Positions 1 to 64,000 of a stretch of DNA of 64,000 nt are shown here, in pieces. The stretch's first letter is position 1. Every line of letters begins with the position of its first letter. Origin of the DNA: Roseibacillus persicicus (lineage in GTDB: Bacteria > Verrucomicrobiota > Verrucomicrobiia > Verrucomicrobiales > Akkermansiaceae). The translations under genes and the position numbers were made by a program. The notes beneath the pieces are model-generated. The model made no database searches. It was not told where the DNA came from and saw nothing but the letters and a program-made list of their open reading frames with translations. The stretch lies in contig NZ_BMXI01000006.1 in the NCBI RefSeq assembly GCF_014651675.1, positions 186,001 through 250,000 on the forward strand, written 5' to 3'.

Positions 1-557
1 GAAAAACTTTGGGGGCGATCCCGCGGTTCTTTCACTGTGCTTGTGGAGATGTCTTCCGTTCCTTGGATACCCGGACCCGTATTGGGCAGGAGTTCGTGCG
101 CTATTCCTCAAGTGGCGAACTTGTGCCAGATGAGTTGACCGTGGAATTGTGGCGCACCCAGATGCGCAACTGGGCTGATACCCACGTTTACAAGCCCGAC
201 ATTGATTTACTGATTTTGGACGGCATTCCCCGCAATGTTAGGCAAGCTGAGATTATGGAGGAAAGTCTCATCATCCATCAGGTGATTCATCTCTCTTGTC
301 CCGAGCGCTCCGAGCTGGCTCGCCGGATGCGGAAGCGGGCTTTGAAAGAAAACCGCTATGACGACGCAAATGATGCCGTCATTGAGCAACGAATCCGCAC
401 TTACGAGGAAGAGACAAAGCCGATTCTAGAGTTTTACGGTCCCAAGATGGTGGCTGATATTGACGCGACTGGCACGCCGGTGAAGGTGCTCTACGATGTC
501 ATCGAGCGATTGATGCAGTTGCAAATTTACAAGGATATGGCAGGCAAGAAGGCCTAG
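1..557 (+). CDS. adk: adenylate kinase family protein, 5' end outside window
   Basis: Adenylate kinases interconvert ATP + AMP and two ADP in the cytoplasm. The reading frame is open from the first bases, so the P-loop and true start lie upstream of the window. Visible are the AMP-binding part (CGDVFRSL), a central DGIPRN stretch matching the family D-G-[FY]-P-R motif, and a short LID (RMRKRALKENRYDD) followed by I-E-Q-R-I-R-T-Y. The LID is the short type without zinc cysteines. The DGIPRN and RSEL/RMRKR regions make the family clear. The gene is 9 bp upstream of fmt on the same strand, so the two are probably cotranscribed. Confidence 0.88.
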   Translation, partial: KTLGAIPRFFHCACGDVFRSLDTRTRIGQEFVRYSSSGELVPDELTVELWRTQMRNWADTHVYKPDIDLLILDGIPRNVRQAEIMEESLIIHQVIHLSCPERSELARRMRKRALKENRYDDANDAVIEQRIRTYEEETKPILEFYGPKMVADIDATGTPVKVLYDVIERLMQLQIYKDMAGKKA

Positions 558-566
558 TCCGCTACT

Positions 567-1502
567 ATGAACATCGTATTTCTTGGCACAGGGGAGATTG
601 CCATCCCAACTTTTCGCGCGCTTCTGGAGTCCGAGCATCGGGTTGCGGCCTTGGTGACCCAGCCGGATAAACCGGTCGGTCGTCGTTCGGAGCCACAGCC
701 TCCTGCAATCAAGGTGATCGCCCAAGAGGCTGGAATTCCTGTTCTGCAGCCCGAGCGAATCAAAAGTCCCGAGGCTTTGGCAGAGTTGGCTGCTTTATCA
801 GCGGAGGTGATGGTGGTGATGGCTTATGGTCAGATCCTGCCCCAAAAGCTCATCGAGATGCCGAGCAAGGCGATCATCAATTTGCATGCTTCACTGCTGC
901 CAAAATATCGTGGGGCAAGTTGTATCCAGTCAGCCATTCTCAATGATGATGCTGAGACGGGATGGACTGTGATGCATGTCGTGAAGGCGCTCGATGCCGG
1001 CGATATCATTGAAGCCCGTCCGATGGCGATTGCAAAAGACGAGACCGGAGAAAGTTTGCACGACCGCTTGGCGGAAGCTGGGCCGGAATCTTTGCTGTCC
1101 GCTTTGGAGGAGATTGCGTCTGGTTCTGATCGTCGGACTCCCCAAGATGAGAAGCTCACTTGTTATGCTCCGAAGCTTGAGCGTGAGGATGGTCGTCTTG
1201 ACTGGTCGCGCCCGGCCGCAGAAATTGAGCGCCAGATTCGAGCCTTTCACACCTGGCCCGGCACCTTCACAACTTTTGTCGATGGGAAAAGAAAGGAGAA
1301 GCGGCTGAAGGTTTTTCCTCAAGTTCAACTCAGCAAGGAGTCCGGGCAGCCGGGGGCCGTTCAGGTCGATTCGGAAAGCCACGAGGTTCGCGTAGCCTGC
1401 GGCGCAGGCTCCTTGGTTTTAGGTGAAGTTCAGCCCGAGGGAGCCAAGCGGATGTCAGCGCAAGAGTTCCTGCGAGGCAATGCGGTGGACCAGTTGGGTT
1501 AG
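567..1502 (+). CDS. fmt: methionyl-tRNA formyltransferase
   Basis: This cytoplasmic enzyme formylates initiator Met-tRNA using 10-formyltetrahydrofolate. At 311 residues it has the usual length. The N-terminal Rossmann-like hydrolase fold starts with MNIVFLGTGE. The formyl-THF site motif NLHASLLPKYRG is at residues 105-116 and the catalytic-region LDAGDI at 142-147. The C-terminal OB-like tRNA-binding domain starts around residue 205 (YAPKLEREDG, then IRAFHTWPGT). The ATG lies 9 bp after the adk stop. The gene converges on trmD with a 7 bp gap. I do not see def beside it, the common partner in other bacteria. Confidence 0.96.
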   Translation: MNIVFLGTGEIAIPTFRALLESEHRVAALVTQPDKPVGRRSEPQPPAIKVIAQEAGIPVLQPERIKSPEALAELAALSAEVMVVMAYGQILPQKLIEMPSKAIINLHASLLPKYRGASCIQSAILNDDAETGWTVMHVVKALDAGDIIEARPMAIAKDETGESLHDRLAEAGPESLLSALEEIASGSDRRTPQDEKLTCYAPKLEREDGRLDWSRPAAEIERQIRAFHTWPGTFTTFVDGKRKEKRLKVFPQVQLSKESGQPGAVQVDSESHEVRVACGAGSLVLGEVQPEGAKRMSAQEFLRGNAVDQLG

Positions 1503-1509
1503 CCCAAGA

Positions 1510-2181
1510 TTAGTCTAACAGGTCCGGGCGGTTCTCGCGCGTGCGCTGGAGAGCTTGTGCCTTTTTCCATTCATCGATTTTCGCGTGATGGCCGGAAAGC
1601 AGGACTTCCGGGACCTTAAGGCCACGGAATTCGATGGGTTTGGTGTAGGCGGGAGCTTCCAGCATGTTCGGGTCCGAAAAGGATTCGTCCTCAGGTGAGC
1701 GGGCGTCGCCCAGAGCGCCGGGGAGAAGTCGAATGATGCTGTCGCAGAGAACGGCAGCCGCGAGGGCGCCGTTGGTGAGCACGTAGTCGCCAATCGAAAG
1801 TTCCAGATCGACCAGCTCCGTAATCACCCGGTGGTCCACTCCCTCATAGTGCCCGCAGATGAGGATGAGATGGTCTTCGCTTGAGAGTTCGCGCACCGTG
1901 GCTTGTTTGAGAACTTGGCCCTGGGGAGTGAGAAGGATGACTTTCGAGCTTTCTGTTCGCAGCTCTTCGATGGCGGCAAAGAGAGGTTCGGGTTTGAGCA
2001 GCATTCCCTGACCGCCGCCGCAAAGATACTCATCTGTCTTGCGATGTTTGCCAGTAGCCCAGTCGCGTAGTTGATGGGCTTTGACTTCGGCGATTCCAGC
2101 CTCCCGGGCGCGCTTGATGATGCTTTCCGAGAGCGGGGCGAGTGCGATCTCGGGAAAGAGTGTGATGATATCGATGCGCAT
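1510..2181 (-). CDS. trmD: tRNA (guanine-N1-)-methyltransferase
   Basis: TrmD methylates G37 of tRNAs reading CNN codons with S-adenosylmethionine; it is an essential trefoil-knot (SPOUT) enzyme in the cytoplasm. The 223-residue protein begins MRIDIITLFPE, with CGGGQGM at 54-60, CGHYEGVD at 109-116 and SIGDYVLTNGALAA at 129-142. The usual forms of these segments are GGGPGM and TGGELAA, so this is a diverged subtype, but the knot skeleton is intact. It is not followed by rplS or preceded by rimM here, so the common rpsP-rimM-trmD-rplS order is broken, at least on this side. The ATG start is supported by homology starting at residue 1. Confidence 0.95.
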   Translation of the reverse strand: MRIDIITLFPEIALAPLSESIIKRAREAGIAEVKAHQLRDWATGKHRKTDEYLCGGGQGMLLKPEPLFAAIEELRTESSKVILLTPQGQVLKQATVRELSSEDHLILICGHYEGVDHRVITELVDLELSIGDYVLTNGALAAAVLCDSIIRLLPGALGDARSPEDESFSDPNMLEAPAYTKPIEFRGLKVPEVLLSGHHAKIDEWKKAQALQRTRENRPDLLD

Positions 2182-2236
2182 GGGCGGCGAGCTTCGTCAC
2201 ACTGGCAGCAAGGTGCAATCCTTCACTGCGGAAAGA

Positions 2237-2710
2237 CTACCATTGAGTGTAGGACGATGGATCCGGATTGTAACTGAGGTCCGTCACACTCCCGCCACCT
2301 CCCGTGCAGATGTAAAGGGTGCCGATAGGGGGGACGATGTCTCCGTCACCGGCGACAAAGTCAAAGCTATGGCTGGCAGACGGATGGTCGGGAAGTTCGC
2401 CTACTCCCTTGGGCAAACCTGTCGAGCGGTCGGTTCCGTTTGCAATATATTTCTCCGCGCCGAAAAGCTGGTCGGGAAGGTCGGGATACGCTGCCTCGCG
2501 GTAGCCTTCGATCTGGATATGGGAGCGGAGACCCTGTTGAGCACTCCGAATGAGAAGAATTGCCATGGTCCGGTCGCTGCCTCGTTTCCACGCTCCGGCC
2601 CCAATGAAAACGACAGCAATCAGTCCGAGCATGACGAGCATCACAACGGTGAGCTCAATCAAGGTCATGCCACGTTGTCCGGTTTTGGGGGATGGGAAGG
2701 GGAGGGTCAT
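2237..2710 (-). CDS. type II/IV pilin-like pseudopilin
   Basis: This is a small 157-residue exported protein with a class III prepilin leader. Positively charged QRG is followed by MTLIEL, so prepilin peptidase would cut between Gly14 and Met15, leaving Glu at +5 of the mature protein. A hydrophobic helix follows (residues 15-37). The remainder is a short globular domain with several prolines and glycines and no recognisable catalytic motif. The family is known for type II secretion or type IV pilus minor subunits. No other pilus or secretion gene is adjacent, so the partner machinery must lie elsewhere. The gene lies downstream of the cytochrome gene, behind an AT-rich hairpin. Confidence 0.8.
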   Translation of the reverse strand: MTLPFPSPKTGQRGMTLIELTVVMLVMLGLIAVVFIGAGAWKRGSDRTMAILLIRSAQQGLRSHIQIEGYREAAYPDLPDQLFGAEKYIANGTDRSTGLPKGVGELPDHPSASHSFDFVAGDGDIVPPIGTLYICTGGGGSVTDLSYNPDPSSYTQW

Positions 2711-2771
2711 TTGTATGGGATTAATAATCAGGTGCAGGAGGTATTTAACACAATCTAATCAAAAACTTTAT

Positions 2772-2801
2772 AAAAAAATGACTTTAGCTCTCATTTTTTT
2801 A
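2772..2801 (-). terminator. AT-rich hairpin after the cytochrome gene
   Basis: A 10-bp inverted repeat (aaaaaaatga / tcattttttt) with a 9-nt loop lies 19 bp beyond the stop of the five-heme cytochrome gene, so the minus-strand transcript would end in a U run. The stem is almost all A-U, so termination strength is doubtful. Confidence 0.4.
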
Positions 2802-2819
2802 GGAATGACCCTTTGGGAG

Positions 2820-4802
2820 CTATTGGCTCTTCAAAAATTCCCAAATCGCTTCGAACTGCTTCTCACTGTCATTGTTGAGCACGGGCAAGGGGGTCTTGCC
2901 ACTTTCATCTGCGTAGCGAGGCATTTTAGTATCGGGAGTGATGCGGGTTGGGTCGTGCATCCATTGGAAAAAGAAGCTCTCGCGGAGGCGGTGTTTGGTC
3001 TGATCGAAGTTGATACCCATTACCTCGAAGGCCGCAGTCGGGTCCTGGTCGCCTACTCCATGGCAGGTGGTGCAGCCGAATCCAGTGTCCGAGCCAATAA
3101 TTTCTTCACCAAGGGTGGCCAATTCTTGGTTTGGCTCTTCCTTATTCTGTTTCGAAGGGGCCAAACCGTGTTGTTGGGCCAAACCAATGGCAAAAGATTC
3201 TGGTGAATGATTGGCGAATCCGGGCATGCGGGCATCCAGCCATGGACGTGGCCGCGGCTCCGCTTCACCCTTGAGTATGTTCGTCAGATAATCTGTGTGG
3301 AGCATGGCCCCGGTGTGGGTGAGGCGCGGTAGGCTTTGATCAAGCTTCTCTTCCACATGGAGATGGGCTGCCAGCGCGGAGGTTTGCGAGTGCAGGGAGC
3401 CTAATAGGGCGGGAACCTCGTCACGAGTGTGGCAGGCATCGCACCGCAGTGTCCGCAATTGGCGCTCGGCCAATGATGCGGCGGTATCGTTTTTCAGTGA
3501 TTCGAGATGTTCGCTGCGCAAGGCTTCCAGAGCAGCACCGGCCTGCGGAGGTAGATTGAGGTGACTGCCAGGGGAGTCGTAACAGGCTGCCTGGTCCCAC
3601 GGCTTTTGAACAATGGTCTCGAACGAAGGAAGCTTGGAGGGGTCGTAGGGGAGGCCGGCGTGGCAGGCTCCGCATTGCATGGACAGCGAGTGCCCGGCAC
3701 CCTTGGAGGCGTCACCTTCGGGAAAGACGAGCTCTGGTTTCTCCGCCTTGGCCGATGCTTCCTGAAGGTAGCTGGTCAGGTTGGTCGCTTCTTCCTCGCT
3801 GAGCCGGAAGTTTGGCATCCGGGTGTGGGGAGAAAGTTGCGATGGATTGAGAAGAAAGTCGCGCAGGGCGGATGGTTGAAACTTCTCCGCAAGATGGATG
3901 AGGGGAACTCGATTGTCTGAGGGAGCCCCTTCGGTAGGGAGGCCATGACAGGTCACGCATGCCAGTTTATGAAAAACTGCTCCGCCATCCTGGCTGTCGC
4001 CCTCCACTTGCACAGGTTCAGCTCCCGATTTCATACTCATCAGGTAGGCGGCCAAGTCAGCGGCCTGCTGGCGCCCTTCGTCGTTGTCCTCCACCAAGCG
4101 AGGCATGTTGGTATCGGGACGATAGAATGAGGGGTCTGCAATCCAACGAGCCAGCCAGTCTTGTTTCAGTCGGTCTCCGGTGAGGCCGAGAATGGGCGGA
4201 ACGTGGGCCAGTTCGGGCATGCCATTGGGCCCGAAGCCTTGCGTGGAAACGTGGCACTTGATGCAGAGCTGACGTCCAAAGATTTCGCGGCCTTGGTAGG
4301 CCAAGGCATCCTTTGCAAGCGAGGGATCAATTTTGGCAAAGGCGTTGGGCGGGATGGGTTCGGTTGGGAATGCTCTCTCCTCCCAAAGGAGCTGGAAGCG
4401 GGATTCGCCTTCTTCGGGGGCGGTATAAGTGAGTGAGATCTCGTGTTCGCCCGAGTTCAGCCGCAGGCGTTCGGATTTCTCACCACCCAATTCGCCCTCT
4501 TCGCTAAGAACTTCCTCACCTGCCACTGAAAGGCTGGCGCTTCCATTTCCCGCAAAGGAAAAGTAGAGGCGCTGTCTTTTCTCCACCACTAATTTACCCG
4601 TCCAAGTTACCGTGAAGGGCGCGGCCTCGAGAAGAGGGGTCGCCGGAGTGTCGGCGGGCACATGGAGAGCGGGAAGGCGAACGAGATGCGAGTCTGTCGA
4701 TTCTCCCTGAGTGTAAGTGGCCAGGAGCTCCGCGTGCGACACGGAGGTTCCGAAGAGGAGGCAAAGGGCTGCGAGTTGGGGATGAGGTTGCGAGAAATTC
4801 AT
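2820..4802 (-). CDS. exported PA14-like plus five-heme cytochrome c protein
   Basis: Predicted periplasmic electron-transfer protein of 660 residues. I chose the ATG at 4802 because it gives a good signal peptide ending at SHA; the longer frame adds 36 residues without leader character. After the leader comes a PA14-like beta domain (about residues 25-145, ending in QLLWEE). Five CxxCH heme-binding motifs follow: CIKCH 180-184, CVTCH 282-286, CGACH 377-381, CDACH 454-458 and CTTCH 577-581. The spacer segments carry repeated TNMPRL/TRMPNF/TKMPRY methionines that could be the distal heme ligands. PVC bacteria have many such PA14 or membrane-bound-dehydrogenase plus cytochrome fusions. The electron donor and acceptor are unknown. 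It is divergent from dnaB. Confidence 0.85.
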   Translation of the reverse strand: MNFSQPHPQLAALCLLFGTSVSHAELLATYTQGESTDSHLVRLPALHVPADTPATPLLEAAPFTVTWTGKLVVEKRQRLYFSFAGNGSASLSVAGEEVLSEEGELGGEKSERLRLNSGEHEISLTYTAPEEGESRFQLLWEERAFPTEPIPPNAFAKIDPSLAKDALAYQGREIFGRQLCIKCHVSTQGFGPNGMPELAHVPPILGLTGDRLKQDWLARWIADPSFYRPDTNMPRLVEDNDEGRQQAADLAAYLMSMKSGAEPVQVEGDSQDGGAVFHKLACVTCHGLPTEGAPSDNRVPLIHLAEKFQPSALRDFLLNPSQLSPHTRMPNFRLSEEEATNLTSYLQEASAKAEKPELVFPEGDASKGAGHSLSMQCGACHAGLPYDPSKLPSFETIVQKPWDQAACYDSPGSHLNLPPQAGAALEALRSEHLESLKNDTAASLAERQLRTLRCDACHTRDEVPALLGSLHSQTSALAAHLHVEEKLDQSLPRLTHTGAMLHTDYLTNILKGEAEPRPRPWLDARMPGFANHSPESFAIGLAQQHGLAPSKQNKEEPNQELATLGEEIIGSDTGFGCTTCHGVGDQDPTAAFEVMGINFDQTKHRLRESFFFQWMHDPTRITPDTKMPRYADESGKTPLPVLNNDSEKQFEAIWEFLKSQ

Positions 4803-5009
4803 CAAGGCTGAGTCGTGGTGTGGGTTTACCGCTGGGATGAGGCGAAAGTTTCGATAAGTGTCATTTCGATTCTGAATAATAGTGAAGTAAAATGAAAGCG
4901 TTAGGAACATTTTGACGATTTTTACTACTCTTTTGGGGGGTGTATTTTTCTAACCGACAAAAAGCTTGTTTCCCTAAAACCTCCGCCGTCCTATCCTCGC
5001 CGCCGCGCG

Positions 5010-6464
5010 ATGGATAAGAACAAGTCAGATAAAAAGGGCAAAAAAGGGGCGATGCCCAGGCTCCAGGTGGTTCCGGAAGATGGGCTAAAAGATGCCCGGG
5101 CAATTCCCAATGCTCTGGAGGCGGAGCGTGCGGTTTTGTCCTCCATGATTCAGGATCCCATTGACCGAATCGGGCAGGCCGTCGAGCTGGGATTGCGCCC
5201 CCAATATCTCTACCTCCCGTCCCATCAGTTGTTGTATGAACTTTTGCTCGAGCGCTTCGATGCCGGGCAACCCATTGATGTTGTCATCCTTCACCAGACC
5301 TTGATGGACCGGGGTCAATTGGATTCCGTAGGAGGACCTTCCGCTCTCGTGGACCTCTCGAATGCGGCCAGCTCAGCCGCTCACTTCGAATACTATCTCG
5401 GAGTGATCCGGGACAAATACGTTTTGCGCGCCATTATTGAAAACGCGAATGAGGCGATTGAGGAGGCCTATGGAAACCCTCCCGAGGTGGCGGGCTTTCT
5501 CGATACGGTCGAAACCAACATTTTCGGTATTAAAGAAGACCTCGAGGTGAAAGGGGAGCTGACGATGAAGGAGCTCATTGGAAATGTCCTCGATGTTTTC
5601 GAGGATTTGGCATCGGGGAAAAAAGGGTTGGAAGGAATACCCATGGGCTACCCAATGCTGGATGAGATGGCCAATGGTCTCAAACCTGGTGAGATGATGA
5701 TTATCGCGGCTCGTCCTTCGATGGGAAAGACCTCCTTCATGATGAATATCGTGGAGCATATCGCCATCGATCAGAGCAAGCCTTCCCTCGTATTCTCCTG
5801 CGAGATGTCTTCGCAACAGATTGTGCAGCGTCTCTTGTTCTCCCGTGCCCGCTTCGCGTTGTCACAGATGAAGCCGGGCTTCAAGATTACCAAAGAGGAA
5901 TTGAAGCGGATTCAGAAGGCTTCGCAGGAACTCGCCGAGGCTCCACTCTTCATCGACGATACCCCTTCTCTTCCGATCGGCGATCTGCGGGCCAAGGCGC
6001 GTCGCCTCAAGCGGGAGAAAGACATCCAGTTGATCGCGGTGGACTACCTTCAGCTGATGCGGTCCAACTCCAAGCAAGCGGGTGACTCTCGTGAACGGGA
6101 AATTGCCGAGATTTCTTCCGGGCTTAAAGCCATTGCCAAGGAACTGGGAATACCGGTCATTGTTCTGGCCCAGCTTAACCGTGGACCCGAGCAACGGGGT
6201 GGAACTCCCCGGATGTCCGACTTGCGTGAGTCGGGTTCCATCGAGCAGGACGCCGATATGATTGGGCTGCTGTTTCGAAAGGAGTATTACAACGATCCGA
6301 CCAAAGAGGACGCGGAAGAAGAACGTGAGGCCAATGCCGGTCTCGCCCAGCTGATTTTGGCCAAAAACCGGAACGGTCCGACTGGTGATGTGCCTCTCAC
6401 TTTCACAAAAGAATTGATGAGATTCGAGCCTAGAGAGTTTCTCCCTGACGAAGAGCAGGGCTAG
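5010..6464 (+). CDS. dnaB: replicative DNA helicase
   Basis: DnaB is the hexameric 5'-3' helicase that unwinds DNA at the replication fork and recruits primase. The protein has 484 residues, in the usual range. A basic N-terminal extension (KNKSDKKGKKG) precedes the DnaB N-domain (NALEAERAVLSSM, about 34-46). The RecA-like domain has Walker A ARPSMGKTS at about 234-242 and Walker B LIAVDYLQLM at about 340-349. The DnaB signature LAQLNRGPEQR and RESGSIEQDAD follow. No intein interrupts it. The ATG at 5010 is the first in frame. About 200 bp separates it from the divergent cytochrome gene; that gap must hold both promoters, but I see no convincing -35/-10 pair. Confidence 0.97.
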   Translation: MDKNKSDKKGKKGAMPRLQVVPEDGLKDARAIPNALEAERAVLSSMIQDPIDRIGQAVELGLRPQYLYLPSHQLLYELLLERFDAGQPIDVVILHQTLMDRGQLDSVGGPSALVDLSNAASSAAHFEYYLGVIRDKYVLRAIIENANEAIEEAYGNPPEVAGFLDTVETNIFGIKEDLEVKGELTMKELIGNVLDVFEDLASGKKGLEGIPMGYPMLDEMANGLKPGEMMIIAARPSMGKTSFMMNIVEHIAIDQSKPSLVFSCEMSSQQIVQRLLFSRARFALSQMKPGFKITKEELKRIQKASQELAEAPLFIDDTPSLPIGDLRAKARRLKREKDIQLIAVDYLQLMRSNSKQAGDSREREIAEISSGLKAIAKELGIPVIVLAQLNRGPEQRGGTPRMSDLRESGSIEQDADMIGLLFRKEYYNDPTKEDAEEEREANAGLAQLILAKNRNGPTGDVPLTFTKELMRFEPREFLPDEEQG

Positions 6465-6515
6465 GAGCGAGCTGCAGGCTGTCCCAATACCGACCCGGCC
6501 ATTGCCGACCCGGAT

Positions 6516-6911
6516 TTATCGTGGGTTCTTGTCTAGGGCAAGAACCCAGCGGGCGGCGAGGGCTCCAAAGAATGCTACCCCGAGAAGGCTGCAGAGAAGG
6601 TCTGCGGGTGAGAACGTTCGGCTTGCGAAAAAGACTTGGGAAAGCTCTTCCATGGAGACTAGCAGGCCAACGCCCATTGTAACGAAAAGGGCGCCTTTTC
6701 GCACCGGGGTTCTCAATCGGGGAGAGAGGGCGAAGACGGCAAGAAAGCTTGCGATCCCCATCAGAAGAAAATGGCCAATTTTATCGAAGTGGGGAGTGCA
6801 GGCGAAGAGTCGAAAGAGGGCGATTTCCTTACCCTGATTGCTCATTACCACGACGGTCCCCATGAAGGCTAGGAATCCGGCCAAGAGGATGCTTGGGAGT
6901 AATCGAAGCAT
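6516..6911 (-). CDS. VanZ-like membrane protein
   Basis: A small integral membrane protein of 131 residues with about four hydrophobic helices. The VanZ-family pattern is present: DKIGHFLLMG (about 43-52) near the second helix, then MEELSQVF (about 86-93) and FSPADLLCSLLG (about 99-110). VanZ itself confers teicoplanin resistance, but most bacterial members have no known function, and I infer none here. It is 30 bp downstream of the antiporter gene on the same strand and could be cotranscribed. It converges with dnaB; its last codons lie in a 10-bp perfect inverted repeat. Confidence 0.8.
   Translation of the reverse strand: MLRLLPSILLAGFLAFMGTVVVMSNQGKEIALFRLFACTPHFDKIGHFLLMGIASFLAVFALSPRLRTPVRKGALFVTMGVGLLVSMEELSQVFFASRTFSPADLLCSLLGVAFFGALAARWVLALDKNPR
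6522..6548. other. 10-bp perfect hairpin at the end of the VanZ-like gene
   Basis: tgggttcttg and caagaaccca flank a 7-nt loop. The structure lies inside the last codons of the VanZ-like gene and 58 bp after the convergent dnaB stop. It has no U tract on either strand, so it may block read-through between convergent genes or may simply protect mRNA ends. Confidence 0.4.
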
Positions 6912-6941
6912 CTCTTGGGTCTATCGACTGGTTCGCTTTCG

Positions 6942-8798
6942 CTACAGGCCCATCGGTTGCGCGGTCTCGTCCTCTTTCAGACTTGGCTGCTCTTCCGGGA
7001 CCAGTGCGTAGATCTTTGTTCCGTCGGCGATGGATTTGGTTTCAGTCTCGAAGGGCATTAGTCCTTTTTCCGGATCATTCAGAAAGAGGACCCGGGTCTC
7101 AGGTCCGTGCTTGGAGATGAAATCCTCCAAGGTAAAGACTTCCGTCAGCTGGGTGTTCTTCAGCGTGGCGCCGCGCAGAGCTGTAGCTTCCAAGTCTCGG
7201 AACTTGGGTCCATTGAGAAAGCACAGTCGGGCCCGCTGCCGGTGGTCGACCGCCTTGGAGTGGTGGCCGTCACTGTCGCTTGGGGTGAGCTGCCAGCAGT
7301 TTGCCTTGCCGAACAGGTGTCCGAATTCCTGCGCGGCCATGGTGTTGATTTCGTCGTTGGGAGTCGCTGCGATCAGTTGGCCAATGCCGGTGAGTTCCAG
7401 ATTCTCTTCAACGTATTCGGAAAGGATATTTGCTCGAATCGCGTTTAGCCCAGCCATCTTGGCGGAGGCCACGTTCTCGTATTTGGTATCGAGCAAAAGC
7501 ACGGGGTGGCCATCATCCTGAAGGGCTTTGGCTAGCATGCGGGTCCACCGGTCGGCTCCCGCAAAGAGCACTCCCCGGGTTGACTTGGCGGCTACTCCCA
7601 GCGTGCGGGCCAAGGGGACAGCCAGAAGCCCGTAAATCAGAACGGTGCCAATGATCACGATGAAAGTGACAGGCACCAGTTTGTCGGCCTGCTCCGCAAT
7701 GTCCGCAACCATTTTTCCATCTTCCGCAGCATGGGAAAACTCCAGCGCGAAGATTGAAGCCACCGCAGCGGCGACAATTCCACGGGGGGCGAGAGCGGCC
7801 AGGAAGAGGTTCTCCCGAAAGGTGGTCTGCTTGGAGCCGAGATTCGAAAGAAGAACGGACGCGGGGCGAACGATCAGAATGAGAATAGCGAGGAACACGA
7901 GACCCGGGATTAAAACCGACTGGAGAGAGGCCAGCTCGATGCGCCCGGAAAGAAGAATGAAGAGCAGGGAGATGATCAAGACCCTGAGATGCTCCTTGAA
8001 CTCCAGGACTTGCTTCACGGAGACGCTCTTCTGGTTGGCTAGGGCGATTCCTAACAGGGTCACGGTGAGGAGTCCGGACTCGGCCTGAATTGCGTTTGAA
8101 AGAGCGAAAGAAGAACCTACCACCGCGAGAAGAAATACCGACTCGAGATAGTCGGGAATGAGGTGATGCTTGAGCAATTGTTCGATCACTTTGCCCAAAA
8201 CAAAAGCCAGGCCAAATCCTACGATGAGGGTGAGGAAGAGAGCCTTGAGGAGGTCGCCGATGGCATCCTGCACCCCGGCGGAAATAGCGACTTGAAAGAC
8301 AAGGACGGCAGCTACCGCTCCGATGGGGTCAACGACAATACCTTCCCACTTGACGATGGATGCGACCTTGCGAGTCGGCTTGATCAGGCGCAGTAGAGGA
8401 CCGACCACCGTGGGGCCGGTAACTACTAGAATGGAGCCTAACAAGGCAGCCACCCGCCAGTCCCAGCCGAAGACGAGGTTGGCTGCAACGCTGGATAGGA
8501 AGCCGGCAATGAGCACCCCCCACGTGCAAAGCCGAACCACTGGGGTGCCCGCTTGCTTGAGCTCGGAAAACTTCAGAGTGAGTCCGCCTTCAAACAGGAT
8601 GATAGAAACAAAGAGACCGGTAATCGCCAGAAGTGTCTGTTCCGGCATGAAGTCATCGATGCGAGTGCCAGTGGCGGCAGAGAGGCCGAAGCCAAAGGCG
8701 AGCAGCAATAGGATGGAAGGGAGGCGGAAGCGCCAAGCTAGCCACTGGGCTAGAATGCCAAGCGCAAGCACAGCGGCCAAATAAGTGAGGGGGGTCAT
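6942..8798 (-). CDS. Na+/H+ antiporter (CPA family) with C-terminal TrkA-N domain
   Basis: Predicted inner-membrane cation/proton antiporter of 618 residues. I start it at the ATG at 8798: the longer frame adds 70 residues that run through the tRNA-Glu gene and lack family character, while MTPLTYLAAVLALG begins the first helix. About 12 hydrophobic helices span residues 1-400 (EGGLTLKF, VVTGPTVVGPLLR, LAALAPRGIVAAAVAS are typical CPA1/NhaP-like segments). A nucleotide-binding TrkA-N-like domain follows (VLFAGADRW, about 408 on), then a C-terminal regulatory part. The family exports Na+ or K+ for pH and salt homeostasis; ion specificity cannot be read here. VanZ-like gene lies 30 bp downstream. 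Confidence 0.9.
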   Translation of the reverse strand: MTPLTYLAAVLALGILAQWLAWRFRLPSILLLLAFGFGLSAATGTRIDDFMPEQTLLAITGLFVSIILFEGGLTLKFSELKQAGTPVVRLCTWGVLIAGFLSSVAANLVFGWDWRVAALLGSILVVTGPTVVGPLLRLIKPTRKVASIVKWEGIVVDPIGAVAAVLVFQVAISAGVQDAIGDLLKALFLTLIVGFGLAFVLGKVIEQLLKHHLIPDYLESVFLLAVVGSSFALSNAIQAESGLLTVTLLGIALANQKSVSVKQVLEFKEHLRVLIISLLFILLSGRIELASLQSVLIPGLVFLAILILIVRPASVLLSNLGSKQTTFRENLFLAALAPRGIVAAAVASIFALEFSHAAEDGKMVADIAEQADKLVPVTFIVIIGTVLIYGLLAVPLARTLGVAAKSTRGVLFAGADRWTRMLAKALQDDGHPVLLLDTKYENVASAKMAGLNAIRANILSEYVEENLELTGIGQLIAATPNDEINTMAAQEFGHLFGKANCWQLTPSDSDGHHSKAVDHRQRARLCFLNGPKFRDLEATALRGATLKNTQLTEVFTLEDFISKHGPETRVLFLNDPEKGLMPFETETKSIADGTKIYALVPEEQPSLKEDETAQPMGL

Positions 8799-8937
8799 GT
8801 CTAGTGGGATATTAGAAGCGAAAGAGTTAGAGGCCAGAACTAAGCTAGCCAGTTCGAGAGGAAGGTGCAGTCCCTTTGCTAGCCCGCAACTGCTTTTCTC
8901 AGAATGGGTTTCCAAAGATGTTGAGGCCAATGGGCAC

Positions 8938-8964
8938 AAAAAAACCGCAGCATTTGCTGCGGTT
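8938..8964 (-). terminator. Rho-independent terminator of tRNA-Glu
   Basis: On the minus strand a 10-bp perfect stem (aaccgcagca / tgctgcggtt) with a 2-nt loop is followed by seven U. It lies 38 bp past the tRNA 3' end. Confidence 0.85.
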
Positions 8965-9002
8965 GCGATCCTCTTGTTGCCGACTCTTTCAGAAAGAAAG
9001 AG

Positions 9003-9077
9003 TGGCAACCCGTAGGGGGATCGAACCCCTATTGCCAGAATGAAAATCTGGAGTCCTAACCATTAGACGAACGGGTC
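9003..9077 (-). tRNA. tRNA-Glu (anticodon TTC)
   Basis: The minus strand folds into a full cloverleaf. The acceptor stem pairs GACCCGT with ACGGGTT (one G-U at the first pair). The D loop contains the AATGGTTAGGA stretch, the anticodon stem is CCAGA/TCTGG around loop TTTTCAT, so the anticodon is TTC, and the T arm is GGGGTTCGATCCCC. Discriminator base is G and CCA appears to be encoded (9003-9005). With CCA the length is 75 nt. A good terminator lies downstream. Confidence 0.96.
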
Positions 9078-9359
9078 ACTTTCGTGGGGGCGGGAAGATT
9101 GTCCGAAAATCGGCCGATGGCAAGATGTTTTTTGATGATTTAGGAAAAAAATTTCAGAAGCTCGAAAACACCCCTGCGCCTGGTGCCAAAGAAGGGGGGC
9201 GGGAGAACTTTTTTCAGTCGGAGCAGCCGGCGGATTTTGAAAGGGGAGAGCTTGGCGATGAAAGGATGAATGGGGCATTCTAACAGAATTTTGCCGCACT
9301 GGGGAAAATTGAGGTGAAGCGGGAGGAGGTCGCTCGCTGGACTGAATGTTGGAAAGCAG

Positions 9360-9387
9360 AAGAGGGCACCCTTGGGTGCCCTCTTTT
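9360..9387. terminator. strong GC hairpin in the 9078-9463 gap
   Basis: gagggcaccc and gggtgccctc form a perfect stem, extended by A-U pairs, with a 2-nt loop. A TTTT run follows on the plus strand; on the minus strand, where the BlaI-H1 gene ends 77 bp upstream, the tract is weaker (TTCTG). It most likely ends the BlaI-H1 transcript. The rest of 9078-9463 holds the presumed tRNA-Glu promoter region; I see no convincing gene there. Confidence 0.6.
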
Positions 9388-9463
9388 GAATTAAATAAAG
9401 AAGTTCAGACTCCTCGGTCAAACACACGCTTTGCTTGCAGGCCTCGCGCGGGACACGAGTTGA

Positions 9464-9826
9464 CTATTTCTTCTTAGCCGCTTTTTTCTTGGCGGCCTTC
9501 TTCGCTACTTTTTTAACTGCCTTTTTAGCCACCTTTTTCTTGGTGACTTTCTTTGCAGCCTTTTTGGCAACCTTCTTCTTGGTAACTTTCTTAGCTGCCT
9601 TCTTGGCAACTTTCTTCACCGCCTTCTTGGCAACCTTCTTTTTGGCTGCCTTTTTAGACGCTTTCTTAGCCACCTTCTTGGTTGCCTTCTTCGCGACCTT
9701 CTTAGTTGCTTTCTTGGCTACCTTTTTGGAGGCGGCCTTTTTCGCTACTTTCTTGGTCGCCTTCTTGGCTACCTTTTTAACTGCTTTTTTGGCAGCCGTT
9801 TTCTTTGCTGTTTTCTTTTTCGCCAT
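9464..9826 (-). repeat. Lys/Ala-coding low-complexity repeat
   Basis: About 360 bp of imperfect tandem copies of a 12-21 bp unit encoding (A/V/T)KK(V/A)AKKA. Copies differ at silent positions (aaa/aag, gcc/gct), so the repeat is old and kept at protein level. The antisense strand has a long spurious frame of Phe/Leu/Ala. Confidence 0.85.
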
Positions 9827-10198
9827 AGCTTTATGTGCTGTGAGTTCGCGCCCGAGGGCTTCTTTTTCCTCCGGAGTGAGAGAGCCGGCGGAGAGGATTG
9901 AGCGGGCGGCATCACCGATGCTGCCTGCAAAAGCATTCTGAACGAGTTCCTGAACGATAGGCCGCATCACTACTGATTGCTCTTTGGCCGCCGAGTAGGT
10001 GTTGGCCCGTCCATCACGAGTTGATGTCACCAGATTCTTTTTTTCGAGGCTCTGCAGCACTGACAGGATGGTGGTGTAAGCTCTCTCTTTGCCATCGGGG
10101 AAAAGTTCAATCACAGTGTTCACTGTGGATGGTCCGTTACTCCAGAGCACAGATAGAGCCTGTAACTCGAGTTCGGAAGGGGCTGTGGATCTACTCAT
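9464..10198 (-). CDS. BlaI/MecI-family repressor fused to histone H1-like Lys/Ala tail
   Basis: A 244-residue DNA-binding protein with two parts. Residues 1-123 match a complete BlaI/MecI winged-helix regulator: SELELQALSVLW and TVNTVIELF, the recognition region YTTILSVLQSLEKKNLV, and a C-terminal dimer segment (NAFAGSIGDAARSIL, LTPEEKEAL). Residues 125-244 are a low-complexity tail built from AKK, VKKVAKKA and TKKVAKKA units, about half lysine and otherwise almost only Ala, Val and Thr, like eukaryotic H1 C-termini and chlamydial Hc proteins. Known BlaI proteins end near residue 125. No blaR1-type sensor protease is next to it. An internal ATG (Met125 at 9826) could in principle also yield the tail alone. 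Fusion is seen; chromatin binding is inferred. Confidence 0.9.
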   Translation of the reverse strand: MSRSTAPSELELQALSVLWSNGPSTVNTVIELFPDGKERAYTTILSVLQSLEKKNLVTSTRDGRANTYSAAKEQSVVMRPIVQELVQNAFAGSIGDAARSILSAGSLTPEEKEALGRELTAHKAMAKKKTAKKTAAKKAVKKVAKKATKKVAKKAASKKVAKKATKKVAKKATKKVAKKASKKAAKKKVAKKAVKKVAKKAAKKVTKKKVAKKAAKKVTKKKVAKKAVKKVAKKAAKKKAAKKK

Positions 10199-10209
10199 GT
10201 TAAAGAGAG

Positions 10210-10253
10210 GGTTAGTAAGTTAACCTTAGAAGTAAGGGGGATTACAAGGTTAA
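10210..10253. promoter_or_regulatory. candidate autoregulatory operator upstream of the BlaI-H1 gene
   Basis: Just upstream of the BlaI-H1 start (10198) are three related half-sites: GGTTA at 10210-10214, TTAACCTT at 10220-10227 and AAGGTTAA at 10246-10253. The first two form an inverted repeat with a 6-nt spacer; the last two are a perfect 8-bp inverted repeat with an 18-nt spacer. BlaI-type repressors usually control their own gene. The known TACA-N-TGTA type of box is not obvious, so assignment is by position and symmetry only. Confidence 0.4.
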
Positions 10254-10344
10254 TATGTCTTTACCAATAGGCGCCAGCTGTCCCGTGAGAAGATAGAAAA
10301 GGAAGTTCTGAATCATCTACGGGATTTCTAGTAGGTCGTTGGTC

Positions 10345-10788
10345 CTATTGGGGGATGGAGAGAGTCTGGCCTGTCACGATGGTGTCGCTGGTGAGCCCAT
10401 TGGCCTGGCGGATGCTGTCGACGCTCACTCCGTATTTGCGACTGAGTCCCCAGAGCGTGTCACCACCTACGACAGTGTGGCTGCCTCCACCACCGGATGC
10501 CGGGACGGGTGTGTTGGTAGTGGGGGGTGTATACGTCGGGATGCTGGCGGGCGGATTGGGAGAGACGCTCGGGATTGGCTGATAGGGAGCGCTGGCGGTG
10601 GGAGCTTGATAAGGGGCTTGGCTGGCGGGTGCCATCGTGCCTTCGGTGCTGACTCCCGGGACAGCGTAGGGGTTGTTCGGATCCTGATAAGTTCCTCCGG
10701 CATTTCCACTTTGAACGGGCGGAGCCATGCAGCTAACGATGAGAAGAGAAGCACTAGCGGTCAGAGAGAGTGGTATTAGCGATTTCAT
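10345..10788 (-). CDS. LysM-domain lipoprotein
   Basis: A 147-residue putative lipoprotein. The leader ends in LIVSC, placing the lipidated cysteine at residue 20. A long Pro/Ser/Gly-rich linker (about 25-98) precedes a single C-terminal LysM domain (about 99-147: HTVVGGDTLWGLSRKYG, then IRQANGL and GQTLSIPQ). LysM binds N-acetylglucosamine-containing glycans such as peptidoglycan, so the protein probably links the outer or inner membrane to the wall. There is no catalytic domain. It stands alone between the BlaI-H1 gene and the divergent DUF1552 gene. Confidence 0.85.
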   Translation of the reverse strand: MKSLIPLSLTASASLLIVSCMAPPVQSGNAGGTYQDPNNPYAVPGVSTEGTMAPASQAPYQAPTASAPYQPIPSVSPNPPASIPTYTPPTTNTPVPASGGGGSHTVVGGDTLWGLSRKYGVSVDSIRQANGLTSDTIVTGQTLSIPQ

Positions 10789-10906
10789 GTGGCTTTTCTT
10801 TTAACGCAAATCTTGCGCCACAAAATGGGAATGTGCGTCTGTATGTCTTGTGAATTACCCTAAATTTTTCGGTAGAACCCTGCTCAACTCGGCGTAAACT
10901 AAGGTC

Positions 10907-12238
10907 ATGAAGGAATCTACTTCACGTCGCCGCTTCTTGCTCGGATTGGGTGCATCGGTTGGTTTGCCCGCCTTTGAATCTACCCGAAGCCTTATGGCAT
11001 CAACTGTTGCGGCCCCCGGGCTGGCAAGCACGGCATCCGGAGCACCACTGCGGATGGCCTATCTTTACGTTCCCAACGGGGTCAATGTGGAGAAATGGAA
11101 ATCGCGTGAGACGCTCGCTCCTTTGGAAAAAATGCGCGAACATTTTTCAGTCATCGAAGGCTTGGAAGTGGAGAAGGCGACCTCTGGAGGCGACGGTGGA
11201 GGTGATCATGCACGCAGTAACGCGGCGTTTCTAACAGGGGTCAGACCCAAGAAGACGGCAGGAGCGGACATTTCGCTCGGGCAGTCGGTGGACCAATATG
11301 CGGCCGAGCGATTGGGCGGCGTGACCCGATTCCGTTCGCTGGAGTTGGCGACCGATGGGGTGCGTAAATCCGGAGCCTGTGATTCCGGATACTCTTGCGC
11401 CTATCAGTACAATCTTTCCTGGCGCTCAGAGACTCTTCCAATGACGCCGGAGTCCAATCCCCGATTCCTTTTTGAACGATTGTTTGGAAAAGGAACGGGC
11501 AAGGAGCGGGTCGAAGGGCGCGCCCGGCGACTGGCAAGCGAGCGTTCCATTCTGGATTTCGTAAATGATGATGCAAAGGCGCTCCAGAAGGAGTTGGGCC
11601 GGGGAGATCAGATGAAGTTGGACGAGTATCTAACAAGCGTGAGGGAAATCGAGAGACGGATTGAGCAGGCCGAGAAGTGGACCTTGCCAGACACCGACCA
11701 CTTGAACGTTCCAGCGGGGATTCCTCCCAACTATGAGGAGCACTTGCGATTGATGTTTGATATGATGCTTTTGGCATTCGAGACGGATTCGACGCGCATT
11801 GCGACCTTCGGTCTCGCTCACGAGGGGAGCAATCGCAACTTCAATGAGATTGGCGTGCCCGAGGGGCATCACAGTCTGTCTCATCATGATCGCCAGAAGA
11901 GCAAGTTGGAGAAGATTGCCAAGATCGATCTCTTCTATACCCAGCAGTTGGCCTACTTCTTGGAAAAGGCTTCCCAGAAGAAAGACCTCGATGGAAAGTC
12001 GATTCTCGATAATTCCATGATCCTCTACGGTAGTGGAATTGCGGACGGCAATCGCCATGCTCACAATGACCTCCCCATCATCATGGCGGGCGGAGGCGGA
12101 GGCTCGTTGACTCCGGGCAAGGATATCAAGCTGCAAAGCGATACTCCCATTACCAATTTATACCTCAGGATGCTTCATGAGATGGGGGTGCCGAGTGAGA
12201 GGTTTGGCGACTCGACGGGAGTTCTCAAACTGACTTAG
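10907..12238 (+). CDS. Tat-exported DUF1552 protein
   Basis: A 443-residue protein matching the DUF1552 family, which is common in Planctomycetes and Verrucomicrobia and of unknown function. The N-terminus has a Tat-like leader (STSRRRFLLGLGASVGLPA), so it is probably exported folded. Family-like segments are YVPNGVNVEKW (about 49-59), GGDGGGDHARSNAAFLTG (about 96-113), the central EIERRIEQAE, and near the end MILYGSGIADGNRHAHNDLP with conserved His/Asp. DUF1552 genes are usually paired with a DUF1587/1588/1592/1595 cytochrome gene; none is adjacent here. It is followed 53 bp later by an AEC transporter gene on the same strand. Confidence 0.85.
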   Translation: MKESTSRRRFLLGLGASVGLPAFESTRSLMASTVAAPGLASTASGAPLRMAYLYVPNGVNVEKWKSRETLAPLEKMREHFSVIEGLEVEKATSGGDGGGDHARSNAAFLTGVRPKKTAGADISLGQSVDQYAAERLGGVTRFRSLELATDGVRKSGACDSGYSCAYQYNLSWRSETLPMTPESNPRFLFERLFGKGTGKERVEGRARRLASERSILDFVNDDAKALQKELGRGDQMKLDEYLTSVREIERRIEQAEKWTLPDTDHLNVPAGIPPNYEEHLRLMFDMMLLAFETDSTRIATFGLAHEGSNRNFNEIGVPEGHHSLSHHDRQKSKLEKIAKIDLFYTQQLAYFLEKASQKKDLDGKSILDNSMILYGSGIADGNRHAHNDLPIIMAGGGGGSLTPGKDIKLQSDTPITNLYLRMLHEMGVPSERFGDSTGVLKLT

Positions 12239-12291
12239 ACAAAGCAGTGAAGTGGTCTTGTTCTTTTGACTAAAAGAGTGTCCCTTGTGCC

Positions 12292-13266
12292 GTGATTTCT
12301 TTTGCCACGGTATTGGAGGCCGTTATTCCCGTTTATCTTTTGGTCGGGGCTGGGGTGGCATTACGCCGGACCAAGGTCCTGACCCCCGAAGTCGATGGCG
12401 CTCTGCTGCGCCTGGTGATCCACTTTCTCTATCCTTGCCTTATTCTTGACAAGGTTCTCGGCAACGACCTGGTGCTGATCCCTTCGGTGGTTGCTTCTGG
12501 TATCGGAGCCGGATTTGGAATCGTGATGCTGGGCTATGCGGTGTCGTGGTTGGCCAGCCGTCTCTTGGGAATGAAGAAAGGAACGGGGAGCCGTAGCTTC
12601 ACCGTTGCGGGAGGAGTTCAGAACTTCGGCTATGTGGCCATTCCGGTTCTGCTGGCTCTTTTCGTGACCAGCAAGTCGGATGACAAGGTGCTGGGGATTC
12701 TCTTCGTGCACAGTCTGGGAGTCGAGATCGCGATCTGGATTGTGGGGGTGATGATTCTAACGGGTCGCCTCATTCAATCTCCCAAGGCTTTGCTCAATGG
12801 ACCCATCGTGGCGGTGGTCTTGGGTTTGGTGGGGTCATACTCTGGGGCATGGCGCCTTTTGGATCCTGAGCACGGTCCTCTCATCGGGATGACGATTCGG
12901 CAGGGGATGAGCTGGCTGGGAGCCTGCGCTTTTCCAATGGCTCTTCTGCTTATCGGTGCCACGGTGGATGACCTTCTGGGGAAAGAGAAAATTGATTGGA
13001 AAGTTGCAACCGGAGGAGTGTTGGTGCGCAACGTGGTAATGGCTTTCTTCATTCTTTGTTTGGCAAAATGGTTGCCGGTTATTCCTGAATTGAAACAGGT
13101 CCTCGTGGTGCAGGCGGCGATGCCGGCGGCGGTGACTCCGATTATTCTTACCCGAATCTATGGCGGGCAACCTCAAGTTGCAGTTCAGGTCGTCATCGCA
13201 ACGAGCATTCTCTCCCTTTTGACCATACCGTTCGTGGTCGCGTGGGGAGTGGCATGGGCGCTCTAG
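12292..13266 (+). CDS. AEC family membrane transporter
   Basis: Integral membrane protein of 324 residues with about ten hydrophobic helices, fitting the auxin efflux carrier (Mem_trans) family. Typical segments are PVYLLVGAGVALRR near the N-terminus, LVIHFLYPCLILDK with the family proline (about 41-54), a GGVQNFGYVAIP turn (about 107-118) and AAMPAAVTPIILTRIYGG near the end. Bacterial members export small organic acids or amino acids; the substrate is not readable. It starts with GTG at 12292, where homology begins. It converges with the giant exported protein gene, leaving a 32 bp gap without an obvious terminator. Confidence 0.85.
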   Translation: MISFATVLEAVIPVYLLVGAGVALRRTKVLTPEVDGALLRLVIHFLYPCLILDKVLGNDLVLIPSVVASGIGAGFGIVMLGYAVSWLASRLLGMKKGTGSRSFTVAGGVQNFGYVAIPVLLALFVTSKSDDKVLGILFVHSLGVEIAIWIVGVMILTGRLIQSPKALLNGPIVAVVLGLVGSYSGAWRLLDPEHGPLIGMTIRQGMSWLGACAFPMALLLIGATVDDLLGKEKIDWKVATGGVLVRNVVMAFFILCLAKWLPVIPELKQVLVVQAAMPAAVTPIILTRIYGGQPQVAVQVVIATSILSLLTIPFVVAWGVAWAL

Positions 13267-13298
13267 CAGTGACGGCACACTTTGGAAGAGATGAGTTC

Positions 13299-16200
13299 TC
13301 AAGGCTTCAGTTGCAGGCGCAATTTGAAGAATCTTTTTTCGTCCGAGGGCGGACTAATTTCCAATCGGTAAAGGTCATTGCCGGCATCATCGGCGAGCGA
13401 GCCGGGGACCGGCTGGAAGGTGAGCGCCAGGTCGGTTTGAGTCAATAGCGCGAAGGTGATGTGTTCGCTGTAGAGGGAGGGAAAGTCGGTCTCGAGAGCC
13501 AGGCTGCCATCGGGGAGCTGATAGATGTCAATTGGGGGAGGGCCCGGCGGCAGGGCTGTGGTGGAAGGCACGCTGGCAGGCGAGGTGGGGTTGGTCTCTT
13601 CCAAGAGTTCCTGCAAATTCGAGTAGCCGTCTCCATCCGCATCGGCGAAGGGGTCGGTTGATTGTCCGAAGAAAAAGAGCTCCCACTCATCATCCAAGGC
13701 ATTTTGATCACGGTCGATGAAGTCTGGTTGAGGAACGAGGCTGAGTTGGGCGGAAATGACGTCCAAGGACGTTCCGAGGTAGGAGGGGAGGTGTGTTCGA
13801 TCTGCAAAGGCCACCACTTCAAGTTGTGCACCGACAGGCAAAGGCTCTTGGAACAGATAGGGAGTGCCATCACTACGGTAGAGTTCGTAGGGCAATCCGT
13901 TGCCATCATAGAGAATGGGAACCTGACCTTCGCGAAAAGAATCTCCGCCGACTTCCAATGTGAGAGAGATGGGGTCACGGTCGGAGATGGAATCCAGTAG
14001 TCCGACCAAAAGGGAGTCGGCGGCCGCAATCTCGGTGGGAGTGAGACTGACACTTCGAGCATACCCCACGTTGTTGGTTTCTCCGGGCAGAGAGATGGTC
14101 CCGTCGACTTGATTCCCTTTGGCGGCCAGTTGGGTCACCACCGATCGCAAGGTATCGAAGGGATTGGGATAGAGTCCGGGGCTCACGTTGACATTGAGAA
14201 AATCGGAATAGTAGGCGATTTGATCGGACAGCTCTTTCATCGCCATCATTTCTGTGGTCGGGGTCAGTTGAATGATTTTCAGCAGGCTGGCATAGGTGTC
14301 ATGGAGGAGATGGCCGGGATCATCGGATGTGAGCCAGTCTTGGAGTTCCCGGAGTTGTTCTTCACTGGCCGAGAAGGGCTGTCCCCCGACCGCGGCTTCC
14401 AAGGGACGAGGTGCCACCGGATCTCGAAACCCGGTCAAACTGAGAAAGCTTGAGCTGGGTAGAGCTGGATTGCGAGCGTGCAGATACTCATTGCAAAGTC
14501 GCTCGAATAGCAGAAGAGAGAGGCTATCGCCAGGGCTCAGGACTTCACTGATGACCGGTCGCGTGAGGGAGAGGTAGTGCTGCTGGGCGGCAGCGATCCA
14601 TTCGGTTGCAGCATCAGCAGTGGAGCTCACCCCATCATAGGTAAACTCGAATTCACCGACACTCTGGTGGGGGACGGGAATGAGGCCGACCAGTTCTCGT
14701 CCAAATTTGGGGTTGGCTGTAGACTGGATGGGAAAGGTAGCGCTGGTTGATACGATCAGGAAAAGGTCCCGGTCGGTGGCGGGGGCTTTCTCAAAATAAG
14801 CGGTGGGATATAGAAAGCCCGATACGTCGCGGGTGACCTCATGGGCGAGCAATGTCCCATCAAGCGAATGGAGGTAAACATCGGTCGGGGCTTCGGCCCC
14901 GCCTTCGGGATAGGGGCGTGCAAAAGTGGTGAGACTGGTCGGGGAGACTGGTAGGATTGCGAGATCGAAAGAGTTCTGGAGGTTCAGGGTGAGCGGAAGG
15001 GGCGGAGAGCTGGAGGCGTCGTTCGGGTCCGTATCAAGAAGGACTTCGTAGAGGTCATCCACGGCATCGAGGTCCTGATCTTTCCCCGCTGAGGGGTCGA
15101 GTCCCAGGGAGAGCTCAACGAAGTCAGGCACCCCGTCTCCGTCGGAGTCGATCTGGCCGGGAGCACCGAAGTAGGAGTAGACCGCTTGATAGATTGGCGA
15201 GCGCGTGCCCGTGCTACTTGCGGCGAAGTATTCCAAGACGAATGGTGAAAGCGTGTCGCCGGAGGGAGTGAGAGAAGAACCCGAGATGGCCGTGCGCCAA
15301 TCGGCCTCACCCGAGAAGCGATAGGAAATCGTCGTGCCCGGGTCCGGCGTGCTCAGAATGGGCGTGACGGCGGAGGTAAACTTTCCAGGAAGAGGTGAGA
15401 CCGAGACTTGGGGAGGAAGAATGCCGACGAAGGTTTGTTGGCTGATGAGGGAGACGGCATCCTCCTGCTGGTTGCCCAGCGCATGGGTTGGAGCGCTCTT
15501 GGGATTGAGGATGATGCTGCTTCCCGCGATCAGGCCTGTGTCTTGGGTGCTGTAGAGTTCAGGCGTGACTTCCACGTTGCCACCGGAAGTGATGGAAATG
15601 CCACTGGTCCAATCGGGGACTTGGATGGTCTCCAGCAGTCTGGCTCCCGCGTCGATCAAGGGTTCGCCATCGTAAAGCAGGACATTGGTGAGGGCGACTT
15701 GGCTGCCGGAGGCCGGAAGAGGAGTCTCCCCCGTCTGTTGCCACTTGGTTCCGTCATAGGTGAAGTCGGTAGAAGTCGTTGTAGGGCCTCCCGCAAGTGG
15801 TCCGCTGAGCAAAGACATACGGAGGTCGTCAAAGCCAATCGCGCCAGCCAAGCGATTGCCTTCGGGCGCGGAGAATGCCTGCCCAGGGAGAGGTGTCCCT
15901 GAGGCATCAAGAGTGTAGAGACGGCCCTGGGTGGCTCCTTCGAAAGCAACGAAGAAGGAGCCTGAGCCGACGGGTGAGATCGTCTCTATCGCGGCATCCA
16001 AAGTATATGACGACGGCGAAAGGAGAGCCGATCCGTTGCTCAAGCTGACTTGCAAATCCGGATCTCCAGGCAAGTAGATGAGGGCGTGAATGCGGGATGA
16101 GCCGCTGAAGGGACCGACGAGAAATTCGGACCCGGATCGCAATCCGGTCAAAGTCTGTTTATTGGGAAGGGCAGTGGTGGTTGTTCGAAAAATCCGCAAG

Positions 16201-16829
16201 CGATCCGTAGTTCCGCGCAGGATGGCGGCGAGATAATCGGACCCCGTCTCCGAATGGCGAACTCGAGTGGCTCGTTCGGTTGGGAAAAGAGGAACGGCTG
16301 TTAGAGCTTCATCGGTAGAGCCAGCCAAGGACTGAAAGATGTGCCTTTGATTTGGGTCGGGAGAATTGTTCTCGCCGGTGTAGACCACAAGGTCGAGTAG
16401 GTTCGGGTCATTGCCAGCTACGGGCAGATCGATCGCCGCAATTGCATGAGGTCCGATCCCGGAGGGAAAGATTTGCTCGGTATTGGTGGTCGCTGCCGAT
16501 CGCGTAGGTTCGAGGATGACCAGTTGGTTGGCCAAGCGGCCGGACAAAACGACCGCATCCTTTCCTGCCACGCGAATAGGGCCGCAGGTCAAGGCGTCTA
16601 TGGACGTCATTCCGGATGGACGGGATTCACTCCACTGCACGGTGCCGTCCGCTTGTTGGAAGGCTACTCGATAAAGCCCGGTGGCCCGCTCTGCAATGAC
16701 CGCGTCGAGGCGGCCATCAGCATCAAAGTCACCATACCCGGTGATTTCGTCGGGCGTTACGATGACCTGCCAAGGGGTGACCGCTTGGAGCGAAAGGCAG
16801 GTCGAGAGTAGGAACAGGACGGGTGGCAT
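13299..16829 (-). CDS. giant exported protein with FG-GAP-like and calcium-repeat segments
   Basis: A 1176-residue exported protein of unknown function. A signal peptide (MPPVLFLLSTCLSLQA) is followed by ITGYGDFDADGRLDAVIAE, a typical FG-GAP/VCBS-like Ca-binding blade, and an N-terminal region that could form a beta propeller. Around residue 535-600 an RFSGEADW/YFAAS segment resembles chitobiase-type C-terminal domains, then thrombospondin-type-3-like acidic repeats (DSDGDGVPDFVEL, KDQDLDAVDDLYEV). Another DADGDGYSNLQELLEE unit lies near the C-terminus, just before a terminal beta domain. It directly follows the 1118-residue gene (20 bp gap), so the two are likely one operon. I assign no enzyme activity. 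Confidence 0.75.
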   Translation of the reverse strand: MPPVLFLLSTCLSLQAVTPWQVIVTPDEITGYGDFDADGRLDAVIAERATGLYRVAFQQADGTVQWSESRPSGMTSIDALTCGPIRVAGKDAVVLSGRLANQLVILEPTRSAATTNTEQIFPSGIGPHAIAAIDLPVAGNDPNLLDLVVYTGENNSPDPNQRHIFQSLAGSTDEALTAVPLFPTERATRVRHSETGSDYLAAILRGTTDRLRIFRTTTTALPNKQTLTGLRSGSEFLVGPFSGSSRIHALIYLPGDPDLQVSLSNGSALLSPSSYTLDAAIETISPVGSGSFFVAFEGATQGRLYTLDASGTPLPGQAFSAPEGNRLAGAIGFDDLRMSLLSGPLAGGPTTTSTDFTYDGTKWQQTGETPLPASGSQVALTNVLLYDGEPLIDAGARLLETIQVPDWTSGISITSGGNVEVTPELYSTQDTGLIAGSSIILNPKSAPTHALGNQQEDAVSLISQQTFVGILPPQVSVSPLPGKFTSAVTPILSTPDPGTTISYRFSGEADWRTAISGSSLTPSGDTLSPFVLEYFAASSTGTRSPIYQAVYSYFGAPGQIDSDGDGVPDFVELSLGLDPSAGKDQDLDAVDDLYEVLLDTDPNDASSSPPLPLTLNLQNSFDLAILPVSPTSLTTFARPYPEGGAEAPTDVYLHSLDGTLLAHEVTRDVSGFLYPTAYFEKAPATDRDLFLIVSTSATFPIQSTANPKFGRELVGLIPVPHQSVGEFEFTYDGVSSTADAATEWIAAAQQHYLSLTRPVISEVLSPGDSLSLLLFERLCNEYLHARNPALPSSSFLSLTGFRDPVAPRPLEAAVGGQPFSASEEQLRELQDWLTSDDPGHLLHDTYASLLKIIQLTPTTEMMAMKELSDQIAYYSDFLNVNVSPGLYPNPFDTLRSVVTQLAAKGNQVDGTISLPGETNNVGYARSVSLTPTEIAAADSLLVGLLDSISDRDPISLTLEVGGDSFREGQVPILYDGNGLPYELYRSDGTPYLFQEPLPVGAQLEVVAFADRTHLPSYLGTSLDVISAQLSLVPQPDFIDRDQNALDDEWELFFFGQSTDPFADADGDGYSNLQELLEETNPTSPASVPSTTALPPGPPPIDIYQLPDGSLALETDFPSLYSEHITFALLTQTDLALTFQPVPGSLADDAGNDLYRLEISPPSDEKRFFKLRLQLKP

Positions 16830-16849
16830 TTCTTTGGTCTTTCGATGAG

Positions 16850-19800
16850 TTAGTCTTGGTAAAAAGGGACAAACAGGCTGTTGGTCGGGATAGTTCGATC
16901 CACTTCGCCATCCTCTTTGAAGCGAACAAGCAGGTAGATATAATTCGAACCTTCGACTACGCCTTGGGAATCGATCAGGTAGATGCCGACTTCCTTTGCG
17001 TTGTCTGGGTCTCTCGCAATGGTGATGAGGGGATCTTGAATTTGGACATAATCGACATTGTTCTCGGACGCTTCGTGGAGACGAAGTTTTTCCACGAGGG
17101 GAGAGACCTGAGCAACATCGCCCGAGACGGTGGGGAAGTAGATGTTGGGGACTTGGTAACGGTAGAGGGCAAAGGGCAGAAGCGATTCGCCTTCCGGGGT
17201 GGTGTAGACATTGTAGGAGTAACTCGGAGAATCAGGAATTTTGGTGGGGGTGAAATATGGGCCATTGTCGGCGACTACTCTTCCGGGTTCAAGGTCACTG
17301 TATTCCACATAGTCAACGGTGCCGATTTTGATCATGGCGGAAGGACCAACGAAGCCGCTGTCGATCTGAATCATCTGAGCTTTTACCCCATCAATAAAAT
17401 CCTCGTCGACAGGAGGCAGAGAACGGGCAGGCCAAGGCACTTGCGGACCCGTGGGAGGGCCTGATTCCGTCCAAGTGAAGGCGACAATGTTGCTGGCTGC
17501 GCTGACATCGCCAGCAGGGGACAGGCTTTTGACATAGAAGTGGTATTCACGACCCGGTTGAAGGTTCAGAAGGATTTCATATTGGCCGGGCAAGGCAGGA
17601 TTGCCGAAGTTTCCTCCGACTCGGCCTGTCTCAAATTCGTGGTGTTGGACTCCGTTGATCAGATCTCCGGTTTGTTCATAGATCGGGATGATGCCGCCAC
17701 TTCCCAAGAAATCATTGAAGTAGCGAACGATCTGCTCATGAGCTGTTAGGTCGGGAGAATACTCCATTTCGATACTGGATAATCCGTCTCCGATTCCGAT
17801 GAGAAAGCGTTCCACTCCGTTGGGTTCACAGCTCCACCGAAGAAGTCCCTGGGGATTGCTTGGGTCTCCCGCGTGATCGACTTGGGCGAGAAGAGGGACG
17901 GGCATCTCAACCCGGCTGGACATTCGGAGGCAGCGTACGAGTGACATGGGAGAGGGGTTGCCGTGGCGATCGAAAAACTGGAGAAAATAGCAGACTACAG
18001 AAGCGAGCGCCGGGTGCTCGTAGTCCGCGACAGTCACCTCGCTTCCAGGCGTGACTGTGCCTTGCTCAATCATTGTCAAAGGTCCGTTGTCGACGCGCTC
18101 ATAGAGCTTGTATTCATCCGTCTCCGGGGTGGCGACGAAGGTGAATTCTATGGGGTTGGGACTTCCATCCGGATTGGTGGGATTGTGAGTTCCGCGCCCT
18201 CCTCCCGTGATGTCGAAGTCTTCTTCGGTAATGACTTCTTCTTGGCACACTTCGAAGCAGAGTTGAGAAGCGGTGGGAAAGTCGACTGGCGAATAATTCA
18301 GTCCGGCTAGAGGAAAGCGGGTGCAAGTGGTCTTGCCAGCCGAGTTCTTCGCGCAGATCTCCACTTCGACTAGAGAGTTGTTGGCGATGACATCCAAGGG
18401 TACTCTGCGATAGGAGCTAAAGCTGGTGTTGCCCGGGCTGATTTTGCTCTGTCCGATGTTTTGTTCGCCGATTGTGACTCCATCGCTGACTGCAACCAGG
18501 GAGATGGAAAGCGCGACAATCTCGGGGTCGATGGCAGTGACTTTGAAGATTAGGTAGCGAGGGTTTTGGGTTGTGCCGGAGAAGAGCCCCAGCTGGCTTT
18601 CACTCAGCGTGATGAACTCGACTTCTCCCACTCTTTTGATGAGAGGGCAGAACTGAGAGGTGGTAACCGTCCCGCCCGGTTTGACTGGGCCTTCCCGGTC
18701 GCGCAAAACGCCCCAGCCAGGGGCTGAGTGACCGGAAGGCAACTCGCCGCAGCTGGTTTCAAGAACTGCCTTAACGGTATACCAATAGGTGACACCAGCT
18801 TGGGCGGGAAGGCTCGGCGACCCAGAACCGCTATCGATGAACTGATAGCTTGTCACTCCGTCAAGATGAGGGATGGGGGTGGAGATGAGGTGAGCGGTCT
18901 CGCCGGTCGAGCCCGCTTCGGCGCTGTTGATCTGACCAACGCTTTCCCAACGGTAGACAAGGTAGTGATCAGGAGTGGGGATCGAAGCCGGTGGGGACCA
19001 TTTGACAACGAGCTTTGTGTTACTGTTTCCAGTGGTGGAATTGTAGTTGAACTGATTCCTAACAGAGACGTCGAGCGGCGGAAGAGGAGGGTGCCGGTGG
19101 CAGAAGGTGACCAGCGTGCCTTCTGAGATTGCAGCGGGCCGGCCGAGAAGATCGAGAGTGGCAATGAAGTAGTAAAATTGCTCTCCGTCGGCGAAAGGTG
19201 TCCGGTCTTCGGCCTGAGCCTGATTATCGTCCAAGAAAAAATAGGGTTCCACAAAATCCGGATCAGTGCGCCCACCCAAGGGAATCATCGCAGCTTCGCT
19301 TGGACTCAGCAGCTGGGTGGGAAGGACTGGTAGCATGTTGGCCTGAACCGCCCGGGGAACTCGGCTGGTGAGATATGTTTGTAATTGGGCAGTAGTGGGA
19401 GGGGTCACGTCATGACCCAAGGTCTCGGCAGTGGTCTTGGCCATGCGATACACCCCATAGCCGTAGGTTAGCGCGCTTTCCCGCCTGAGATCATCGGGGA
19501 TTCCCCAGCGAAGAGAGACATTCAGGTGGCCCTTGGGTGAGTCATCCGGAATCACCACCGGAGGTCCTGGCGCGGTGATGGGGGTGGGGTTGTTGAGGTC
19601 CAAAGTGATGCGGCCCACCACTTGGGTGAATGCGGCTCCCGGAGAATTGCCTCCATCGGGTTGAGTCCGGACCTCGAAAGTAGAAACCGTCGCCGGCATT
19701 GGAACAAGCGCTCCTGTGCCCATCGCCACTGCGATGGCAGGTTCAGTGCGGGAGAGGAAGTAGAGCCGGTTGAAGAGTTCAGGCTCCTGCGCTGCAGTTT

Positions 19801-20203
19801 GTAAAAGCGCCGAGAGCTTGCTTTCCAGTGAGAGCTCAAGTGCCGGCATGAGGTCGCCAAAGAGTCCGTCGATCGTCTCGCTAACGAAGTCCTTGTTGGC
19901 AAACTGAACAGGCAGTTCATCCAGCCTCGCATCGAGAAAGGTTGCACGAGTGGTGGGTTGAATGATTGCGACCTGAGAAAAACTGTTACTGGAAGAAGGG
20001 GGGCCGTCCTTGCGGAAGATGGCGTAGCTGCGCCCTTGCAGGAGGGAGGTGTCCTGCGCTTGCCAGAGCAACCAGGCATGGTCGCCTCCTTCGGTATAGG
20101 TTGTGCCGGCAAGGAATAGGAGCGAATCCTCAGGCGCGCGGGTTTGTGAATACCCGCTTCCCAAGCAGACTATCCAAGCGAGAAATATGTAGAAGACCTT
20201 CAT
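16850..20203 (-). CDS. giant exported fibronectin type III-like protein
   Basis: A 1117-residue exported protein. The ATG at 20203 starts a clear signal peptide (KVFYIFLAWIVCLGSGYSQ); a GTG one codon upstream is less likely. The body contains several beta-sandwich segments of fibronectin type III character, for instance KLVVKWSPPASIPTPDHYLVY and the later ALFRY/YHFYVKSLSPAGDVS type strands with conserved Trp and Tyr. No catalytic motif, sorting signal or C-terminal anchor is recognisable. It is upstream of and likely cotranscribed with the other giant protein. A role in surface attachment or as a matrix protein is possible but unsupported. Confidence 0.7.
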   Translation of the reverse strand: MKVFYIFLAWIVCLGSGYSQTRAPEDSLLFLAGTTYTEGGDHAWLLWQAQDTSLLQGRSYAIFRKDGPPSSSNSFSQVAIIQPTTRATFLDARLDELPVQFANKDFVSETIDGLFGDLMPALELSLESKLSALLQTAAQEPELFNRLYFLSRTEPAIAVAMGTGALVPMPATVSTFEVRTQPDGGNSPGAAFTQVVGRITLDLNNPTPITAPGPPVVIPDDSPKGHLNVSLRWGIPDDLRRESALTYGYGVYRMAKTTAETLGHDVTPPTTAQLQTYLTSRVPRAVQANMLPVLPTQLLSPSEAAMIPLGGRTDPDFVEPYFFLDDNQAQAEDRTPFADGEQFYYFIATLDLLGRPAAISEGTLVTFCHRHPPLPPLDVSVRNQFNYNSTTGNSNTKLVVKWSPPASIPTPDHYLVYRWESVGQINSAEAGSTGETAHLISTPIPHLDGVTSYQFIDSGSGSPSLPAQAGVTYWYTVKAVLETSCGELPSGHSAPGWGVLRDREGPVKPGGTVTTSQFCPLIKRVGEVEFITLSESQLGLFSGTTQNPRYLIFKVTAIDPEIVALSISLVAVSDGVTIGEQNIGQSKISPGNTSFSSYRRVPLDVIANNSLVEVEICAKNSAGKTTCTRFPLAGLNYSPVDFPTASQLCFEVCQEEVITEEDFDITGGGRGTHNPTNPDGSPNPIEFTFVATPETDEYKLYERVDNGPLTMIEQGTVTPGSEVTVADYEHPALASVVCYFLQFFDRHGNPSPMSLVRCLRMSSRVEMPVPLLAQVDHAGDPSNPQGLLRWSCEPNGVERFLIGIGDGLSSIEMEYSPDLTAHEQIVRYFNDFLGSGGIIPIYEQTGDLINGVQHHEFETGRVGGNFGNPALPGQYEILLNLQPGREYHFYVKSLSPAGDVSAASNIVAFTWTESGPPTGPQVPWPARSLPPVDEDFIDGVKAQMIQIDSGFVGPSAMIKIGTVDYVEYSDLEPGRVVADNGPYFTPTKIPDSPSYSYNVYTTPEGESLLPFALYRYQVPNIYFPTVSGDVAQVSPLVEKLRLHEASENNVDYVQIQDPLITIARDPDNAKEVGIYLIDSQGVVEGSNYIYLLVRFKEDGEVDRTIPTNSLFVPFYQD

Positions 20204-20289
20204 CACAGATTGTGTTCACGAGGGTCTACCCGCTGCCGGCCTTGTTCTGACAGGGCGGTGAAAAAAAAACTGAAACGGTGCGGTTCTCC

Positions 20290-21159
20290 TTAAGCCAAAC
20301 GGCAATGAGGCGGCAGCTTGTTTTCCAGCTCAGGCTTCAGGGAAAGAATCGTAGCCCAGCCATCAGCAGTGGTCGCGGTAGGGGCTACCACCGCAGTGGT
20401 CCTGCTTGCGGGAGGGCTTTGGCCTGAGCCTGGGGAGAGAATGTGGTTGTCGGGTCCTGTTGCGCTCAAGCGATGTCCTGAACCTGAAGAGACGGCCAGC
20501 GCTTCATCACGGAGAGAGACCGTTCGCAGAACCCGCTGCCGCGAGTCCGGGCGGCGAATCTGAATGGCGTATTTTTTCCCAAATGCGCGATACTCTCCCA
20601 AATTGACGAGTGCGCTCTGTGCTCCCAATTTTTTTAGCAGGGAGGTGATTTCGTCAGTTGCAAATCCCTGGGCAACAGCATTGAGAGTGAGTTGTGTGCC
20701 ATGCAAAACAATTTGTTCCGCACTCACTTCGACTCGCCTATAATCGACGAGTTCGAGGGCTTTCTCTCTCTCCTCGGCAGGAGGGGTGCGGCCTTTTTGA
20801 TTCTCTTCGTTTAGCCATCTCCAATAGCTCTGAATCGTGGGATCAAAGAGTCCGTGTGACGCCTGATGCAGCTCCTGACATTGTTGCAATAGCCGAACGA
20901 GTTCTTCGGGCGGGTGGCTCAATCTTCCTTCCCGGTTCAGGACCGAAAGCGCGGAATCCGGCTGATAGAGGGATAGAATGTCCGAGAGCTGCACGATGCG
21001 CTGTTCGATCTCGGGAGGAACCGCAGATAGGCCTTCGTAGCGGATATTCGCCGGGCTATTGAAGACCGACCCTTGCCAATAACCTTCCTTCTTTCGACTG
21101 CGGCAGCCGGAGAATGAAGGCACGGTTGCCATCAGGGCGAGCAGGCGGCGACGGTTCAT
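20290..21159 (-). CDS. apbE: ApbE-type FAD:protein FMN transferase (NosX-like)
   Basis: ApbE enzymes attach FMN from FAD through a phosphoester bond to a Thr/Ser of exported target proteins. The chosen ATG at 21159 gives 289 residues with a leader ending SFSGC, so it is likely a lipoprotein; it overlaps the stop of the PepSY gene by 4 bp (ATGA). Family motifs are LTLNAVAQGFATDEI, LVNLGEYRAFG, LAVSSGSGHR, NHILSP and the C-terminal TATTADGWAT. The LTLN-x-x-AQG and NLGEYRA forms match the NosX-like branch more than classic ApbE (GGIAKG). The probable substrate is the FMN_bind protein two genes upstream. Confidence 0.85.
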   Translation of the reverse strand: MNRRRLLALMATVPSFSGCRSRKKEGYWQGSVFNSPANIRYEGLSAVPPEIEQRIVQLSDILSLYQPDSALSVLNREGRLSHPPEELVRLLQQCQELHQASHGLFDPTIQSYWRWLNEENQKGRTPPAEEREKALELVDYRRVEVSAEQIVLHGTQLTLNAVAQGFATDEITSLLKKLGAQSALVNLGEYRAFGKKYAIQIRRPDSRQRVLRTVSLRDEALAVSSGSGHRLSATGPDNHILSPGSGQSPPASRTTAVVAPTATTADGWATILSLKPELENKLPPHCRLA

Positions 21160-21902
21160 GAGGGAGTCGCCCTTTTGCGCTGTTTCAAAAGCTTCAATCC
21201 TGTGGCCAAGAGAACGATCAGTCCGAGAGTGGAAAGAGTGAGCACCCATTTGCCGAGCCCGCCCAAGAAGGCAAACTTGTGCAGATCAAGAAGGACCCGG
21301 TAAAAGGAAACGGGGCTTTGGGCGATGAGGGTGAGTTCCAGTTCTTTGGCGAGAACGTCTTGTTCGGAATCAGCAAGCGAAAGAAACTTTGGTTCCGCAT
21401 CACCGGGAGTCTCGGCCGCAGGGAAGTCCAGTAGGTCTCCGTCCAAGGCGTAGCTTCCTTCTTCCGTTACCAGAACGGCTTCAGGATTGGCGATGAGAGC
21501 CTTGAGGGGGTGCTCCGGTAGCGAGGCTTCTCCAAGGCTATCGATGAGCTCGCCATTGGGGCCAAGAAGGTAAAGATGATCGCGCGTTCCCAGCAGGAGA
21601 TTGGGACCGAGTGAAATCGCTCCAATCAATTCTCCCGAGAGAGGCAGGAGTCCTTCATCCAAAAAGAGGTCGTCGCCCCATTGGGTAACTTGCCTCTTGC
21701 CCACCGCGAGTGTCTTCCCTTCATCTCTTTTGGGAAGATCGAGATAGAGACGATTGAGAAAAGGGGAGGAGAGCGTGCGCTGATCCAACCGTAGCTCCGC
21801 GCTGTGATTCAGAATCACTCCAGTCACACAAAGCCAGAGAAGTGGCAGCGCTAGCGCGAGCCCCAACCAGCGATGATATTGACGGTGGCGCAAGCGTCTC
21901 AC
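21156..21902 (-). CDS. PepSY-associated membrane protein
   Basis: Inner-membrane protein of 248 residues in the middle of a flavin electron-transfer unit. I place the start at GTG 21902, because it overlaps the upstream FMN_bind stop by 4 bp (GTGA) and leads directly into RRLRHRQYHRWLG and a first helix (LALALPLLWLCVTGVIL). The longer frame to 22037 lies wholly inside the FMN_bind gene. A long periplasmic beta-rich region follows, and a terminal helix (KWVLTLSTLGLIVLLATGL) ends in a basic tail. PepSY_TM proteins occur with FMN_bind proteins and ApbE, where they are thought to move electrons across the membrane. No heme-ligand pattern is certain. Confidence 0.75.
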   Translation of the reverse strand: MRRLRHRQYHRWLGLALALPLLWLCVTGVILNHSAELRLDQRTLSSPFLNRLYLDLPKRDEGKTLAVGKRQVTQWGDDLFLDEGLLPLSGELIGAISLGPNLLLGTRDHLYLLGPNGELIDSLGEASLPEHPLKALIANPEAVLVTEEGSYALDGDLLDFPAAETPGDAEPKFLSLADSEQDVLAKELELTLIAQSPVSFYRVLLDLHKFAFLGGLGKWVLTLSTLGLIVLLATGLKLLKQRKRATPS

Positions 21903-22405
21903 TTCAGGGTGTCGAGATAGAGTGCTACACGTCCCAATCCTCCCAAGGCCCGGACCGAGAGCGTGGCCCCCGCGATGTTTCGAACCTCCCGGGTCAGTTG
22001 ATTGTTGTTCAAGGTCGCACCTCGAAACTGCTTGCAAAAGTTGCTACTAGAAACCTCGTAGCCATGGCTCTCGCGATAGATGAGAACCTTTACCTCCTGG
22101 ATGCTTCCTCCCTTGGTCACGAAGCCCGTCGTAATGGGTTCCGTCTTTCCGACTTCTTCCAGAATCCATGCCGTCTTCGTTCCATCGCTCCAATAGCGCA
22201 CTTTGCTCGTGCGGTAGGGATGGCCAAGAAGTCTCTTGATGCGGGATTGATGGGATGACGTGAGAGTGAGAGCTTGGGTTGCGGGGAGGTTGGTGCCGAA
22301 CACCGTGTGAAGGAATTCGGAGGGTTTTTGATAAACACGTTCACCTCCCTGGACTGTGGAAAGCATCAGAAGAGCTAGGAGCATCAGGCGAAAGAGGAAT
22401 GACAT
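21899..22405 (-). CDS. exported FMN-binding domain protein
   Basis: A 168-residue periplasmic or membrane-anchored flavoprotein. The ATG at 22405 gives a signal sequence (FRLMLLALLMLSTVQGG). The FMN_bind domain occupies most of the protein: a DGTKTAWIL strand, EVGKTEPITTGFV, EVKVLIYRESHGYEV, FRGATLNNN and the flavinylation segment NIAGATLS, where ApbE would link FMN to Thr148. The usual motif is (S/T)GAT, here AGAT. It is first of three overlapping genes (FMN_bind, PepSY, ApbE) and lies 99 bp downstream of a porin gene, with a hairpin between. Confidence 0.85.
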   Translation of the reverse strand: MSFLFRLMLLALLMLSTVQGGERVYQKPSEFLHTVFGTNLPATQALTLTSSHQSRIKRLLGHPYRTSKVRYWSDGTKTAWILEEVGKTEPITTGFVTKGGSIQEVKVLIYRESHGYEVSSSNFCKQFRGATLNNNQLTREVRNIAGATLSVRALGGLGRVALYLDTLK

Positions 22406-22447
22406 GGTAGTAAAATTTAAGTTGTGTCGAAGTGAACCAAGCAAACA

Positions 22448-22483
22448 GCGGCTTATCTTTCAAGAGTTCGAAAAATAAGCCGC
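22448..22483 (-). other. intercistronic hairpin between porin and FMN_bind genes
   Basis: gcggcttat and ataagccgc form a perfect 9-bp stem, with more A-U pairing inside. No U tract follows in the direction of transcription, so it looks more like an mRNA-stabilising or partial attenuation element after the porin gene than a full terminator. Confidence 0.5.
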
Positions 22484-22504
22484 CATGATAAAAAAAATCT
22501 TCTG

Positions 22505-23776
22505 TTAGAAGCTATAGCCAACACCAAGGTTGAGGAGGCTTTCGACTTCGTCGTCTTCGTCAACGATGTGGCTGTAGTCAGCCTTCAGCACAACGTTGTC
22601 GATGGGCCAGTAGTTCACCCCGACATCATATTGGTCGAAGGTGCCGCCACCGACATTGCCGATGCCGCGCGCATACTCATAGTGACTGTAGCGGGCAAAG
22701 ACACCCAGGCGTTGGTCGGTCCCGATGGTCCAGGTGTAGGAGGGTTCCAGATAGCCACCCCACTGGTGATCCGCGCCGTTGTCTTCGAAAGATTGACCGT
22801 CGATGTTCCAAGAAGCGATGAGCGCTTTCAGTCCGAATCCGCCAGCCTGATAGACAGCGGTGCCGCCTACGAGGAAGGCGGAGTTGTCTTCGTCGGAAGT
22901 CGTCTGGGTGACGTCGTTCTGGTATTGCGCAAAGGCGGAAAGAGAAAGACCGGGCACGCCGTTGTAGCGCACGCGGGCGGTGACTGCGGGATCCTCAGCG
23001 GCAGCTTCGGCCACTTTCTGTCTTCCCGAACGAATCCGGAAGGCATTGCTTCCCGAGGTCGGAAGGTTCAGTCCGGAGTGAATTGCCAAGTCCCAGCCCA
23101 GGCCGTTGTCCAGGGTCTGGGTCGCTCCAACCCCCGCTTCCCACCAAGTGGTCGGGATGATGTTGCTTTCCACCCGGTTGCGCTCAACACCGAAAAAGGT
23201 GTCGGGCTCGTGGGTCTCATTCAATAGGCCGAGCGGAAGCAAGAAAAGACCAGCTTTGGCGTTCAAGCCGTGATCCAGCGTGAAGTCGATGTAAGCCTGT
23301 TCCAATTCGACTTCTCCCGGTGCACCATCGCCAGCCAAAGAGTGTTCCAACTCGAACTCGGAGTAGAGTTTGATTCGGTCCGAGAAAGAGTGGTTGAGGA
23401 AGAGAACCCAGCGATGAAAGTCGACGGTGTTGTCACCCCCGCCACCGAGGTCACGATTGAAGTGAAGCTCGCCATATCCACCAATCTGGGTGTTGGCCGC
23501 CCATGCCAGGGCGCTGGAGTCTACGGTCGAGTCCTCGAATCCCCGATTGTCATAAAGTGCATCAATATCGTCGTCGGAAGACGGCGCTTTGGCGGGAGTA
23601 CTTTTCGCTGCAGGGCGAGCAGAGGGCGACTCCAACGGACCGTATTTGGTCTCGTAGGCTTCAACCTTGTTTTCCAACTTCTCCAAGCGGGCAGCGAGTT
23701 CCTCCATCGTCAATGCGGAAAGCGGCATGGACGTCGTGATCAGAGCGGCGATTGTGGTTCGGGATAGGTCTTTCAT
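22505..23776 (-). CDS. outer-membrane porin with N-terminal coiled coil
   Basis: A 423-residue exported beta-barrel protein. ATG at 23776 is preferred over a TTG two codons upstream. A signal peptide is followed by a short coiled coil (MEELAARLEKLENKVEAYE), a Pro/Ala linker and alternating amphipathic strands (FHRWVLFLNHSFSDRIKLYSEFELEH, VELEQAYIDFTL, AGLFLLPLGLLNETHEP) ending in GVGYSF, the terminal Phe expected for BAM insertion. The pattern is that of phosphate-selective-porin-like (OprP/OprO) or related trimeric porins; the substrate is unknown. A perfect Fur-like palindrome lies 17 bp upstream of the start. It appears to lead the FMN_bind-PepSY-ApbE genes. Confidence 0.85.
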   Translation of the reverse strand: MKDLSRTTIAALITTSMPLSALTMEELAARLEKLENKVEAYETKYGPLESPSARPAAKSTPAKAPSSDDDIDALYDNRGFEDSTVDSSALAWAANTQIGGYGELHFNRDLGGGGDNTVDFHRWVLFLNHSFSDRIKLYSEFELEHSLAGDGAPGEVELEQAYIDFTLDHGLNAKAGLFLLPLGLLNETHEPDTFFGVERNRVESNIIPTTWWEAGVGATQTLDNGLGWDLAIHSGLNLPTSGSNAFRIRSGRQKVAEAAAEDPAVTARVRYNGVPGLSLSAFAQYQNDVTQTTSDEDNSAFLVGGTAVYQAGGFGLKALIASWNIDGQSFEDNGADHQWGGYLEPSYTWTIGTDQRLGVFARYSHYEYARGIGNVGGGTFDQYDVGVNYWPIDNVVLKADYSHIVDEDDEVESLLNLGVGYSF

Positions 23777-23793
23777 AGACAAGCACTTCGCTA

Positions 23794-23810
23794 TTGAGAC
23801 TCAGTCTCAA
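23794..23810. promoter_or_regulatory. Fur-like 7-1-7 palindrome upstream of the porin
   Basis: TTGAGACT-C-AGTCTCAA is a perfect 8-bp inverted repeat around one central base, 17 bp upstream of the porin ATG. Its inner 7-1-7 geometry equals that of classic Fur boxes (TGATAATnATTATCA) and the TGAGA...TCTCA arms match Fur-site variants. A Fur-family regulator is therefore the first guess; another dimeric regulator is possible. A nearby short hairpin (23818-23835) may end the FGE-like gene transcript. Confidence 0.55.
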
Positions 23811-23898
23811 AATCAAGCGAAAAATCAGTTTTTCGAGGTTGTGACTGAAGAATCATGCGGATCTCGCGTGAAAACGTAGTGGGGCGAAACCGGAGCTC

Positions 23899-24981
23899 CT
23901 ACTGCGGGATGTCCTTCACACAGCGAAAACCGGTGTGGTTGGTGGGGGAAAGTGACTCCGCGTAGTGCCGCGCAGCCGGGCGATAGCGCAGGCAGTAGGT
24001 GTGATGGCAGAGAAAAGAGCCACCCTTGGTAACCCATAGACGGGCCAGGGGGTGGAAGACCTCAACTTCGTCGGGGATGGGCTGACCGTTGGCGAATTGC
24101 TGCGTCTCCGGTTGGGTGATGGCTTGTTCGAGAGGTGGACCTTTGGGATCATCCACGGGATTCTCGATGAATTTCTGGTAGTAATCCGGGCGAAAGACAT
24201 CGGAGCAGATTTCCCACACGTTCCCAGCCATGTCGTAGAGCCCAAAGTCATTTGCAGGATAGCTCTTCACCGCCGCCGATCCGGCATGGCCATCAAGGGC
24301 AGTGTTCTTCTGGGGAAATTCGCCTTGGAAGGTGTTGGCTGGCCAGTTGTCGGCATCGGGCTTGGGCTTGTCACCCCAGACAAAGAGGGTGTGGTCCTTT
24401 TCGCCACGAGCGGCGCGTTCCCATTCCGCTTCGGTCGGAAGACGCTTGCCCGCCCATTTGCAATAGGCCTCGGCGTCTTCCTTGGTGACGTTGACCACGG
24501 GATGGTCCATTTTATCATCGATATTGCTATCCGGGCCGAGCGGGTGACGCCAGTCCGCACCCGGGATGAACTGCCACCATTGCCATTCCGCGCCAGGTTG
24601 CCACTTCTCTACATCGCCATCGGGGGCTTTGAAAACAAGAGCACCTGCTTTCAGCTGGTCTTCGGGGGCATTTGCAAAGTCTTCTTTGGTAAAGCCGCGT
24701 TCGGCTTGGGTCTGATAACCGGTCTCCTCGACGAACTTTGCGAACTGGGCATTGGTGACCTCAGTTTGATCGATGAAAAAGGACGAGACCGTGACCTGAT
24801 GCACGGGTTTTTCCTCGGGATATCGCGCGGTGCCTCCCAAGCTCCGATCCTCGCCCCGGGTGTAGGTCCCGCCGGGAATGAAGACCATGCCCTCCGGTGC
24901 AGCAAGCTTTTCTTCAGCAAAAAGGGCGGCAGGCAGAAGAGCGCTGGCGAGGGTGAGAGAGAGGAGTGGGCGAAATTTCAT
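23899..24981 (-). CDS. formylglycine-generating enzyme (SUMF1) family protein, exported
   Basis: A 360-residue exported protein. The ATG at 24981 begins a signal peptide (KFRPLLSLTLASALLPAALFAEE); the longer frame crosses into the divergent hisA promoter region. The FGE-sulfatase fold is seen in GGTYTRGEDRSLGG, QVTVSSFFIDQTEVTNAQF, HPVVNVTKEDAEAYCKWAGKRLPTEAEWE, DMAGNVWEICSD and the active-site segment GGSFLCHHTYCLRYRPAAR. Cys325 and Cys330 correspond by spacing and context to the catalytic Cys pair (336 and 341) of human FGE, so this is likely a true sulfatase-activating oxidase and not only a SUMF1-fold protein. No sulfatase gene is adjacent; targets would be elsewhere. Confidence 0.88.
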   Translation of the reverse strand: MKFRPLLSLTLASALLPAALFAEEKLAAPEGMVFIPGGTYTRGEDRSLGGTARYPEEKPVHQVTVSSFFIDQTEVTNAQFAKFVEETGYQTQAERGFTKEDFANAPEDQLKAGALVFKAPDGDVEKWQPGAEWQWWQFIPGADWRHPLGPDSNIDDKMDHPVVNVTKEDAEAYCKWAGKRLPTEAEWERAARGEKDHTLFVWGDKPKPDADNWPANTFQGEFPQKNTALDGHAGSAAVKSYPANDFGLYDMAGNVWEICSDVFRPDYYQKFIENPVDDPKGPPLEQAITQPETQQFANGQPIPDEVEVFHPLARLWVTKGGSFLCHHTYCLRYRPAARHYAESLSPTNHTGFRCVKDIPQ

Positions 24982-25051
24982 GAATGTCATTAGGGTGAGC
25001 GACCTGCGACCAAGTCTTTTGTTTTGTAAAATCGTGGTTACTTTTACGTCG

Positions 25052-25831
25052 ATGGCGATAACGAAATTTCGTCCCTGCATTGATTTGCACGAGGGCAGGG
25101 TGAAACAGATTGTGGGCGGGAGTCTCACTGATGAGGGTGCGGTAGAGAATTTTGTCGCGAGCGAGGGAGCGGCTCACTTCGCGGAGATGTTTCGGCGGGA
25201 CGACCTGCGAGGGGGCCACGTGATTCAGCTGGGGCCAGGCAACCGGAATGCCGCGCAGGAGGCCTTGGCAAGTTGGCCGGGAGGCTTGCAATTGGGGGGT
25301 GGGGTGAATCTCGAGAACGCCGCCGACTGGCTGTCGGCTGGCGCGAGCGAGGTGATCGTGACGTCTTACTTGTTCGACAAGGAGGGTCATTTTTTAAAGG
25401 AAAATCTAGCGCAGCTTGCCCGTGAGATTGGGCCGGAGAATCTCGTCGTGGATCTGAGCTGTCGACGCTCGGCTGATGGCTGGCAGGTGGCAATGAACCG
25501 TTGGCAGACGTTGACGGATCTCCCTGTCACGACTGCCGTCTTGGACGCGTTGGGGGAGTGGTGTGGGGAATTCTTGATTCATGCCGCGGATGTGGAGGGC
25601 AAGTGCGGAGGAGTCGACGCTGACCTCGTCGAGCTGTTGGGCACTTGGTCGGGGCGTCCCATGACCTATGCGGGTGGGGTCGGGACTATGACCGACCTGG
25701 AGCTCGTGCAGGAACGCAGCGGGGGAAGGGTCGATGTGACGGTCGGCAGTGCGCTGGATATTTTCGGAGGCCAGGGGGTCTCCTACCGAGAGCTGGTTGC
25801 TTGGAACCAGAGAGAGGAGAATTGCTCATGA
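25052..25831 (+). CDS. hisA: phosphoribosylformimino-AICAR ribotide isomerase, eukaryote-like HisA
   Basis: Catalyses the fourth step of histidine synthesis (ProFAR to PRFAR isomerisation) in the cytoplasm. ATG 25052 gives 259 residues starting ITKFRPCIDLHEGRVKQIVGG; the upstream extension lacks homology and overlaps the divergent gene. Segments such as CIDLHEGRVKQIVGG, HVIQLGPGN, LQLGGGVN, VIVTSYLFDKEGHF, VVDLSCRR, VAMNRWQTLTDL, FLIHAADVEGKCGGVD and VTVGSALDIFGG match the fungal/plant HIS6 form much better than classic bacterial HisA. It is a TIM barrel; the phosphate-binding GGG and GSALDIFGG ends are present. Its stop overlaps the thioesterase start (ATGA). Confidence 0.92.
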   Translation: MAITKFRPCIDLHEGRVKQIVGGSLTDEGAVENFVASEGAAHFAEMFRRDDLRGGHVIQLGPGNRNAAQEALASWPGGLQLGGGVNLENAADWLSAGASEVIVTSYLFDKEGHFLKENLAQLAREIGPENLVVDLSCRRSADGWQVAMNRWQTLTDLPVTTAVLDALGEWCGEFLIHAADVEGKCGGVDADLVELLGTWSGRPMTYAGGVGTMTDLELVQERSGGRVDVTVGSALDIFGGQGVSYRELVAWNQREENCS

Positions 25832-26181
25832 AGACTCACCGGCTTGTATTGCCCGAGGACCTCAATCAATTCGGGTTCTTGTTCGGAGGGCGCTTGCTGA
25901 GTTGGGTCGACGAGGCTTCGTGGATTGCCGCGAGCTTGGACTATCCCAATTGTCAATTTGTCACGATTGGGATGGAGGCCGTCAGCTTCAAGCACTCGGT
26001 TCGTGAAGGCACGATCCTGGCCATTGAGTCAGAAAGGGTGCGGGAAGGCCGAACCTCAGCAACCTATCAAGTGAAGGTGACCCGTGGCCGCGAGAGTGAA
26101 GGGGCCGTGATATTTTCGACCCATGTTTCGTTTGTCAATGTGGACGACGACGGTCAGAAGCAAGCTTTGAAACACTCATGA
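25828..26181 (+). CDS. acyl-CoA thioesterase, hotdog fold
   Basis: A 117-residue cytoplasmic hotdog-fold protein of the YciA/acyl-CoA hydrolase kind, which cleaves acyl-CoA thioesters. ATG 25828 overlaps the hisA stop and has gaggag about 8 nt upstream. Characteristic are LPEDLNQFGFLFGGRLLSW and DEASWIAA (the family has P-x-D/E-x-N-x-x-G-x-x-F-G-G and a catalytic Asp), then FVTIGMEAVSFKHSVREG and a final strand FVNVDDDG. The exact acyl chain is not readable. The stop overlaps the FAD protein start by 4 bp (ATGA), so translation of the three genes is likely coupled. Confidence 0.88.
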   Translation: MKTHRLVLPEDLNQFGFLFGGRLLSWVDEASWIAASLDYPNCQFVTIGMEAVSFKHSVREGTILAIESERVREGRTSATYQVKVTRGRESEGAVIFSTHVSFVNVDDDGQKQALKHS

Positions 26182-27761
26182 TTGAAACAGTCGATATCGT
26201 GGTCGCGGTGGAAAATCGCAACGAGCAGTCCGCCTGGTTGAAACCTGCGGCGCGAAAGCTGAAGTGCCATCCCAAGGCGATTCGCGAAATGCGGGTTGTG
26301 AAGGAGTCTATCGACGCGCGCAAATCTCCCGTTAAGTTTCAGCTGCGTCTCCTCGTCGGGATCAATGAAGGCCTTCCCGCCGAAGTTGCTCCGCGCTACG
26401 AGGCTCCCCAAGTTGGGGATGATGCGCCGGTGGTTGTCATTGTGGGCTGTGGTCCGGCTGGAATGTTCGCGGCCCTTCGTTGTCTGGAATTGGGGCTGAA
26501 GCCCATCGTGGTGGAGCGGGGTAAGGATGCTTCCGCGCGCCGTTTTGATCTCGCTCCGCTTCTGCGCAAGGGGACGGTGATTGAGGACTCGAATTACTGT
26601 TTCGGAGAAGGAGGCGCGGGGACTTACTCCGATGGCAAGCTGTATACCCGGGCGACCAAGCGCGGCCCGGTGAAGCAAGTGTATGAGACTCTCGTGGCCC
26701 ACGGAGCACCTACGGAAATTCTAGTAGATGCCCATCCGCACATCGGCTCGAACTTGCTTCCGAAGGTGGTGATGGCCATGCGGGAAAGCATCCGGGAGCG
26801 AGGGGGAGAGGTCCGTTTTGGATGGAAAGTGACCGACCTCCTCCGCGCTGCTGACGGCTCCATGGAAGGGGTCGTCAATCAGGAGGGCGAAGAGCTACTG
26901 GGGGCGGCAGTGATTCTGGCTACCGGTCATTCGGCCCGTGATGTCCTCGCGATGTTGCAGAAGGAGAACATTGCGATGGAGGCAAAGGCCTTCGCGGTCG
27001 GGGTTCGAATCGAGCATCCCCAGCCACTCATCGATAGCATTCAGTATCATTACCAGCAGGGCCAGGAACGACCTCGCGAACTGCCCGCGGCGCGCTATGC
27101 CTTGGCTTGTGAGGTCGACGGGCGTGGGGTGCATTCTTTCTGCATGTGCCCGGGCGGCTTCATCGTTCCCGCCGCAACTGAGAACGACGAGGTGGTGGTC
27201 AATGGAATGAGCTTGGCTCGCCGCGACTCGCCCTTCGCAAATACCGGAATGGTGGTGGGGGTCGATCCTTCCGATATCCCGGGTGAAGATGTATTGCGGG
27301 GGCTGGCGTTTCAGAAGGAGCTGGAGCGGGCGGCGAAGAAGGCTGGCAACGGGGACAATGAACTTGGGCAGATCGCTCCTGCCCAGCGCGTTGTCGACTT
27401 TTTGGCGGGCCGCCTTTCCAAGGATTTGCCCGAGACCAGCTACTTTCCCGGTTTGAAGAGTGCGCGCTTGGACCAGATTCTTCCTGACTTCATCACCCGC
27501 CGCATGAAAGTCGGGCTCAAGAAGTTCGGCAATCGGATGAGGGGCTATCTGATCGAGGACGCCCTCATGATTGGCTTCGAGACGCGAACCAGCTGTCCGG
27601 TAAGAGTGCCCCGTGAGGATGAAACCCTCGAGCACCCCGACGTTGCGAAGCTCTATCCCTGTGGCGAAGGTGCGGGCTACGCGGGCGGAATTGTTTCGGC
27701 CGCTCTCGACGGGATGAAGGTGGCCGAGGCGGTGGCTGCTCGCATTGAAAGGGATAAATAA
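26178..27761 (+). CDS. FAD-dependent oxidoreductase (COG2509-like)
   Basis: Cytoplasmic flavoprotein of 527 residues. An N-terminal ferredoxin-like region (MIETVDIVVAVENR, then KLKCHPKAIREMRVVKESIDARK) precedes the FAD-binding Rossmann fold with VGCGPAG at 89-95 and VVERG about 30 residues on. A second conserved part is FGEGGAGTYSDGKLYTR (about 142-158), then VILATGHSARDV and the C-terminal YPCGEGAGYAGGIVSAALDG, the second FAD contact. The family is widespread and its reaction unknown. Overlap with the thioesterase gene puts it in an operon with hisA. A bidirectional terminator follows about 75 bp later. Confidence 0.85.
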   Translation: MIETVDIVVAVENRNEQSAWLKPAARKLKCHPKAIREMRVVKESIDARKSPVKFQLRLLVGINEGLPAEVAPRYEAPQVGDDAPVVVIVGCGPAGMFAALRCLELGLKPIVVERGKDASARRFDLAPLLRKGTVIEDSNYCFGEGGAGTYSDGKLYTRATKRGPVKQVYETLVAHGAPTEILVDAHPHIGSNLLPKVVMAMRESIRERGGEVRFGWKVTDLLRAADGSMEGVVNQEGEELLGAAVILATGHSARDVLAMLQKENIAMEAKAFAVGVRIEHPQPLIDSIQYHYQQGQERPRELPAARYALACEVDGRGVHSFCMCPGGFIVPAATENDEVVVNGMSLARRDSPFANTGMVVGVDPSDIPGEDVLRGLAFQKELERAAKKAGNGDNELGQIAPAQRVVDFLAGRLSKDLPETSYFPGLKSARLDQILPDFITRRMKVGLKKFGNRMRGYLIEDALMIGFETRTSCPVRVPREDETLEHPDVAKLYPCGEGAGYAGGIVSAALDGMKVAEAVAARIERDK

Positions 27762-27835
27762 GAGAGACTGCTCCCTTGGAGCAGCTGGCGCTGGCGGAGC
27801 GGCATTCATGGCGCGGGCGCTGGGGCCTCGGCATG

Positions 27836-27869
27836 AAAAAAGCCGCAGGATTCCTCCGGCGGCTTTTTT
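27836..27869. terminator. bidirectional Rho-independent terminator
   Basis: aaaaaagccgc and gcggctttttt form a stem with A and T runs on either side, between the convergent FAD oxidoreductase and rplI genes, so it can end both transcripts. Confidence 0.85.
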
Positions 27870-27888
27870 AAAAGGGGTCTTGGAGCGC

Positions 27889-28353
27889 TTAGGCTTCCTC
27901 CTCAGTGCCTTGCACCTCGAGGCGAAGGAAGACGCTGAGGTCGCTGTGAAGCTTGATGTCAACTTCGTGGCTGCCGCTGGTCTTGATGGGCTTGTCGAGC
28001 TTGATGGAGTGGCGATCGATTTCGATGCCTGACTCCTCGAGCTTCTTGTGAATGTCCATGCTGGTCACGGAACCAAAAGATTTGCCAGTCGCTCCAGTTT
28101 CGAGAGTGAAGACAGGCTTCAACTTCTTGATCTTGGCTGCTACCTTTTCAGCTTGATTGAGCTCTTCAGTCTCACGCTTGGCGCGGGCTGCGGCGAGTTC
28201 TTCGAGATGCTGCTTATTGGCCTCGGTGGCTTCGTAGGCTTTACCTTGAGGAACAAGGTAATTGCGTGCGAAACCGGATTTGACTTTCACAACGTCGGCT
28301 TCAGCGCCGAGATTGTGGATTTTTGTGCGGAGAATGACTTCAGTGGTGGCCAT
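27889..28353 (-). CDS. rplI: 50S ribosomal protein L9
   Basis: L9 binds 23S rRNA near the L1 stalk. The 154-residue protein has the usual two domains. The N-terminal domain has the L9 signature (ATTEVILRTKIHNLG, VVKVKSGFARNYLVPQGKAYEAT). A helical connector (HLEELAAARAKRETEELNQAEK) leads to the C-terminal domain (TGKSFGSVTSMDI, then SGSHEVDIKLHSDLS). The partners rpsF and rpsR seen in many bacteria are not adjacent here; the DUF937 gene is divergent. Confidence 0.97.
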   Translation of the reverse strand: MATTEVILRTKIHNLGAEADVVKVKSGFARNYLVPQGKAYEATEANKQHLEELAAARAKRETEELNQAEKVAAKIKKLKPVFTLETGATGKSFGSVTSMDIHKKLEESGIEIDRHSIKLDKPIKTSGSHEVDIKLHSDLSVFLRLEVQGTEEEA

Positions 28354-28512
28354 GGTGAAAAAAGTTGAAGGGCGCAGGGTTTAGTGACTGGGATGGACGG
28401 GGTCAAGGATTTTGAAGAGGGAATATGGGTGAATTTTGGCATTTCTCCCAGGATGACGGCTCGGATCGGGAATAAAGTGGCTTTTTGGGCTCGAAATAGG
28501 TCTTCTAGGGCG

Positions 28513-29082
28513 ATGAGTTTTCTCGATGAACTAATGAAGGAGATGGGCGGACCAGTTGCCGAGCAGCTGGGCAAGCGCGAGGGGTTGAACGAAGCTCAGT
28601 CCAAAGGAATTCTGGAAGGCTTGGCTCCCGTTATTTTAGGAGGGCTCAAGAGGAAGAAGGAAGAGGGCGTCGATTTGGAAGATCTGATGAGTGGGTTGGG
28701 GGCCAAGGAAGAGGCGCTGGATAATCCCGGCGGATTCTTTGAAGGTGGCTCCAATCTGGATTTGGGGGCAGGCGGGGTCTTGGGGCTGGAAAAAGGCGAG
28801 CAAGCCGCAGAAGCGATCGCCAAGAAGACGGGGATCGGCGTGGATTTGGCGCGCAAGGTCTTGCCCATGCTTGTTCCTTTGGTGCTGGCCTATCTAATGC
28901 GCAAAGGAACTCAGGATTCGGGAACGCCCGACCGCAAGGGCGGGATTGGGGCTATCCTGGATCGAGATGGTGACGGAAAGATTCTGGATGATATCGCCGG
29001 AATGGTCCTCGCGAGCCAAGCCGGGCGGCAGGGCAAAGGTGGAATCCTGGCGATGATTCTGGCCTTTTTCAGCAGAAAGTAG
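28513..29082 (+). CDS. DUF937 protein
   Basis: A 189-residue protein. ATG 28513 (MSFLDELMKEMGGPV) is preferred; the longer frame adds 43 residues overlapping the rplI upstream region. The DUF937 pattern is visible: GLNEAQSKGILEGLAPVILGGLKRKK (about 25-50), gly-rich middle, then EAIAKKTGIGVDLARKVLPMLVPLVLAYLM (about 98-127) and a short final DRDGDGKILDDIAG, which resembles an EF-hand-like calcium loop. Function of the family is unknown. It converges with sufE with 7 bp between the stops. Confidence 0.75.
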   Translation: MSFLDELMKEMGGPVAEQLGKREGLNEAQSKGILEGLAPVILGGLKRKKEEGVDLEDLMSGLGAKEEALDNPGGFFEGGSNLDLGAGGVLGLEKGEQAAEAIAKKTGIGVDLARKVLPMLVPLVLAYLMRKGTQDSGTPDRKGGIGAILDRDGDGKILDDIAGMVLASQAGRQGKGGILAMILAFFSRK

Positions 29083-29089
29083 CGTTTGC

Positions 29090-29545
29090 CTATTTTCCGG
29101 CAAAGGCAATGGCATGCTGTTTCATCTGTCCCGCCATCAGGGTCAAGGCATTGGCCCGGGTGGGGGCAAGGTGTTCTTTCAGGCCGGTCTGGTCGATGAA
29201 GGACATGTCAGCTTGGAGGATGTCATCAGGCGTTTGCCCATCGAGAACGCGCACGAAGAGGGCAATCATGCCTTTGGTGATCAGGCTGTCGGAGTCGGCG
29301 GCGTAGTTGACCTTTCCGTCCGCGAAGCTGGAATCGAGCCAGACCTGGGACTGGCAGCCCTTAATCAGTCGGTCCGGCGTCTGGAGATCTTCTGGCATGG
29401 GGGCCAGCTTCTTGCCAAGATCGATTACGTATTGATAGCGCTCGGTCCAGTCTTGAAAAAGGTTCAGTTCGTCTAGGAGTTGCTGTTGTTTTTCGGCAAT
29501 AGTCACAGGTAAGGAGAGGGTTGGCTTCTGGGCGGGACTCAACAC
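29090..29545 (-). CDS. sufE: SufE-like sulfur acceptor
   Basis: SufE takes persulfide sulfur from SufS for Fe-S cluster assembly and enhances its desulfurase activity. The 151-residue protein has the family core LIKGCQSQVWLDSSF with the active-site Cys64, preceded by DWTERYQYVIDLGKKLAPMP. Start is uncertain: GTG 29545 is used here; another GTG at 29506 would remove 13 residues. It follows sufS by 61 bp on the same strand. No sufBCD genes are in the window. Confidence 0.92.
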   Translation of the reverse strand: MLSPAQKPTLSLPVTIAEKQQQLLDELNLFQDWTERYQYVIDLGKKLAPMPEDLQTPDRLIKGCQSQVWLDSSFADGKVNYAADSDSLITKGMIALFVRVLDGQTPDDILQADMSFIDQTGLKEHLAPTRANALTLMAGQMKQHAIAFAGK

Positions 29546-29606
29546 TAGCAGAGGAGAGAACTCAAAGAGTTTCTCGCTTTCTCCCCGCGCTGGGCCCGGA
29601 GAAGGC

Positions 29607-30821
29607 TCAGGCGAGCATCATGGCGGCCTTTTTGACGGCGTTGACCAACTTTTCGACTTCTTCCATCGTGTTGTAGGCCGCGAAGGATGCCCGCACGGTT
29701 CCGGTTGTTCCTAAGCGGTTCATCAGGGGCTGGCAACAGTGATGGCCGGTCCGGACCGCGACTCCCATCTGGTCGATCAACGTCCCGAGATCGTAGTGAT
29801 GAATCCCAGCGATGTTGAACGAAAGAGAGCCTTGGCGATGGGATGGGCCGTAAAATCGGAGTCCTTCGACGTCCGCGAGGGAAGCCGCCGCCGTTTCGAT
29901 GAGAAGCTGCTCGTGTGCCGCAACGGATGGCAAGCCCAGGTCCGATAGCCAATCCATGGCCTTGGCGAGAGCGATTCCGCCCTCGATGTTGGGCGTTCCC
30001 GCTTCGTAGCGAAAGGGGAGCTCGTTGTAGGTAGAGCTCTCGTAGGTGACCTCTTTAATCATTTCGCCCCCTCCTCGCCAAGGAGGCAGGTTTTCCAAAC
30101 TACTGGTCTTTCCATAAAGAATACCAATGCCGGTCGGGGCGTAGATCTTGTGCCCCGAGAACACGAGGAAATCCGCATCGAGGTCCTGAACGTCGATGAC
30201 CTTGTGAGCGACAGACTGCGCCGCGTCCACAAGGACCAGCGAGCCAACCGCATGGGCTGCCGAGATGTAGTCTTTGACTGGGACGGGGGTTCCGAAGGCG
30301 TTGGAAACTTGGGTGATAGCCAAGAGCTTGGTCTTTGGAGAAAGCAGGTCCTGAAAAGCGCCGAAGTCCAAGGTTCCGTCCTCCAACACGGGGATGACCC
30401 GCAGCGTGGCGCCGGTTCGTTGAGCCAGCATCTGCCAGGGAACGATATTGGAGTGATGTTCCAGAGCCGAGATGAGGATTTCATCTTCGGCGGAGATGGA
30501 GCCGGTCAGGATGTTGGCGACAAGGTTGATTCCGTCGGTGGTGCCGGAGGTGAAGATGATTTCGTCCGGGGAAGCGGCGTTGAGATGATGCGCGATACGA
30601 TCGCGAGCAGCTTCGTGGGCGGCAGTCGCTTTTTGGGAAAGATGATGAGTCCCGCGGTGGATATTGGCGTTGGTCTCCTCGTAATAGGCGAGCGAAGTCT
30701 CCAGCACGACGCGGGGCTTTTGCACCGTAGCCGCGTTGTCGAGGTAGACGAGGGGCTGGCCGTTGACCTCGCTGGCAAGGATCGGAAACTGGTCGCGGAT
30801 GGAATGTGGATCGAAGGGCAT
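29607..30821 (-). CDS. sufS: SufS cysteine desulfurase
   Basis: PLP enzyme of group II that takes sulfur from L-cysteine and passes it to SufE. ATG 30821 gives 404 residues, the usual size; the longer frame has 36 extra residues unlike the family. Residues seen are LDNAATVQKP near the N-terminus, the ALEHHSNIVPWQ His region, VDAAQSV with the PLP-contact Asp, FSGHKIYAPTG with the PLP Lys and RTGHHCCQPL with catalytic Cys362. The RTGHHC form is specific for group II SufS rather than IscS/NifS. sufE follows. It is 117 bp downstream of the six-gene operon on the same strand. Confidence 0.95.
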   Translation of the reverse strand: MPFDPHSIRDQFPILASEVNGQPLVYLDNAATVQKPRVVLETSLAYYEETNANIHRGTHHLSQKATAAHEAARDRIAHHLNAASPDEIIFTSGTTDGINLVANILTGSISAEDEILISALEHHSNIVPWQMLAQRTGATLRVIPVLEDGTLDFGAFQDLLSPKTKLLAITQVSNAFGTPVPVKDYISAAHAVGSLVLVDAAQSVAHKVIDVQDLDADFLVFSGHKIYAPTGIGILYGKTSSLENLPPWRGGGEMIKEVTYESSTYNELPFRYEAGTPNIEGGIALAKAMDWLSDLGLPSVAAHEQLLIETAAASLADVEGLRFYGPSHRQGSLSFNIAGIHHYDLGTLIDQMGVAVRTGHHCCQPLMNRLGTTGTVRASFAAYNTMEEVEKLVNAVKKAAMMLA

Positions 30822-30938
30822 GGTGTGGGACGCGGAGAGGCGGGACCTTAGGGGGGGAGTCCCTCCGATGCAAGAGGCAGCCAGCGCATCCAATGGCAAG
30901 AACCCGAAGATTCCGCCCTCGTGTAGCAACAGGCGGTC

Positions 30939-32306
30939 CTAATACGGCTGCCCCCGACGTTCGCGGAATTCCAGATCGTAGGGATTGAACTCAATATGGG
31001 TGAAAGCGCGGAGGTCAAAGGTCGCATCGCCAAAGACCTGGGAGTAGCCGCTGATGGTCGTCGGGGTGAACTCGGACAGTCGTAGGGTCACGTGGCCTCC
31101 GTCTCGGAAGTAAGCCCGGACATCAGAGGCATAGATTCGTGGCTCTTCGCGCTCTTCCGGAGAGGTGATTTGGAAGGAGCTGAGGCGAGAGATGGGAACG
31201 GCAACGGGAACGTACTCGGTCTCAATCGCGAGTTTGCCCGACTCAATCGCAGTGGCTTTCCCCACGATGGTATCTCCGTTCTGGAGTTCGACTTGCTCGC
31301 CTTCGACCGGCAGTTCCTGACGGTAAGAGAGGTAATCCTTGCGCTCGGGAAGGTTACCGTCCCAAGGGCGAATGGCAAAATTGGAAAGCGTCTGCTCTCT
31401 TCCATGCAGGGTTGATAGATGCCACCAGTTGTTTTCTAACAAAGGCTCAGGATCCACGGCCGAACTGATGACGTTGCCATCGATATAGAGTGAGAAAGAG
31501 CCTTTCTTGCGGTCAATATAGATAGCGACCTGAGTGACGTCTTCCTCTTGGAAGTCGTGCCTTTGACCAAAGATATTCATCTGTAGGGGCTGGCTGCGGT
31601 TGTCGACTTTCTTAAGGAAATTCATGGAGCCGCGCTGGATGGAGATGGAATAGCCGGTGCGGGGGATGAGCTCCTCGCCCGAGTCCGCAAAAAAGTGGAG
31701 CCGGAGATAGGGCGCGTATTCATAAGCCAAGTCGAACTCGAGGAGGACCTTGTCGGGGAGATCGTTGAGTTCGCGCGCGATGGAGCCCCGTGCTTCTGAA
31801 ATCAGATTGGTGCCCTCGATTCGCCAGGCATCCGGACTTTCAATGGGCTGCCAATCTTCGATTCGCCCGGGGCCGTTGATGATGGCCGGGGACTCGTTCG
31901 AGACCTCAATGGAATGAAGCATGGAGCGCTTCAAGGTCAGTTCGCCAGCATACCAGGTGCGAAGCTTCACCGTCTTGTCGTCGAATCCAAGAAGTTCCGC
32001 CTTCATCACATCGAACATCTTGTCGGTGTGAGTCTGGAAAGAAATCGTTGCCACGGTGCTCTGCTCCGCTGGGACGGGAGGTCCATCGAGAAGGATTGAG
32101 TCCACTTTCCGAGTGAGGAAAGGCACCGAGTCCTTGGTAAAGAGCTGGCTTTGCCACAGAAGGTGTCCCTCGGCATCGACCCCGGCAGGGAGTCCCGGGA
32201 TGGAGTCGCCGTCAGGAAATACGAGCTGGCCTTGGGTGGCTTGCTCTTCTGCGGAGAGTAGTTGCAACAGGGAGATTGCCAAAAGGCTGGATGATAGCGC
32301 CTTCAT
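30939..32306 (-). CDS. exported protein, last of three tandem paralogues
   Basis: A 455-residue exported protein I cannot name. Signal peptide (MKALSSSLLAISLLQLLSAEE). N-terminal short beta modules of the shape xGDxxxGxxxG...L...F (LVFPDGDSIPGLPAG and LRTWYAGELTLKRSMLHSIEV), then a concanavalin/LamG-like region (VLLEFDLAYEYAPYLRLHFF, VAIYIDRKKGSFSLYIDGN), then a second module (VELQNGDTIVGKATAIESGKL, PISRLSSFQI) and a C-terminal beta end. The same order is seen in the two upstream genes. The start overlaps the preceding stop by 4 bp (ATGA). No catalytic residue pattern is visible; a carbohydrate- or wall-binding role is a guess. Confidence 0.7.
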   Translation of the reverse strand: MKALSSSLLAISLLQLLSAEEQATQGQLVFPDGDSIPGLPAGVDAEGHLLWQSQLFTKDSVPFLTRKVDSILLDGPPVPAEQSTVATISFQTHTDKMFDVMKAELLGFDDKTVKLRTWYAGELTLKRSMLHSIEVSNESPAIINGPGRIEDWQPIESPDAWRIEGTNLISEARGSIARELNDLPDKVLLEFDLAYEYAPYLRLHFFADSGEELIPRTGYSISIQRGSMNFLKKVDNRSQPLQMNIFGQRHDFQEEDVTQVAIYIDRKKGSFSLYIDGNVISSAVDPEPLLENNWWHLSTLHGREQTLSNFAIRPWDGNLPERKDYLSYRQELPVEGEQVELQNGDTIVGKATAIESGKLAIETEYVPVAVPISRLSSFQITSPEEREEPRIYASDVRAYFRDGGHVTLRLSEFTPTTISGYSQVFGDATFDLRAFTHIEFNPYDLEFRERRGQPY

Positions 32307-33841
32307 TCGTCGTCGTTGGATAATTCGTTCAAATACCGGATGGCCTTCACCGCCGAACGGGGAACCGTGATGGAGCCTAACAGATGGTGTTCCAGCATCA
32401 GCTGATCGCCGTTGAGGGTGATTGAGCGGGCCGAAACAAGCCCGTCGTTGGTGAGGTCGAGCTCATACTTGGGAAACACATTCTCTTGGCTGGCTTCACC
32501 CGATTGGCTGAAATAAATAATGCGCGCGTCGTTTGCCGGAATCTTTTTCAACTCATCGGCAAAGGGGCTCTTTAAAAGAAAGAAAGAGGGCCTTTCCTGG
32601 GTGGTTGCAACCTGGGGAGAGGGCGCAGCTTCCTCGGCTGGAGACTCTGGCGTGCTATCTTCCTCGGCGGCTTGGTCCTCGCTGGTAGTCTCGTTCTTAG
32701 CTTCTTCGGTGGCAGCCTTCTTGTTTTCTTCGACCGGTTCCTCGTCCTCAGGGGCTTCCTTCGCAGTTGGTTCTTCCTGCAAATTTTCGGATTCTTCAAC
32801 CGGGGCTTGAGGGGCTGGCTCTTCGCGTTCCAGGCCAAGCAAGGCGCCAGACATGCGCTCGCCTTCGGCGTTGACCAAACTGTCCACATCTTCGGAGGCA
32901 GGTTCTTCCAGAAGCTCCAACTGGGAAACCGCATCCCAAGTATAGGCCTTGAGGTTGGAAAGGTAAGAGGCCGAGTTGTCACTGCGGCTGCGCACGATGA
33001 CCAGCCCGTCGCCTTGGGTCGGCTTGGCGGTATCGCGCATGATGCGAATCAGCTTTCCATCCAAAAACAATTCGATGGAGCCAACCAGTCGATTGACGCG
33101 GAGTTCGACCGAAATCTGGTTGTCGTCGAAGGACTCAATCTGGCTAAGGGAAAGCAGGGTGTGCCAACGCGGCTCGAGGGACTCGCGGCGAATCTGGATG
33201 CCGCCACTGTTAATGTCGATGTAGTAGCGGTCTTTCTCGGCTTTGTCCGAGAGGTCGTCGCAGAAATAGAGTCGAATAGAGGGACGCTCCTGCCACTTCA
33301 GGTCAAACTGCAGGATGAACTGTTTGCCCAGGCCGACGTCCTGCTGCATTTCACCGGGTTCCAACATCAAGAGTCCGTCGGCGGTATCCTCGCTCAAGAC
33401 CCAATTGTTGACCCCTGAGCCAGTCCATTTCTCCAGGGGAGCAGGTCCTTCGTAGCTCAGGGCTTGAGGTTTAATCCCGAAGCGGAGAGTGCTGACCAGC
33501 TTGCGGGGAACCGTGATGTCACCTCCCGCCAAGCCTTTGTAGCGCAATTGCTCCTCATCCAGCGAGGTCAGTCTGCCCGGGAGAATGTCTCCATTGGTCA
33601 GAACCAGACGCTCGGTCTGGGTGGGGTCAATCTCGGCCGTGTTTTCTAGGTCAAGATGGGAAAAGGAGTCTGCCCGAAAGTGGATCGGTTCCGGGGAGCG
33701 CGGACTCTGGATCACTAACCCTTCTTCGGGAGAGATTTGAAGGAGTTCGCCATGAAAGCGGTCATCACTCTTCAGAGTGATGATTTCCGCAGAAGCTGCC
33801 GAGGCTGTTAGAAAAAGAAATAAGGGTCTAAAAATCATCAT
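32303..33841 (-). CDS. exported protein, second of three tandem paralogues
   Basis: A 512-residue exported protein. ATG 33841 gives a leader MIFRPLFLFLTASAASA; a TTG upstream is less likely. It starts with KSDDRFHGELL and RLVLTNGDILPGRLTSL modules ending in GGDITVPRKLVSTLRFG, then a LamG-like part (FILQFDLKWQERPSIRLYF, VELRVNRLVGSIELFLDGK). A unique feature is an acidic, Glu/Ala/Pro-rich linker of about 85 residues (about 330-415). The end has LVSARSITLNGDQLMLEHHLLG and SITVPRSAVKAIRYL. It overlaps both neighbours, so tight coexpression is expected. Function unknown. Confidence 0.7.
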   Translation of the reverse strand: MMIFRPLFLFLTASAASAEIITLKSDDRFHGELLQISPEEGLVIQSPRSPEPIHFRADSFSHLDLENTAEIDPTQTERLVLTNGDILPGRLTSLDEEQLRYKGLAGGDITVPRKLVSTLRFGIKPQALSYEGPAPLEKWTGSGVNNWVLSEDTADGLLMLEPGEMQQDVGLGKQFILQFDLKWQERPSIRLYFCDDLSDKAEKDRYYIDINSGGIQIRRESLEPRWHTLLSLSQIESFDDNQISVELRVNRLVGSIELFLDGKLIRIMRDTAKPTQGDGLVIVRSRSDNSASYLSNLKAYTWDAVSQLELLEEPASEDVDSLVNAEGERMSGALLGLEREEPAPQAPVEESENLQEEPTAKEAPEDEEPVEENKKAATEEAKNETTSEDQAAEEDSTPESPAEEAAPSPQVATTQERPSFFLLKSPFADELKKIPANDARIIYFSQSGEASQENVFPKYELDLTNDGLVSARSITLNGDQLMLEHHLLGSITVPRSAVKAIRYLNELSNDDE

Positions 33842-35411
33842 CCCAGTTGTCAAAAATGGAGCTTATCGGATCGAACTCAAGAAGATAGGCGTAATTCAAG
33901 TCCAAGGTTAGATCGCCGAGAATAGGGTGGCTTCCTTTCAAGCGGCTTCCGTTCCCTTCTTTTGGTAAAAAAGTGAGAAGACCCTTTGGTTGCATGTTAA
34001 CGAGAATCTCTCCGGACTGTGGTTCCGGCCCCTCTACGATACTGTTGGTTGCGAGCCGGATGTCCGTGATTTCTTGGGCCGGGATTTGGAATTCTCCATA
34101 CTTGGACTCAATCCGGAACCTATCTTCTTCCAGAGTGAGCAAGTCGCCAGAGAGTCGGTCGGTGCCATTGGTGAGGAGAATGACATCGCGCTCCTCGGTT
34201 TCCATGCTGCGGGCGGAATCGGGCATCCCATTCCATTTGGCTACCACCACGTCGCTAATGCGGATGCGACTTTTGCTGCCCGCCGCGATTGCAAAATAAC
34301 GGGAGGTCTCTTCCAACGGGGTGGCAAGATCTTGCCACTCTGAATAAAACTCTCCGTTGACGAAGAGGGCGACTGTTCCTTCCTCGCGATTGGCGCGGAT
34401 TTCGAATTCAGCTGAATAAAAGTCCCCCAAATTCAAGCGGCCTCCTGAATTGGGAAAAGAGGATTTGCGGGGCATTTTCTTGTCGTCGAAGCTCAGTCTC
34501 TGCAGGCGGGAATAGCTTGAGAGAATCGACATCAGGTAGCCGGAACCGTAGGATTCCGAGTCACTGTTGCCGGGACCCACCTCCATGATATCCAGCATTT
34601 CGGGAGCGGGCTCTTCTTCTTCTCCCTCGGCGTCTTCTTCAATGGCCTCGGCTTCTTCCTCTTTTTCGTTCTTCTGTTTGTTCCCATCCGGCACCCGACG
34701 AACTCTCACGTTTTCTTGCCGGAATGGCTTCTGAAAGTCAGTGAAGATGGCAATGTTGGTATTGAGTGGAGCCTGCCAAGTGAGGTGAAACCGGATGGAG
34801 ACCCGATCCGGTAGCTCCTTATCGAGTCGGAGAATGTCGGATGAATTGCTGGACCAAGCCCCTCCGCCGTGAGTCCAGGTCTCGGGAAGAGTGACTTTCT
34901 TTTTGTCTTCATCGCCTTGTTCATCTCCGGCCTCCTCGGCTTCCTCCGCCTCAGGGTCGGCGCCGGGGATGCTCCAATCGAGGTCGTTGAGAGGACCGGC
35001 ATAGATGACGTCACCGCCATGCCGGTTTGGCATGATGATGCGGACGTGCTCTCGAGGAATGGTCAGGAGTCCGGCAAACTGCGTTTGCACGCTGACGGAA
35101 TCGCTACCCATGGCGATCAGATCTCCCGGGACGAGGTCGCCATTGCTCAATTCGACCATTCCAGAGCTGGTGATTTGCTCTTTGGCTCGGCCATTGTTCA
35201 AGCTCAGTTTTCGAAGGTTCTCGGTTCGGTAGGCTGACTGATCGGGTGATTCCGTACTTTGCCACTGGACGAGAGGTCCCTCGTCCAAGCCAAGATAATG
35301 ACCGTGCAAGGTATCGCCGTTTGTGAAGCGGAGAAAATCTAACGCTGGCTCGGTCTCCGCCGCAATTGAAGCAGCGCCAAGCAGGGTGAGCAGAAGGAGA
35401 GGTGAATTCAC
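33828..35411 (-). CDS. exported protein, first of three tandem paralogues
   Basis: A 527-residue exported protein starting at GTG 35411, with signal peptide (MNSPLLLLTLLGAASIAAE). Two N-terminal modules are FTNGDTLHGHYLGLDEG and ELSNGDLVPGDLIAMGSD followed by FAGLLTIPREHVRII; these share the NGD-x-x-x-G-x-L...PR-x-x-V pattern with the other two paralogues. A LamG-like domain carries an acidic insert (GDEQGDEDKKK and later KEEEAEAIEEDAEGEEEE). A third module DRLSGDLLTLEEDRF and QIPAQEITDIRLATNS ends near a DLTLDLNYAYLLEFDP strand. It overlaps the next gene and lies 4 bp from the prenyltransferase-repeat gene upstream. Function unknown. Confidence 0.7.
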   Translation of the reverse strand: MNSPLLLLTLLGAASIAAETEPALDFLRFTNGDTLHGHYLGLDEGPLVQWQSTESPDQSAYRTENLRKLSLNNGRAKEQITSSGMVELSNGDLVPGDLIAMGSDSVSVQTQFAGLLTIPREHVRIIMPNRHGGDVIYAGPLNDLDWSIPGADPEAEEAEEAGDEQGDEDKKKVTLPETWTHGGGAWSSNSSDILRLDKELPDRVSIRFHLTWQAPLNTNIAIFTDFQKPFRQENVRVRRVPDGNKQKNEKEEEAEAIEEDAEGEEEEPAPEMLDIMEVGPGNSDSESYGSGYLMSILSSYSRLQRLSFDDKKMPRKSSFPNSGGRLNLGDFYSAEFEIRANREEGTVALFVNGEFYSEWQDLATPLEETSRYFAIAAGSKSRIRISDVVVAKWNGMPDSARSMETEERDVILLTNGTDRLSGDLLTLEEDRFRIESKYGEFQIPAQEITDIRLATNSIVEGPEPQSGEILVNMQPKGLLTFLPKEGNGSRLKGSHPILGDLTLDLNYAYLLEFDPISSIFDNWDDDF

Positions 35412-35414
35412 GGA

Positions 35415-36398
35415 TTACTTTTCGTAGATGGGAAGGAAGCGATAGTTGAGGGCCATCGAGAGCAGGGCGCCCGCGGTTGCAAAGTGTTTGCCCTTGCTGT
35501 CCGGCCAAGAGCCGTCTCTGCCTTGGGATGCTCCGAGGTAGCGAATGTTCTTCGCATTCCAGTTTTCCCAGAGTTCTTCATCAGCATGAAAAAGGGCTTG
35601 GGACATATAATACTCAAAGTAATAGGGGTAGTATTTGTCCCGATAGTTCAAGTTCTCGCGCAGATACTCCACGCTGGTGGCGAAACCCTTGCCTTCTTTC
35701 TTTTTGGCGAGAGCAAAGCAGGTGACTCCGATAGCGGTAAGGGTTGGCTTTTCGCCCGATGGTGAGGTGTAACCAATCCCTCCCTGTGCGGAGCGACAGC
35801 GTTTCAGGTAGGCGAGGCCTTTTTCGATGGCTTCATCTGGAACTGCCAGACCGGCGTTGCGGGCGGCTAGGAGAGCTACAATTTGGCAGCCGGCTACGGT
35901 TGTGTCGGCATCGTGGCTGTCCGGAGTGTAGCGCCAGGCATCGAACCGGTTTCTCTTTTGAGCGGAAAGAATGAGTTCAACTGCTTGCGAAAGGGCCGGA
36001 GCCAGGCGGGGATCATCGACGACTCCATAGGATTCGGCCAAGGCGAGGGTGGCAAAGCCATGGTTATACATGCTGTTGCCGATGTAACCGTTGGAGGCCT
36101 TTTGCTTGTCGAGAATGTAATTGAGAGCCTTGGAGATATTCTGGGCGTAAGGACCGTGGTTGGGGTCTTCGCCATGTGCCAGAAAGGCGAGCACGCAAAG
36201 TCCCACCACGCCCGGTTCGCCACTATATCGTCCAATCCAGGCCCCGTTGGCCTGCTGCTCGGTGGCCAAGAATCTCAAGCCTTTTGCATACATGGCCTCG
36301 ACCTGCGGAGAAATGGGATTGGCCTCCCGGCGGGGAAGGCTTTGCCCCAAGGCCGGGACGAGAGACAGGGCGAGGAGGGTGGAGAGAAAAAACTTCAT
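35415..36398 (-). CDS. exported prenyltransferase/squalene-oxidase-repeat protein
   Basis: A 327-residue protein with a signal peptide (KFFLSTLLALSLVPALG) and about five alpha-alpha repeats of the squalene-cyclase type: GLRFLATEQQANGAWIG, ALNYILDKQKASNGYIG, AVELILSAQKRNRFDAWRY, GLAYLKRCRSAQGGIGY and NIRYLGASQGRDGSWPDSKG. A DADTTVAG segment after the third repeat recalls, but does not equal, the DxDD acid motif of cyclases, so terpene cyclisation should not be assumed. Exported forms are frequent in PVC bacteria and are unassigned. It overlaps the downstream coiled-coil gene (ATGA, at its own start) in the six-gene operon. Confidence 0.8.
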   Translation of the reverse strand: MKFFLSTLLALSLVPALGQSLPRREANPISPQVEAMYAKGLRFLATEQQANGAWIGRYSGEPGVVGLCVLAFLAHGEDPNHGPYAQNISKALNYILDKQKASNGYIGNSMYNHGFATLALAESYGVVDDPRLAPALSQAVELILSAQKRNRFDAWRYTPDSHDADTTVAGCQIVALLAARNAGLAVPDEAIEKGLAYLKRCRSAQGGIGYTSPSGEKPTLTAIGVTCFALAKKKEGKGFATSVEYLRENLNYRDKYYPYYFEYYMSQALFHADEELWENWNAKNIRYLGASQGRDGSWPDSKGKHFATAGALLSMALNYRFLPIYEK

Positions 36399-37066
36399 TT
36401 GCTGGGAGCGTCGGTATCGTTGCGGTTGTAAGCATCTAACAACTTGCGGAATTCGTTGGGCAAGCCGCGGCCGGATGGCGCGCTTCCTTTGGGGATCACG
36501 CGGACTTCATCATTCTCGCCGCCGGCGCCATTTTGCTGTTGATTGCTGGAGTCGGAGTCGCCCGTGGATCCGCCTCCGTCTCCCTTGTCACTCGGGGTCT
36601 CACCTTCCTTGGGTGGACCTTGTTGGTCGCCGGGCTCTTTGCCCATCATTCTCTCCATCATGTCCAGCATGGCACCCATGCTCTCTTGTGATTCGGGCGA
36701 GGACTCGCCAGACGATTCCTGCTTCTTTTTGGCTGCAGCGAGAATCTTTTCAATGATTTCGGTCTGGGCCGCCATGGTGGGACCGCCGGTTTCGCCTTCG
36801 ACCAAATCGTCGGTCACTTCGGCCATGATCTTCTCGACCTCTTCCAACAGTTCGATGACCTGGGGAACGGTTTGGCTCTCCACGAGTTCCATCACATCGG
36901 CTGACAACTCGTCCTGAACCTCTGCGAGCTCTTCGGAGCTTTCCAGAATCCGGGCTGCGACATCCTTGGGAGGAATATCCTTCAGATCAGGAAGAGCTCC
37001 CTGTTGGGCCATGGCGCCGGGAGCAAGCAGGGCAATGGGAAGAAGGGGTATTAGATAGTTTTTCAT
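36395..37066 (-). CDS. exported low-complexity helical protein
   Basis: A 223-residue protein. ATG 37066 gives a signal peptide (KNYLIPLLPIALLAPGAMAQQ) and lies 4 bp after the DUF4175-like gene; the longer frame runs into that gene. The mature part has an acidic helix-rich half (AARILESSEELAEVQDELSA, VPQVIELLEEVEKIMAEVT) with a MLDMMERMMG stretch, then a disordered Gly/Ser/Asp/Asn-rich part and a short final helix (PNEFRKLLDAYNR). I know no family for it. Its stop overlaps the start of the prenyltransferase-repeat gene (ATGA). Position between two membrane or exported proteins suggests an accessory subunit. Confidence 0.6.
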   Translation of the reverse strand: MKNYLIPLLPIALLAPGAMAQQGALPDLKDIPPKDVAARILESSEELAEVQDELSADVMELVESQTVPQVIELLEEVEKIMAEVTDDLVEGETGGPTMAAQTEIIEKILAAAKKKQESSGESSPESQESMGAMLDMMERMMGKEPGDQQGPPKEGETPSDKGDGGGSTGDSDSSNQQQNGAGGENDEVRVIPKGSAPSGRGLPNEFRKLLDAYNRNDTDAPSK

Positions 37067-37070
37067 CTCG

Positions 37071-39731
37071 TTATGGAAATTGAGGACGTTGGAAAGGCTT
37101 GGGTTGGGATGAGCGGCGCAGTTGTTCGATAGCGCGGGTGCGGGCACGGATGTCTTGCTCCGATTGAATCATGCGCATCACTTTCAACATAAACTCGAAA
37201 TCCTGATCTTCCATTGAACCGCCGCCGCCGCCGCCACCACCGCCTTCTCCATTCTCTTGTTCGCCTTCTAACAGCTTGGCCCATTCGCGTAATTGCTCGG
37301 CCCACTTTTTCGAGAAGACGATGCTGCGGAAGGTGAGGTTGCGCGCCAATCGTTCGCGGTTGAATTCCAGGCCTTCGTCGATTTTGGAAGCTTCCATTTT
37401 TTCCAAGAGCTCCTTGTGAATTTCTTTCTCCGTGCGGGAGTAAAAGTGGCCGAGGTCTTCGCGGATCCAACGCACATCGGAAGCGGTTCTTTTTTGCTGC
37501 AAGGCCAGCTCGCCGAGAAGACGTTCTTCCACGGGGTCGATCTCGGTGGTGCGCAGGCCGATCAGTTTGTCGATCGAACCAGTCATGGCGTTGGCAATGC
37601 CATCATGGTCGTTCGCTGCTCGCTTCAGGCGGTTGACAAAGGTTGCGGCTTCGAAGTCCCGGTTGGCTTCGTTCGCTTTCTCCAAGGTCTCCCGCATTTT
37701 TTTAAGTGCTTCCTCTTGTTTCTCGGTGGCCTCCTTGAGGTCCTTCTTGGATTGTTCCGGCGTTGAGCGTTGGTCCTGAGCCTTTTTGAGCTGTTCTTCC
37801 ACTTCGGGAAGGTCTTCCTCGGAGAGTTCCTTGAGTTGCTGTCCGGTCTCGGAGAGCTTTTTCATGGTCTCTGGTTCGATTTCGCCGTTGCGGAGAGCGT
37901 CTTGGAAAAGCTTCTCCATCTCCTCATTGAGCTTCTCCATCTTTTCCACATTTTCCTGCTCGGCTGCACGCTGCTTTTCCAGGCGGTCTTGATTCTCAGG
38001 TGCTTGCAGGTCCTCGTCGCTGAGACGCTCGATGCGTTTGTTCTCGTCCAGGTTATTCTGTTCTTCGCGCGCGGCATCTTCCAGCTCGCCAATCGCCCGG
38101 TCGAAACGATCCTTCAGCATCTGGGCATGCTCATCGCGGGTCAGGATATAGATTTCGATGGGTTGGGAATAGGAACGCTCGCGGTCGGGGAGATAGTCCT
38201 CGGTAAAGGCTCGCAGGGTCAGCTTCTGCGGTTCGATGCCGAAGACCACGGGGGAAAAGGCCGCAGGCGCGACGAGCTGGCTCTCGGCAGGCCCGCCGGG
38301 AGCCAATTCCATTTCGCCCTTCGCCGGACTGTCCGGGCTGGGCTTGGTGAACTCGCCCTGCCACTCGAGACCGAAGGTTTTCAGTCCATAGTCGTCCTGG
38401 GCGGTGACTTCGAATTCTAGGGTTTCCTCAGGAAGAATGGCGATTTGTCTTTGGGCTCCTTGAATATAGACCGTGGGGGCCTCATCCGTCAGGGGCTCCA
38501 ATCGCAGGCGAAAGGTTTCCGTTCCAGCTAATCCCAATTTGTCGACCCAAGAAAGACGCACTTCGCGGATGTTCTCTGCAATGTCCAGGGCGGGATAGCT
38601 GGCGCGACGGCCCTTGGCGTTGGCCGACATCTTGACCGGTTGTGCGGGTTCAGGGGCGGATTCCTCCTCAGCGGGCTGAGCAGCCGAGGGGAGGTCGCGG
38701 ACCTCCAGCTGACCCGAGGCCAAGTCGCGAGAGGCATTCGCGTGCAAGCTGACAGAGCTGCCTTGCAAAATCGCGAGAGTGCCCGAACGAACATCGATCT
38801 GGCGGTCGGGGAGCTCGAGATACTCGGGGAGGGCGATCATGGCGTCCACGGATTCCAAGGTTGGAGGGAGAGTGGGAATGACTTTCACCCGCGCCCGGGC
38901 ATCGCCGGCAGAAAGTGAAATGCTGCTTTCCTTCTGCTGGCCCGAAAATTCGAAGCGATAGCGATTTTCATCACGAGTGCTTTCCAGCCACGACTGGCCG
39001 CTCAAGCGGGCGCGGGCATTGGCTGGCTTTTTCTCCGAGTCTTTGGCGAGTCCAACCTCAAGCTCGAATGGCTCGCCGAGAGGGACGACGATTTGATTGG
39101 GAAGCTTGGAATCGAACTTTGTTAAGGTGTAGCGAGGAGTGTCCGAAAGGGGCATCAACCAGCGTTGCAGGGCATTGAGACCCGCTTTGGGGAGGGTCAC
39201 GAAGGCTCCCGCAGCCAAGAGAATCAGGGCGGAGACGACAATCAGACCCGTGCGGTTCCGGTTACTGGGGAGCGCTTCCGAAAAGTCGCGCTTGGCAGCT
39301 GCGGCGGCGACATCGCGGGTGGCAGCGGCGCGGAGAGCGGGGGAGAGGGAGGCTGCGGATTCCGATTGACCAGAAAGCTCGAGAACCCCGAGCAAGCGAT
39401 CACCGAGGCGCGGAAACTTTTGGGAAATCAGACGGGCCAACTGATTCTCCCGCCTGTTCTTCAAAACCCAACGGTGGATCCAATAAGGTGCGAAAAAGGC
39501 GAAAAGTGAGGTGCCGGCAATGAGAATGACCAGTCGAAGCCAGCCCGGAGTCGGCATCAGGCGATCCAGAGCAAAAACGACCAGGAAAGAAAGGAGCAGG
39601 CCGAAGAAGCCAGCTAGAATCGCTTCGACCATCTTGGCGCGCCAGAGATGACGCCGGAATTCCTGCAATTGCTTGTGCAATTCGGGCGGAATTTCCGCGG
39701 CGAGCTGATCGGTTCCGGTGGGTTCAGACAT
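37071..39731 (-). CDS. DUF4175-like membrane protein with coiled-coil region
   Basis: An 886-residue membrane protein heading the six-gene operon. ATG 39731 (SEPTGTDQLAAEIPPEL) is chosen; 22 more N-terminal residues in the long frame look non-coding. Helices lie at about 37-55 and 66-84 and a third at 163-180; the large remainder would be extracytoplasmic. It has beta-type segments (IVVPLGEPFELEV), then PTVYIQGAQRQIAILPEETLEFEVTAQD-like Ig-ish strands, and a long Glu/Lys/Leu coiled coil (about 530-680), ending in a Gly run (EGGGGGGGGGS type). The size and order resemble DUF4175 (TIGR02302 type) low-complexity proteins; homology is tentative. Confidence 0.65.
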   Translation of the reverse strand: MSEPTGTDQLAAEIPPELHKQLQEFRRHLWRAKMVEAILAGFFGLLLSFLVVFALDRLMPTPGWLRLVILIAGTSLFAFFAPYWIHRWVLKNRRENQLARLISQKFPRLGDRLLGVLELSGQSESAASLSPALRAAATRDVAAAAAKRDFSEALPSNRNRTGLIVVSALILLAAGAFVTLPKAGLNALQRWLMPLSDTPRYTLTKFDSKLPNQIVVPLGEPFELEVGLAKDSEKKPANARARLSGQSWLESTRDENRYRFEFSGQQKESSISLSAGDARARVKVIPTLPPTLESVDAMIALPEYLELPDRQIDVRSGTLAILQGSSVSLHANASRDLASGQLEVRDLPSAAQPAEEESAPEPAQPVKMSANAKGRRASYPALDIAENIREVRLSWVDKLGLAGTETFRLRLEPLTDEAPTVYIQGAQRQIAILPEETLEFEVTAQDDYGLKTFGLEWQGEFTKPSPDSPAKGEMELAPGGPAESQLVAPAAFSPVVFGIEPQKLTLRAFTEDYLPDRERSYSQPIEIYILTRDEHAQMLKDRFDRAIGELEDAAREEQNNLDENKRIERLSDEDLQAPENQDRLEKQRAAEQENVEKMEKLNEEMEKLFQDALRNGEIEPETMKKLSETGQQLKELSEEDLPEVEEQLKKAQDQRSTPEQSKKDLKEATEKQEEALKKMRETLEKANEANRDFEAATFVNRLKRAANDHDGIANAMTGSIDKLIGLRTTEIDPVEERLLGELALQQKRTASDVRWIREDLGHFYSRTEKEIHKELLEKMEASKIDEGLEFNRERLARNLTFRSIVFSKKWAEQLREWAKLLEGEQENGEGGGGGGGGGSMEDQDFEFMLKVMRMIQSEQDIRARTRAIEQLRRSSQPKPFQRPQFP

Positions 39732-39897
39732 AGGGAAGAATGCAGTTAGGTTCTCAGAGAAGCAAAGCGTGCGCCAGCGGGAAAATTGGGTGAACAAGAT
39801 CCCTGAAAAACTGACTACGACTCATCATCGCACCTCTTGTCGAAAATGCAGCTCGTTTTCTAGATGCGAACACAGTTGAAGTTCTGGGCTGAGCCCG

Positions 39898-39934
39898 AAA
39901 AAAATGGCCCCTGGAGTTTCCTCCAGAGGCCATT
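39898..39934 (-). terminator. terminator of the triple-LamG gene
   Basis: On the minus strand aatggcc-tctggag pairs with ctccag-gggccatt around a short loop and is followed by seven U. It lies 33 bp after the stop and separates this gene from the six-gene operon. The following 39732-39897 stretch must hold the operon's promoter; none is clear. Confidence 0.8.
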
Positions 39935-39966
39935 TGCAGTGTTTTTCTGATTTCAGTTAGAAAAAT

Positions 39967-42900
39967 CTAGTTTTCGCGAATGACGTAGAACTTTTTCGTA
40001 GTTCCTCCCAGCACTCCGGTGTCGGTGAAACTGGTGGTTGCTCCGCCATTGGCAATGTTGGCGTTTTCGACTGTCCAGCTCGCGTAAGGAAGCGAGAGAT
40101 CGGTTGTCGAAATCACGTTGTAGGAGGCAGCGCCGCCCGCAGAGTTCCAAGTGATGGTCGCGTCATCGGCGGCCGGGACGTTGGCACTTACACTGACAAT
40201 CTCGATGTCGCCAGCAGGGGCAACCACGCCATTGAGCATCTCGAGAGCGGAGTAACCGGCCCGACCTCCATCAGCGAGCGCCTCGATGTCGGTGGCACTG
40301 AGAACCTCACCAAAGAAGGCCAAGTCGTCCATGCGCCCACGGAATTCGCGGTCACCGCAACAAGGATCGTCACCGATTGTCCACAGAGCTGTGGTTGCCT
40401 CGAAGGTCGAGGAAACTCCAGTCCGCTCATTCTGAAGGGCGCCATCAACATAAGTCTGCGCGCTGCCGGTTGTTCCATCCCATGTGATGGCCACGTGCTG
40501 CCAGACGCCGGTCTTGAACGTGCCCTGAGAGACGGAGCTTCCATTGTTGGCAATGCGATAATCAGAGCCTCCATCTGCCTTGTTGGAAATTCCCCAGAAC
40601 TCGGTTCCCGTGGTCCCGCGATGGTTGATGATGCCTCCGCGAGCGCCATTGCCAAGAGAGTTGGCGTTGACCCAAATCGAGATGGTGAAGGCGGTAGTGG
40701 AGCTATCGTAAGGATCTTCCACAACCATGCTGGTGTCCGGTGCGCCGGTGTTTGGCAGGCTCAAGGAGGCGTTGCCGATCAGTGGTGTAGAGGTGTCCCA
40801 GGCAATGGAACCGATTTGGTTGGCTGTTTCCTGCGCGGTCGACGCGGGTGCCGGAGCGGTGTCAGCCGCGATGATTCCTTCTCCCTCGTCGAAGCTATAA
40901 TAGGAAAGCAGAGTTCCGCTGATAGTCGGCAAATTCACACTAGCCGCGTTGTCCGGGTCCGTCCCGGCAGTAATCTCATTGGGGTCGGAAACTCCGTCCA
41001 TGTCAGTGTCCCGGGAGTTCGGGTCGGTGATAAAGCCGTTGCTGGTTACGCCTTCCACTCCCATTTCGACACCGTCGGAAATTCCGTCATTGTCGGAATC
41101 TGGATCATTAGGGTCGGTGGGCTCATTGCCGAAAGCGCCATTGGCGTCGCCAAAATACTCATCCCCGTCGGAGACTCCGTCATCATCTGAATCGGGGTCA
41201 TTTGGATTGGTGAAGGACAAATCGAGCTCGTCGACGTCGTCAATTCCATCTCCGTCGATATCAGACCCCGAGGTGAAGTCACTATCCAAGTTGCCGATGA
41301 GGTCCAGTTCCCACTGGTCGCAAACCCCATCACCATCGGTGTCGTCCACCTTCAGGCTCTCTGGAGCCGAGGTGAAGTTGGTAAGAAGGTTGTTTCCGGC
41401 GATTCCTGATTCATAGATGCCATTGATGAGGCCGGAGGGAAGGGCTGCGTTGAACATGGCGAAATCGTCCAAGCAGGCGTTGACGCGGCGGCTGCCGTTG
41501 GTGCCGTCCGCACCCAGGCCCCAGGCATTGGAGTCGGTGATCTCCGAAACGCCGTTGAAGGCGCTCGATGCGAGTTGATTGCCGTTGAGATAAGTGGTGG
41601 CAGTGGAGCCGTCAAAAGTGACCGCGACATGATGCCATTGGCCCAAGGTCAAATCGTTGGTGCCGGAATCCAGTGCTTGACCGGAAATCCGTGCTTCCAG
41701 AGCCCGGTTGGGGGAGCCATCGATTCCCAAGCCATAGTTGCGTCCGGTGCCGTTGTTATCAGTCACCTCGCGGGTCATAAAGATTCCGAGGTAACCTGCC
41801 TGACGGGGCTTAATCCACCCCATAATCGTAAACTGGGGAGAAGAGCTTTCCAGTCCAGCGATGGGATCGATTTTGAAGAAGGTATTATTTTCTCCCGCAA
41901 GGTCCGCGTATCCACAGATTCCGTCTCCCGCGCCTGTGGAGAGCTTCCAGGTCAGGCCGTTGGCGTTTTGGATTGGTCCGTCTGGGACCTGACCCGACTT
42001 GTCGACAGCCACTGTCCCGTTGGCATTGTCCAGAGGCCAGTATCCGATCAAGTTGGGATAAAAGTCAGGGAAATCAGCGCTATCAGTGGGATCTGTTCCG
42101 ATGTTGAACTCATCCAAGTCGTTGAATCCGTCTCCGTCAGTGTCGGCGGAATTCGGGTCGGTGACAAAGGTGGAATCGATTGTATCAAGAAGCTCGGAGC
42201 CGTCCGACAAGCCGTCACCGTCACTATCGGGGTTGAGGGGATCGGTTGCCGCATTGGGCGAGCCGATTGGGAATGGGTTGAGGCTCCCGGTCACTTCTTC
42301 GCCATCCAGAAGATTGTCTTCATCGGTGTCATTAATGCCGGGATCCGTGAAATGAACATTCATCTCATTGGCGTTTGACAGATTGTCGCTATCGAAGTCG
42401 TCGGTCCCGTTCTGGGTCAGATCACCCAACAAAAGTTCCTCCCAAGTATCACACATTCCATCGCCATCACTGTCGGGGTTGGCGATCGAAGCATAGGTGG
42501 GATCAATCGTGAAGGCGAGGTCGTTGGCAGGGTTGCCGTCCAAATCCTTTGTCGCGATGCTGGCAATCGTAGAAGCGTCGATCGCGCTATTAAAAACGGC
42601 GACTTCGTCGATATCACCCACGAACTGGCGGTCCGAGGTCGCTGGGTCGAAGCCGACCAGCCATTCTCCCGAAGTGGTGATGGTATCCAGAGCGCCTCCC
42701 TGTACGTCGGAGTTCACTTCCACGCCGTCGAGGTAGACTGTTCGATTGACGCCATCGTAGACGACCGCGCCGTGGTACCATGTTCCCACCGCTACGCTAC
42801 CGTCTGCGCTCTTTGTGGAATCGCCGCTGATTCGGCCGTCGAAGCGATTGAGATCGTGCTCGATTCCGTAGAGGCGATTGTTGCCATTGCCGTCGTTGGT

Positions 42901-43290
42901 ATCGCGAGTCACCATGATGCCACGCGGCTCGCCAGTAGCGGCATCACTATCGACCCGGAACCATGCCATAATGGTGATGGCGTTGGAGCCCTCAATGCCG
43001 CTTCCCAAGCTGGGGATGCTGAAGTAGTCTTCGGTCGCCCCACTGAGGCTGACATGACCGCACAGGGGCCCAAGCTCCCAAGTGGGGTCTCCGGATGAGA
43101 CGTATTCTGCAGTTCCTGCTGTGCCCGCCGTTCCCGTTGCCAGGTTCGGGACCTCGAAGTCCCCGTCAACTTGGTTAAAATTCCAATAGCCGACCAAATC
43201 ATCAATGGGTGCGGCAATGGTTTGAGTAAATGATGACGCGAAAGCGCCGAGGACTGCCATTGTGACAGCTGAGGTTCGTTTAGGTTTCAT
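39967..43290 (-). CDS. exported protein with three LamG domains and calcium repeats
   Basis: A 1107-residue exported protein. Signal peptide (SAVTMAVLGAFASSFTQTIAA), then LamG/concanavalin-like domain 1 (about 32-245: LVGYWNFNQVDGDF, ITIMAWFRVD, VYLDGVEV), thrombospondin-type-3-like acidic repeats (about 270-405: DSDGDGMCDTWEELL, DSDGDGLSDGSELL, DTDGDGFNDLDEF), LamG 2 (about 411-640: LIGYWPLDNA, FTIMGWIKP), more calcium repeats (about 650-785), LamG 3 (about 790-1010) and a C-terminal beta domain. Calcium is likely bound by the D-x-D-x-D-G-x-x-D loops. No enzyme, anchor or secretion signal is recognisable. A clear terminator follows. Confidence 0.82.
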   Translation of the reverse strand: MKPKRTSAVTMAVLGAFASSFTQTIAAPIDDLVGYWNFNQVDGDFEVPNLATGTAGTAGTAEYVSSGDPTWELGPLCGHVSLSGATEDYFSIPSLGSGIEGSNAITIMAWFRVDSDAATGEPRGIMVTRDTNDGNGNNRLYGIEHDLNRFDGRISGDSTKSADGSVAVGTWYHGAVVYDGVNRTVYLDGVEVNSDVQGGALDTITTSGEWLVGFDPATSDRQFVGDIDEVAVFNSAIDASTIASIATKDLDGNPANDLAFTIDPTYASIANPDSDGDGMCDTWEELLLGDLTQNGTDDFDSDNLSNANEMNVHFTDPGINDTDEDNLLDGEEVTGSLNPFPIGSPNAATDPLNPDSDGDGLSDGSELLDTIDSTFVTDPNSADTDGDGFNDLDEFNIGTDPTDSADFPDFYPNLIGYWPLDNANGTVAVDKSGQVPDGPIQNANGLTWKLSTGAGDGICGYADLAGENNTFFKIDPIAGLESSSPQFTIMGWIKPRQAGYLGIFMTREVTDNNGTGRNYGLGIDGSPNRALEARISGQALDSGTNDLTLGQWHHVAVTFDGSTATTYLNGNQLASSAFNGVSEITDSNAWGLGADGTNGSRRVNACLDDFAMFNAALPSGLINGIYESGIAGNNLLTNFTSAPESLKVDDTDGDGVCDQWELDLIGNLDSDFTSGSDIDGDGIDDVDELDLSFTNPNDPDSDDDGVSDGDEYFGDANGAFGNEPTDPNDPDSDNDGISDGVEMGVEGVTSNGFITDPNSRDTDMDGVSDPNEITAGTDPDNAASVNLPTISGTLLSYYSFDEGEGIIAADTAPAPASTAQETANQIGSIAWDTSTPLIGNASLSLPNTGAPDTSMVVEDPYDSSTTAFTISIWVNANSLGNGARGGIINHRGTTGTEFWGISNKADGGSDYRIANNGSSVSQGTFKTGVWQHVAITWDGTTGSAQTYVDGALQNERTGVSSTFEATTALWTIGDDPCCGDREFRGRMDDLAFFGEVLSATDIEALADGGRAGYSALEMLNGVVAPAGDIEIVSVSANVPAADDATITWNSAGGAASYNVISTTDLSLPYASWTVENANIANGGATTSFTDTGVLGGTTKKFYVIREN

Positions 43291-43822
43291 GGTTTTTGTC
43301 GTGTATGTGACAGTCGGACTGCCAATTTTCTCAACTCGCTCTTTTCCAAATGCTTCGAGACTAATTGGGTAAGATCACGAAATTACGCAAATTAGTCCTT
43401 CGGCAGAGCGGCTAGGTTGTTACTGCCGCACCGCCAACAGATTGGACGCATTTCAATCTTAAAAATGGGTATGTCTCCAAATTTCTAGGATTGCGAAGAA
43501 AGGGAATGTTAGATGCAGGCGGCTCGGGAGTAGGGCTGACCTGAGATCGTGAAGGGGCGGGAAGCTTCGCTGAGAAAGTGGTCTCGAGCGGAAGAGATCG
43601 TTTTGTTTCTGGCCGAAAATGCCTTGCGGAACTTCGATTTGGAGAAGGGCCGGAGCTTTTTAAACATTTTGACCAGAAAAATAGGGCAAAGGTTTCGTCG
43701 GAAAGCAGTAACCAGTCAGACCATCCGGTATTTCGTGTTGAATTCAAAGAGGCCGAAAAAAAAATGTCCACTTTTGTATCTAGCTTGCAGTTACATTGTA
43801 ATCTCACGAGCCGAATGCGCTC
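43291..43822. other. 532-bp intergenic region between divergent genes
   Basis: It separates the triple-LamG gene from the giant prepilin-type gene, so it should contain both promoters. gactaattgg (43359-43368) and caaattagtc (43388-43397) form a near-perfect inverted repeat with one mismatch. TTACA-T-TGTAA (43791-43801) is a small palindrome 21 bp before the + gene start and resembles half-sites of BlaI/MecI-type boxes. Short open frames on both strands have no coding character. Confidence 0.4.
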
Positions 43823-46800
43823 ATGAAACCATTTCAACCCATTATGAACTCACGTAGCGGCCATAAACCTAGACGGTCTCAGCAAGGTTTTTCTCTCATC
43901 GCAACAGTCACTATGCTGGTGTTGCTTTCCTTGATTTCAGTCGGTCTCTTAACGCTGTCTGCAGCCACGATTCGGAGTAGTCAGGCAGGGAGCTCCCGTC
44001 AGGAGGCCGAAGCGAATGCCAGATTGGGCCTCATGATCGCGATTGGCGAACTTCAAAAGACCGTCGGTCGTGATCGCTTCATCACGGCGCCGGCAGGGAT
44101 CTTTGATGATTCACTGGAAACCTCCCGTCACTACACTGGCGTGTGGGAGGCGAGGGAGGATCCTCGCGAATTAGGGTCTGCGGATGGCCTCGGGAAGAAG
44201 ATTGACTATGAGAGCCAGGGGGCCTTTCGCCGCTGGTTGGTTTCCAATTCCGATGACAAGGCGTTGGAGCAAGAAGGCTTCTTCGACCGAAGTTCTTTGA
44301 ACAATACCATTGCTATGGTGGCGGACGGAACAGTTGGAAGTGACCCTGACCGCCAGGTTAAGGCGGGTCGAGTGCCCATCGAGAAGAATGGAGAGAAAGA
44401 AGGGGGAAGCTACGCGTGGTGGGTGAGCGAGAATGGCTCCAAGGTTTCCCTAGGTGTGCGTGACTGGGCCACTGCGGGTGACCAGACGGGCAATCGTCCC
44501 GAGATTAAGGTCGGCGATCACCTCATTCGTTCCGGCACCCCCGGGGTATATGGATTGGATGCCATTGAAGAGCTGGATTGGGAGTCGAACTCGGAGACCA
44601 CCAACAAGGTTTTCACCATCGGCACGACCCCATTGGCGTCACAAATCTCCAAGGATGTTCTCGAGGAGTATTATCATGACCTTGCCTTGGGGTCTCGTTC
44701 TCTTCTGACCAATGTGACTTCGGGCGGATTGAAGAAGGACTTGAGCCTCTTCTTTGAAGGGGAGCCCGAGGGAGGCGAGTGGACCGGAAGCATCATTGAG
44801 GGTAATCCTCCGCTGGGTCCGTATGGAAAAGATTCACTCAGTCCCCACGATGAGTTCGACACCGGCAACTGGAAGCAGTTGCGGCAGCACTACTCCATCC
44901 ATAAGACCGATCGCGACTCCCAGGAGAAAAAGTTGATGGCGGGAGCGGCTAGTCTGCAGGCAGTGGACGATTTCTCTCCGACGCCCGGGTTGTCGCATCC
45001 CTATCCCAGTTGGAATCATCAGCGCAAGCTCGTGACACCTGTCGTTCAGCGCATTTGCTACATTCTATCGGTTGGAGTTCAGGACGCCTCCCGCGGTCGG
45101 GTGTCGGCCGAGAAGTTGAATACTGTGACTCCTCGTTTCAAAAACTTCGACAAGGAGCGTAACAAGTACATCCTCACTTTCCACGCCTTTCCAGCGGTGG
45201 TTCTTTGGAATCCATATAACCTGAAGATGGAGTGCCCCGGTTTTTCCGTAGGCAACATGGGGATGTCGGTGGAGCACTCGGTGACTGCTTCGGGCGGTGA
45301 GTTGGACTACCAGTGGATTGACCACAGCTATCAATCCAATGACGCCAGCTGGAACGTGATCGGAATGACTGTCGATACTCCGTTCGAACTCGAACCCGGC
45401 GAAGCGAAAATGTTCTTCGGTTCCGAGGATGTCTATCGCCAGACCAGCCAATTCTATGCTCGCGGCGAGACCGCCCGGCGGGTCTCGAACATCGACTATG
45501 ACCCGAGCGGCCGCGGAGGAGATTTCTCTGCTGGAATCGTGAAGAACGGTGTCATTGGCGATACTTACAATCAGGGCGATTCCAATTTCCCGGGTGAGCT
45601 TTTGCTCAATGGCATGTATCTCAATGCTGAGGACATGGTGGGGATTTCGACCAAAGTCTTCACCCCACAAGGCTCCCGCAATTCCGGTCCCCGTGCGGAT
45701 TACAATGGTCTCGTTTACTACGCGACTTATTCCTCCTTGGACGTGCGCATGATTATGCGGAGCTTTCCCGGAGGGTATCGCACCACTCCGTTGTGGTGGA
45801 CCCAGTGGGGTGGCGGTGGCGGTAATCGCCCGCGTGCTTCCAAGTGGTCGGGTAAAGTCAGCTGGCGCAACGACGAAGGAAATCCGGCTTCCGAACAAGG
45901 CGAGCTATTTTCCCAGTTCTTCGTTCAGGACCTGGTGGGCGGTCAGAAGAAGCCGTTCATGTTGGTCGATCTGCGCATGAAGAGCACCGATGGGGACAGC
46001 GACGAACGCAATCCTAATATCACTTGGCTGCACAACATTCCTTATCATCCCTATTCTGGAATCTCGGGGCAGGGGACATCGGGAAGCGAAACCCAAGGAG
46101 CCGGCAATCTCGCTACAGCTGCGCATGCCCGTCCATACACCATCGTCTACACCCCGGTTCAGTCGGCTTTCGAGGCTTGGAACCAGTTGCAGCTGGGCAC
46201 CGTCGATGGCGAACTTCGTCCTTATATGGGCAACAGCTACGGCCCCAACGGACAGCACAAGGCTGTCGCTACCGAGGTGCCATTGGCTCCTTTGCAGTCT
46301 ATCGCCCAGCTTCAACACGTGCCCCAGGTGCCCATCGATGCGACCCGCTGGTCAGGTTTGAGTTTGCAGAACTATGCCATTGGTAATTCCTTCGCTAATC
46401 CGAATGTTCCTAGCGATGACATCTCCAAGACCGGTTGGTCGGTTTGGTTGGACTCGCGTGTGGACAATGCGGATAGCCGGACAGGAATGCTCGCCGACCT
46501 CGATGGGAAAAAGTGGCACGAGACGACCAATGGGCAAGGTCCGTCTACCGAGCACTTCAAGCCGACCAAGCATCTGGACCGCAGTTATGTGGCCAACACC
46601 TTGCTTTGGGATGACTTCTTCTTTTCCGGCATCGCGGACTACAACGGTAGCGCTTTGACGAATGCGGGAATGGATACGGTCTCTTCAAGCCTGGAGAATG
46701 TGATGGAAGACTTTTTCTCTCAGAAATCCCAACTTCCCAACCCCCGTCTGGTGGCCGATTTGGGGGAGAAAGAGGCCGAGGAAGTGACCCAAGAACTCCA

Positions 46801-47611
46801 AGAACAAGGCGGCTATCGCAAAGTGGCGGCTTATATGGAAATGGAAGGCGGCTTCAACGTGAACTCTGTATCGAAGACCGCTTGGAAAGCATTCCTGGCA
46901 TCCAATCTGAAAAAAGGCCAGGCCACTCTCCTCACGGGCCGGACTGTCCGCCTCAATAATTCTGCCGAGGAGAGCAGCGCTCAGAACTACATCATCAGCC
47001 GCTACTCCGCGGCCAATGGAACTGGCCACGAAGCGAACTCGAGCTCCAATGAAAGATGGTTGGGCTATCGCGTAGTGACCGAGAGCGACCTCGATGCCTT
47101 GGCTGAAGAGATTGTTGCCGAAGTAAAGGCGCGCGGGCCTTTCCGCTCGGTCGCCGAGTTCATCAATCGCCGTTTGGATTCCTCTGATCCCGAACTGGCG
47201 GTGAAGGGACCGCTGCAAGCAGCTCTCGACCGTTCTCCAGTCAATTCGGAACTTGCTTCCGATACGATTTCGAAAAGCGAAATCCGCGGCACCGATTACG
47301 AATTCGAGGAAGCAGCCTTGGTCTCCCGTCATGCGGGAACTCCATCCTACGTTATGCAGGGCGACCTCCTTCAGTCCCTCGGGCCGATGATTCAGGTGCG
47401 CTCTGATACCTTCACCATTCGGGCCTACGGAGAATCTTCGGATGGCGAGGCGCAGGCTTGGTGCGAGGCGACGGTGCAACGGGAAATCGACTGGGTTGAT
47501 TCCACGGACCTTCCCGAAGAAGACTATCTCGAGGTGAGCAAGATTAACCAGGAATTTGGTCGCAAGCTTCGGGTGGTATCATTTCGTTGGCTTTCGCCAT
47601 CGGAGGTCTAG
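43823..47611 (+). CDS. giant prepilin-type protein, Verru_Chthon cassette protein A-like
   Basis: A 1262-residue protein with an N-terminal prepilin-like leader: basic KPRRSQQG is followed by FSLIATVTMLVLLSLISVGLL-type helix. The residue at +5 after the cut is Ala rather than the Glu of ordinary pilins, as in GspK-type minor pseudopilins. Then SQAGSSRQEAEANARLGLMIAIGELQKTVGRDR, typical for the very large Verru_Chthon cassette A proteins of Verrucomicrobia. The remainder is a long mixed domain with many Trp/Gly-rich strands and a C-terminal half resembling GspK-like helix-hairpin modules (VVTESDLDALAEEIVAEV, GPFRSVAEFINRRL). The usual B, C and D cassette genes are not next to it. Confidence 0.78.
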   Translation: MKPFQPIMNSRSGHKPRRSQQGFSLIATVTMLVLLSLISVGLLTLSAATIRSSQAGSSRQEAEANARLGLMIAIGELQKTVGRDRFITAPAGIFDDSLETSRHYTGVWEAREDPRELGSADGLGKKIDYESQGAFRRWLVSNSDDKALEQEGFFDRSSLNNTIAMVADGTVGSDPDRQVKAGRVPIEKNGEKEGGSYAWWVSENGSKVSLGVRDWATAGDQTGNRPEIKVGDHLIRSGTPGVYGLDAIEELDWESNSETTNKVFTIGTTPLASQISKDVLEEYYHDLALGSRSLLTNVTSGGLKKDLSLFFEGEPEGGEWTGSIIEGNPPLGPYGKDSLSPHDEFDTGNWKQLRQHYSIHKTDRDSQEKKLMAGAASLQAVDDFSPTPGLSHPYPSWNHQRKLVTPVVQRICYILSVGVQDASRGRVSAEKLNTVTPRFKNFDKERNKYILTFHAFPAVVLWNPYNLKMECPGFSVGNMGMSVEHSVTASGGELDYQWIDHSYQSNDASWNVIGMTVDTPFELEPGEAKMFFGSEDVYRQTSQFYARGETARRVSNIDYDPSGRGGDFSAGIVKNGVIGDTYNQGDSNFPGELLLNGMYLNAEDMVGISTKVFTPQGSRNSGPRADYNGLVYYATYSSLDVRMIMRSFPGGYRTTPLWWTQWGGGGGNRPRASKWSGKVSWRNDEGNPASEQGELFSQFFVQDLVGGQKKPFMLVDLRMKSTDGDSDERNPNITWLHNIPYHPYSGISGQGTSGSETQGAGNLATAAHARPYTIVYTPVQSAFEAWNQLQLGTVDGELRPYMGNSYGPNGQHKAVATEVPLAPLQSIAQLQHVPQVPIDATRWSGLSLQNYAIGNSFANPNVPSDDISKTGWSVWLDSRVDNADSRTGMLADLDGKKWHETTNGQGPSTEHFKPTKHLDRSYVANTLLWDDFFFSGIADYNGSALTNAGMDTVSSSLENVMEDFFSQKSQLPNPRLVADLGEKEAEEVTQELQEQGGYRKVAAYMEMEGGFNVNSVSKTAWKAFLASNLKKGQATLLTGRTVRLNNSAEESSAQNYIISRYSAANGTGHEANSSSNERWLGYRVVTESDLDALAEEIVAEVKARGPFRSVAEFINRRLDSSDPELAVKGPLQAALDRSPVNSELASDTISKSEIRGTDYEFEEAALVSRHAGTPSYVMQGDLLQSLGPMIQVRSDTFTIRAYGESSDGEAQAWCEATVQREIDWVDSTDLPEEDYLEVSKINQEFGRKLRVVSFRWLSPSEV

Positions 47612-47648
47612 TCTTGGACATTCGCTATCTGTGTTTTAAAATCTTATT

Positions 47649-48323
47649 ATGAAGCTCTCTCACACCCCACTACTATTTTTGGCCGCCAGCTTAATGTCTC
47701 CCGCTCTTTTGGCCGAAGATGAAGCGCGCACAATCAGTTTCCGTGCTGCCGGATTCGGCTGCGGCCGTCAGGTTCTCGCTACCCAACCGGGCGGGGAAAC
47801 ATTCCAGATTTCCAATAACTTTGTCTCCAACCCCATGGAGGTGACCTTGCGGGATCAGCTGTATTTGGATTTTTACGGGGAAAAAGGAGCCTCCGATGGA
47901 AAGCCACTTTTTTCGGTGAAAGTCGCAAAAGGGAATGACGAAGCTCTCGTTATTGTCTCACCCAAAGGAGATTCCGGTCTGGGGGGAATGGTGGTCAACC
48001 TCGATGCTTTGGGTGTCAGAGGAGGTGGGCAATGTGTCTTCAACATGCTCTCTGTGCCAGTCATGGTGGAATGCGGGGAAGGGGCCAAACCCGTGGTCAT
48101 CAGGCCGGGCGCAAAGGAAACCATTAGCCCTCCCAGTGAAGGAAAGGTTCTGCAGACTCTGTATTACGCGGGGGCTAAAAACGAGAAAATCAAGTTCAGC
48201 AGCAGCCTCTTCTTCAAGGACGAGACCGCCAAGACCATCATGTTTTGCTATGCGGAAAAGGGTGCGAAGTTGCCCCGGGTAATGCCCATCGAAATCTACG
48301 ACCGGCCGAAGAAGAATGGCTAG
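47649..48323 (+). CDS. small exported protein, unknown function
   Basis: A 224-residue exported protein just 37 bp after the giant prepilin-type gene, on the same strand. Signal peptide (KLSHTPLLFLAASLMSPALLA). The mature part is beta-rich with several Cys (GFGCGRQVLATQ, GGQCVFNML, ECGEGAKPVVI, IMFCYAEKG), which could form disulfides. It ends in a short basic tail. I recognise no family. Its place suggests it may act with the large protein, for example as a cofactor for its display. The stop is 57 bp before the OmpA-like gene. Confidence 0.6.
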   Translation: MKLSHTPLLFLAASLMSPALLAEDEARTISFRAAGFGCGRQVLATQPGGETFQISNNFVSNPMEVTLRDQLYLDFYGEKGASDGKPLFSVKVAKGNDEALVIVSPKGDSGLGGMVVNLDALGVRGGGQCVFNMLSVPVMVECGEGAKPVVIRPGAKETISPPSEGKVLQTLYYAGAKNEKIKFSSSLFFKDETAKTIMFCYAEKGAKLPRVMPIEIYDRPKKNG

Positions 48324-48380
48324 TCGGTCAGGACAGGATTTCCGGTTCCGTTTCCTCGCACCAGCAGTCACCTTTGGAGG

Positions 48381-49361
48381 GTGAAGATTCTCATCATTCT
48401 ATCAGCACTTCTGCTGATACCCATTGTGATGAAGTTTCAGGAGCGCACGTTTCTTGAGACTTCCGTCCCACGGACCGAGCAAGCCATTTTGGCTGTTCTG
48501 GCGGAGCATGGGGTCGCCGAGCCTTCCGTTACGGTCGATTATCTGGATGTGTCCGTCGCGGGACTGGTGTCGGCTGAGGCCGAGGCCCGTGTCATCGGAG
48601 AAGAAGTGGATGCGATTCGCGGTGTGCGCCTCGTCTCCAATCAGCTGATTTCTCCAGGTTGGTTTGAAATCAAACGTGAGGGGCTGAGCCTGAACGCCTC
48701 GGGCTTGGTCGCCCCACATTGGGTGGATGAGCTTTTGAAAGGGCAAAAGGAAGTGGATGCCCGAGGTTTGGAGGCCAGCAGCAAGGTCCAGATGCTCGGG
48801 AAATCCGTGGTGAGCTGGGGGTTGATGATAGATTCTTTCTATGAAGGCGACGGCGAACGGACCTTCTCCTTGCGAGATGGCCGAGTCACGCTCTCGGGGG
48901 AAGCGACCCCGGAAAAAGCCCGGGAGTGGCTGAGCGAGGCCAGCAGCTTGGTTCCCGGAGCTCCAGTAACATCCAACTTTGAAGTTTTCCCCTCCGTCTA
49001 TCATTTCAACTCCCGAACCCCTCTTTCTCCCCTCGAAGGCGAACCGCTCCGAAGCCTAAGCCGCACGCTTGCCGATAGCCTCATCTCCTTCGAGCCCGTT
49101 TCAACGGAGCCCACCACGGCAGCTCGCGGAAAAATTCAGGAACTGGCAGAGATTTTGCTCGAGACCGACCAGAAGGTTCGTTTCGTATTGGGTGCTCATC
49201 CCGATGCGGGGGGAGAGGCTCTGGCAGCCCGAAGAGCTCAGCAGGTCAAGAGTAGCCTGAAGCAAGCGGGAGTCCCGTCCAGCCGACTGGAGGTCGTCGC
49301 TTTCGAGATGACGGAGGATGGGAGTGGGTTTTCCGGGCAAGTTGAGCTACTCATTCTTTAG
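48381..49361 (+). CDS. OmpA-like envelope protein with BON-like region
   Basis: A 326-residue protein anchored by an N-terminal hydrophobic segment (KILIILSALLLIPIV). GTG 48381 is used because the helix needs a start there; GGAGG directly before it is too near to be ideal. The middle shows two BON/SpoVID-like units (VAEPSVTVDYLDVSVAGLVS, VRLVSNQLISPG; then RVTLSGEATPEKAREWL). The C-terminal part is OmpA/MotB-like (VYHFNSRTPLSP ... LGAHPDAGGEALAARRAQQV, LKQAGVPSSRLEVV), a fold that binds peptidoglycan. The order resembles ArfA-like proteins. It is 4 bp from the coiled-coil gene downstream. Confidence 0.75.
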   Translation: MKILIILSALLLIPIVMKFQERTFLETSVPRTEQAILAVLAEHGVAEPSVTVDYLDVSVAGLVSAEAEARVIGEEVDAIRGVRLVSNQLISPGWFEIKREGLSLNASGLVAPHWVDELLKGQKEVDARGLEASSKVQMLGKSVVSWGLMIDSFYEGDGERTFSLRDGRVTLSGEATPEKAREWLSEASSLVPGAPVTSNFEVFPSVYHFNSRTPLSPLEGEPLRSLSRTLADSLISFEPVSTEPTTAARGKIQELAEILLETDQKVRFVLGAHPDAGGEALAARRAQQVKSSLKQAGVPSSRLEVVAFEMTEDGSGFSGQVELLIL

Positions 49362-49365
49362 TCAC

Positions 49366-50085
49366 ATGGACGCTTTTAAACACTTTTTCTTCGAGCTCGC
49401 TCTTTGGAACATCCTTCTGGTCACCCTCGCATTTCTTTTCGGACTGCTGATGGGGCAGTGGATGTGGGGGCAATTCAAGAAGAAGGTCACTGAGACGAAG
49501 GCCGCCCTCCATGCTTGTGAGGATGAACTCAAGATGTTGGCCGACGACGCCGCCCGCTTGACCGAAGCCAATCGCGAACTCGAAGAACAACAGGGTAGTA
49601 GTCAAAAGGAGTTGGCGGCGAAGCTGAAAAGTTCAAAAAACTCTCTCGATGAAACTCGGACCAAGGTAGAAAAGTTGGAAGCCAAGCTGAAGGCCTTGGA
49701 AAAGGAGGCTGAGGAATTGAAAGCTCAGAATTCTGACCTACTTCAAGATGTGAAAGCAGCTCAAGAATCTCGCGAGCAAATTGCAAGGGAGCTGGAGGAA
49801 GCGCAGGACAAGCTGACCGACACCTCGCAGTCTGAGGAATCTTGGAAAAACGAGCGCAAGGAATTGCAGTCCCAGCTCTCCAGCGAAAAGAGTAAGGCTG
49901 CCAGCTTGCGGGAAGTGGTCGCGGGATTGAAGGTATCGGAGAAGAAGCTGAAGAAGCAACTCGAAGAGCAGGTGGCGGCACTCAATAAAGAGAAGGCCGA
50001 GAAGGCGAAAAAGCCTGACCCTTCCCCGAAGCCTGAAAAGACGGACGGGGACGACGAGTCCGACTCAAGCGAGAAAGGCGACTAA
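49366..50085 (+). CDS. membrane-anchored coiled-coil protein
   Basis: A 239-residue protein. ATG 49366 is 4 bp after the OmpA-like stop. A single helix (FELALWNILLVTLAFLFGLLMGQW, about residues 8-31) is followed by a continuous charged heptad-rich coiled coil (about 35-205: KAALHACEDELKMLADDAARL, LDETRTKVEKLEAKLKALEKE, EEAQDKLTDTSQSEE) and an acidic/proline tail (KPDPSPKPEKTDGDDESDSSE). Coiled coils of this kind commonly act as spacers or scaffolds in the envelope. The stop overlaps the next start (TAATG). No family name is recognised. Confidence 0.65.
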   Translation: MDAFKHFFFELALWNILLVTLAFLFGLLMGQWMWGQFKKKVTETKAALHACEDELKMLADDAARLTEANRELEEQQGSSQKELAAKLKSSKNSLDETRTKVEKLEAKLKALEKEAEELKAQNSDLLQDVKAAQESREQIARELEEAQDKLTDTSQSEESWKNERKELQSQLSSEKSKAASLREVVAGLKVSEKKLKKQLEEQVAALNKEKAEKAKKPDPSPKPEKTDGDDESDSSEKGD

Positions 50086-50585
50086 TGGATTGGCTACAGG
50101 AAAATGGCATCTGGATTGTCACCTGGCTTCTGATGCTCATCGGGGTGGTGGGGACCTTCCTTCCAGTCATTCCGGGCCAAATTCTGATCATCGTAGCGGC
50201 AGGAGCGCACTGGTGGGTCAAGGGCGCTGACTCGAATCTGGGGTGGTGGACGATAACTATTCTCGTCGTTCTCTTCGCGATATCACAGACGATGGAATAC
50301 GTCAGCGGGGCGGTGGGCAGCAAATACTTTGGCGGTAGCAAGTGGGGGATAGGTGGAGCGATTTTGGGTGGATTGGTGGGGCTTTTCTTTGCGCCTTTCG
50401 GTTTGCTATTGGGACCGCTCATCGGGGCCTTTGCCTTCGAGTGGTTCTTTGCCAAAAAGGAAATCGAAGAAGCCGCCCGATCCGGAGTCGGTTCCGCCAT
50501 TGGCACCGTGATGGGAATGGGCATCAAGATTGGGATCGCGGTTGCGATGGCAGGTTATTTAATAGTCGATCTTTTCTGGATTTAG
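50085..50585 (+). CDS. DUF456 membrane protein
   Basis: A 166-residue integral membrane protein with about four helices, matching DUF456: VVGTFLPVIPGQILIIVAA (about 21-39), MEYVSGAVGSKYFGGSKWGIGG and LFFAPFGLLLGPLIGAFA. Gly-rich small-residue helices are typical. Function of the family is unknown. Its start overlaps the coiled-coil stop (TAATG), and its stop is within about ten bp of the RNase P RNA 5' end. It belongs to a three-gene run with the OmpA-like and coiled-coil proteins. Confidence 0.8.
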   Translation: MDWLQENGIWIVTWLLMLIGVVGTFLPVIPGQILIIVAAGAHWWVKGADSNLGWWTITILVVLFAISQTMEYVSGAVGSKYFGGSKWGIGGAILGGLVGLFFAPFGLLLGPLIGAFAFEWFFAKKEIEEAARSGVGSAIGTVMGMGIKIGIAVAMAGYLIVDLFWI

Positions 50586-50591
50586 TCCTTA

Positions 50592-50952
50592 CTGCGCGTC
50601 CGCTCTCCGGATGGCCGCGGCAGTGCTTCGGCGCTGGCGAGGAAAGTCCGGACTCCATAGGGTAGCGTGCCTTGTGAAAACGAGGGACGGTTTCGCGTAA
50701 GCGGAACTGGACGGAAAGTGCCGCAGAAAATATACCGCCCGGCTTGCTGGGTAAGGGTGAAATGGTGGGGTAAGAGCCCACCGCGCCGAGGGTAACCGAA
50801 GTGGCAGGGCAAACCCCACGTGGTGCAAGACAGAACAGGGGAAAGGGCGACCCGTCCGTTGATCCCCGGGTATTAGTCGCATAGAGAAATGGTCATCGAA
50901 GCTGGCAAAGGGCCGGTGGAACAGAATCCGGCTTACAGGAGAGCGGCCGACT
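50592..50952 (+). ncRNA. rnpB: RNase P RNA
   Basis: Catalytic RNA that removes 5' leaders from pre-tRNAs. Conserved blocks are present: GAGGAAAGTCCGGACTCC followed by ATAGGG (P4 5' side, about 50639-50662), GGGTGAAATGGTGGGGTAAG and AGCCCACCGC, the GGCAAACCCCACG region, AGACAGAACAGGG, and near the end ACAGAATCCGGCTTACAG. The terminal P1 stem pairs ccgctctcc (50600-50608) with ggagagcgg (50938-50946). Type A architecture of about 350 nt. Ends are estimated from P1. Confidence 0.95.
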
Positions 50953-51002
50953 TTTGCTTTGCAGAGAAAAATGGAAAAAGCAAAGGGATGAGGTTGGGGG
51001 CG

Positions 51003-51030
51003 GTTGTCAGTTGTCAGTTGTCAGTTGTCA
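51003..51030. repeat. 4 x GTTGTCA tandem heptamer
   Basis: Four perfect copies of GTTGTCA lie about 50 bp after RNase P RNA. Similar heptamer repeats (STRR) are known from cyanobacterial intergenic DNA. The rest of the 50953-51172 gap has copy A of a dispersed motif, and no gene. Confidence 0.8.
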
Positions 51031-51116
51031 GGAGGCGCCCCGCATTTTGGTCGCCATCCGAATGACTCCTTTCGCGCTCTTAATCCCAATCAAATCTCAA
51101 CGACCAGACCTCCATT

Positions 51117-51150
51117 AATCTGGGGTCATCTGCGTCAATCTGCGGTTCAA
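51117..51150 (+). repeat. dispersed AATCTG-type intergenic repeat, copy A
   Basis: aatctggggtcatctgcgt followed by caatctgcggttcaa. Copy B occurs in inverted orientation on the other side of the A-type carrier gene (51584-51612). Confidence 0.5.
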
Positions 51151-51172
51151 TTCATTTCCCGCAAAAACCAAT

Positions 51173-51553
51173 CTACTTACAGGCCGTTCCATCCAACGCC
51201 GGGTCATACTCTGGCTTCTTCCCCTCTTCCGCAGGCTCAAACGAGGTGCCGCAACCACATGAACGCGCCGCATTGGGATTGGTGATCTTAAAACCCGCAT
51301 CGGACAAACTGTCCGAAAAATCCAGGGTCGACCCCGCCAAAAAATCCTTCGAATCTTCGGGAATCAACACCCGGGTCCCTTCCGCTTCCACCACGGAATC
51401 GCCTTCCTGCGGCTCGGACACTTTCATGGTGTAGGCCAGTCCCGCGCAACCGCCCCGCTCAATCGCCAGCCGCAATCCGGCCGTGGCGGGGGCATTCTTT
51501 TTCTGCAAAAGGTCTTTCAGCGCGATGGCGGCTTTGGGAGTGAGAGTAATCAT
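51173..51553 (-). CDS. A-type iron-sulfur carrier (HesB/IscA/SufA family)
   Basis: A 126-residue cytoplasmic protein that receives Fe-S clusters and passes them to apoproteins. The three conserved cysteines are Cys36 (RGGCAGLAY), Cys99 and Cys101 (SCGCGTSFE); spacing fits IscA/SufA/ErpA (35/99/101 in E. coli IscA). The fold begins MITLTPKAAIALKDLLQ. A C-terminal tail of about 20 residues (EEGKKPEYDPALDGTACK) is longer than usual and carries an extra Cys. It stands alone between two inverted copies of a dispersed repeat and diverges from mutL. Confidence 0.9.
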   Translation of the reverse strand: MITLTPKAAIALKDLLQKKNAPATAGLRLAIERGGCAGLAYTMKVSEPQEGDSVVEAEGTRVLIPEDSKDFLAGSTLDFSDSLSDAGFKITNPNAARSCGCGTSFEPAEEGKKPEYDPALDGTACK

Positions 51554-51583
51554 GGGGAAAGCTTAATCCTTCAGCGTATTTTT

Positions 51584-51612
51584 GCCACAGATTACGCAAA
51601 TTTTGCAGATTT
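51584..51612 (-). repeat. dispersed AATCTG-type intergenic repeat, copy B
   Basis: The minus strand reads aaatctgcaaaatttgcgta followed by atctgtggc, matching copy A (51117-51150) in inverted orientation. Confidence 0.5.
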
Positions 51613-51652
51613 CGTTTTCGTCATCGCCGCTCTCCTCTAGCTTGGTGCCCAG

Positions 51653-53509
51653 ATGGGAAAGGTCCAGGTCATGTCCGAAACTCTCGCCAGCCAAGTCGCG
51701 GCTGGGGAAGTGGTTGAGCGCCCCGCCAGCGTGGTTAAGGAGTTGGTCGAGAATGCCCTCGACGCTGGAGCCCGCGAAATCGTGGTCGAGGTTCGCAAAG
51801 GCGGCATCGCCCTCATCAAGGTGCGGGACGATGGCTGCGGAATGTCGCGCGAGGATGCGGTCAAAAGCCTGGAGCGACATGCCACGAGCAAGCTCACGGC
51901 GGTGGAGGACCTAGATGGTATTCTGACTCTTGGCTTTCGCGGCGAAGCCGTGCCCAGCATCGCCAGCGTCTCGCGCTTCCGTCTGGTGACCAAGGAAAAG
52001 GGGGCTGATTTTGGCACCGAGGTTGTGGTCACCGGAGGCACTCTGGACGAAGTGCGCGAGGCCGGTTGCGCGGTGGGAACCGAGGTGGAGGTTAAGGATC
52101 TGTTTTTCAACATTCCCGCCCGGCGCAAATTTCTCCGCACCGAACAAACCGAGGGCGGCCACGTTGAACACGAGGTTCGCATGCATGCCCTGGCCTCGCC
52201 GGGAGTGCGTTTTGTTTTTCGCAAAGATGGCCGCACGGTCTTCGATGTTCCCGCGAGCAAGGACCCACGGGTTCGCATCGGCGAGCTCGATGGCCGCGAG
52301 CTCATGCGCACCATGTGTGAGGTCGATTGGCAGGACCGGGGCATTTCGGTCACCGGATTCGCGCTGCCGGTGGAAGGCGCGCGCAAGACCCGCAATGGCC
52401 AAGCGATGTTTCTCAATGGTCGTCCGGTGGATGATCGCGTGATCTGGAAAGCGGTGGCCGATGCCTATGGCGACCGATTGGGCAAGGGGATGTCACCGGT
52501 GGCATGGCTCTGGCTGGAGCTGCCGAGAGGTTCGGTCGACGTCAATGTGCACCCGGCAAAAAAGGAGGTGCGCTTTCATCGTCCCAGCGAGGTGCGCACC
52601 ATTTTGATAGATGCGGTGGCGGCTGGATTGCGGGGAGAGACGCAAGCAGATGAGCCGAACGCACCGGTGGAAGCTGATGAACTGTCGCCCATGGAGTGGG
52701 TTGGCGTCGATGGCGTGGGCGAAGAAGGCGAGGAGCGTTCCGCCTCCAAACCTTCTCTCAAGGCTGTGCCGTTGACGGGGAAGGGCTCCTCGAATTTGCC
52801 ACCTTTGCCTTCGCGGGAAGCGTTGCAGGAGTTGGTGCGCAAAGCGCCTCAGTCCTCGGCGTCTCCAGTGCTTTCTCCCCAGACGATCACCGTTTCGCAG
52901 CAACAGGAACTGGTGGTGGAAAAGGCTCCCCAGGAAGGGGCGGAGAGTTTTCGGCTCGTGGGTTGTTTGTATGACAAGTTCATCATCTTGGAGGGCAAGG
53001 ACGGTCTCGTGCTGATGGATCCCCGCAATGCCCGCGAGCGAATTGTGTATGAGCGCTTGTTAGGTCGAAACGCCCAAGGGCTTTCGCAGGGCCTACTGGT
53101 GCCCGTGGTGCTGCATCTCGATGCCCGCGACGCCGCCATTGTCTTTGCCAATCGCGAGAACTTTGCGGAGGCCGGAATGGACGTCGACGAGTTCGGCGGG
53201 AACACCGTGCAGATCCGCAGCGCGCCTGACTTTCTCGGCGAGGGGGAAGTGGAGGAGTTGGTGCTCCGGCTCGTCGATGAATTGATCGAAAGCGAAGGAA
53301 CCAAGGGCGGGCGCTCAGTGGCCTTTGAAATCTTTGCCGCCAAGTTCGCCAAGCAGGGCGCGCGCGGGGAGAAGGCCCGCTTGAACACTGCGCAGGCTCT
53401 GTTAGATGCTCTTTTCGAATGCCAGCTGCCCTATTGCACGGCCGATGGACGTCCTACTCTCGTGCACTACTCGACCAATGAACTCGAGCGCCGCTTCGGT
53501 CGGAAGTAG
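51653..53509 (+). CDS. mutL: DNA mismatch repair protein MutL
   Basis: MutL couples MutS mismatch recognition to strand incision. The protein has 618 residues. The N-terminal GHKL ATPase is intact: VAAGEVVERPASVVKELVENALDAGA (about 16-41), DDGCGMS, GFRGEAVPSIASVS and FFNIPARRKFLRT. The linker is Pro/Ser-rich (about 330-425). In the C-terminal domain the segment DPRNARERIVYE (about 458-469) occupies the place of the endonuclease motif DQHAx2Ex4E, with Gln, His and Ala replaced, and YCTADGRPT replaces CPHGRP. It may thus be endonuclease-deficient, like E. coli MutL. ATG 51653 is the family start. Confidence 0.95.
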   Translation: MGKVQVMSETLASQVAAGEVVERPASVVKELVENALDAGAREIVVEVRKGGIALIKVRDDGCGMSREDAVKSLERHATSKLTAVEDLDGILTLGFRGEAVPSIASVSRFRLVTKEKGADFGTEVVVTGGTLDEVREAGCAVGTEVEVKDLFFNIPARRKFLRTEQTEGGHVEHEVRMHALASPGVRFVFRKDGRTVFDVPASKDPRVRIGELDGRELMRTMCEVDWQDRGISVTGFALPVEGARKTRNGQAMFLNGRPVDDRVIWKAVADAYGDRLGKGMSPVAWLWLELPRGSVDVNVHPAKKEVRFHRPSEVRTILIDAVAAGLRGETQADEPNAPVEADELSPMEWVGVDGVGEEGEERSASKPSLKAVPLTGKGSSNLPPLPSREALQELVRKAPQSSASPVLSPQTITVSQQQELVVEKAPQEGAESFRLVGCLYDKFIILEGKDGLVLMDPRNARERIVYERLLGRNAQGLSQGLLVPVVLHLDARDAAIVFANRENFAEAGMDVDEFGGNTVQIRSAPDFLGEGEVEELVLRLVDELIESEGTKGGRSVAFEIFAAKFAKQGARGEKARLNTAQALLDALFECQLPYCTADGRPTLVHYSTNELERRFGRK

Positions 53510-53644
53510 TCCGAGCAACAGCCGGGTGCCGGGGAGGAGAATGATAATGGGTTGCATTGATTTACATGGTGGTTACCTTGCAGTGTGGCCAGCAAATCTC
53601 TTTTGAATGAAAATTCATGAGAAAGCCGGGCCAACCGACTTAAT

Positions 53645-56026
53645 ATGAAAGCACTTTCGCTCCAACTCTTCGCCCTGCTCGCCAGTGGTCTTTGCGCAAT
53701 GGCCCAAGAGCTGCCGGGCTGGGAGTTGGTGTGGGCGGACGAGTTTACCCAAGCGGATGGAACTTCCCCCGACGCGACCAAGTGGAACTTCAATCTGGGG
53801 CGAGGTTCGAACGGATGGGGGAATGCCGAGTTGCAGTATTACACCGACCGGACTGAAAACGCTCGCATCGAGAACAACCAGCTGATGATCGAAGTTCGGG
53901 AAGAGAACAACTACGCCAATTCGGGAGCCAACTACACCTCGGCGCGTCTCTTGACCCAAAACAAGCACACCTGGCAATACGGTCGCATGGAGGCTCGCAT
54001 CAAGGTTCCCGACGGGCAGGGACTGTGGCCCGCTTTCTGGACCCTGGGAGCGGACATCACGAGTGTGGGGTGGCCTTCGTGTGGTGAGATCGACATTATG
54101 GAATTTGTGGGGCGGCTGCCCGATGAAATCTTCGGGACCATTCACGGGCCGGGTTACGCGGGAGGGGATTCGTTTGAAAGCATTTACGAATTCGGAGGCC
54201 CGGTTTCCAGCGACTACCACACCTACGCCATCGAGTGGGAGGAAAACCTGATCAGGTGGTATGTCGATGGCATTCACTACCACACAGCGACCCCAGCCGA
54301 TGTGGCTCCTAACAGCTGGGCCTTTAACCATGACTTTTTCATCCTGCTCAACGTGGCGGTGGGGGGAAACTTCGGTGGTCCGGTCGGCTCTGCGGTCTCT
54401 TTTCCCAAGCAAATGCTGGTCGATTACGTTCGGGTCTATGCTCCGGCCGGGGGTGGAAACCGTCTGGCGAATCCGGGCTTTGAGACGGGCAGCCTATCGT
54501 CGTGGATCCCCTATGATGGTGCGGGGGCGAACGATCCCGGGGCCTTTGTTGAGTCCACGAACTCGACCTACTACAACGGGGGAAATGGGGGAGACCATGT
54601 TCTCACTCGTTCCGGAACCTATGTAGCCAAAGTGTTCGGCGATTTCATTGGAGCGGAGAATTTTAATGGAATCTATCAGGATGTGGCGGCCACTCCGGAT
54701 AGTCTTTGGAGCGCCCGTGGTTTTGCCCTAACCCATCCGCAGGATCTGATGAGTGGGACCAATACCGCTTGGCTGGAGGTGAGCTTCCGCGACGATTCGG
54801 ATGCGGTTCTCAGTCTCCATCGTTCGGAGATCCAGACTTCTTCCAACGTCACTCCGGGAGCTTGGATGGAATTGGAGGTGAACAAGACCTTGGACCCAAA
54901 TACCTTCGAAGTGACCGAAACGGCTTCCGAATTGACTGCTCCAGAGGGAACGACAAAGGTTCGCTTTCAAGTCGTCTATCGTCAGGACGAGGGCTACGAC
55001 GGTGGATCGATGTATTTCGACGATCTGAGTCTCGACGAGATTGTCGTCGAGCCTTTGGACCCAAGTTTGGAAATGGGAACGGTCGTGAGCTGGGTTCCGG
55101 AAAACTCTACCAGCAGCTATCAATTGCAGGCTTCGGAAGACGGGACCAGTTGGTCGAATGTGGGAGAGGCAATCGAGGGAGTTGAGCTCTCAGACTCCTT
55201 CAGTCCTTCACTTTCCGCTTTCTATCAGGTGGTGGAGACCACGGCGAGTTCCTCCGGGAATGGCGTGCTCAACCCCAGTTTCGAATCCATCGAACCAGCC
55301 CAATACCCGAGCCCCGGGGCCGTAGATTGGCGCATTGCTTCTAGTGAGGATCTTGACCCGAGCAACGGCTCCTCATCGATGACTGTGGAAGCAGTGTACG
55401 ACGCGTTCACTCCGAGGACGGGTGACCGGATGTTGGTTGTCGAAAGCTCCACCCCTTCTTCGGGGCCAGTGGTCGCTCCTTCCTCGGATGTTCGCAGTGC
55501 TCTCATTCCGGTGGATGCCAATACCGTCTACGACCTCACGTTCTACGCAGCGCATGTGGTGAAGACGGGCGGAGCGAACCCGCAGTTGAATGTCCGGTTT
55601 TACAATGCTGATTCGGGTTTTGTTGGCGATTCAGGTTACGAATCTTTTGCCTCCATCGACTCGTCCTGGACCGAAGTCACGAGTCGCTTTACGACTCCGG
55701 CGGGAACTGCGTTTGCGGAGGTCTCTTGGATTCAAGCGCTCGGTGCCGGAAACAATTTTCATTGGGTGACTCTCATCGACGACGTCGAGCTCCTCACCGA
55801 CAGCCTCCCCGGCACGGAAAATATTCTGAGCGCATCGCAAGAGCGGGGCTACCAAATCTCTTGGAACACCACCTTGGGGCGCAGCTATCAGATCACCTCC
55901 AGCAACGATCTACTGAGCTTTCCGACGGTCGAAGCCACCTTGAGTGGAGATGGCTCCTTGATGAGCCACTTTGGCCCAGCTCCTGAGGAGTCGCGCTTTT
56001 TTCGCGTCGAGGAATTAGCTCCCTAG
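53645..56026 (+). CDS. exported GH16 beta-glucanase with carbohydrate-binding-like domains
   Basis: A 793-residue secreted enzyme that probably hydrolyses beta-1,3/1,4-glucans such as laminarin. Signal peptide (KALSLQLFALLASGLCAMA). GH16 domain about 24-268: ELVWADEFTQ, DRTENARIENNQLMIEVRE, YGRMEARIKVPDGQGLWPAFW and catalytic GEIDIMEF with Glu148, Asp150 and Glu153, then EWEENLIRWYVDG and MLVDYVRVYAP. Two jelly-roll domains with Asn-Pro-x-Phe-Glu starts follow (NPGFETGSLSSW, about 276; NPSFESIEP, about 543). The end (YQITSSNDLLSFP, FFRVEELAP) is a C-terminal domain common in Verrucomicrobia. A small palindrome ATGAAAATTCAT (53607-53618) lies upstream. Confidence 0.9.
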   Translation: MKALSLQLFALLASGLCAMAQELPGWELVWADEFTQADGTSPDATKWNFNLGRGSNGWGNAELQYYTDRTENARIENNQLMIEVREENNYANSGANYTSARLLTQNKHTWQYGRMEARIKVPDGQGLWPAFWTLGADITSVGWPSCGEIDIMEFVGRLPDEIFGTIHGPGYAGGDSFESIYEFGGPVSSDYHTYAIEWEENLIRWYVDGIHYHTATPADVAPNSWAFNHDFFILLNVAVGGNFGGPVGSAVSFPKQMLVDYVRVYAPAGGGNRLANPGFETGSLSSWIPYDGAGANDPGAFVESTNSTYYNGGNGGDHVLTRSGTYVAKVFGDFIGAENFNGIYQDVAATPDSLWSARGFALTHPQDLMSGTNTAWLEVSFRDDSDAVLSLHRSEIQTSSNVTPGAWMELEVNKTLDPNTFEVTETASELTAPEGTTKVRFQVVYRQDEGYDGGSMYFDDLSLDEIVVEPLDPSLEMGTVVSWVPENSTSSYQLQASEDGTSWSNVGEAIEGVELSDSFSPSLSAFYQVVETTASSSGNGVLNPSFESIEPAQYPSPGAVDWRIASSEDLDPSNGSSSMTVEAVYDAFTPRTGDRMLVVESSTPSSGPVVAPSSDVRSALIPVDANTVYDLTFYAAHVVKTGGANPQLNVRFYNADSGFVGDSGYESFASIDSSWTEVTSRFTTPAGTAFAEVSWIQALGAGNNFHWVTLIDDVELLTDSLPGTENILSASQERGYQISWNTTLGRSYQITSSNDLLSFPTVEATLSGDGSLMSHFGPAPEESRFFRVEELAP

Positions 56027-56078
56027 GCAGGTGCTCAAAGAGGGTTGACTGAAGGAGGGGGAGCGGGAAGATTCGGCC

Positions 56079-57011
56079 ATGAGCGATAGGAAAGCAGTGG
56101 CACCGGGGAAGACGCGTTTGGGCTGGATTGGGACAGGAGTGATGGGGCGGAGCATGGCTCGGCATCTCATGGAGGCGGGGTTTGAGTTGACGGTTTTTTC
56201 GCGCACGAGGGAGAAGGCGGCCGAGTTGTTAGAGATGGGCGCGGAGTGGGTGGACTCTCCGGCGGAGGTGGCGCGGCGGTCTGAGGTGATCTTTACCATG
56301 GTGGGGTTCCCTTCCGATGTGCGGGAGGTGATCTTGGGGGAAGATGGAGTTTTGTCCGGCGCGAAGGCGGGATTGGTGATTGTGGATATGACCACCAGCG
56401 AGCCAACCTTGGCAAAAGAGATTTTCGAGCGGGCTCGGGAGAAAGAGGTGGCGAGTCTCGACGCCCCGGTTTCTGGGGGAGATGTGGGGGCCCGGAACGG
56501 AACTCTTTCTATCATGATTGGCGGGGAGAAGACCGTGGTTGAAACTCTGCAACCGTGCTGGGATGCAATGGGAAAAACGATTGTGCATCAGGGTGAACCC
56601 GGTGCGGGCCAGCACACCAAGATGGTGAACCAGACCCTCGTCGCTGCTGGCATGGTTGGAGTTTGCGAAGCCTTGCTCTATGCCTCTCGTGCGGGATTGG
56701 ATCTGGAGACGGTGTTGCAGTCGGTCTCTTCCGGGGCGGCTGGAAGCTGGGCTCTTTCGAACCTTGGCCCTCGTATCATCGCTCAGAATTTCGAGCCTGG
56801 TTTCTACGTCGAACACTTTATCAAAGACATGGGCATTGCCCTGGCCGAGGCGGAACGGATGGAGATCAAACTGCCGGGCTTGCAACTGGCCAGTGAACTT
56901 TACCTCAAGCTCCAGGAGATGGGGCACGGTCGCAAGGGGACGCAAGCTCTCCAGTTGGCGCTCGCCGAGATGAGCGGGGTGGACTGGAGTCAAGCTGGGC
57001 CGCGCTGTTAG
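56079..57011 (+). CDS. 3-hydroxyisobutyrate dehydrogenase-family oxidoreductase
   Basis: A 310-residue cytoplasmic NAD(P)-dependent beta-hydroxyacid dehydrogenase. Rossmann motif [17 protein letters not shown] (about 11-27), then [13 protein letters not shown], the substrate motif [22 protein letters not shown] (about 128-149) and catalytic-lysine segment [11 protein letters not shown] (about 176-186, Lys180), followed by [13 protein letters not shown]. The family reduces or oxidises 3-hydroxyisobutyrate, tartronate semialdehyde and similar acids; the exact substrate cannot be read. It lies 52 bp after the GH16 gene on the same strand and converges with the sulfotransferase, 14 bp apart. Confidence 0.88.
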
Positions 57012-57025
57012 AAGGCTTTCTTAAG

Positions 57026-57895
57026 CTAGCTTGTGGGGAGCGTGTGTTGTTGCGGTTCGCTCTGCACTGCCTTCGAGGTGATGCGGAAGGCTTTGGAATC
57101 AGTGAGCTCGCGCCAGAACGAGAGTTGCGCGTACTTTTGAAAAAGGTCGGGAGGGAGAATGGTCGGACGCGGGCGCGGGGCAACCTCTTTGTGCACCCGG
57201 TGGAGACCATCGAGACCGAGTTGGGCGTCGAACTCCGGGGCGTCGTAGCTCACCGACTCGAAGTCATGTTGATAGGGCTCTTCGCCAAGAAACTCGTAAA
57301 TGAGTTTGAAAACGTCATTGGGTCTCTGGGTGAGCATGTCGTATTCAACAATGATGAGGCGGTCGGCGAACTCGGAGTAACAGGCTTCGCGCAGCGCTTG
57401 GTAGGGGAAGCCAACCAGACTATTGGGACCCGCCAAGGATTCCACGCGGGTGTAGACTGTGGCGCGTTGATTGGGGTGGGCAAAGATGCGGGTGTTCTCA
57501 AACGCATTGCGGTGAAACTGCCGCTCCATGGAGTCCATGATCCAGGCAACGTCGCGCACGAGACAAATGAGTTTGGCCTCGGGAAAGAGCTTCATGAGCG
57601 CGGAAAGTTTGGCGGTCCACGCCCGGTTGGTATCGAAGATGATGGGCTCGCTACGATCCGCATAGTAGCTCTCGAAGAGCCCCCGTAGGATTCGCCCCCG
57701 TTGCTCCTCGTCCACCATGCTGGACATTTCGCTGCCAGCCGAGACTTGCGAAATGACCCCCTCGAAGAGTCCGGCTACCGGACTGGACATGCCTGCGTGA
57801 AAGCGTGGGTTTTGACGTAGAAGGGCTGCGGTCAAGGTGGAGCCGCTGCGAGGCAAGCCCGAGATAAAGTGAAAGTTGGGTCCGTTGGTGGGCAT
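57026..57895 (-). CDS. sulfotransferase family protein
   Basis: A 289-residue cytoplasmic PAPS-dependent sulfotransferase-like protein. The 5'-phosphosulfate loop is ISGLPRSGSTL near residues 11-21, and the PAPS 3'-phosphate region is LICLVRDVAWIMDSMERQ (about 109-126, with the RDxxxxxxS pattern). A Phe-Tyr-rich body follows, with WRELTDS near the C-terminus. The acceptor (polysaccharide, lipid or protein) is unknown. It has no signal peptide. No PAPS-forming genes are adjacent. A 300-bp gap with a hairpin follows upstream. Confidence 0.82.
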   Translation of the reverse strand: MPTNGPNFHFISGLPRSGSTLTAALLRQNPRFHAGMSSPVAGLFEGVISQVSAGSEMSSMVDEEQRGRILRGLFESYYADRSEPIIFDTNRAWTAKLSALMKLFPEAKLICLVRDVAWIMDSMERQFHRNAFENTRIFAHPNQRATVYTRVESLAGPNSLVGFPYQALREACYSEFADRLIIVEYDMLTQRPNDVFKLIYEFLGEEPYQHDFESVSYDAPEFDAQLGLDGLHRVHKEVAPRPRPTILPPDLFQKYAQLSFWRELTDSKAFRITSKAVQSEPQQHTLPTS

Positions 57896-58078
57896 GAGAA
57901 GGGAGCGTGCTGAAGGCCGAGGGGTCTCAAGGGTGATAGCCTACCGTGTAAAAGTGTCGATAGTGACCAAGTTCGGTCGACTCTTTTTAGGAAAGGTCCG
58001 GGCAAAAACAATGGGCAAGGTTAGAAGTTGTTCGCCCCTTCTCTCCAGAAATAGCATTTTCCCTCTTGTCCCAAGAAG

Positions 58079-58131
58079 AAGACATTTCCCAGATGCTTTC
58101 GTTGCCCTTCGGCGCACCTGGGAAATGTCTT
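58079..58131. repeat. 14-bp perfect inverted repeat in the 57896-58195 gap
   Basis: aagacatttcccag and ctgggaaatgtctt flank a 25-nt loop. No U run follows on either strand, so it is not an obvious terminator. The rest of the 300-bp gap holds the sulfotransferase promoter region and the 3' flank of the beta-helix gene; I see no gene in it. Confidence 0.75.
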
Positions 58132-58195
58132 TCCCCTATGAAAAAATCGTTAGAGTTGCTTTCTCCTTATGTAAGGTAGCGGTTGTCCTGCGAGG

Positions 58196-60106
58196 CTATT
58201 CGGAATCCTTAATCTCAAGCTTGTAGAAGGCCTTCGGAGAGGGTGGGGCGGTGTCGGTGATGGTATAGATGCTCTCGACAGGGTCAAAGTCCGAACTGTT
58301 CCCAGCTTCTTCGTCCACCACGGTTGCGCCATCGAAGGTGAAGATGGAAACGAAGTCATTCAAATCGGTGGAACGGCTGACCACCCAAGCTTCGCCCTCG
58401 GCAATTTCTCTATCGTTGGTGAAGGAGAGGACGGCGCTGCCATCTGCTGCGATCCCAGTGAAACTCAAAACCAGGTCACCACTGGCGAGATCGTAGCTGG
58501 CGGTGAATTCGACTGCTCCAAGGTCGACCGTGGAGTCGGCTACGCGAGGATAGCCACGGGCATCGATGGGGAGGGCTTCCGAAGTGTCGGAGTCGTTATC
58601 CAAGTCTTGGCTGTCGGCCGGGAGACCGCCATTGTCACCAGCATTCTCGGCGACGCCTCCTTGCAGAATGAGCAGGGTGGATACGGGACCACCATTGTCT
58701 GCCAAAGTTCCGGTCACGATTCCATTGGTCTCCGAAGTGGTCGCGAAGACGTTGGCGGCATCGGTTTCGATGATTTGATCGCCGGGGAGGGTGAGACCTA
58801 TGGCTGAGCTAAAGAGATTGGGCGAACCGAGCACCAAGGCTCTGGAGCCATTGTGGGAAAGATCGGTGCTGCCGGTCGAAGCGTTGTTGAAAGCGACGAT
58901 TGAGTTGCCGACATTGAGACCGGTCGAGGCTGCATAAACTCCTCCGCCCCGGTTGGCCGCCGAGTTGGCGGTTACCGAACAGCTTTGCACATGGAGGTTG
59001 TTCGTGCCCCGACTGTAGATGCCTCCTCCGGAAGCTTGCGTGGAATTGCCGATGATTGTGCAGTTGGTGAGAACGGCTTCCGTGCAACTGTAGGCCGCGA
59101 TTCCGCTTCCGGCGTTGCTGACGTTGTTAGAAATGGTTGAACTGCTAACCGCAATAAAATCACTGTAGGAACTGGAAATGGCGCCTCCAAAGAAGGAAGA
59201 GCTGTTGTCGACGAAGGTGCTGTTTTCGATCAGAAGCTCTCCTGTAGAGTTGCTGAGAAGACCCCCGGCAATTCCCCGATTGCGAGTGGTGCTGGTGGCA
59301 GAATTTCCCGAGAGGAGGCTGTTCTCGATGCTCACCAAGTCCAAACTATCAGTCGCAATTCCTCCTCCGCTGGTGACAATATTCTGCGTGCTGCTCGTGG
59401 TGTTTCCTGAGACTTCGCAGTTGGAGAGAATCAGTTGGGAACCATCGTTTCTCGTGCCATCGGCGAAGATTCCGCCCCCTCGACCGCTGGCAGAATTGTC
59501 GCTAATTGAGCAATTGGTGAGGGTCAACTCCGACCGTTCGGAGTTAATGGCACCTCCGTTGGCAGAGGATACGTTGTTAGAAATATCACAGTTGGTCAGG
59601 GTCAGAATCGACTGTTCGACCTCAAGGGCTCCTCCCTTGATGCTATCGCCATCTATCAAGTTCAAGTTGGACAGCGAGACGGTGGAAAGGGGGATGTAGA
59701 AATGACGTGTCTGGTTGTCTCCTGAGATCGTAATCCGTTCTTCGGGTCCATTGATGGCGAGGTTTTCGCTAATGATGATTTCTCCCTGCGTCAGGGTTAA
59801 GGTCCCGACCAGTTCGGGTGCGAAGGTGATGGTGTCGGCCTCGGTCGTCGCGTTGGCTAGTAGGATCGCTTCGCGAAGAGTTGCGCCATCGGCATCGACG
59901 TCGGATAAAGTATCGACGGTGAAGTTCGCGGCTTGACCTGCCGCTGGAATCATCACTGCCGCAGTCGAAAGAGCCAATCCACCCCGTTGATGAAACTCCT
60001 TAATTGCCCGGTCCCTGATCCAGAGGAAGAAGGACTGCCTCCGCTGTCGCCCCGCCGATTGATTGATAGAAGGAGAGCGCCAATGAGGTGTGGAATGCTT
60101 ATTCAC
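58196..60106 (-). CDS. exported CSLREA-type beta-helix protein
   Basis: A 636-residue exported protein. The start is GTG at 60106; a long N-terminal part precedes the hydrophobic leader (GLALSTAAVMIPAAGQAA), so the true start may be later. The CSLREA domain is clear: FTVDTLSDVDADGATLREAI. Right-handed parallel beta-helix repeats follow (GGALEVEQSILTLTNCDISN, GGAINSERSELTLTNCSISD, GGGIFADGT, GGGIATDSLD), like chlamydial polymorphic membrane protein repeats. After about residue 500 a DSQDLDNDSDTSEALPIDARG segment and a beta domain close it. These proteins are usually surface-exposed; this one has no autotransporter barrel. Function unknown. Confidence 0.8.
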   Translation of the reverse strand: MNKHSTPHWRSPSINQSAGRQRRQSFFLWIRDRAIKEFHQRGGLALSTAAVMIPAAGQAANFTVDTLSDVDADGATLREAILLANATTEADTITFAPELVGTLTLTQGEIIISENLAINGPEERITISGDNQTRHFYIPLSTVSLSNLNLIDGDSIKGGALEVEQSILTLTNCDISNNVSSANGGAINSERSELTLTNCSISDNSASGRGGGIFADGTRNDGSQLILSNCEVSGNTTSSTQNIVTSGGGIATDSLDLVSIENSLLSGNSATSTTRNRGIAGGLLSNSTGELLIENSTFVDNSSSFFGGAISSSYSDFIAVSSSTISNNVSNAGSGIAAYSCTEAVLTNCTIIGNSTQASGGGIYSRGTNNLHVQSCSVTANSAANRGGGVYAASTGLNVGNSIVAFNNASTGSTDLSHNGSRALVLGSPNLFSSAIGLTLPGDQIIETDAANVFATTSETNGIVTGTLADNGGPVSTLLILQGGVAENAGDNGGLPADSQDLDNDSDTSEALPIDARGYPRVADSTVDLGAVEFTASYDLASGDLVLSFTGIAADGSAVLSFTNDREIAEGEAWVVSRSTDLNDFVSIFTFDGATVVDEEAGNSSDFDPVESIYTITDTAPPSPKAFYKLEIKDSE

Positions 60107-60263
60107 GATGGTTGGATGACGGGTTAAAGTGTCAAGGTGGCCAACTGAGGAGTGAGCAATATTAGTGCCAAAAGTGATAGTTTTTTAACCTAATCGCTTT
60201 TTCCGGCTTTGGAGGCTGTTGCCCTGTTAGAGAGCTGGTTTCCCAAGAGTGGCGTGGCTTGAT

Positions 60264-62684
60264 TCAGCGGGCTTCGAGGAGCTCAAGGCGTTCCTGAAGA
60301 TCGCTCAGATTTTCCTGCACCTCATCGATGAGGTCGCGCACCGCTTGGATATCATCTTCATCGAGGTCGTCCTTCTTTGTGGGAGCGACTTTCTGCAAGA
60401 ACGGAGCGAGCTCCTCTAGCGGAAGGGCGTAAGTCTTCACCCGGCCGGCGCGAGCCACGTTGATGCCGAGACATTGTCCCTGCAGGTTCAGGATAGGTCC
60501 ACCGCATTGTTCGGGAGAGAGAGGCATGTCGTGTTGCAGCACCAGAGGATAGCCAGAAACCTTTTTCGAGAGCGGGCCCGACATCTCATTCATCTTGATA
60601 AAGGCGGCGCTGTGGGACCCGGCGGGACGCGAGCCGAGGGGGAATTGAAGAGTCTTCTTCACTCCCTCGCGCTCGAGTTCGATTGTGATTTCGTCGCCTC
60701 CCGAAAAGCCCTGGATTCTGCGCGCAAAGTTGCGGGGATCGCCCGCAGGTTTCCCGTTGAGAGTGAGGAGATGATCCCCGGGAAGGATTCCTCCCTTTTC
60801 GGCAGCCCCTTCCTTCACTAGCGAGTCAACGGTGAGCTTGCCATCGATGAGACCCGAACGCAGGCCAAGAAGTCCCATGCCCTTGAGGGGGCGGGGGAGG
60901 ACGCTGACAACTCCGATGCCCATCGGCTCCCCAGTGTGAGATGGGGTGAAAAGAAGTTGTCCCAGATCGAAAGAGGCGGTCGGACTCCATACGATGGGGG
61001 ACAGATCGTTGGCTTGGACCCGAAGGAGCGCGAGATTGCGGTCGGGGAAGCTTTCCATCCGTTTTCCGGGGTAGCTCTTTCCGGCGATTCTCACGGTGAA
61101 CTCGTTCTTTGTGATGTTCTCGTCACTGGTGAGAAGCCACCCATCGGAGGTGATGACGGTTGCCAACGAGACAGGGGAGTCGTCGACTAGGATTTCCGCC
61201 ACACTAGGATGTGCTTGGGCGGTGATGGGGCGCACGGTTGCGATGAGGGCGTAGTAGAAGGGATCGACGAGACGGATGCGCGGGCCTTTCTCGCCCACGA
61301 GGGCTCTCTCTTCTTTGCTCAATTTAGCCATGCGTTCGCGCACCCGCCGGGCCAGACCTTTGTTCCCGCCCAGTTCTCCCAATTGAGCAGGGCTCAGTTC
61401 GAGGACCTTGCCGGTGCGCATGGTTTCCTCAAAGAGCTCGAGTGCGGAGGGTGGTCCGGGCGTGGTGTCTTCCTGTGGTGCGCGCACGCGGGCATTGGAT
61501 CCGGTGCGCTCGGCGATACGCGCGAGAACCCGGTCCATTCCTCCAAACTTCTTCAATTGTTCTTCGGTCAGCTTGAGCTGCTTTTTTCCCGCCCCGCCAT
61601 TGATGTAGTCGTCGAGAAAGAGGTCAAGGGCCGCAGTCTGCTCCTGCTCTTTGTTCTTGTTGGGTTCCTTCGGGTTGTTCGGTTGCTTGGTGGCCTCTGC
61701 GTCTCTTTGCTTGAGGAACCGATTGAGACTGACGGTTCGGACATTGAGGTCCTTGGATTCGCCATTGCGATCCACGGTGAGAACAAACTTTTCACCGATG
61801 CCCAATCCGCGCATGAGCTCTAACAACTTTTCTTGCGAAGTGACTTTCTCGCCGTCAAAGGCGGTGACAACGTCGCCCTTTCGGACGCCCGCTTTGGCTG
61901 CTGGTGAACCCGGTGCCACGGACTCAATCTTGACCAGGTCTTCCTCCGTGAGCACGCGAAAGCTCACGGCCGGACGGTCGCGACGCGAGGATGGGCGTTC
62001 TCCAATCTTTTTGCCCGCCAGCATTTCCTCCCAATGGTCATGAAAGACCGAAATCGGGACATGGCTGTTGTCGATCAAGCTCGCTCCGATGTTGGCGTTG
62101 ATGCCGATGAGTTGCCCTTTAATGTTGAAAAGGGGGCCACCGGAATCACCGCTCACCACCGCGCAGTCGGTCTCGATAAAGTCGCCTACGGAAAGGATGC
62201 GGCCCAATCGCACGGGGGGAGTTCGCTTGACGTCGAATCCGCCAGGGTGACCGAGCGCAAGGCACCATTGGTTAAAGGAGTAGTCGTCGCTTTCTGCCAA
62301 ATCGACATGAGGATACTCGCCTTTCTTTGTGATGCGCACCATCGCGGCATCACGTGTGTATTCTCCACCGAGGACTTCTGCTGGAAGGCGGGTGCCATCG
62401 GGCAGAATGACGGTGAGCTCTCCTGGCATGGCGTTGACGACATGGGCTGCGGTGAGAACGAGGCCGTCTTCACTCACAATCACTCCGCTGCCTGCGCCCC
62501 CACCGACGAGCCCCACCGTGGCATCAGCACAAGTTTGGGTAACCGCGATGAGCTCTTGGTTGAGTCTTTCGAGATCGGAGAACTTTTGAGGTAAGGGAGA
62601 CTCTTCGATTTCGGCCGCTAAGGAGCCTGCCTGCATTCCAATGGCGCAGAGTGCGAGCACTCCCTTCGAGACAATTGAATTCAT
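60264..62684 (-). CDS. HtrA-like protein with two trypsin-like domains and two PDZ domains
   Basis: An exported 806-residue protein, start ATG 62684 (leader MNSIVSKGVLALCAIGMQAGSLAA). Domain 1 (about 30-220) is an active trypsin-like protease: VLTAAHVV (His81), YTRDAAMV (Asp112) and SGDSGGPL (Ser181). PDZ1 is about 240-320. Two copies of a 45-residue motif follow (351-395 LFLDDY...QLKKFGG; 412-458 LFEETM...QLGELGG). Domain 2 (about 490-765) has the same layout but with Glu522 for His (LLTSDENI), Asp548 kept and Cys727 for Ser (PEQCGGPI), and a PDZ domain (about 590-685) inserted between the Asp strand and that loop. A coiled-coil tail closes it. Domain 2 is likely inactive. Confidence 0.88.
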   Translation of the reverse strand: MNSIVSKGVLALCAIGMQAGSLAAEIEESPLPQKFSDLERLNQELIAVTQTCADATVGLVGGGAGSGVIVSEDGLVLTAAHVVNAMPGELTVILPDGTRLPAEVLGGEYTRDAAMVRITKKGEYPHVDLAESDDYSFNQWCLALGHPGGFDVKRTPPVRLGRILSVGDFIETDCAVVSGDSGGPLFNIKGQLIGINANIGASLIDNSHVPISVFHDHWEEMLAGKKIGERPSSRRDRPAVSFRVLTEEDLVKIESVAPGSPAAKAGVRKGDVVTAFDGEKVTSQEKLLELMRGLGIGEKFVLTVDRNGESKDLNVRTVSLNRFLKQRDAEATKQPNNPKEPNKNKEQEQTAALDLFLDDYINGGAGKKQLKLTEEQLKKFGGMDRVLARIAERTGSNARVRAPQEDTTPGPPSALELFEETMRTGKVLELSPAQLGELGGNKGLARRVRERMAKLSKEERALVGEKGPRIRLVDPFYYALIATVRPITAQAHPSVAEILVDDSPVSLATVITSDGWLLTSDENITKNEFTVRIAGKSYPGKRMESFPDRNLALLRVQANDLSPIVWSPTASFDLGQLLFTPSHTGEPMGIGVVSVLPRPLKGMGLLGLRSGLIDGKLTVDSLVKEGAAEKGGILPGDHLLTLNGKPAGDPRNFARRIQGFSGGDEITIELEREGVKKTLQFPLGSRPAGSHSAAFIKMNEMSGPLSKKVSGYPLVLQHDMPLSPEQCGGPILNLQGQCLGINVARAGRVKTYALPLEELAPFLQKVAPTKKDDLDEDDIQAVRDLIDEVQENLSDLQERLELLEAR

Positions 62685-62858
62685 GAATATCAGTGTCGAA
62701 CACCACTCCTCCAAAAGCAGTCTTTAGGCCGTTGTCACTCCCTACCGTGTAATTCCTGAGGAAGGACGAACTGTTGGAACCGTCGCGTCAGTAAGAGGCT
62801 TCCGACCGAGTCTGGGCGAGCAGCGAGAATGAGGGAGACGAGCCTTGTCGAGCCCGGC

Positions 62859-64000
62859 CTAAGGGGTGACCTCGTCAGTGAGGGGAACCCCAAAGGAGGT
62901 AAGAGTGCCCCAAGAAGCATGTTGTTCGTGGGCGCCCTCGGGACGTTGTTGTTCTGCCACTTTTACGCTCCAGGGGAGTTCGAGGTCTCGTCGCTTCGTA
63001 TAGTGGTGGACAATCCGTTCGTAGATGGGACGAAAGCGTCCGCGTCCCCGGTCTGAAATTTCAGAGTAGTCGTAGCGCCCCTGATAACTTCGGAACCGTT
63101 TGAAGGGGACTTCTTCTCCGAGGTTGTATTTGGCGGTGTATTCAAAACCTGTTGCCAGCCGATTGTTAGAAAAGCCGTAGAGATCGACCCCTTGCTTCCA
63201 AGCGATTTCGCAGGCCACTCCTAAGAACCCCAAGCCCATCTGAACATGGAGTTGGTCGCGGCCGCTTTCCTGGCACTGGCCGAATTCGTTGAGGTAGTTG
63301 TTCACCGCTCCATTGCCTTCTCCGGCGCGAAAGTAGTGGAGAGCCCGTTCGAACATGGGGCGGTCATCGAGAAATACTCCCATCGCGAGCATGGTCTGAA
63401 TCATGGCCGCATCCCAGTTGCCATTCGCGGAGGGGTAGAAGTCTTTGATAAGGGGATAGAAAATCTCCCGCAGCATGCGCTCGAAGCGCGCTTGTTCTTC
63501 CGCGGGCCAATCGGCATCGCTATGGCGAATCAATTCGGCGGCGTTGCAGTAGATGACGCCGTCCATTCCGACCAAGAGCTTGGCATCATGTCCGCCAATT
63601 GATTCGAGAGTGAAGGACCAAGCGTTGAGGATTTCCATCGCTTTTTCCGCATGAGCCTTCTTACCTGAGAGAGCCCATTGCAGGGCGTGGTTGTAAGCCG
63701 CTCCGCCGTCTTGTGTGAAATCCGAGCTTCCTTGATCCGGGTTGTTTCGGGCTCCGCGAATCACGTGGGCACGTGGTCTGGGAGTATAGTCCAATGAGGA
63801 CTGTTCGGACTGGCACAAGGCTGTCCAAGCTGTCTGCCAAGGCTCACTTTGTTCCGTCAGCTTGGAACGGGTGAAAGCGAGATCTTCCTGACTGTGGAGG
63901 AGCCCGGGATGCACAAATGGCTCGGCGCGAACGATATCGGGCTCATCAGATTGGGGGTCTCCCATCAAGGGGAGGGTAAGGAGGACGGCAAAGAAGCCTG
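62859..64000 (-). CDS. exported alginate lyase family protein, 5' end outside window
   Basis: At least 380 residues of a secreted enzyme in the alginate lyase (PF05426-type) family. The frame runs through the window edge; the part beyond the Met at 63965 is hydrophobic (GFFAVLLTLPL), so it is inside a signal peptide. Segments are FVHPGLLHSQEDLAF, FTQDGGAAYNHALQWALSG, NGNWDAAMIQTMLAMGVFLDD, FGQCQESGRDQLHVQMGLG and FEYTAKYNLGEEVPF. The Asn/His/Arg/Tyr in the SGRDQ-xH and YTAKYN segments are the likely beta-elimination residues. It would cleave uronate polymers outside the cell. It follows the HtrA-like gene by 174 bp in the upstream direction. Confidence 0.85.
   Translation of the reverse strand, partial: GFFAVLLTLPLMGDPQSDEPDIVRAEPFVHPGLLHSQEDLAFTRSKLTEQSEPWQTAWTALCQSEQSSLDYTPRPRAHVIRGARNNPDQGSSDFTQDGGAAYNHALQWALSGKKAHAEKAMEILNAWSFTLESIGGHDAKLLVGMDGVIYCNAAELIRHSDADWPAEEQARFERMLREIFYPLIKDFYPSANGNWDAAMIQTMLAMGVFLDDRPMFERALHYFRAGEGNGAVNNYLNEFGQCQESGRDQLHVQMGLGFLGVACEIAWKQGVDLYGFSNNRLATGFEYTAKYNLGEEVPFKRFRSYQGRYDYSEISDRGRGRFRPIYERIVHHYTKRRDLELPWSVKVAEQQRPEGAHEQHASWGTLTSFGVPLTDEVTP

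Follow-up and report, generated by a model that had tools for sequence, protein, structure and literature searches.

How many proteins does a single reading frame encode when a transcriptional repressor runs on into a histone-like tail? The question is raised by a gene on the minus strand (9464..10198) of the window, by which we mean the whole 64,000-nucleotide stretch of Roseibacillus persicicus DNA that was analysed. We consider it probable that the answer is two: a BlaI-type repressor with a long tail and, by internal initiation in the same frame, a free histone H1-like protein. At the level of sequence, comparison between genomes shows the features on which this proposal is built, namely a fused ORF, an RNA structure, a frozen internal start codon, an inner unit that persists without BlaI, and stand-alone copies behind a similar leader.

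A BlaI-type repressor continues into a lysine- and alanine-rich tail

The ORF begins with ATG and encodes 244 residues, with no stop between a BlaI/MecI-type winged-helix domain and an in-frame Lys/Ala-rich tail. Pfam PF03965 matches residues 8-119 (9842..10177, minus strand), which include the winged helix and the dimerisation helices, with an E-value of 2.6e-21 and a score of 76.6 bits against a curated cut-off of 22.6; positions 2-113 of the 115 in the profile are aligned, placing the domain in this family. A profile of the orthologues, compared with the PDB, matches MecI, BlaI and 2g9w. In a structure model, pLDDT is about 90 across most of residues 11-80 and below 50 for residues 132-239, as would be expected of a disordered basic tail. 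The tail (residues 125-244) contains 62 Lys, 33 Ala, 15 Val, 7 Thr and 2 Ser, which makes it 52% Lys, and has no acidic residues (D/E). Its long repeats, the absence of acidic residues and a variable repeat number place it among the H1-like Lys/Ala-rich proteins, a class of composition and not a homology family. The chlamydial HC2 model (PF07382) gave no match to the ORF at the Pfam gathering score, and its only hit in the genome is sub-threshold, at the RpoD gene.

The neighbouring genes encode a LysM protein and a Na/H exchanger-like protein, and no M56/BlaR1/MecR1-like sensor is found beside the ORF; an adjacent M56 sensor is common in the BlaI family, though not obligatory. Elsewhere in the same genome, an ordinary BlaI of 124 residues is followed by an M56/BlaR1-like membrane protein (L099:2175-3521(-)). 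Lys/Ala-rich segments also occur in other proteins of this genome, including a Rho-like protein (L095:364-2199(-)), an RpoD-like sigma factor (L096:2894-4747(+)), a DksA/TraR-like protein (L098:1909-2517(+)) and an 85-residue basic protein (L097:2001-2258(-)). A pyruvate phosphate dikinase-like protein, a metabolic enzyme, bears an N-terminal Lys/Ala extension, MATVKKKAAKKAVKKSAKKATKKTAAKK (G000:C9:93762 onward; L094:1763-3499, +), and a relative in genus g11 (L171) has a likewise extended pyruvate phosphate dikinase-like protein beside the BlaI gene. In another genome, the Lys/Ala repeat of a 96-residue gene (G014:C39:474524; L236) has another partner: it is followed by a short domain, HEEISQQAYLIYLERTSSGREGNQHTDWQEAIKAL.

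The fusion is old and largely confined to one family

The family sample comprised 145 genomes of one GTDB family (Akkermansiaceae, judging by the named hits), and an orthologue at an identity of at least 45% was found in 82 of them. A Lys-rich tail is found in every one of the 54 complete orthologous ORFs; it is 23-173 residues long (median about 124), has a median net charge of +58 and almost always starts with MAAKK. The frame is open across the junction in every BlaI-containing orthologue read. Tailed orthologues are present in isolates and single-contig genomes, although contigs often stop within the tail because the repeat breaks assemblies. The first-pass annotation had described a BlaI domain that continues, with no intervening stop, as a Lys/Ala repeat of about 120 residues. 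This description holds, and checks for a frameshift or misassembly at the junction, and for orthologues that all end before the tail, found neither. Since the tail is present in all 54 complete ORFs, an origin of the fusion in such an artefact is ruled out.

The named matches are Roseibacillus, Luteolibacter, Haloferula and other Akkermansiaceae; in a collection of genome contigs a query with the single protein gave nothing, and the matches came from a query with an alignment. In the family sample, the orthologue search found the gene absent from genus g3, which we infer to be Akkermansia. Those more distant BlaI relatives in other families of the phylum that were read have no such tail at their end, and one further match outside the family comes from G516, a genome listed under a different family. 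Thus, the fusion is real, old and largely confined to the family. Genes 5' of the orthologues are often kept (TatD-like, LysM, thioredoxin-like). The upstream regions themselves, at about -30 to -145 (e.g. L134, L140, L156), contain in many orthologues a TTGACG box and then ACTACTAG, a candidate promoter, and ACTAC/GTAGT dyads about 130 nt upstream, again in many orthologues, are candidate BlaI operators.

Silent sites are frozen around an internal ATG

The tail opens with an ATG at codon 125 (9824..9826, minus strand), the proposed second start codon. From here the frame encodes 120 residues beginning MAKKKTAKKTAAKKAVKK (9464..9826, minus strand), the proposed free histone H1-like protein. 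The ATG is present in 93 of 100 aligned orthologues, is followed by GCT (84) and GCA (71), and is unchanged in both of the repressor-less loci described below. No Shine-Dalgarno sequence was found at the internal ATG in any of 75 cases, and there is little at the outer start too (13 of 81).

Across the 100 aligned orthologues, codons 89-131 stand out for the unusual conservation of their silent positions. When pairs of long-tail orthologues at 65-85% identity are compared, identical residues are encoded by identical codons at a frequency of 0.40-0.46 in codons 2-88, 0.71 in codons 89-112 and 0.79 in codons 113-131, whereas the same measure is flat in a short-tail lineage without the internal Met (0.43, 0.46, 0.40, 0.43). 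This contrast argues for a function at the nucleotide level that is tied to this ATG. The earlier remark that the repeat varies at silent positions is correct for the tail, where Lys is encoded by 38 AAG and 24 AAA and all four Ala codons are in use, but not for the junction.

Could the locus nevertheless encode only a fusion, in which a Lys/Ala tail was added to BlaI and serves to strengthen its binding to DNA or to anchor it, the internal AUG being left over from an ancestral gene fusion? The open frame at the junction agrees with this, as do the Lys/Ala extensions of the Rho, RpoD and DksA-like proteins and the persistence of Lys-rich tails without an internal Met, both in the short-tail group and in two further lineages. 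These two, L066 (G015) and L102 (Roseibacillus ishigakijimensis, G023, of the window's own genus), retain Lys-rich tails with the RNA element described below weak or absent, so the tail has value as a fusion too; a search by sequence pattern found no stand-alone Lys/Ala copy in G023. However, a fusion alone explains neither the frozen silent sites nor the covariation of third codon positions, and it also leaves unexplained the survival of the element and Lys/Ala ORF without BlaI and the stand-alone copies behind a similar leader. We regard it as highly improbable that the fusion is the whole story.

Two covarying hairpins precede the internal ATG

The conserved RNA element spans codons 88-128 (9815..9937, minus strand). 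It overlaps the internal start as well as the blaI domain's 3' end, and is supported by covariance model R1, codon conservation and covariation. Its two hairpins, which lie inside that 3' end, sit 40-110 nt 5' of the internal AUG. Hairpin 1 (alignment columns 11-36; 9902..9927, minus strand) reads GGC-GCAUC-GGU-GAUGC-GCC in the window, and hairpin 2 (columns 44-73; 9865..9894, minus strand) reads UCC-CCGG-loop-CCGG-GGA. Between the hairpins and AUG-GCU-GCA-AAA are about 35 nt that are rich in A and C and show little structural conservation.

For 52 thinned sequences, RNAalifold predicted the two hairpins at -16.3 kcal/mol, compared with -0.4 +/- 0.6 for shuffled codon columns, and gave 0 for other windows of the same CDS. 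Pairing holds in 92% of cells for the named structure versus 46-57% for slid partners, and double-change cells number 47 versus 17.7 +/- 3.5 after shuffling. For example, columns 54 and 63 are both third codon positions (of Gly105 and Thr108 in most orthologues); they rank first of 703 third-position column pairs in excess complementarity, with 13 double-change events by parsimony on a tree built from codons 1-86. Among the counted pairs, G.U (73) exceeds A.C (23), which indicates that the structured strand is the sense strand.

In the window's genome, R1 has a single match, this element (98.5 bits, E 1.1e-16), and in the 145 family genomes it has 75 strong matches, all of them within the tailed-blaI gene in the loci read. 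The window's copy is a weaker match than the best, which reaches 145 bits; its hairpins are shorter than the consensus and its single-sequence folding z-score of -1.4 is not significant, and the case for the RNA element is one of comparison across orthologues. Against the covariance models of Rfam 15 there was no family match, with only nearby tRNA genes and weak sub-gathering matches elsewhere.

Several other candidates were set aside. A long-range stem (columns 4-8/106-110) that would form a three-way junction at the AUG is paired in 88% of cells, but its bases hardly vary, leaving it unsupported. A frame-shifted upstream ORF (GTG ... TAA) inside the element has a common stop, but on inspection its start is unconserved in deeper clades. 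Programmed frameshifting at U-UUY-GGA lacks a proper slippery heptamer, and a terminator on either strand lacks a U-run after the hairpins. The antisense ORF at 9435-9941(+) is a by-product of Lys codons read backwards, and a weak R1 match in G004 (L220), within an apparent ribosomal protein L3 gene, is a chance match.

The inner unit persists without the repressor

Two genomes of genus g13, G104 and G371, have the element without an intact BlaI, although both are drafts in which assembly error is possible. Both retain hairpin 2, ATGGCTGCAAAA and an intact Lys/Ala ORF. In G104, BlaI residues 1-71 are lost and the match is limited to about residues 72-124, yet the element scores 114 bits and the LysM gene is in place. 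In G371 there is no recognisable BlaI, and the sequence between a pair of mutually compensating indels is no longer in the BlaI frame; even so, hairpin 1 folds, the Lys/Ala ORF runs uninterrupted to its stop codon, and the upstream thioredoxin-like gene is in place. None of the 18 stem bases of hairpin 2 and none of the 12 bases from the ATG onward has changed in either locus, whereas 7 of the 8 loop bases of hairpin 2 have changed in G371 (loop versus stem, Fisher p 1.2e-5). The ACTACTAG box is not recognisable in these loci. A conserved internal start, constraint on nucleotides and an inner unit that survives without the outer one are what marks an in-frame nested gene, and all three were found here.

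In genus g11, the short-tail genomes have a BlaI tail of about 20-35 residues, without an internal Met or strong element, and five of them (G022, G032, G042, G050, G058) have a separate MAAKKAAKK gene of 63-93 residues; G010 has both the nested form and a stand-alone gene of 58 residues. The leaders of these genes contain an intergenic hairpin, UUUCC-n-CUGG...CCAG-nn-GGAAA, with compensating changes in its inner pairs, then an A/C-rich stretch and AUG-GCC-GCA-AAR. Most have a TTGAC box upstream, and a terminator-like repeat lies downstream. In each of the six stand-alone loci the best R1 match is exactly the leader (E 2e-4 to 0.1 over 29 kb), the scores being modest in five of the six (E 9e-4 to 0.1 in 29 kb). 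These data fit a scenario in which the unit moved to a new site and the nested copy then decayed; an independent origin of the stand-alone gene is possible.

The stand-alone copies, with a TTGAC box upstream, seem to be transcribed on their own, and the nested gene might likewise have its own mRNA. A promoter inside the blaI domain would then give a transcript with the two-hairpin element as its 5' leader, a variant of the two-protein reading with the same two products. The raised silent-site conservation does start at about codon 89, and Leu107-Thr108 favours the rare TTA-ACG, which resembles the TTGACG box of the blaI promoter, but we recognised no consistent -10 box at the right distance and the hairpins account for the conserved bases. 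An internal promoter seems to us unlikely, while still a serious contender.

Alternatively, the hairpins could act on the full-length mRNA in some other way, for instance by making ribosomes pause where the domain ends, by directing RNase processing, or by binding the basic tail or free protein in a translational feedback. The element is a structured sense RNA located at the domain border, and basic proteins often bind their own mRNA. Yet the element and start persist in G371 without an upstream BlaI ORF, and the presence of a similar leader before the stand-alone genes fits control of a downstream start better than pausing inside BlaI. We hold such a role to be distinctly unlikely. Our confidence in the two-protein reading and in its rivals overlaps, because an internal promoter or RNA feedback shares its two products.

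A proposed mechanism for two products from one gene

According to the two-protein reading, translation from the first ATG would yield the BlaI-type repressor with its long Lys/Ala tail, and translation from the internal ATG the Lys/Ala part alone, a disordered, strongly basic, H1-like protein of about 120 residues. The two stable hairpins formed by the last third of the blaI domain may sequester adjacent sequence and keep the A/C-rich stretch accessible, so that ribosomes could land there without a Shine-Dalgarno sequence. Judging by its composition and family, the free protein would coat or compact DNA, like other H1-like proteins. In the full-length product, the tail could give the repressor added non-specific DNA affinity or anchor it, either of which is possible. 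The first-pass annotation had read the tail purely as part of a fusion; the fusion stands, but the tail also behaves as a gene of its own, with its internal AUG, RNA structure, survival without the repressor and stand-alone copies.

BlaI proteins often regulate their own operons (PMC8457756), and by analogy the tailed repressor is likely autoregulatory. More tentatively, and leaning somewhat against it ourselves, we propose that a chromatin-like protein is translated internally, independently of a Shine-Dalgarno sequence, under the control of an undescribed regulatory RNA inside a repressor CDS, and that this protein or the repressor may feed back on the process. One mRNA would then set the ratio of a specific repressor to a DNA-coating protein, with the tail shared between them.

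If the two-protein reading is true, the locus would add a conserved RNA element, apparently not described before, that is at the same time protein-coding. It would also add a gene for a bacterial H1-like protein that is hidden in a repressor gene and seems to move into and out of it during evolution. Annotation would list a single unusual BlaI protein and overlook the other product. The locus would further lend itself to direct tests of internal initiation in the absence of a Shine-Dalgarno sequence and of the control of bacterial chromatin-like proteins. Among the open-licence papers searched, we found none on the combination of a tailed repressor, a nested H1-like gene and an RNA element.

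Comparison with known systems

The outer protein aligns with BlaI, MecI and CopY (PF03965; PDB 1sd4, 1okr, 2g9w) along the entire winged-helix and dimerisation domain, but differs from them in its long Lys/Ala tail, in the lack of an adjacent M56/BlaR1 gene, and in a 3' end that doubles as an RNA element. The inner protein resembles the bacterial histone H1-like proteins of variable length, such as Chlamydia Hc2 (PF07382, PMC2848022), in which length varies through repeat number (PMC2848022), and Pseudomonas AlgP (PMC9239181). The likeness lies in low-complexity Lys-rich repeats; here, in contrast, a repressor gene contains the protein's coding sequence, which follows a conserved RNA structure, and the HC2 cut-off is not reached. 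That one gene can give two proteins is established for Cas11, which arises from within cas8 or cas10 by internal in-frame translation (PMC11899642), and which is likewise a C-terminal segment with its own start codon. The present case differs from Cas11 in being non-CRISPR, in having a covarying two-hairpin RNA and no Shine-Dalgarno sequence ahead of the internal start, and in a segment that is basic and of low complexity. Finally, structured cis-regulatory 5' leaders of bacterial mRNAs (Rfam) also have conserved hairpins with compensatory changes just 5' of a start codon, whereas the leader described here matches no Rfam family and lies within another coding sequence.

Follow-up and report, generated by a model that had tools for sequence, protein, structure and literature searches.

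An HtrA-type protease fused to a predicted dead HtrA-type domain with a PDZ domain in loop L3 in Roseibacillus persicicus

The gene and its domains

The window analysed here is a stretch of 64,000 nucleotides of Roseibacillus persicicus (NZ_BMXI01000006.1, positions 186,001 to 250,000). The ORF listing and translation gave an intact frame of 806 codons with an ATG start on the minus strand (60264-62684), and Pfam detected Trypsin_2 and PDZ stretches in both halves of the 806-aa protein (Table 1). The protein is predicted to be exported, judging from its signal-like N terminus, and a hydrophobic 12-mer ahead of the domain was found in 72 of the 85 separate (unfused) members of the family described below versus 15 of 142 in the control. 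Between the two halves lies a linker (61299-61622, minus strand) for which a Pfam search returned zero matches. Its helical-looking repeat unit of ~45 aa follows the pattern LxLxxxxLxxxGG...R...ER, and similar consensus segments are seen in fused homologues. Scanning for promoters and terminators yielded no signals above chance. The neighbouring gene on the same strand (58196-60106) encodes a predicted secreted protein of 636 aa, whose repeats (TLTNCxISxN) resemble a parallel beta-helix.

Domain 1 has the trypsin-like fold and the His-Asp-Ser triad of HtrA/S1C proteases (Trypsin_2; H81, D112, S181), as well as their C-terminal PDZ domain (PDZ_2). The latter, an ordinary PDZ1, had gone unmentioned in the initial annotation. 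With 219 bits against the NCBIfam Do-family model TIGR02037, which has a cut-off of 416 bits, domain 1 is an HtrA relative that falls under the curated Do subfamily threshold. From its intact triad it is predicted to be a working HtrA-type stress protease.

Table 1. Features of the gene, in window coordinates
Feature	Position	Strand	Basis
Whole gene: HtrA protease, PDZ1, linker and pseudo-HtrA with internal PDZ2, 806 aa	60264..62684	-	ORF, translation, Pfam
Signal-peptide-like hydrophobic N terminus, residues 1-24, MNSIVSKGVLALCAIGMQAGSLAA	62613..62684	-	sequence reading
Domain 1, HtrA protease, about 48-236, triad H81 D112 S181	61977..62543	-	Trypsin_2 at 65-195 (Pfam)
PDZ1, residues 243-316, ordinary position behind protease 1	61737..61958	-	PDZ_2 (Pfam)
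Linker, about 355-462, two-fold helical-looking repeat	61299..61622	-	sequence reading
Domain 2, N-terminal part of the pseudo-protease, 478-601	60882..61253	-	hhalign vs protease 1: 98.9%, E 2e-17; model pLDDT 93.3
E522, catalytic His position	61119..61121	-	profile alignment
N550, catalytic Asp position	61035..61037	-	profile alignment
R598, equivalent of DegP Arg187, L3 relay residue	60891..60893	-	alignment, Arg in 88/92
PDZ2, about 602-686, inserted into loop L3 of the pseudo-protease	60627..60881	-	hhalign vs PDZ1: 99.9%, E 4.7e-32; PDZ_2
Domain 2, C-terminal part, 687-768, conserved SxRRxGFPxVxQHD and GGP loop	60381..60626	-	hhalign vs protease 1: 97.6%, E 4.5e-12
Q717, equivalent of DegP Gln200	60534..60536	-	alignment, Gln in 89/92
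C727, catalytic Ser position	60504..60506	-	profile alignment
Charged C-terminal helix, coiled-coil-like, 776-806	60267..60359	-	sequence; model helix, residues 311-324 of the modelled stretch

The second protease domain and its homologues

Searched alone against Pfam, domain 2 matched Trypsin_2 (3.4e-10) and PDZ_2 (9.7e-9). Profile-profile alignment of the two halves paired E522 with H81, N550 with D112 and C727 with S181, so that none of the residues of the HtrA/S1C triad is left in domain 2. The initial annotation had described a dead second protease in which His and Ser were replaced by Glu522 and Cys727, and both replacements are borne out. It had, however, treated the catalytic Asp as kept. 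The residue on its 'Asp strand', D548, does not stand at the catalytic position, and since N550 is the residue aligned to D112, the loss extends to the Asp as well.

The second PDZ domain is located between the strand GVVSVLPR and the segment PLVLQHD, at the site of loop L3 in HtrA proteins. In alignments to solved HtrA structures the N-terminal part of domain 2 reaches the GIVSALNK strand and the C-terminal part starts at about DegP chain position 193; by these limits, PDZ2 takes the place of loop L3. It lies within the protease core, as had been proposed, and not behind the protease as in HtrA/S1C proteins. An AlphaFold2 model of domain 2, calculated from a 92-row alignment, reached a pLDDT of 93.3 and a pTM of 0.82 and was HtrA-like, and a Foldseek search with this model matched HtrA proteins (best E 1.5e-13). 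The TM-scores of about 0.28-0.46 in the hits listed are low, as expected if no solved structure has the domain order of domain 2. hhalign, AlphaFold2 and Foldseek agreed on an HtrA fold. Sequence, profile comparison and structure prediction all support the reading of domain 2 as a predicted dead protease whose core contains a PDZ domain. Viral relatives were also sought by fold, which returned generic trypsin folds with low TM only.

Homologues of domain 2 were gathered from relatives, from the phylum and from named species, giving 92 non-redundant aligned members; the counts are based on mechanical ORFs and MAFFT alignments, and several of the named-species numbers come from MAGs. The PDZ insertion into L3 is common to all 92 members, and a feature that recurs in this way is neither a chance event nor an assembly error. 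At the position of the catalytic His, Ser is found in 79 members, Thr in seven, Glu in two, Ala in two, Val in one and Asn in one, and His in none. The Asp position is occupied by Asp in 91 members, the single Asn being that of the copy in the window, and the Ser position by Cys (61), Val (12), Met (7), Ile (5), Ala (4), Thr (2) and Ser (1). In place of TAAH the family carries the motif TKxSE, with Lys in 90 of the 92 members. The copy in the window departs from the family consensus at S520, N523 and N550. Because the near-invariant Lys 520 and Asp 550 are both lost, its domain 2 may have degenerated further. A disulphide bond between C727 and C738 was considered and rejected, as the two cysteines showed no co-occurrence: 18 members have both, 43 have C727 alone and 17 have C738 alone.

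The phylum search returned two classes of matches, namely full-length ones (E about 1e-64 or better) in the order of the window and in two genomes of family f44, and generic HtrA/PDZ matches elsewhere (E about 1e-19 to 1e-22 or weaker). The family was found in 26 of the 30 genera sampled in the order of the window and in 78 of its 114 near-complete genomes, with 1-3 copies each. Among the matches listed, the 80 named loci that were kept belong to Verrucomicrobiota or Planctomycetota, including Gemmata, Zavarzinella, Blastopirellula, Singulisphaera, Thermoguttaceae and Phycisphaerales, with the exception of a single MAG from Kiritimatiellia and a record whose title reads just 'Bacterium'. As far as these listed matches go, the family is likely confined to these groups, chiefly Verrucomicrobiota and Planctomycetota. 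Ten near-complete genomes of the genus of the Akkermansia muciniphila type strain (g3: G005, G106, G123, G159, G191, G238, G245, G248, G326, G341) are without a member, which points to a loss or to a clade-specific occurrence within this genus. The protein of one record labelled as an A. muciniphila MAG (L120) groups with another family of the order (f3), and the record is probably mislabelled. A literature search, with subscription papers and preprints outside its scope, yielded no description of the domain 2 family, nor is the family described in the passages on planctomycete PDZ proteins found by term in PMC6411480.

Linkage to an active HtrA and the proposed role

At 139 of 142 loci the dead domain has an HtrA protease upstream of it, either in the same chain (54) or as the product of the directly preceding gene on the same strand (85). 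For the loci fetched by queries with domain 2 only, the count was 106 of 109. The triad is intact in every active partner in which the columns are present (His 138/138, Asp and Ser 140/140). Regarding the three exceptions, locus L143 ends at a contig edge, L151 has broken-frame HtrA fragments upstream, likewise at a contig edge, and L114 alone is truly without a nearby HtrA. On a tree obtained by a quick search with the PDZ columns included, the fused and separate states were exchanged at least 4-5 times, and the protein of the window falls into a fused clade of 18 rows (SH-aLRT 100). Across this widespread family, fusion is one of the arrangements; more commonly, the dead protein is the product of the next gene in an operon-like pair. 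No further conserved operon partner beyond the pair was found among the neighbours of the loci. Of the neighbour clusters, the largest, with 58 loci, lies entirely on the opposite strand and was interpreted as antisense shadow ORFs of domain 1; the remaining clusters are local synteny.

The genome of R. persicicus itself carries further copies. A second fused copy of 630 aa (C20, L166:1363-3255, minus strand) has a linker of about 21 aa only, and GLP takes the place of GGP at the end of its dead domain. A third copy (C17, L167 / L005:1252-3352, plus strand) consists of two overlapping genes and has Thr at the nucleophile position. Two active/dead pairs are present in the A. muciniphila type strain (ATCC BAA-835), with a 4-nt gene overlap in both. 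In the second of them the active HtrA (L164:2226-2990, minus strand), overlapped by the pseudo-HtrA gene, is without a PDZ domain. The same holds, judged by Pfam or profile coverage, for the active partners in Thermoguttaceae and at locus L038, so that in these three lineages the PDZ domain of the dead subunit is the only one detected. In the Thermoguttaceae (gut planctomycetes; L132, L133, L135, L148), the protease, lacking PDZ1, is joined almost directly to the pseudo-protease and is preceded by an N-terminal extension of ~240-310 aa.

In DegP, DegS and HtrA1, loop L3 conveys the activating signal between subunits, and Arg187 in L3, Gln200 and Thr176 (DegP numbers) form the inter-subunit relay (PMC5666011). 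The equivalents of Arg187 and Gln200 are near-invariant in the dead domains (Table 1), and the Gln position is variable in the active partners. The latter have a short L3: in 138 of 140 rows, the G161 and D173 columns are separated by 11-14 residues, whereas about 19-23 lie between them in two ordinary HtrA proteins of the same genome, whose L3 is long and DegP-like. This distribution suggests a division of labour, with sensing and relaying in the dead subunit and cutting in the live one. The active partners have other conserved arginines, R159 in 140/140 and R162 in 132/140, and may still possess a functional L3 relay. A compact fusion encoded in this genome gave a model (612 residues, pLDDT 84, pTM 0.74) that is compatible with packing of the domains but is no proof of it.

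We consider it rather probable that domain 2 is a regulatory pseudo-subunit dedicated to one active HtrA, that it senses ligands through PDZ2 and that it controls the protease in a manner similar to MamO/MamE. The pseudo-HtrA module would serve its protease as part of one chain in the window and, in most relatives, as the product of an adjacent gene. Within the periplasm, the dead and active protease domains would assemble, probably into a mixed HtrA-type trimer or hexamer, at a ratio that the fusion would set to 1:1. PDZ2 may bind the ends of peptides or misfolded proteins. Being a portion of L3, it could signal its state of ligand binding directly, via R598 and Q717, to the adjacent active subunit and there reach the LD loop and the active site. 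That subunit, with its own L3 shortened, would be left to do the cutting. Regulation by domain 2 may mean activation or inhibition. The initial annotation had suggested that a fused pseudo-protease could regulate domain 1 or bind substrate, and this putative role fits the near-absolute linkage, the recurrent fusion, the kept relay residues and the PDZ-less partners. Adjacent genes can also result from a shared substrate or from co-expression. More tentatively, the pairs may form a two-subunit class of HtrA proteases in Verrucomicrobiota and Planctomycetota, in which the dead subunit is an L3-PDZ sensor with a relay and the active one, short in L3 and sometimes PDZ-less, is switchable only by its pseudo-partner.

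PDZ domains bind C-terminal or unfolded segments, and the pseudo-protease might be a substrate receptor or adaptor that hands clients to domain 1 by means of PDZ2 and the vacated cleft, with no allostery involved. PDZ2 would be the sole such site in the three lineages with PDZ-less partners, and recurrent fusion suits simple tethering. We nevertheless regard this explanation as rather unlikely, given that a tether needs neither a PDZ site fixed in L3 in 92/92 members nor near-invariant residues at R598 and Q717. A further alternative is that the pseudo-protease acts on its own in the periplasm, as a chaperone or a structural protein, and happens to share a transcript with HtrA. A protease-independent function has been reported for HtrA2 in the abstract of PMC10439076, and many family members are separate, predicted exported proteins, but recurring fusion and the near-absolute adjacency to an active HtrA make this improbable.

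Two other explanations are very unlikely. The nucleophile position is most often Cys (61/92), with a near-invariant Lys and Asp nearby, as might be expected of an active cysteine protease or another non-classical protease. This reading was rejected because 31 of the 92 members have V, M, I, A, T or S instead and none has His; the copy in the window is also without the Lys and the Asp. Equally far-fetched appears a decaying, functionless duplicate, a pseudogene in the making. The deviations of the copy in the window at S520, N523 and N550 would agree with decay, but the open frame of 806 codons, the high-confidence fold and the conservation across two phyla do not, nor does the presence of 1-3 copies in 78 of the 114 near-complete genomes.

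Signalling from PDZ domains to the active site via L3 has been studied mainly in symmetric homotrimers, in which sensor and catalyst are one chain. A PDZ domain inside L3 of a dead subunit, together with a short-L3 active partner, would represent a natural split of sensing from cutting, which could make the relay testable subunit by subunit. The family is frequent in Verrucomicrobiales and also occurs in Planctomycetota. Since the type strain of A. muciniphila has two pairs, the quality control of envelope proteins in this gut commensal, already an object of study, may rely on the family. A generic annotation as trypsin-like peptidase or PDZ protein would miss the predicted inactivity of the family proteins.

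Comparison with known systems

Domain 1 with PDZ1 is an HtrA protease like DegP, DegQ and DegS (Do/HtrA, MEROPS S1C), and domain 2 shares their fold and keeps the Arg187 and Gln200 equivalents. It differs from them by the missing triad, the PDZ domain inside L3 and the presence of two protease domains per chain. Arabidopsis Deg5, an HtrA protease without a PDZ domain (PMC3640471), resembles in this respect the PDZ-less active partner in A. muciniphila. Deg5 and Deg8, the latter with one PDZ domain, are ordinary single protease domains, and no PDZ insertion is described for them.

A dead HtrA-type protease paired with an active HtrA, as found here, is known from the magnetosome of Magnetospirillum, where the dead HtrA MamO is required for MamE-dependent proteolysis (PMC4794232). 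The Ser of MamO is replaced ahead of the GGP loop as in domain 2, and MamO is the best PDB sequence match of the C-terminal part of domain 2 (5hma, E 7.9e-6). In contrast to domain 2, the resolved protease domain of MamO (5hm9/5hma, ~190 residues) has no PDZ domain within. MamO is further characterised by a TauE-like transporter domain, metal binding and its location in the magnetosome island. Pfam gave no match to a TauE-like transporter domain in the 806 aa, and the neighbouring genes, judged by eye, do not form a magnetosome island. The MamO profile NF040961 scored 74 bits against a cut-off of 800, and its best stretch, 48-225, corresponds to domain 1.

In magnetotactic delta- and gammaproteobacteria, inactive paralogues of MamE indicate that pairs of active and inactive HtrA proteins evolved repeatedly (PMC4794232). 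Those pairs are duplications within single clades, with no PDZ insertion reported in the text consulted, whereas a single family spans two phyla here. MamO is the closest functional parallel to domain 2 and, as the two occur in different phyla, their likeness is probably convergent.
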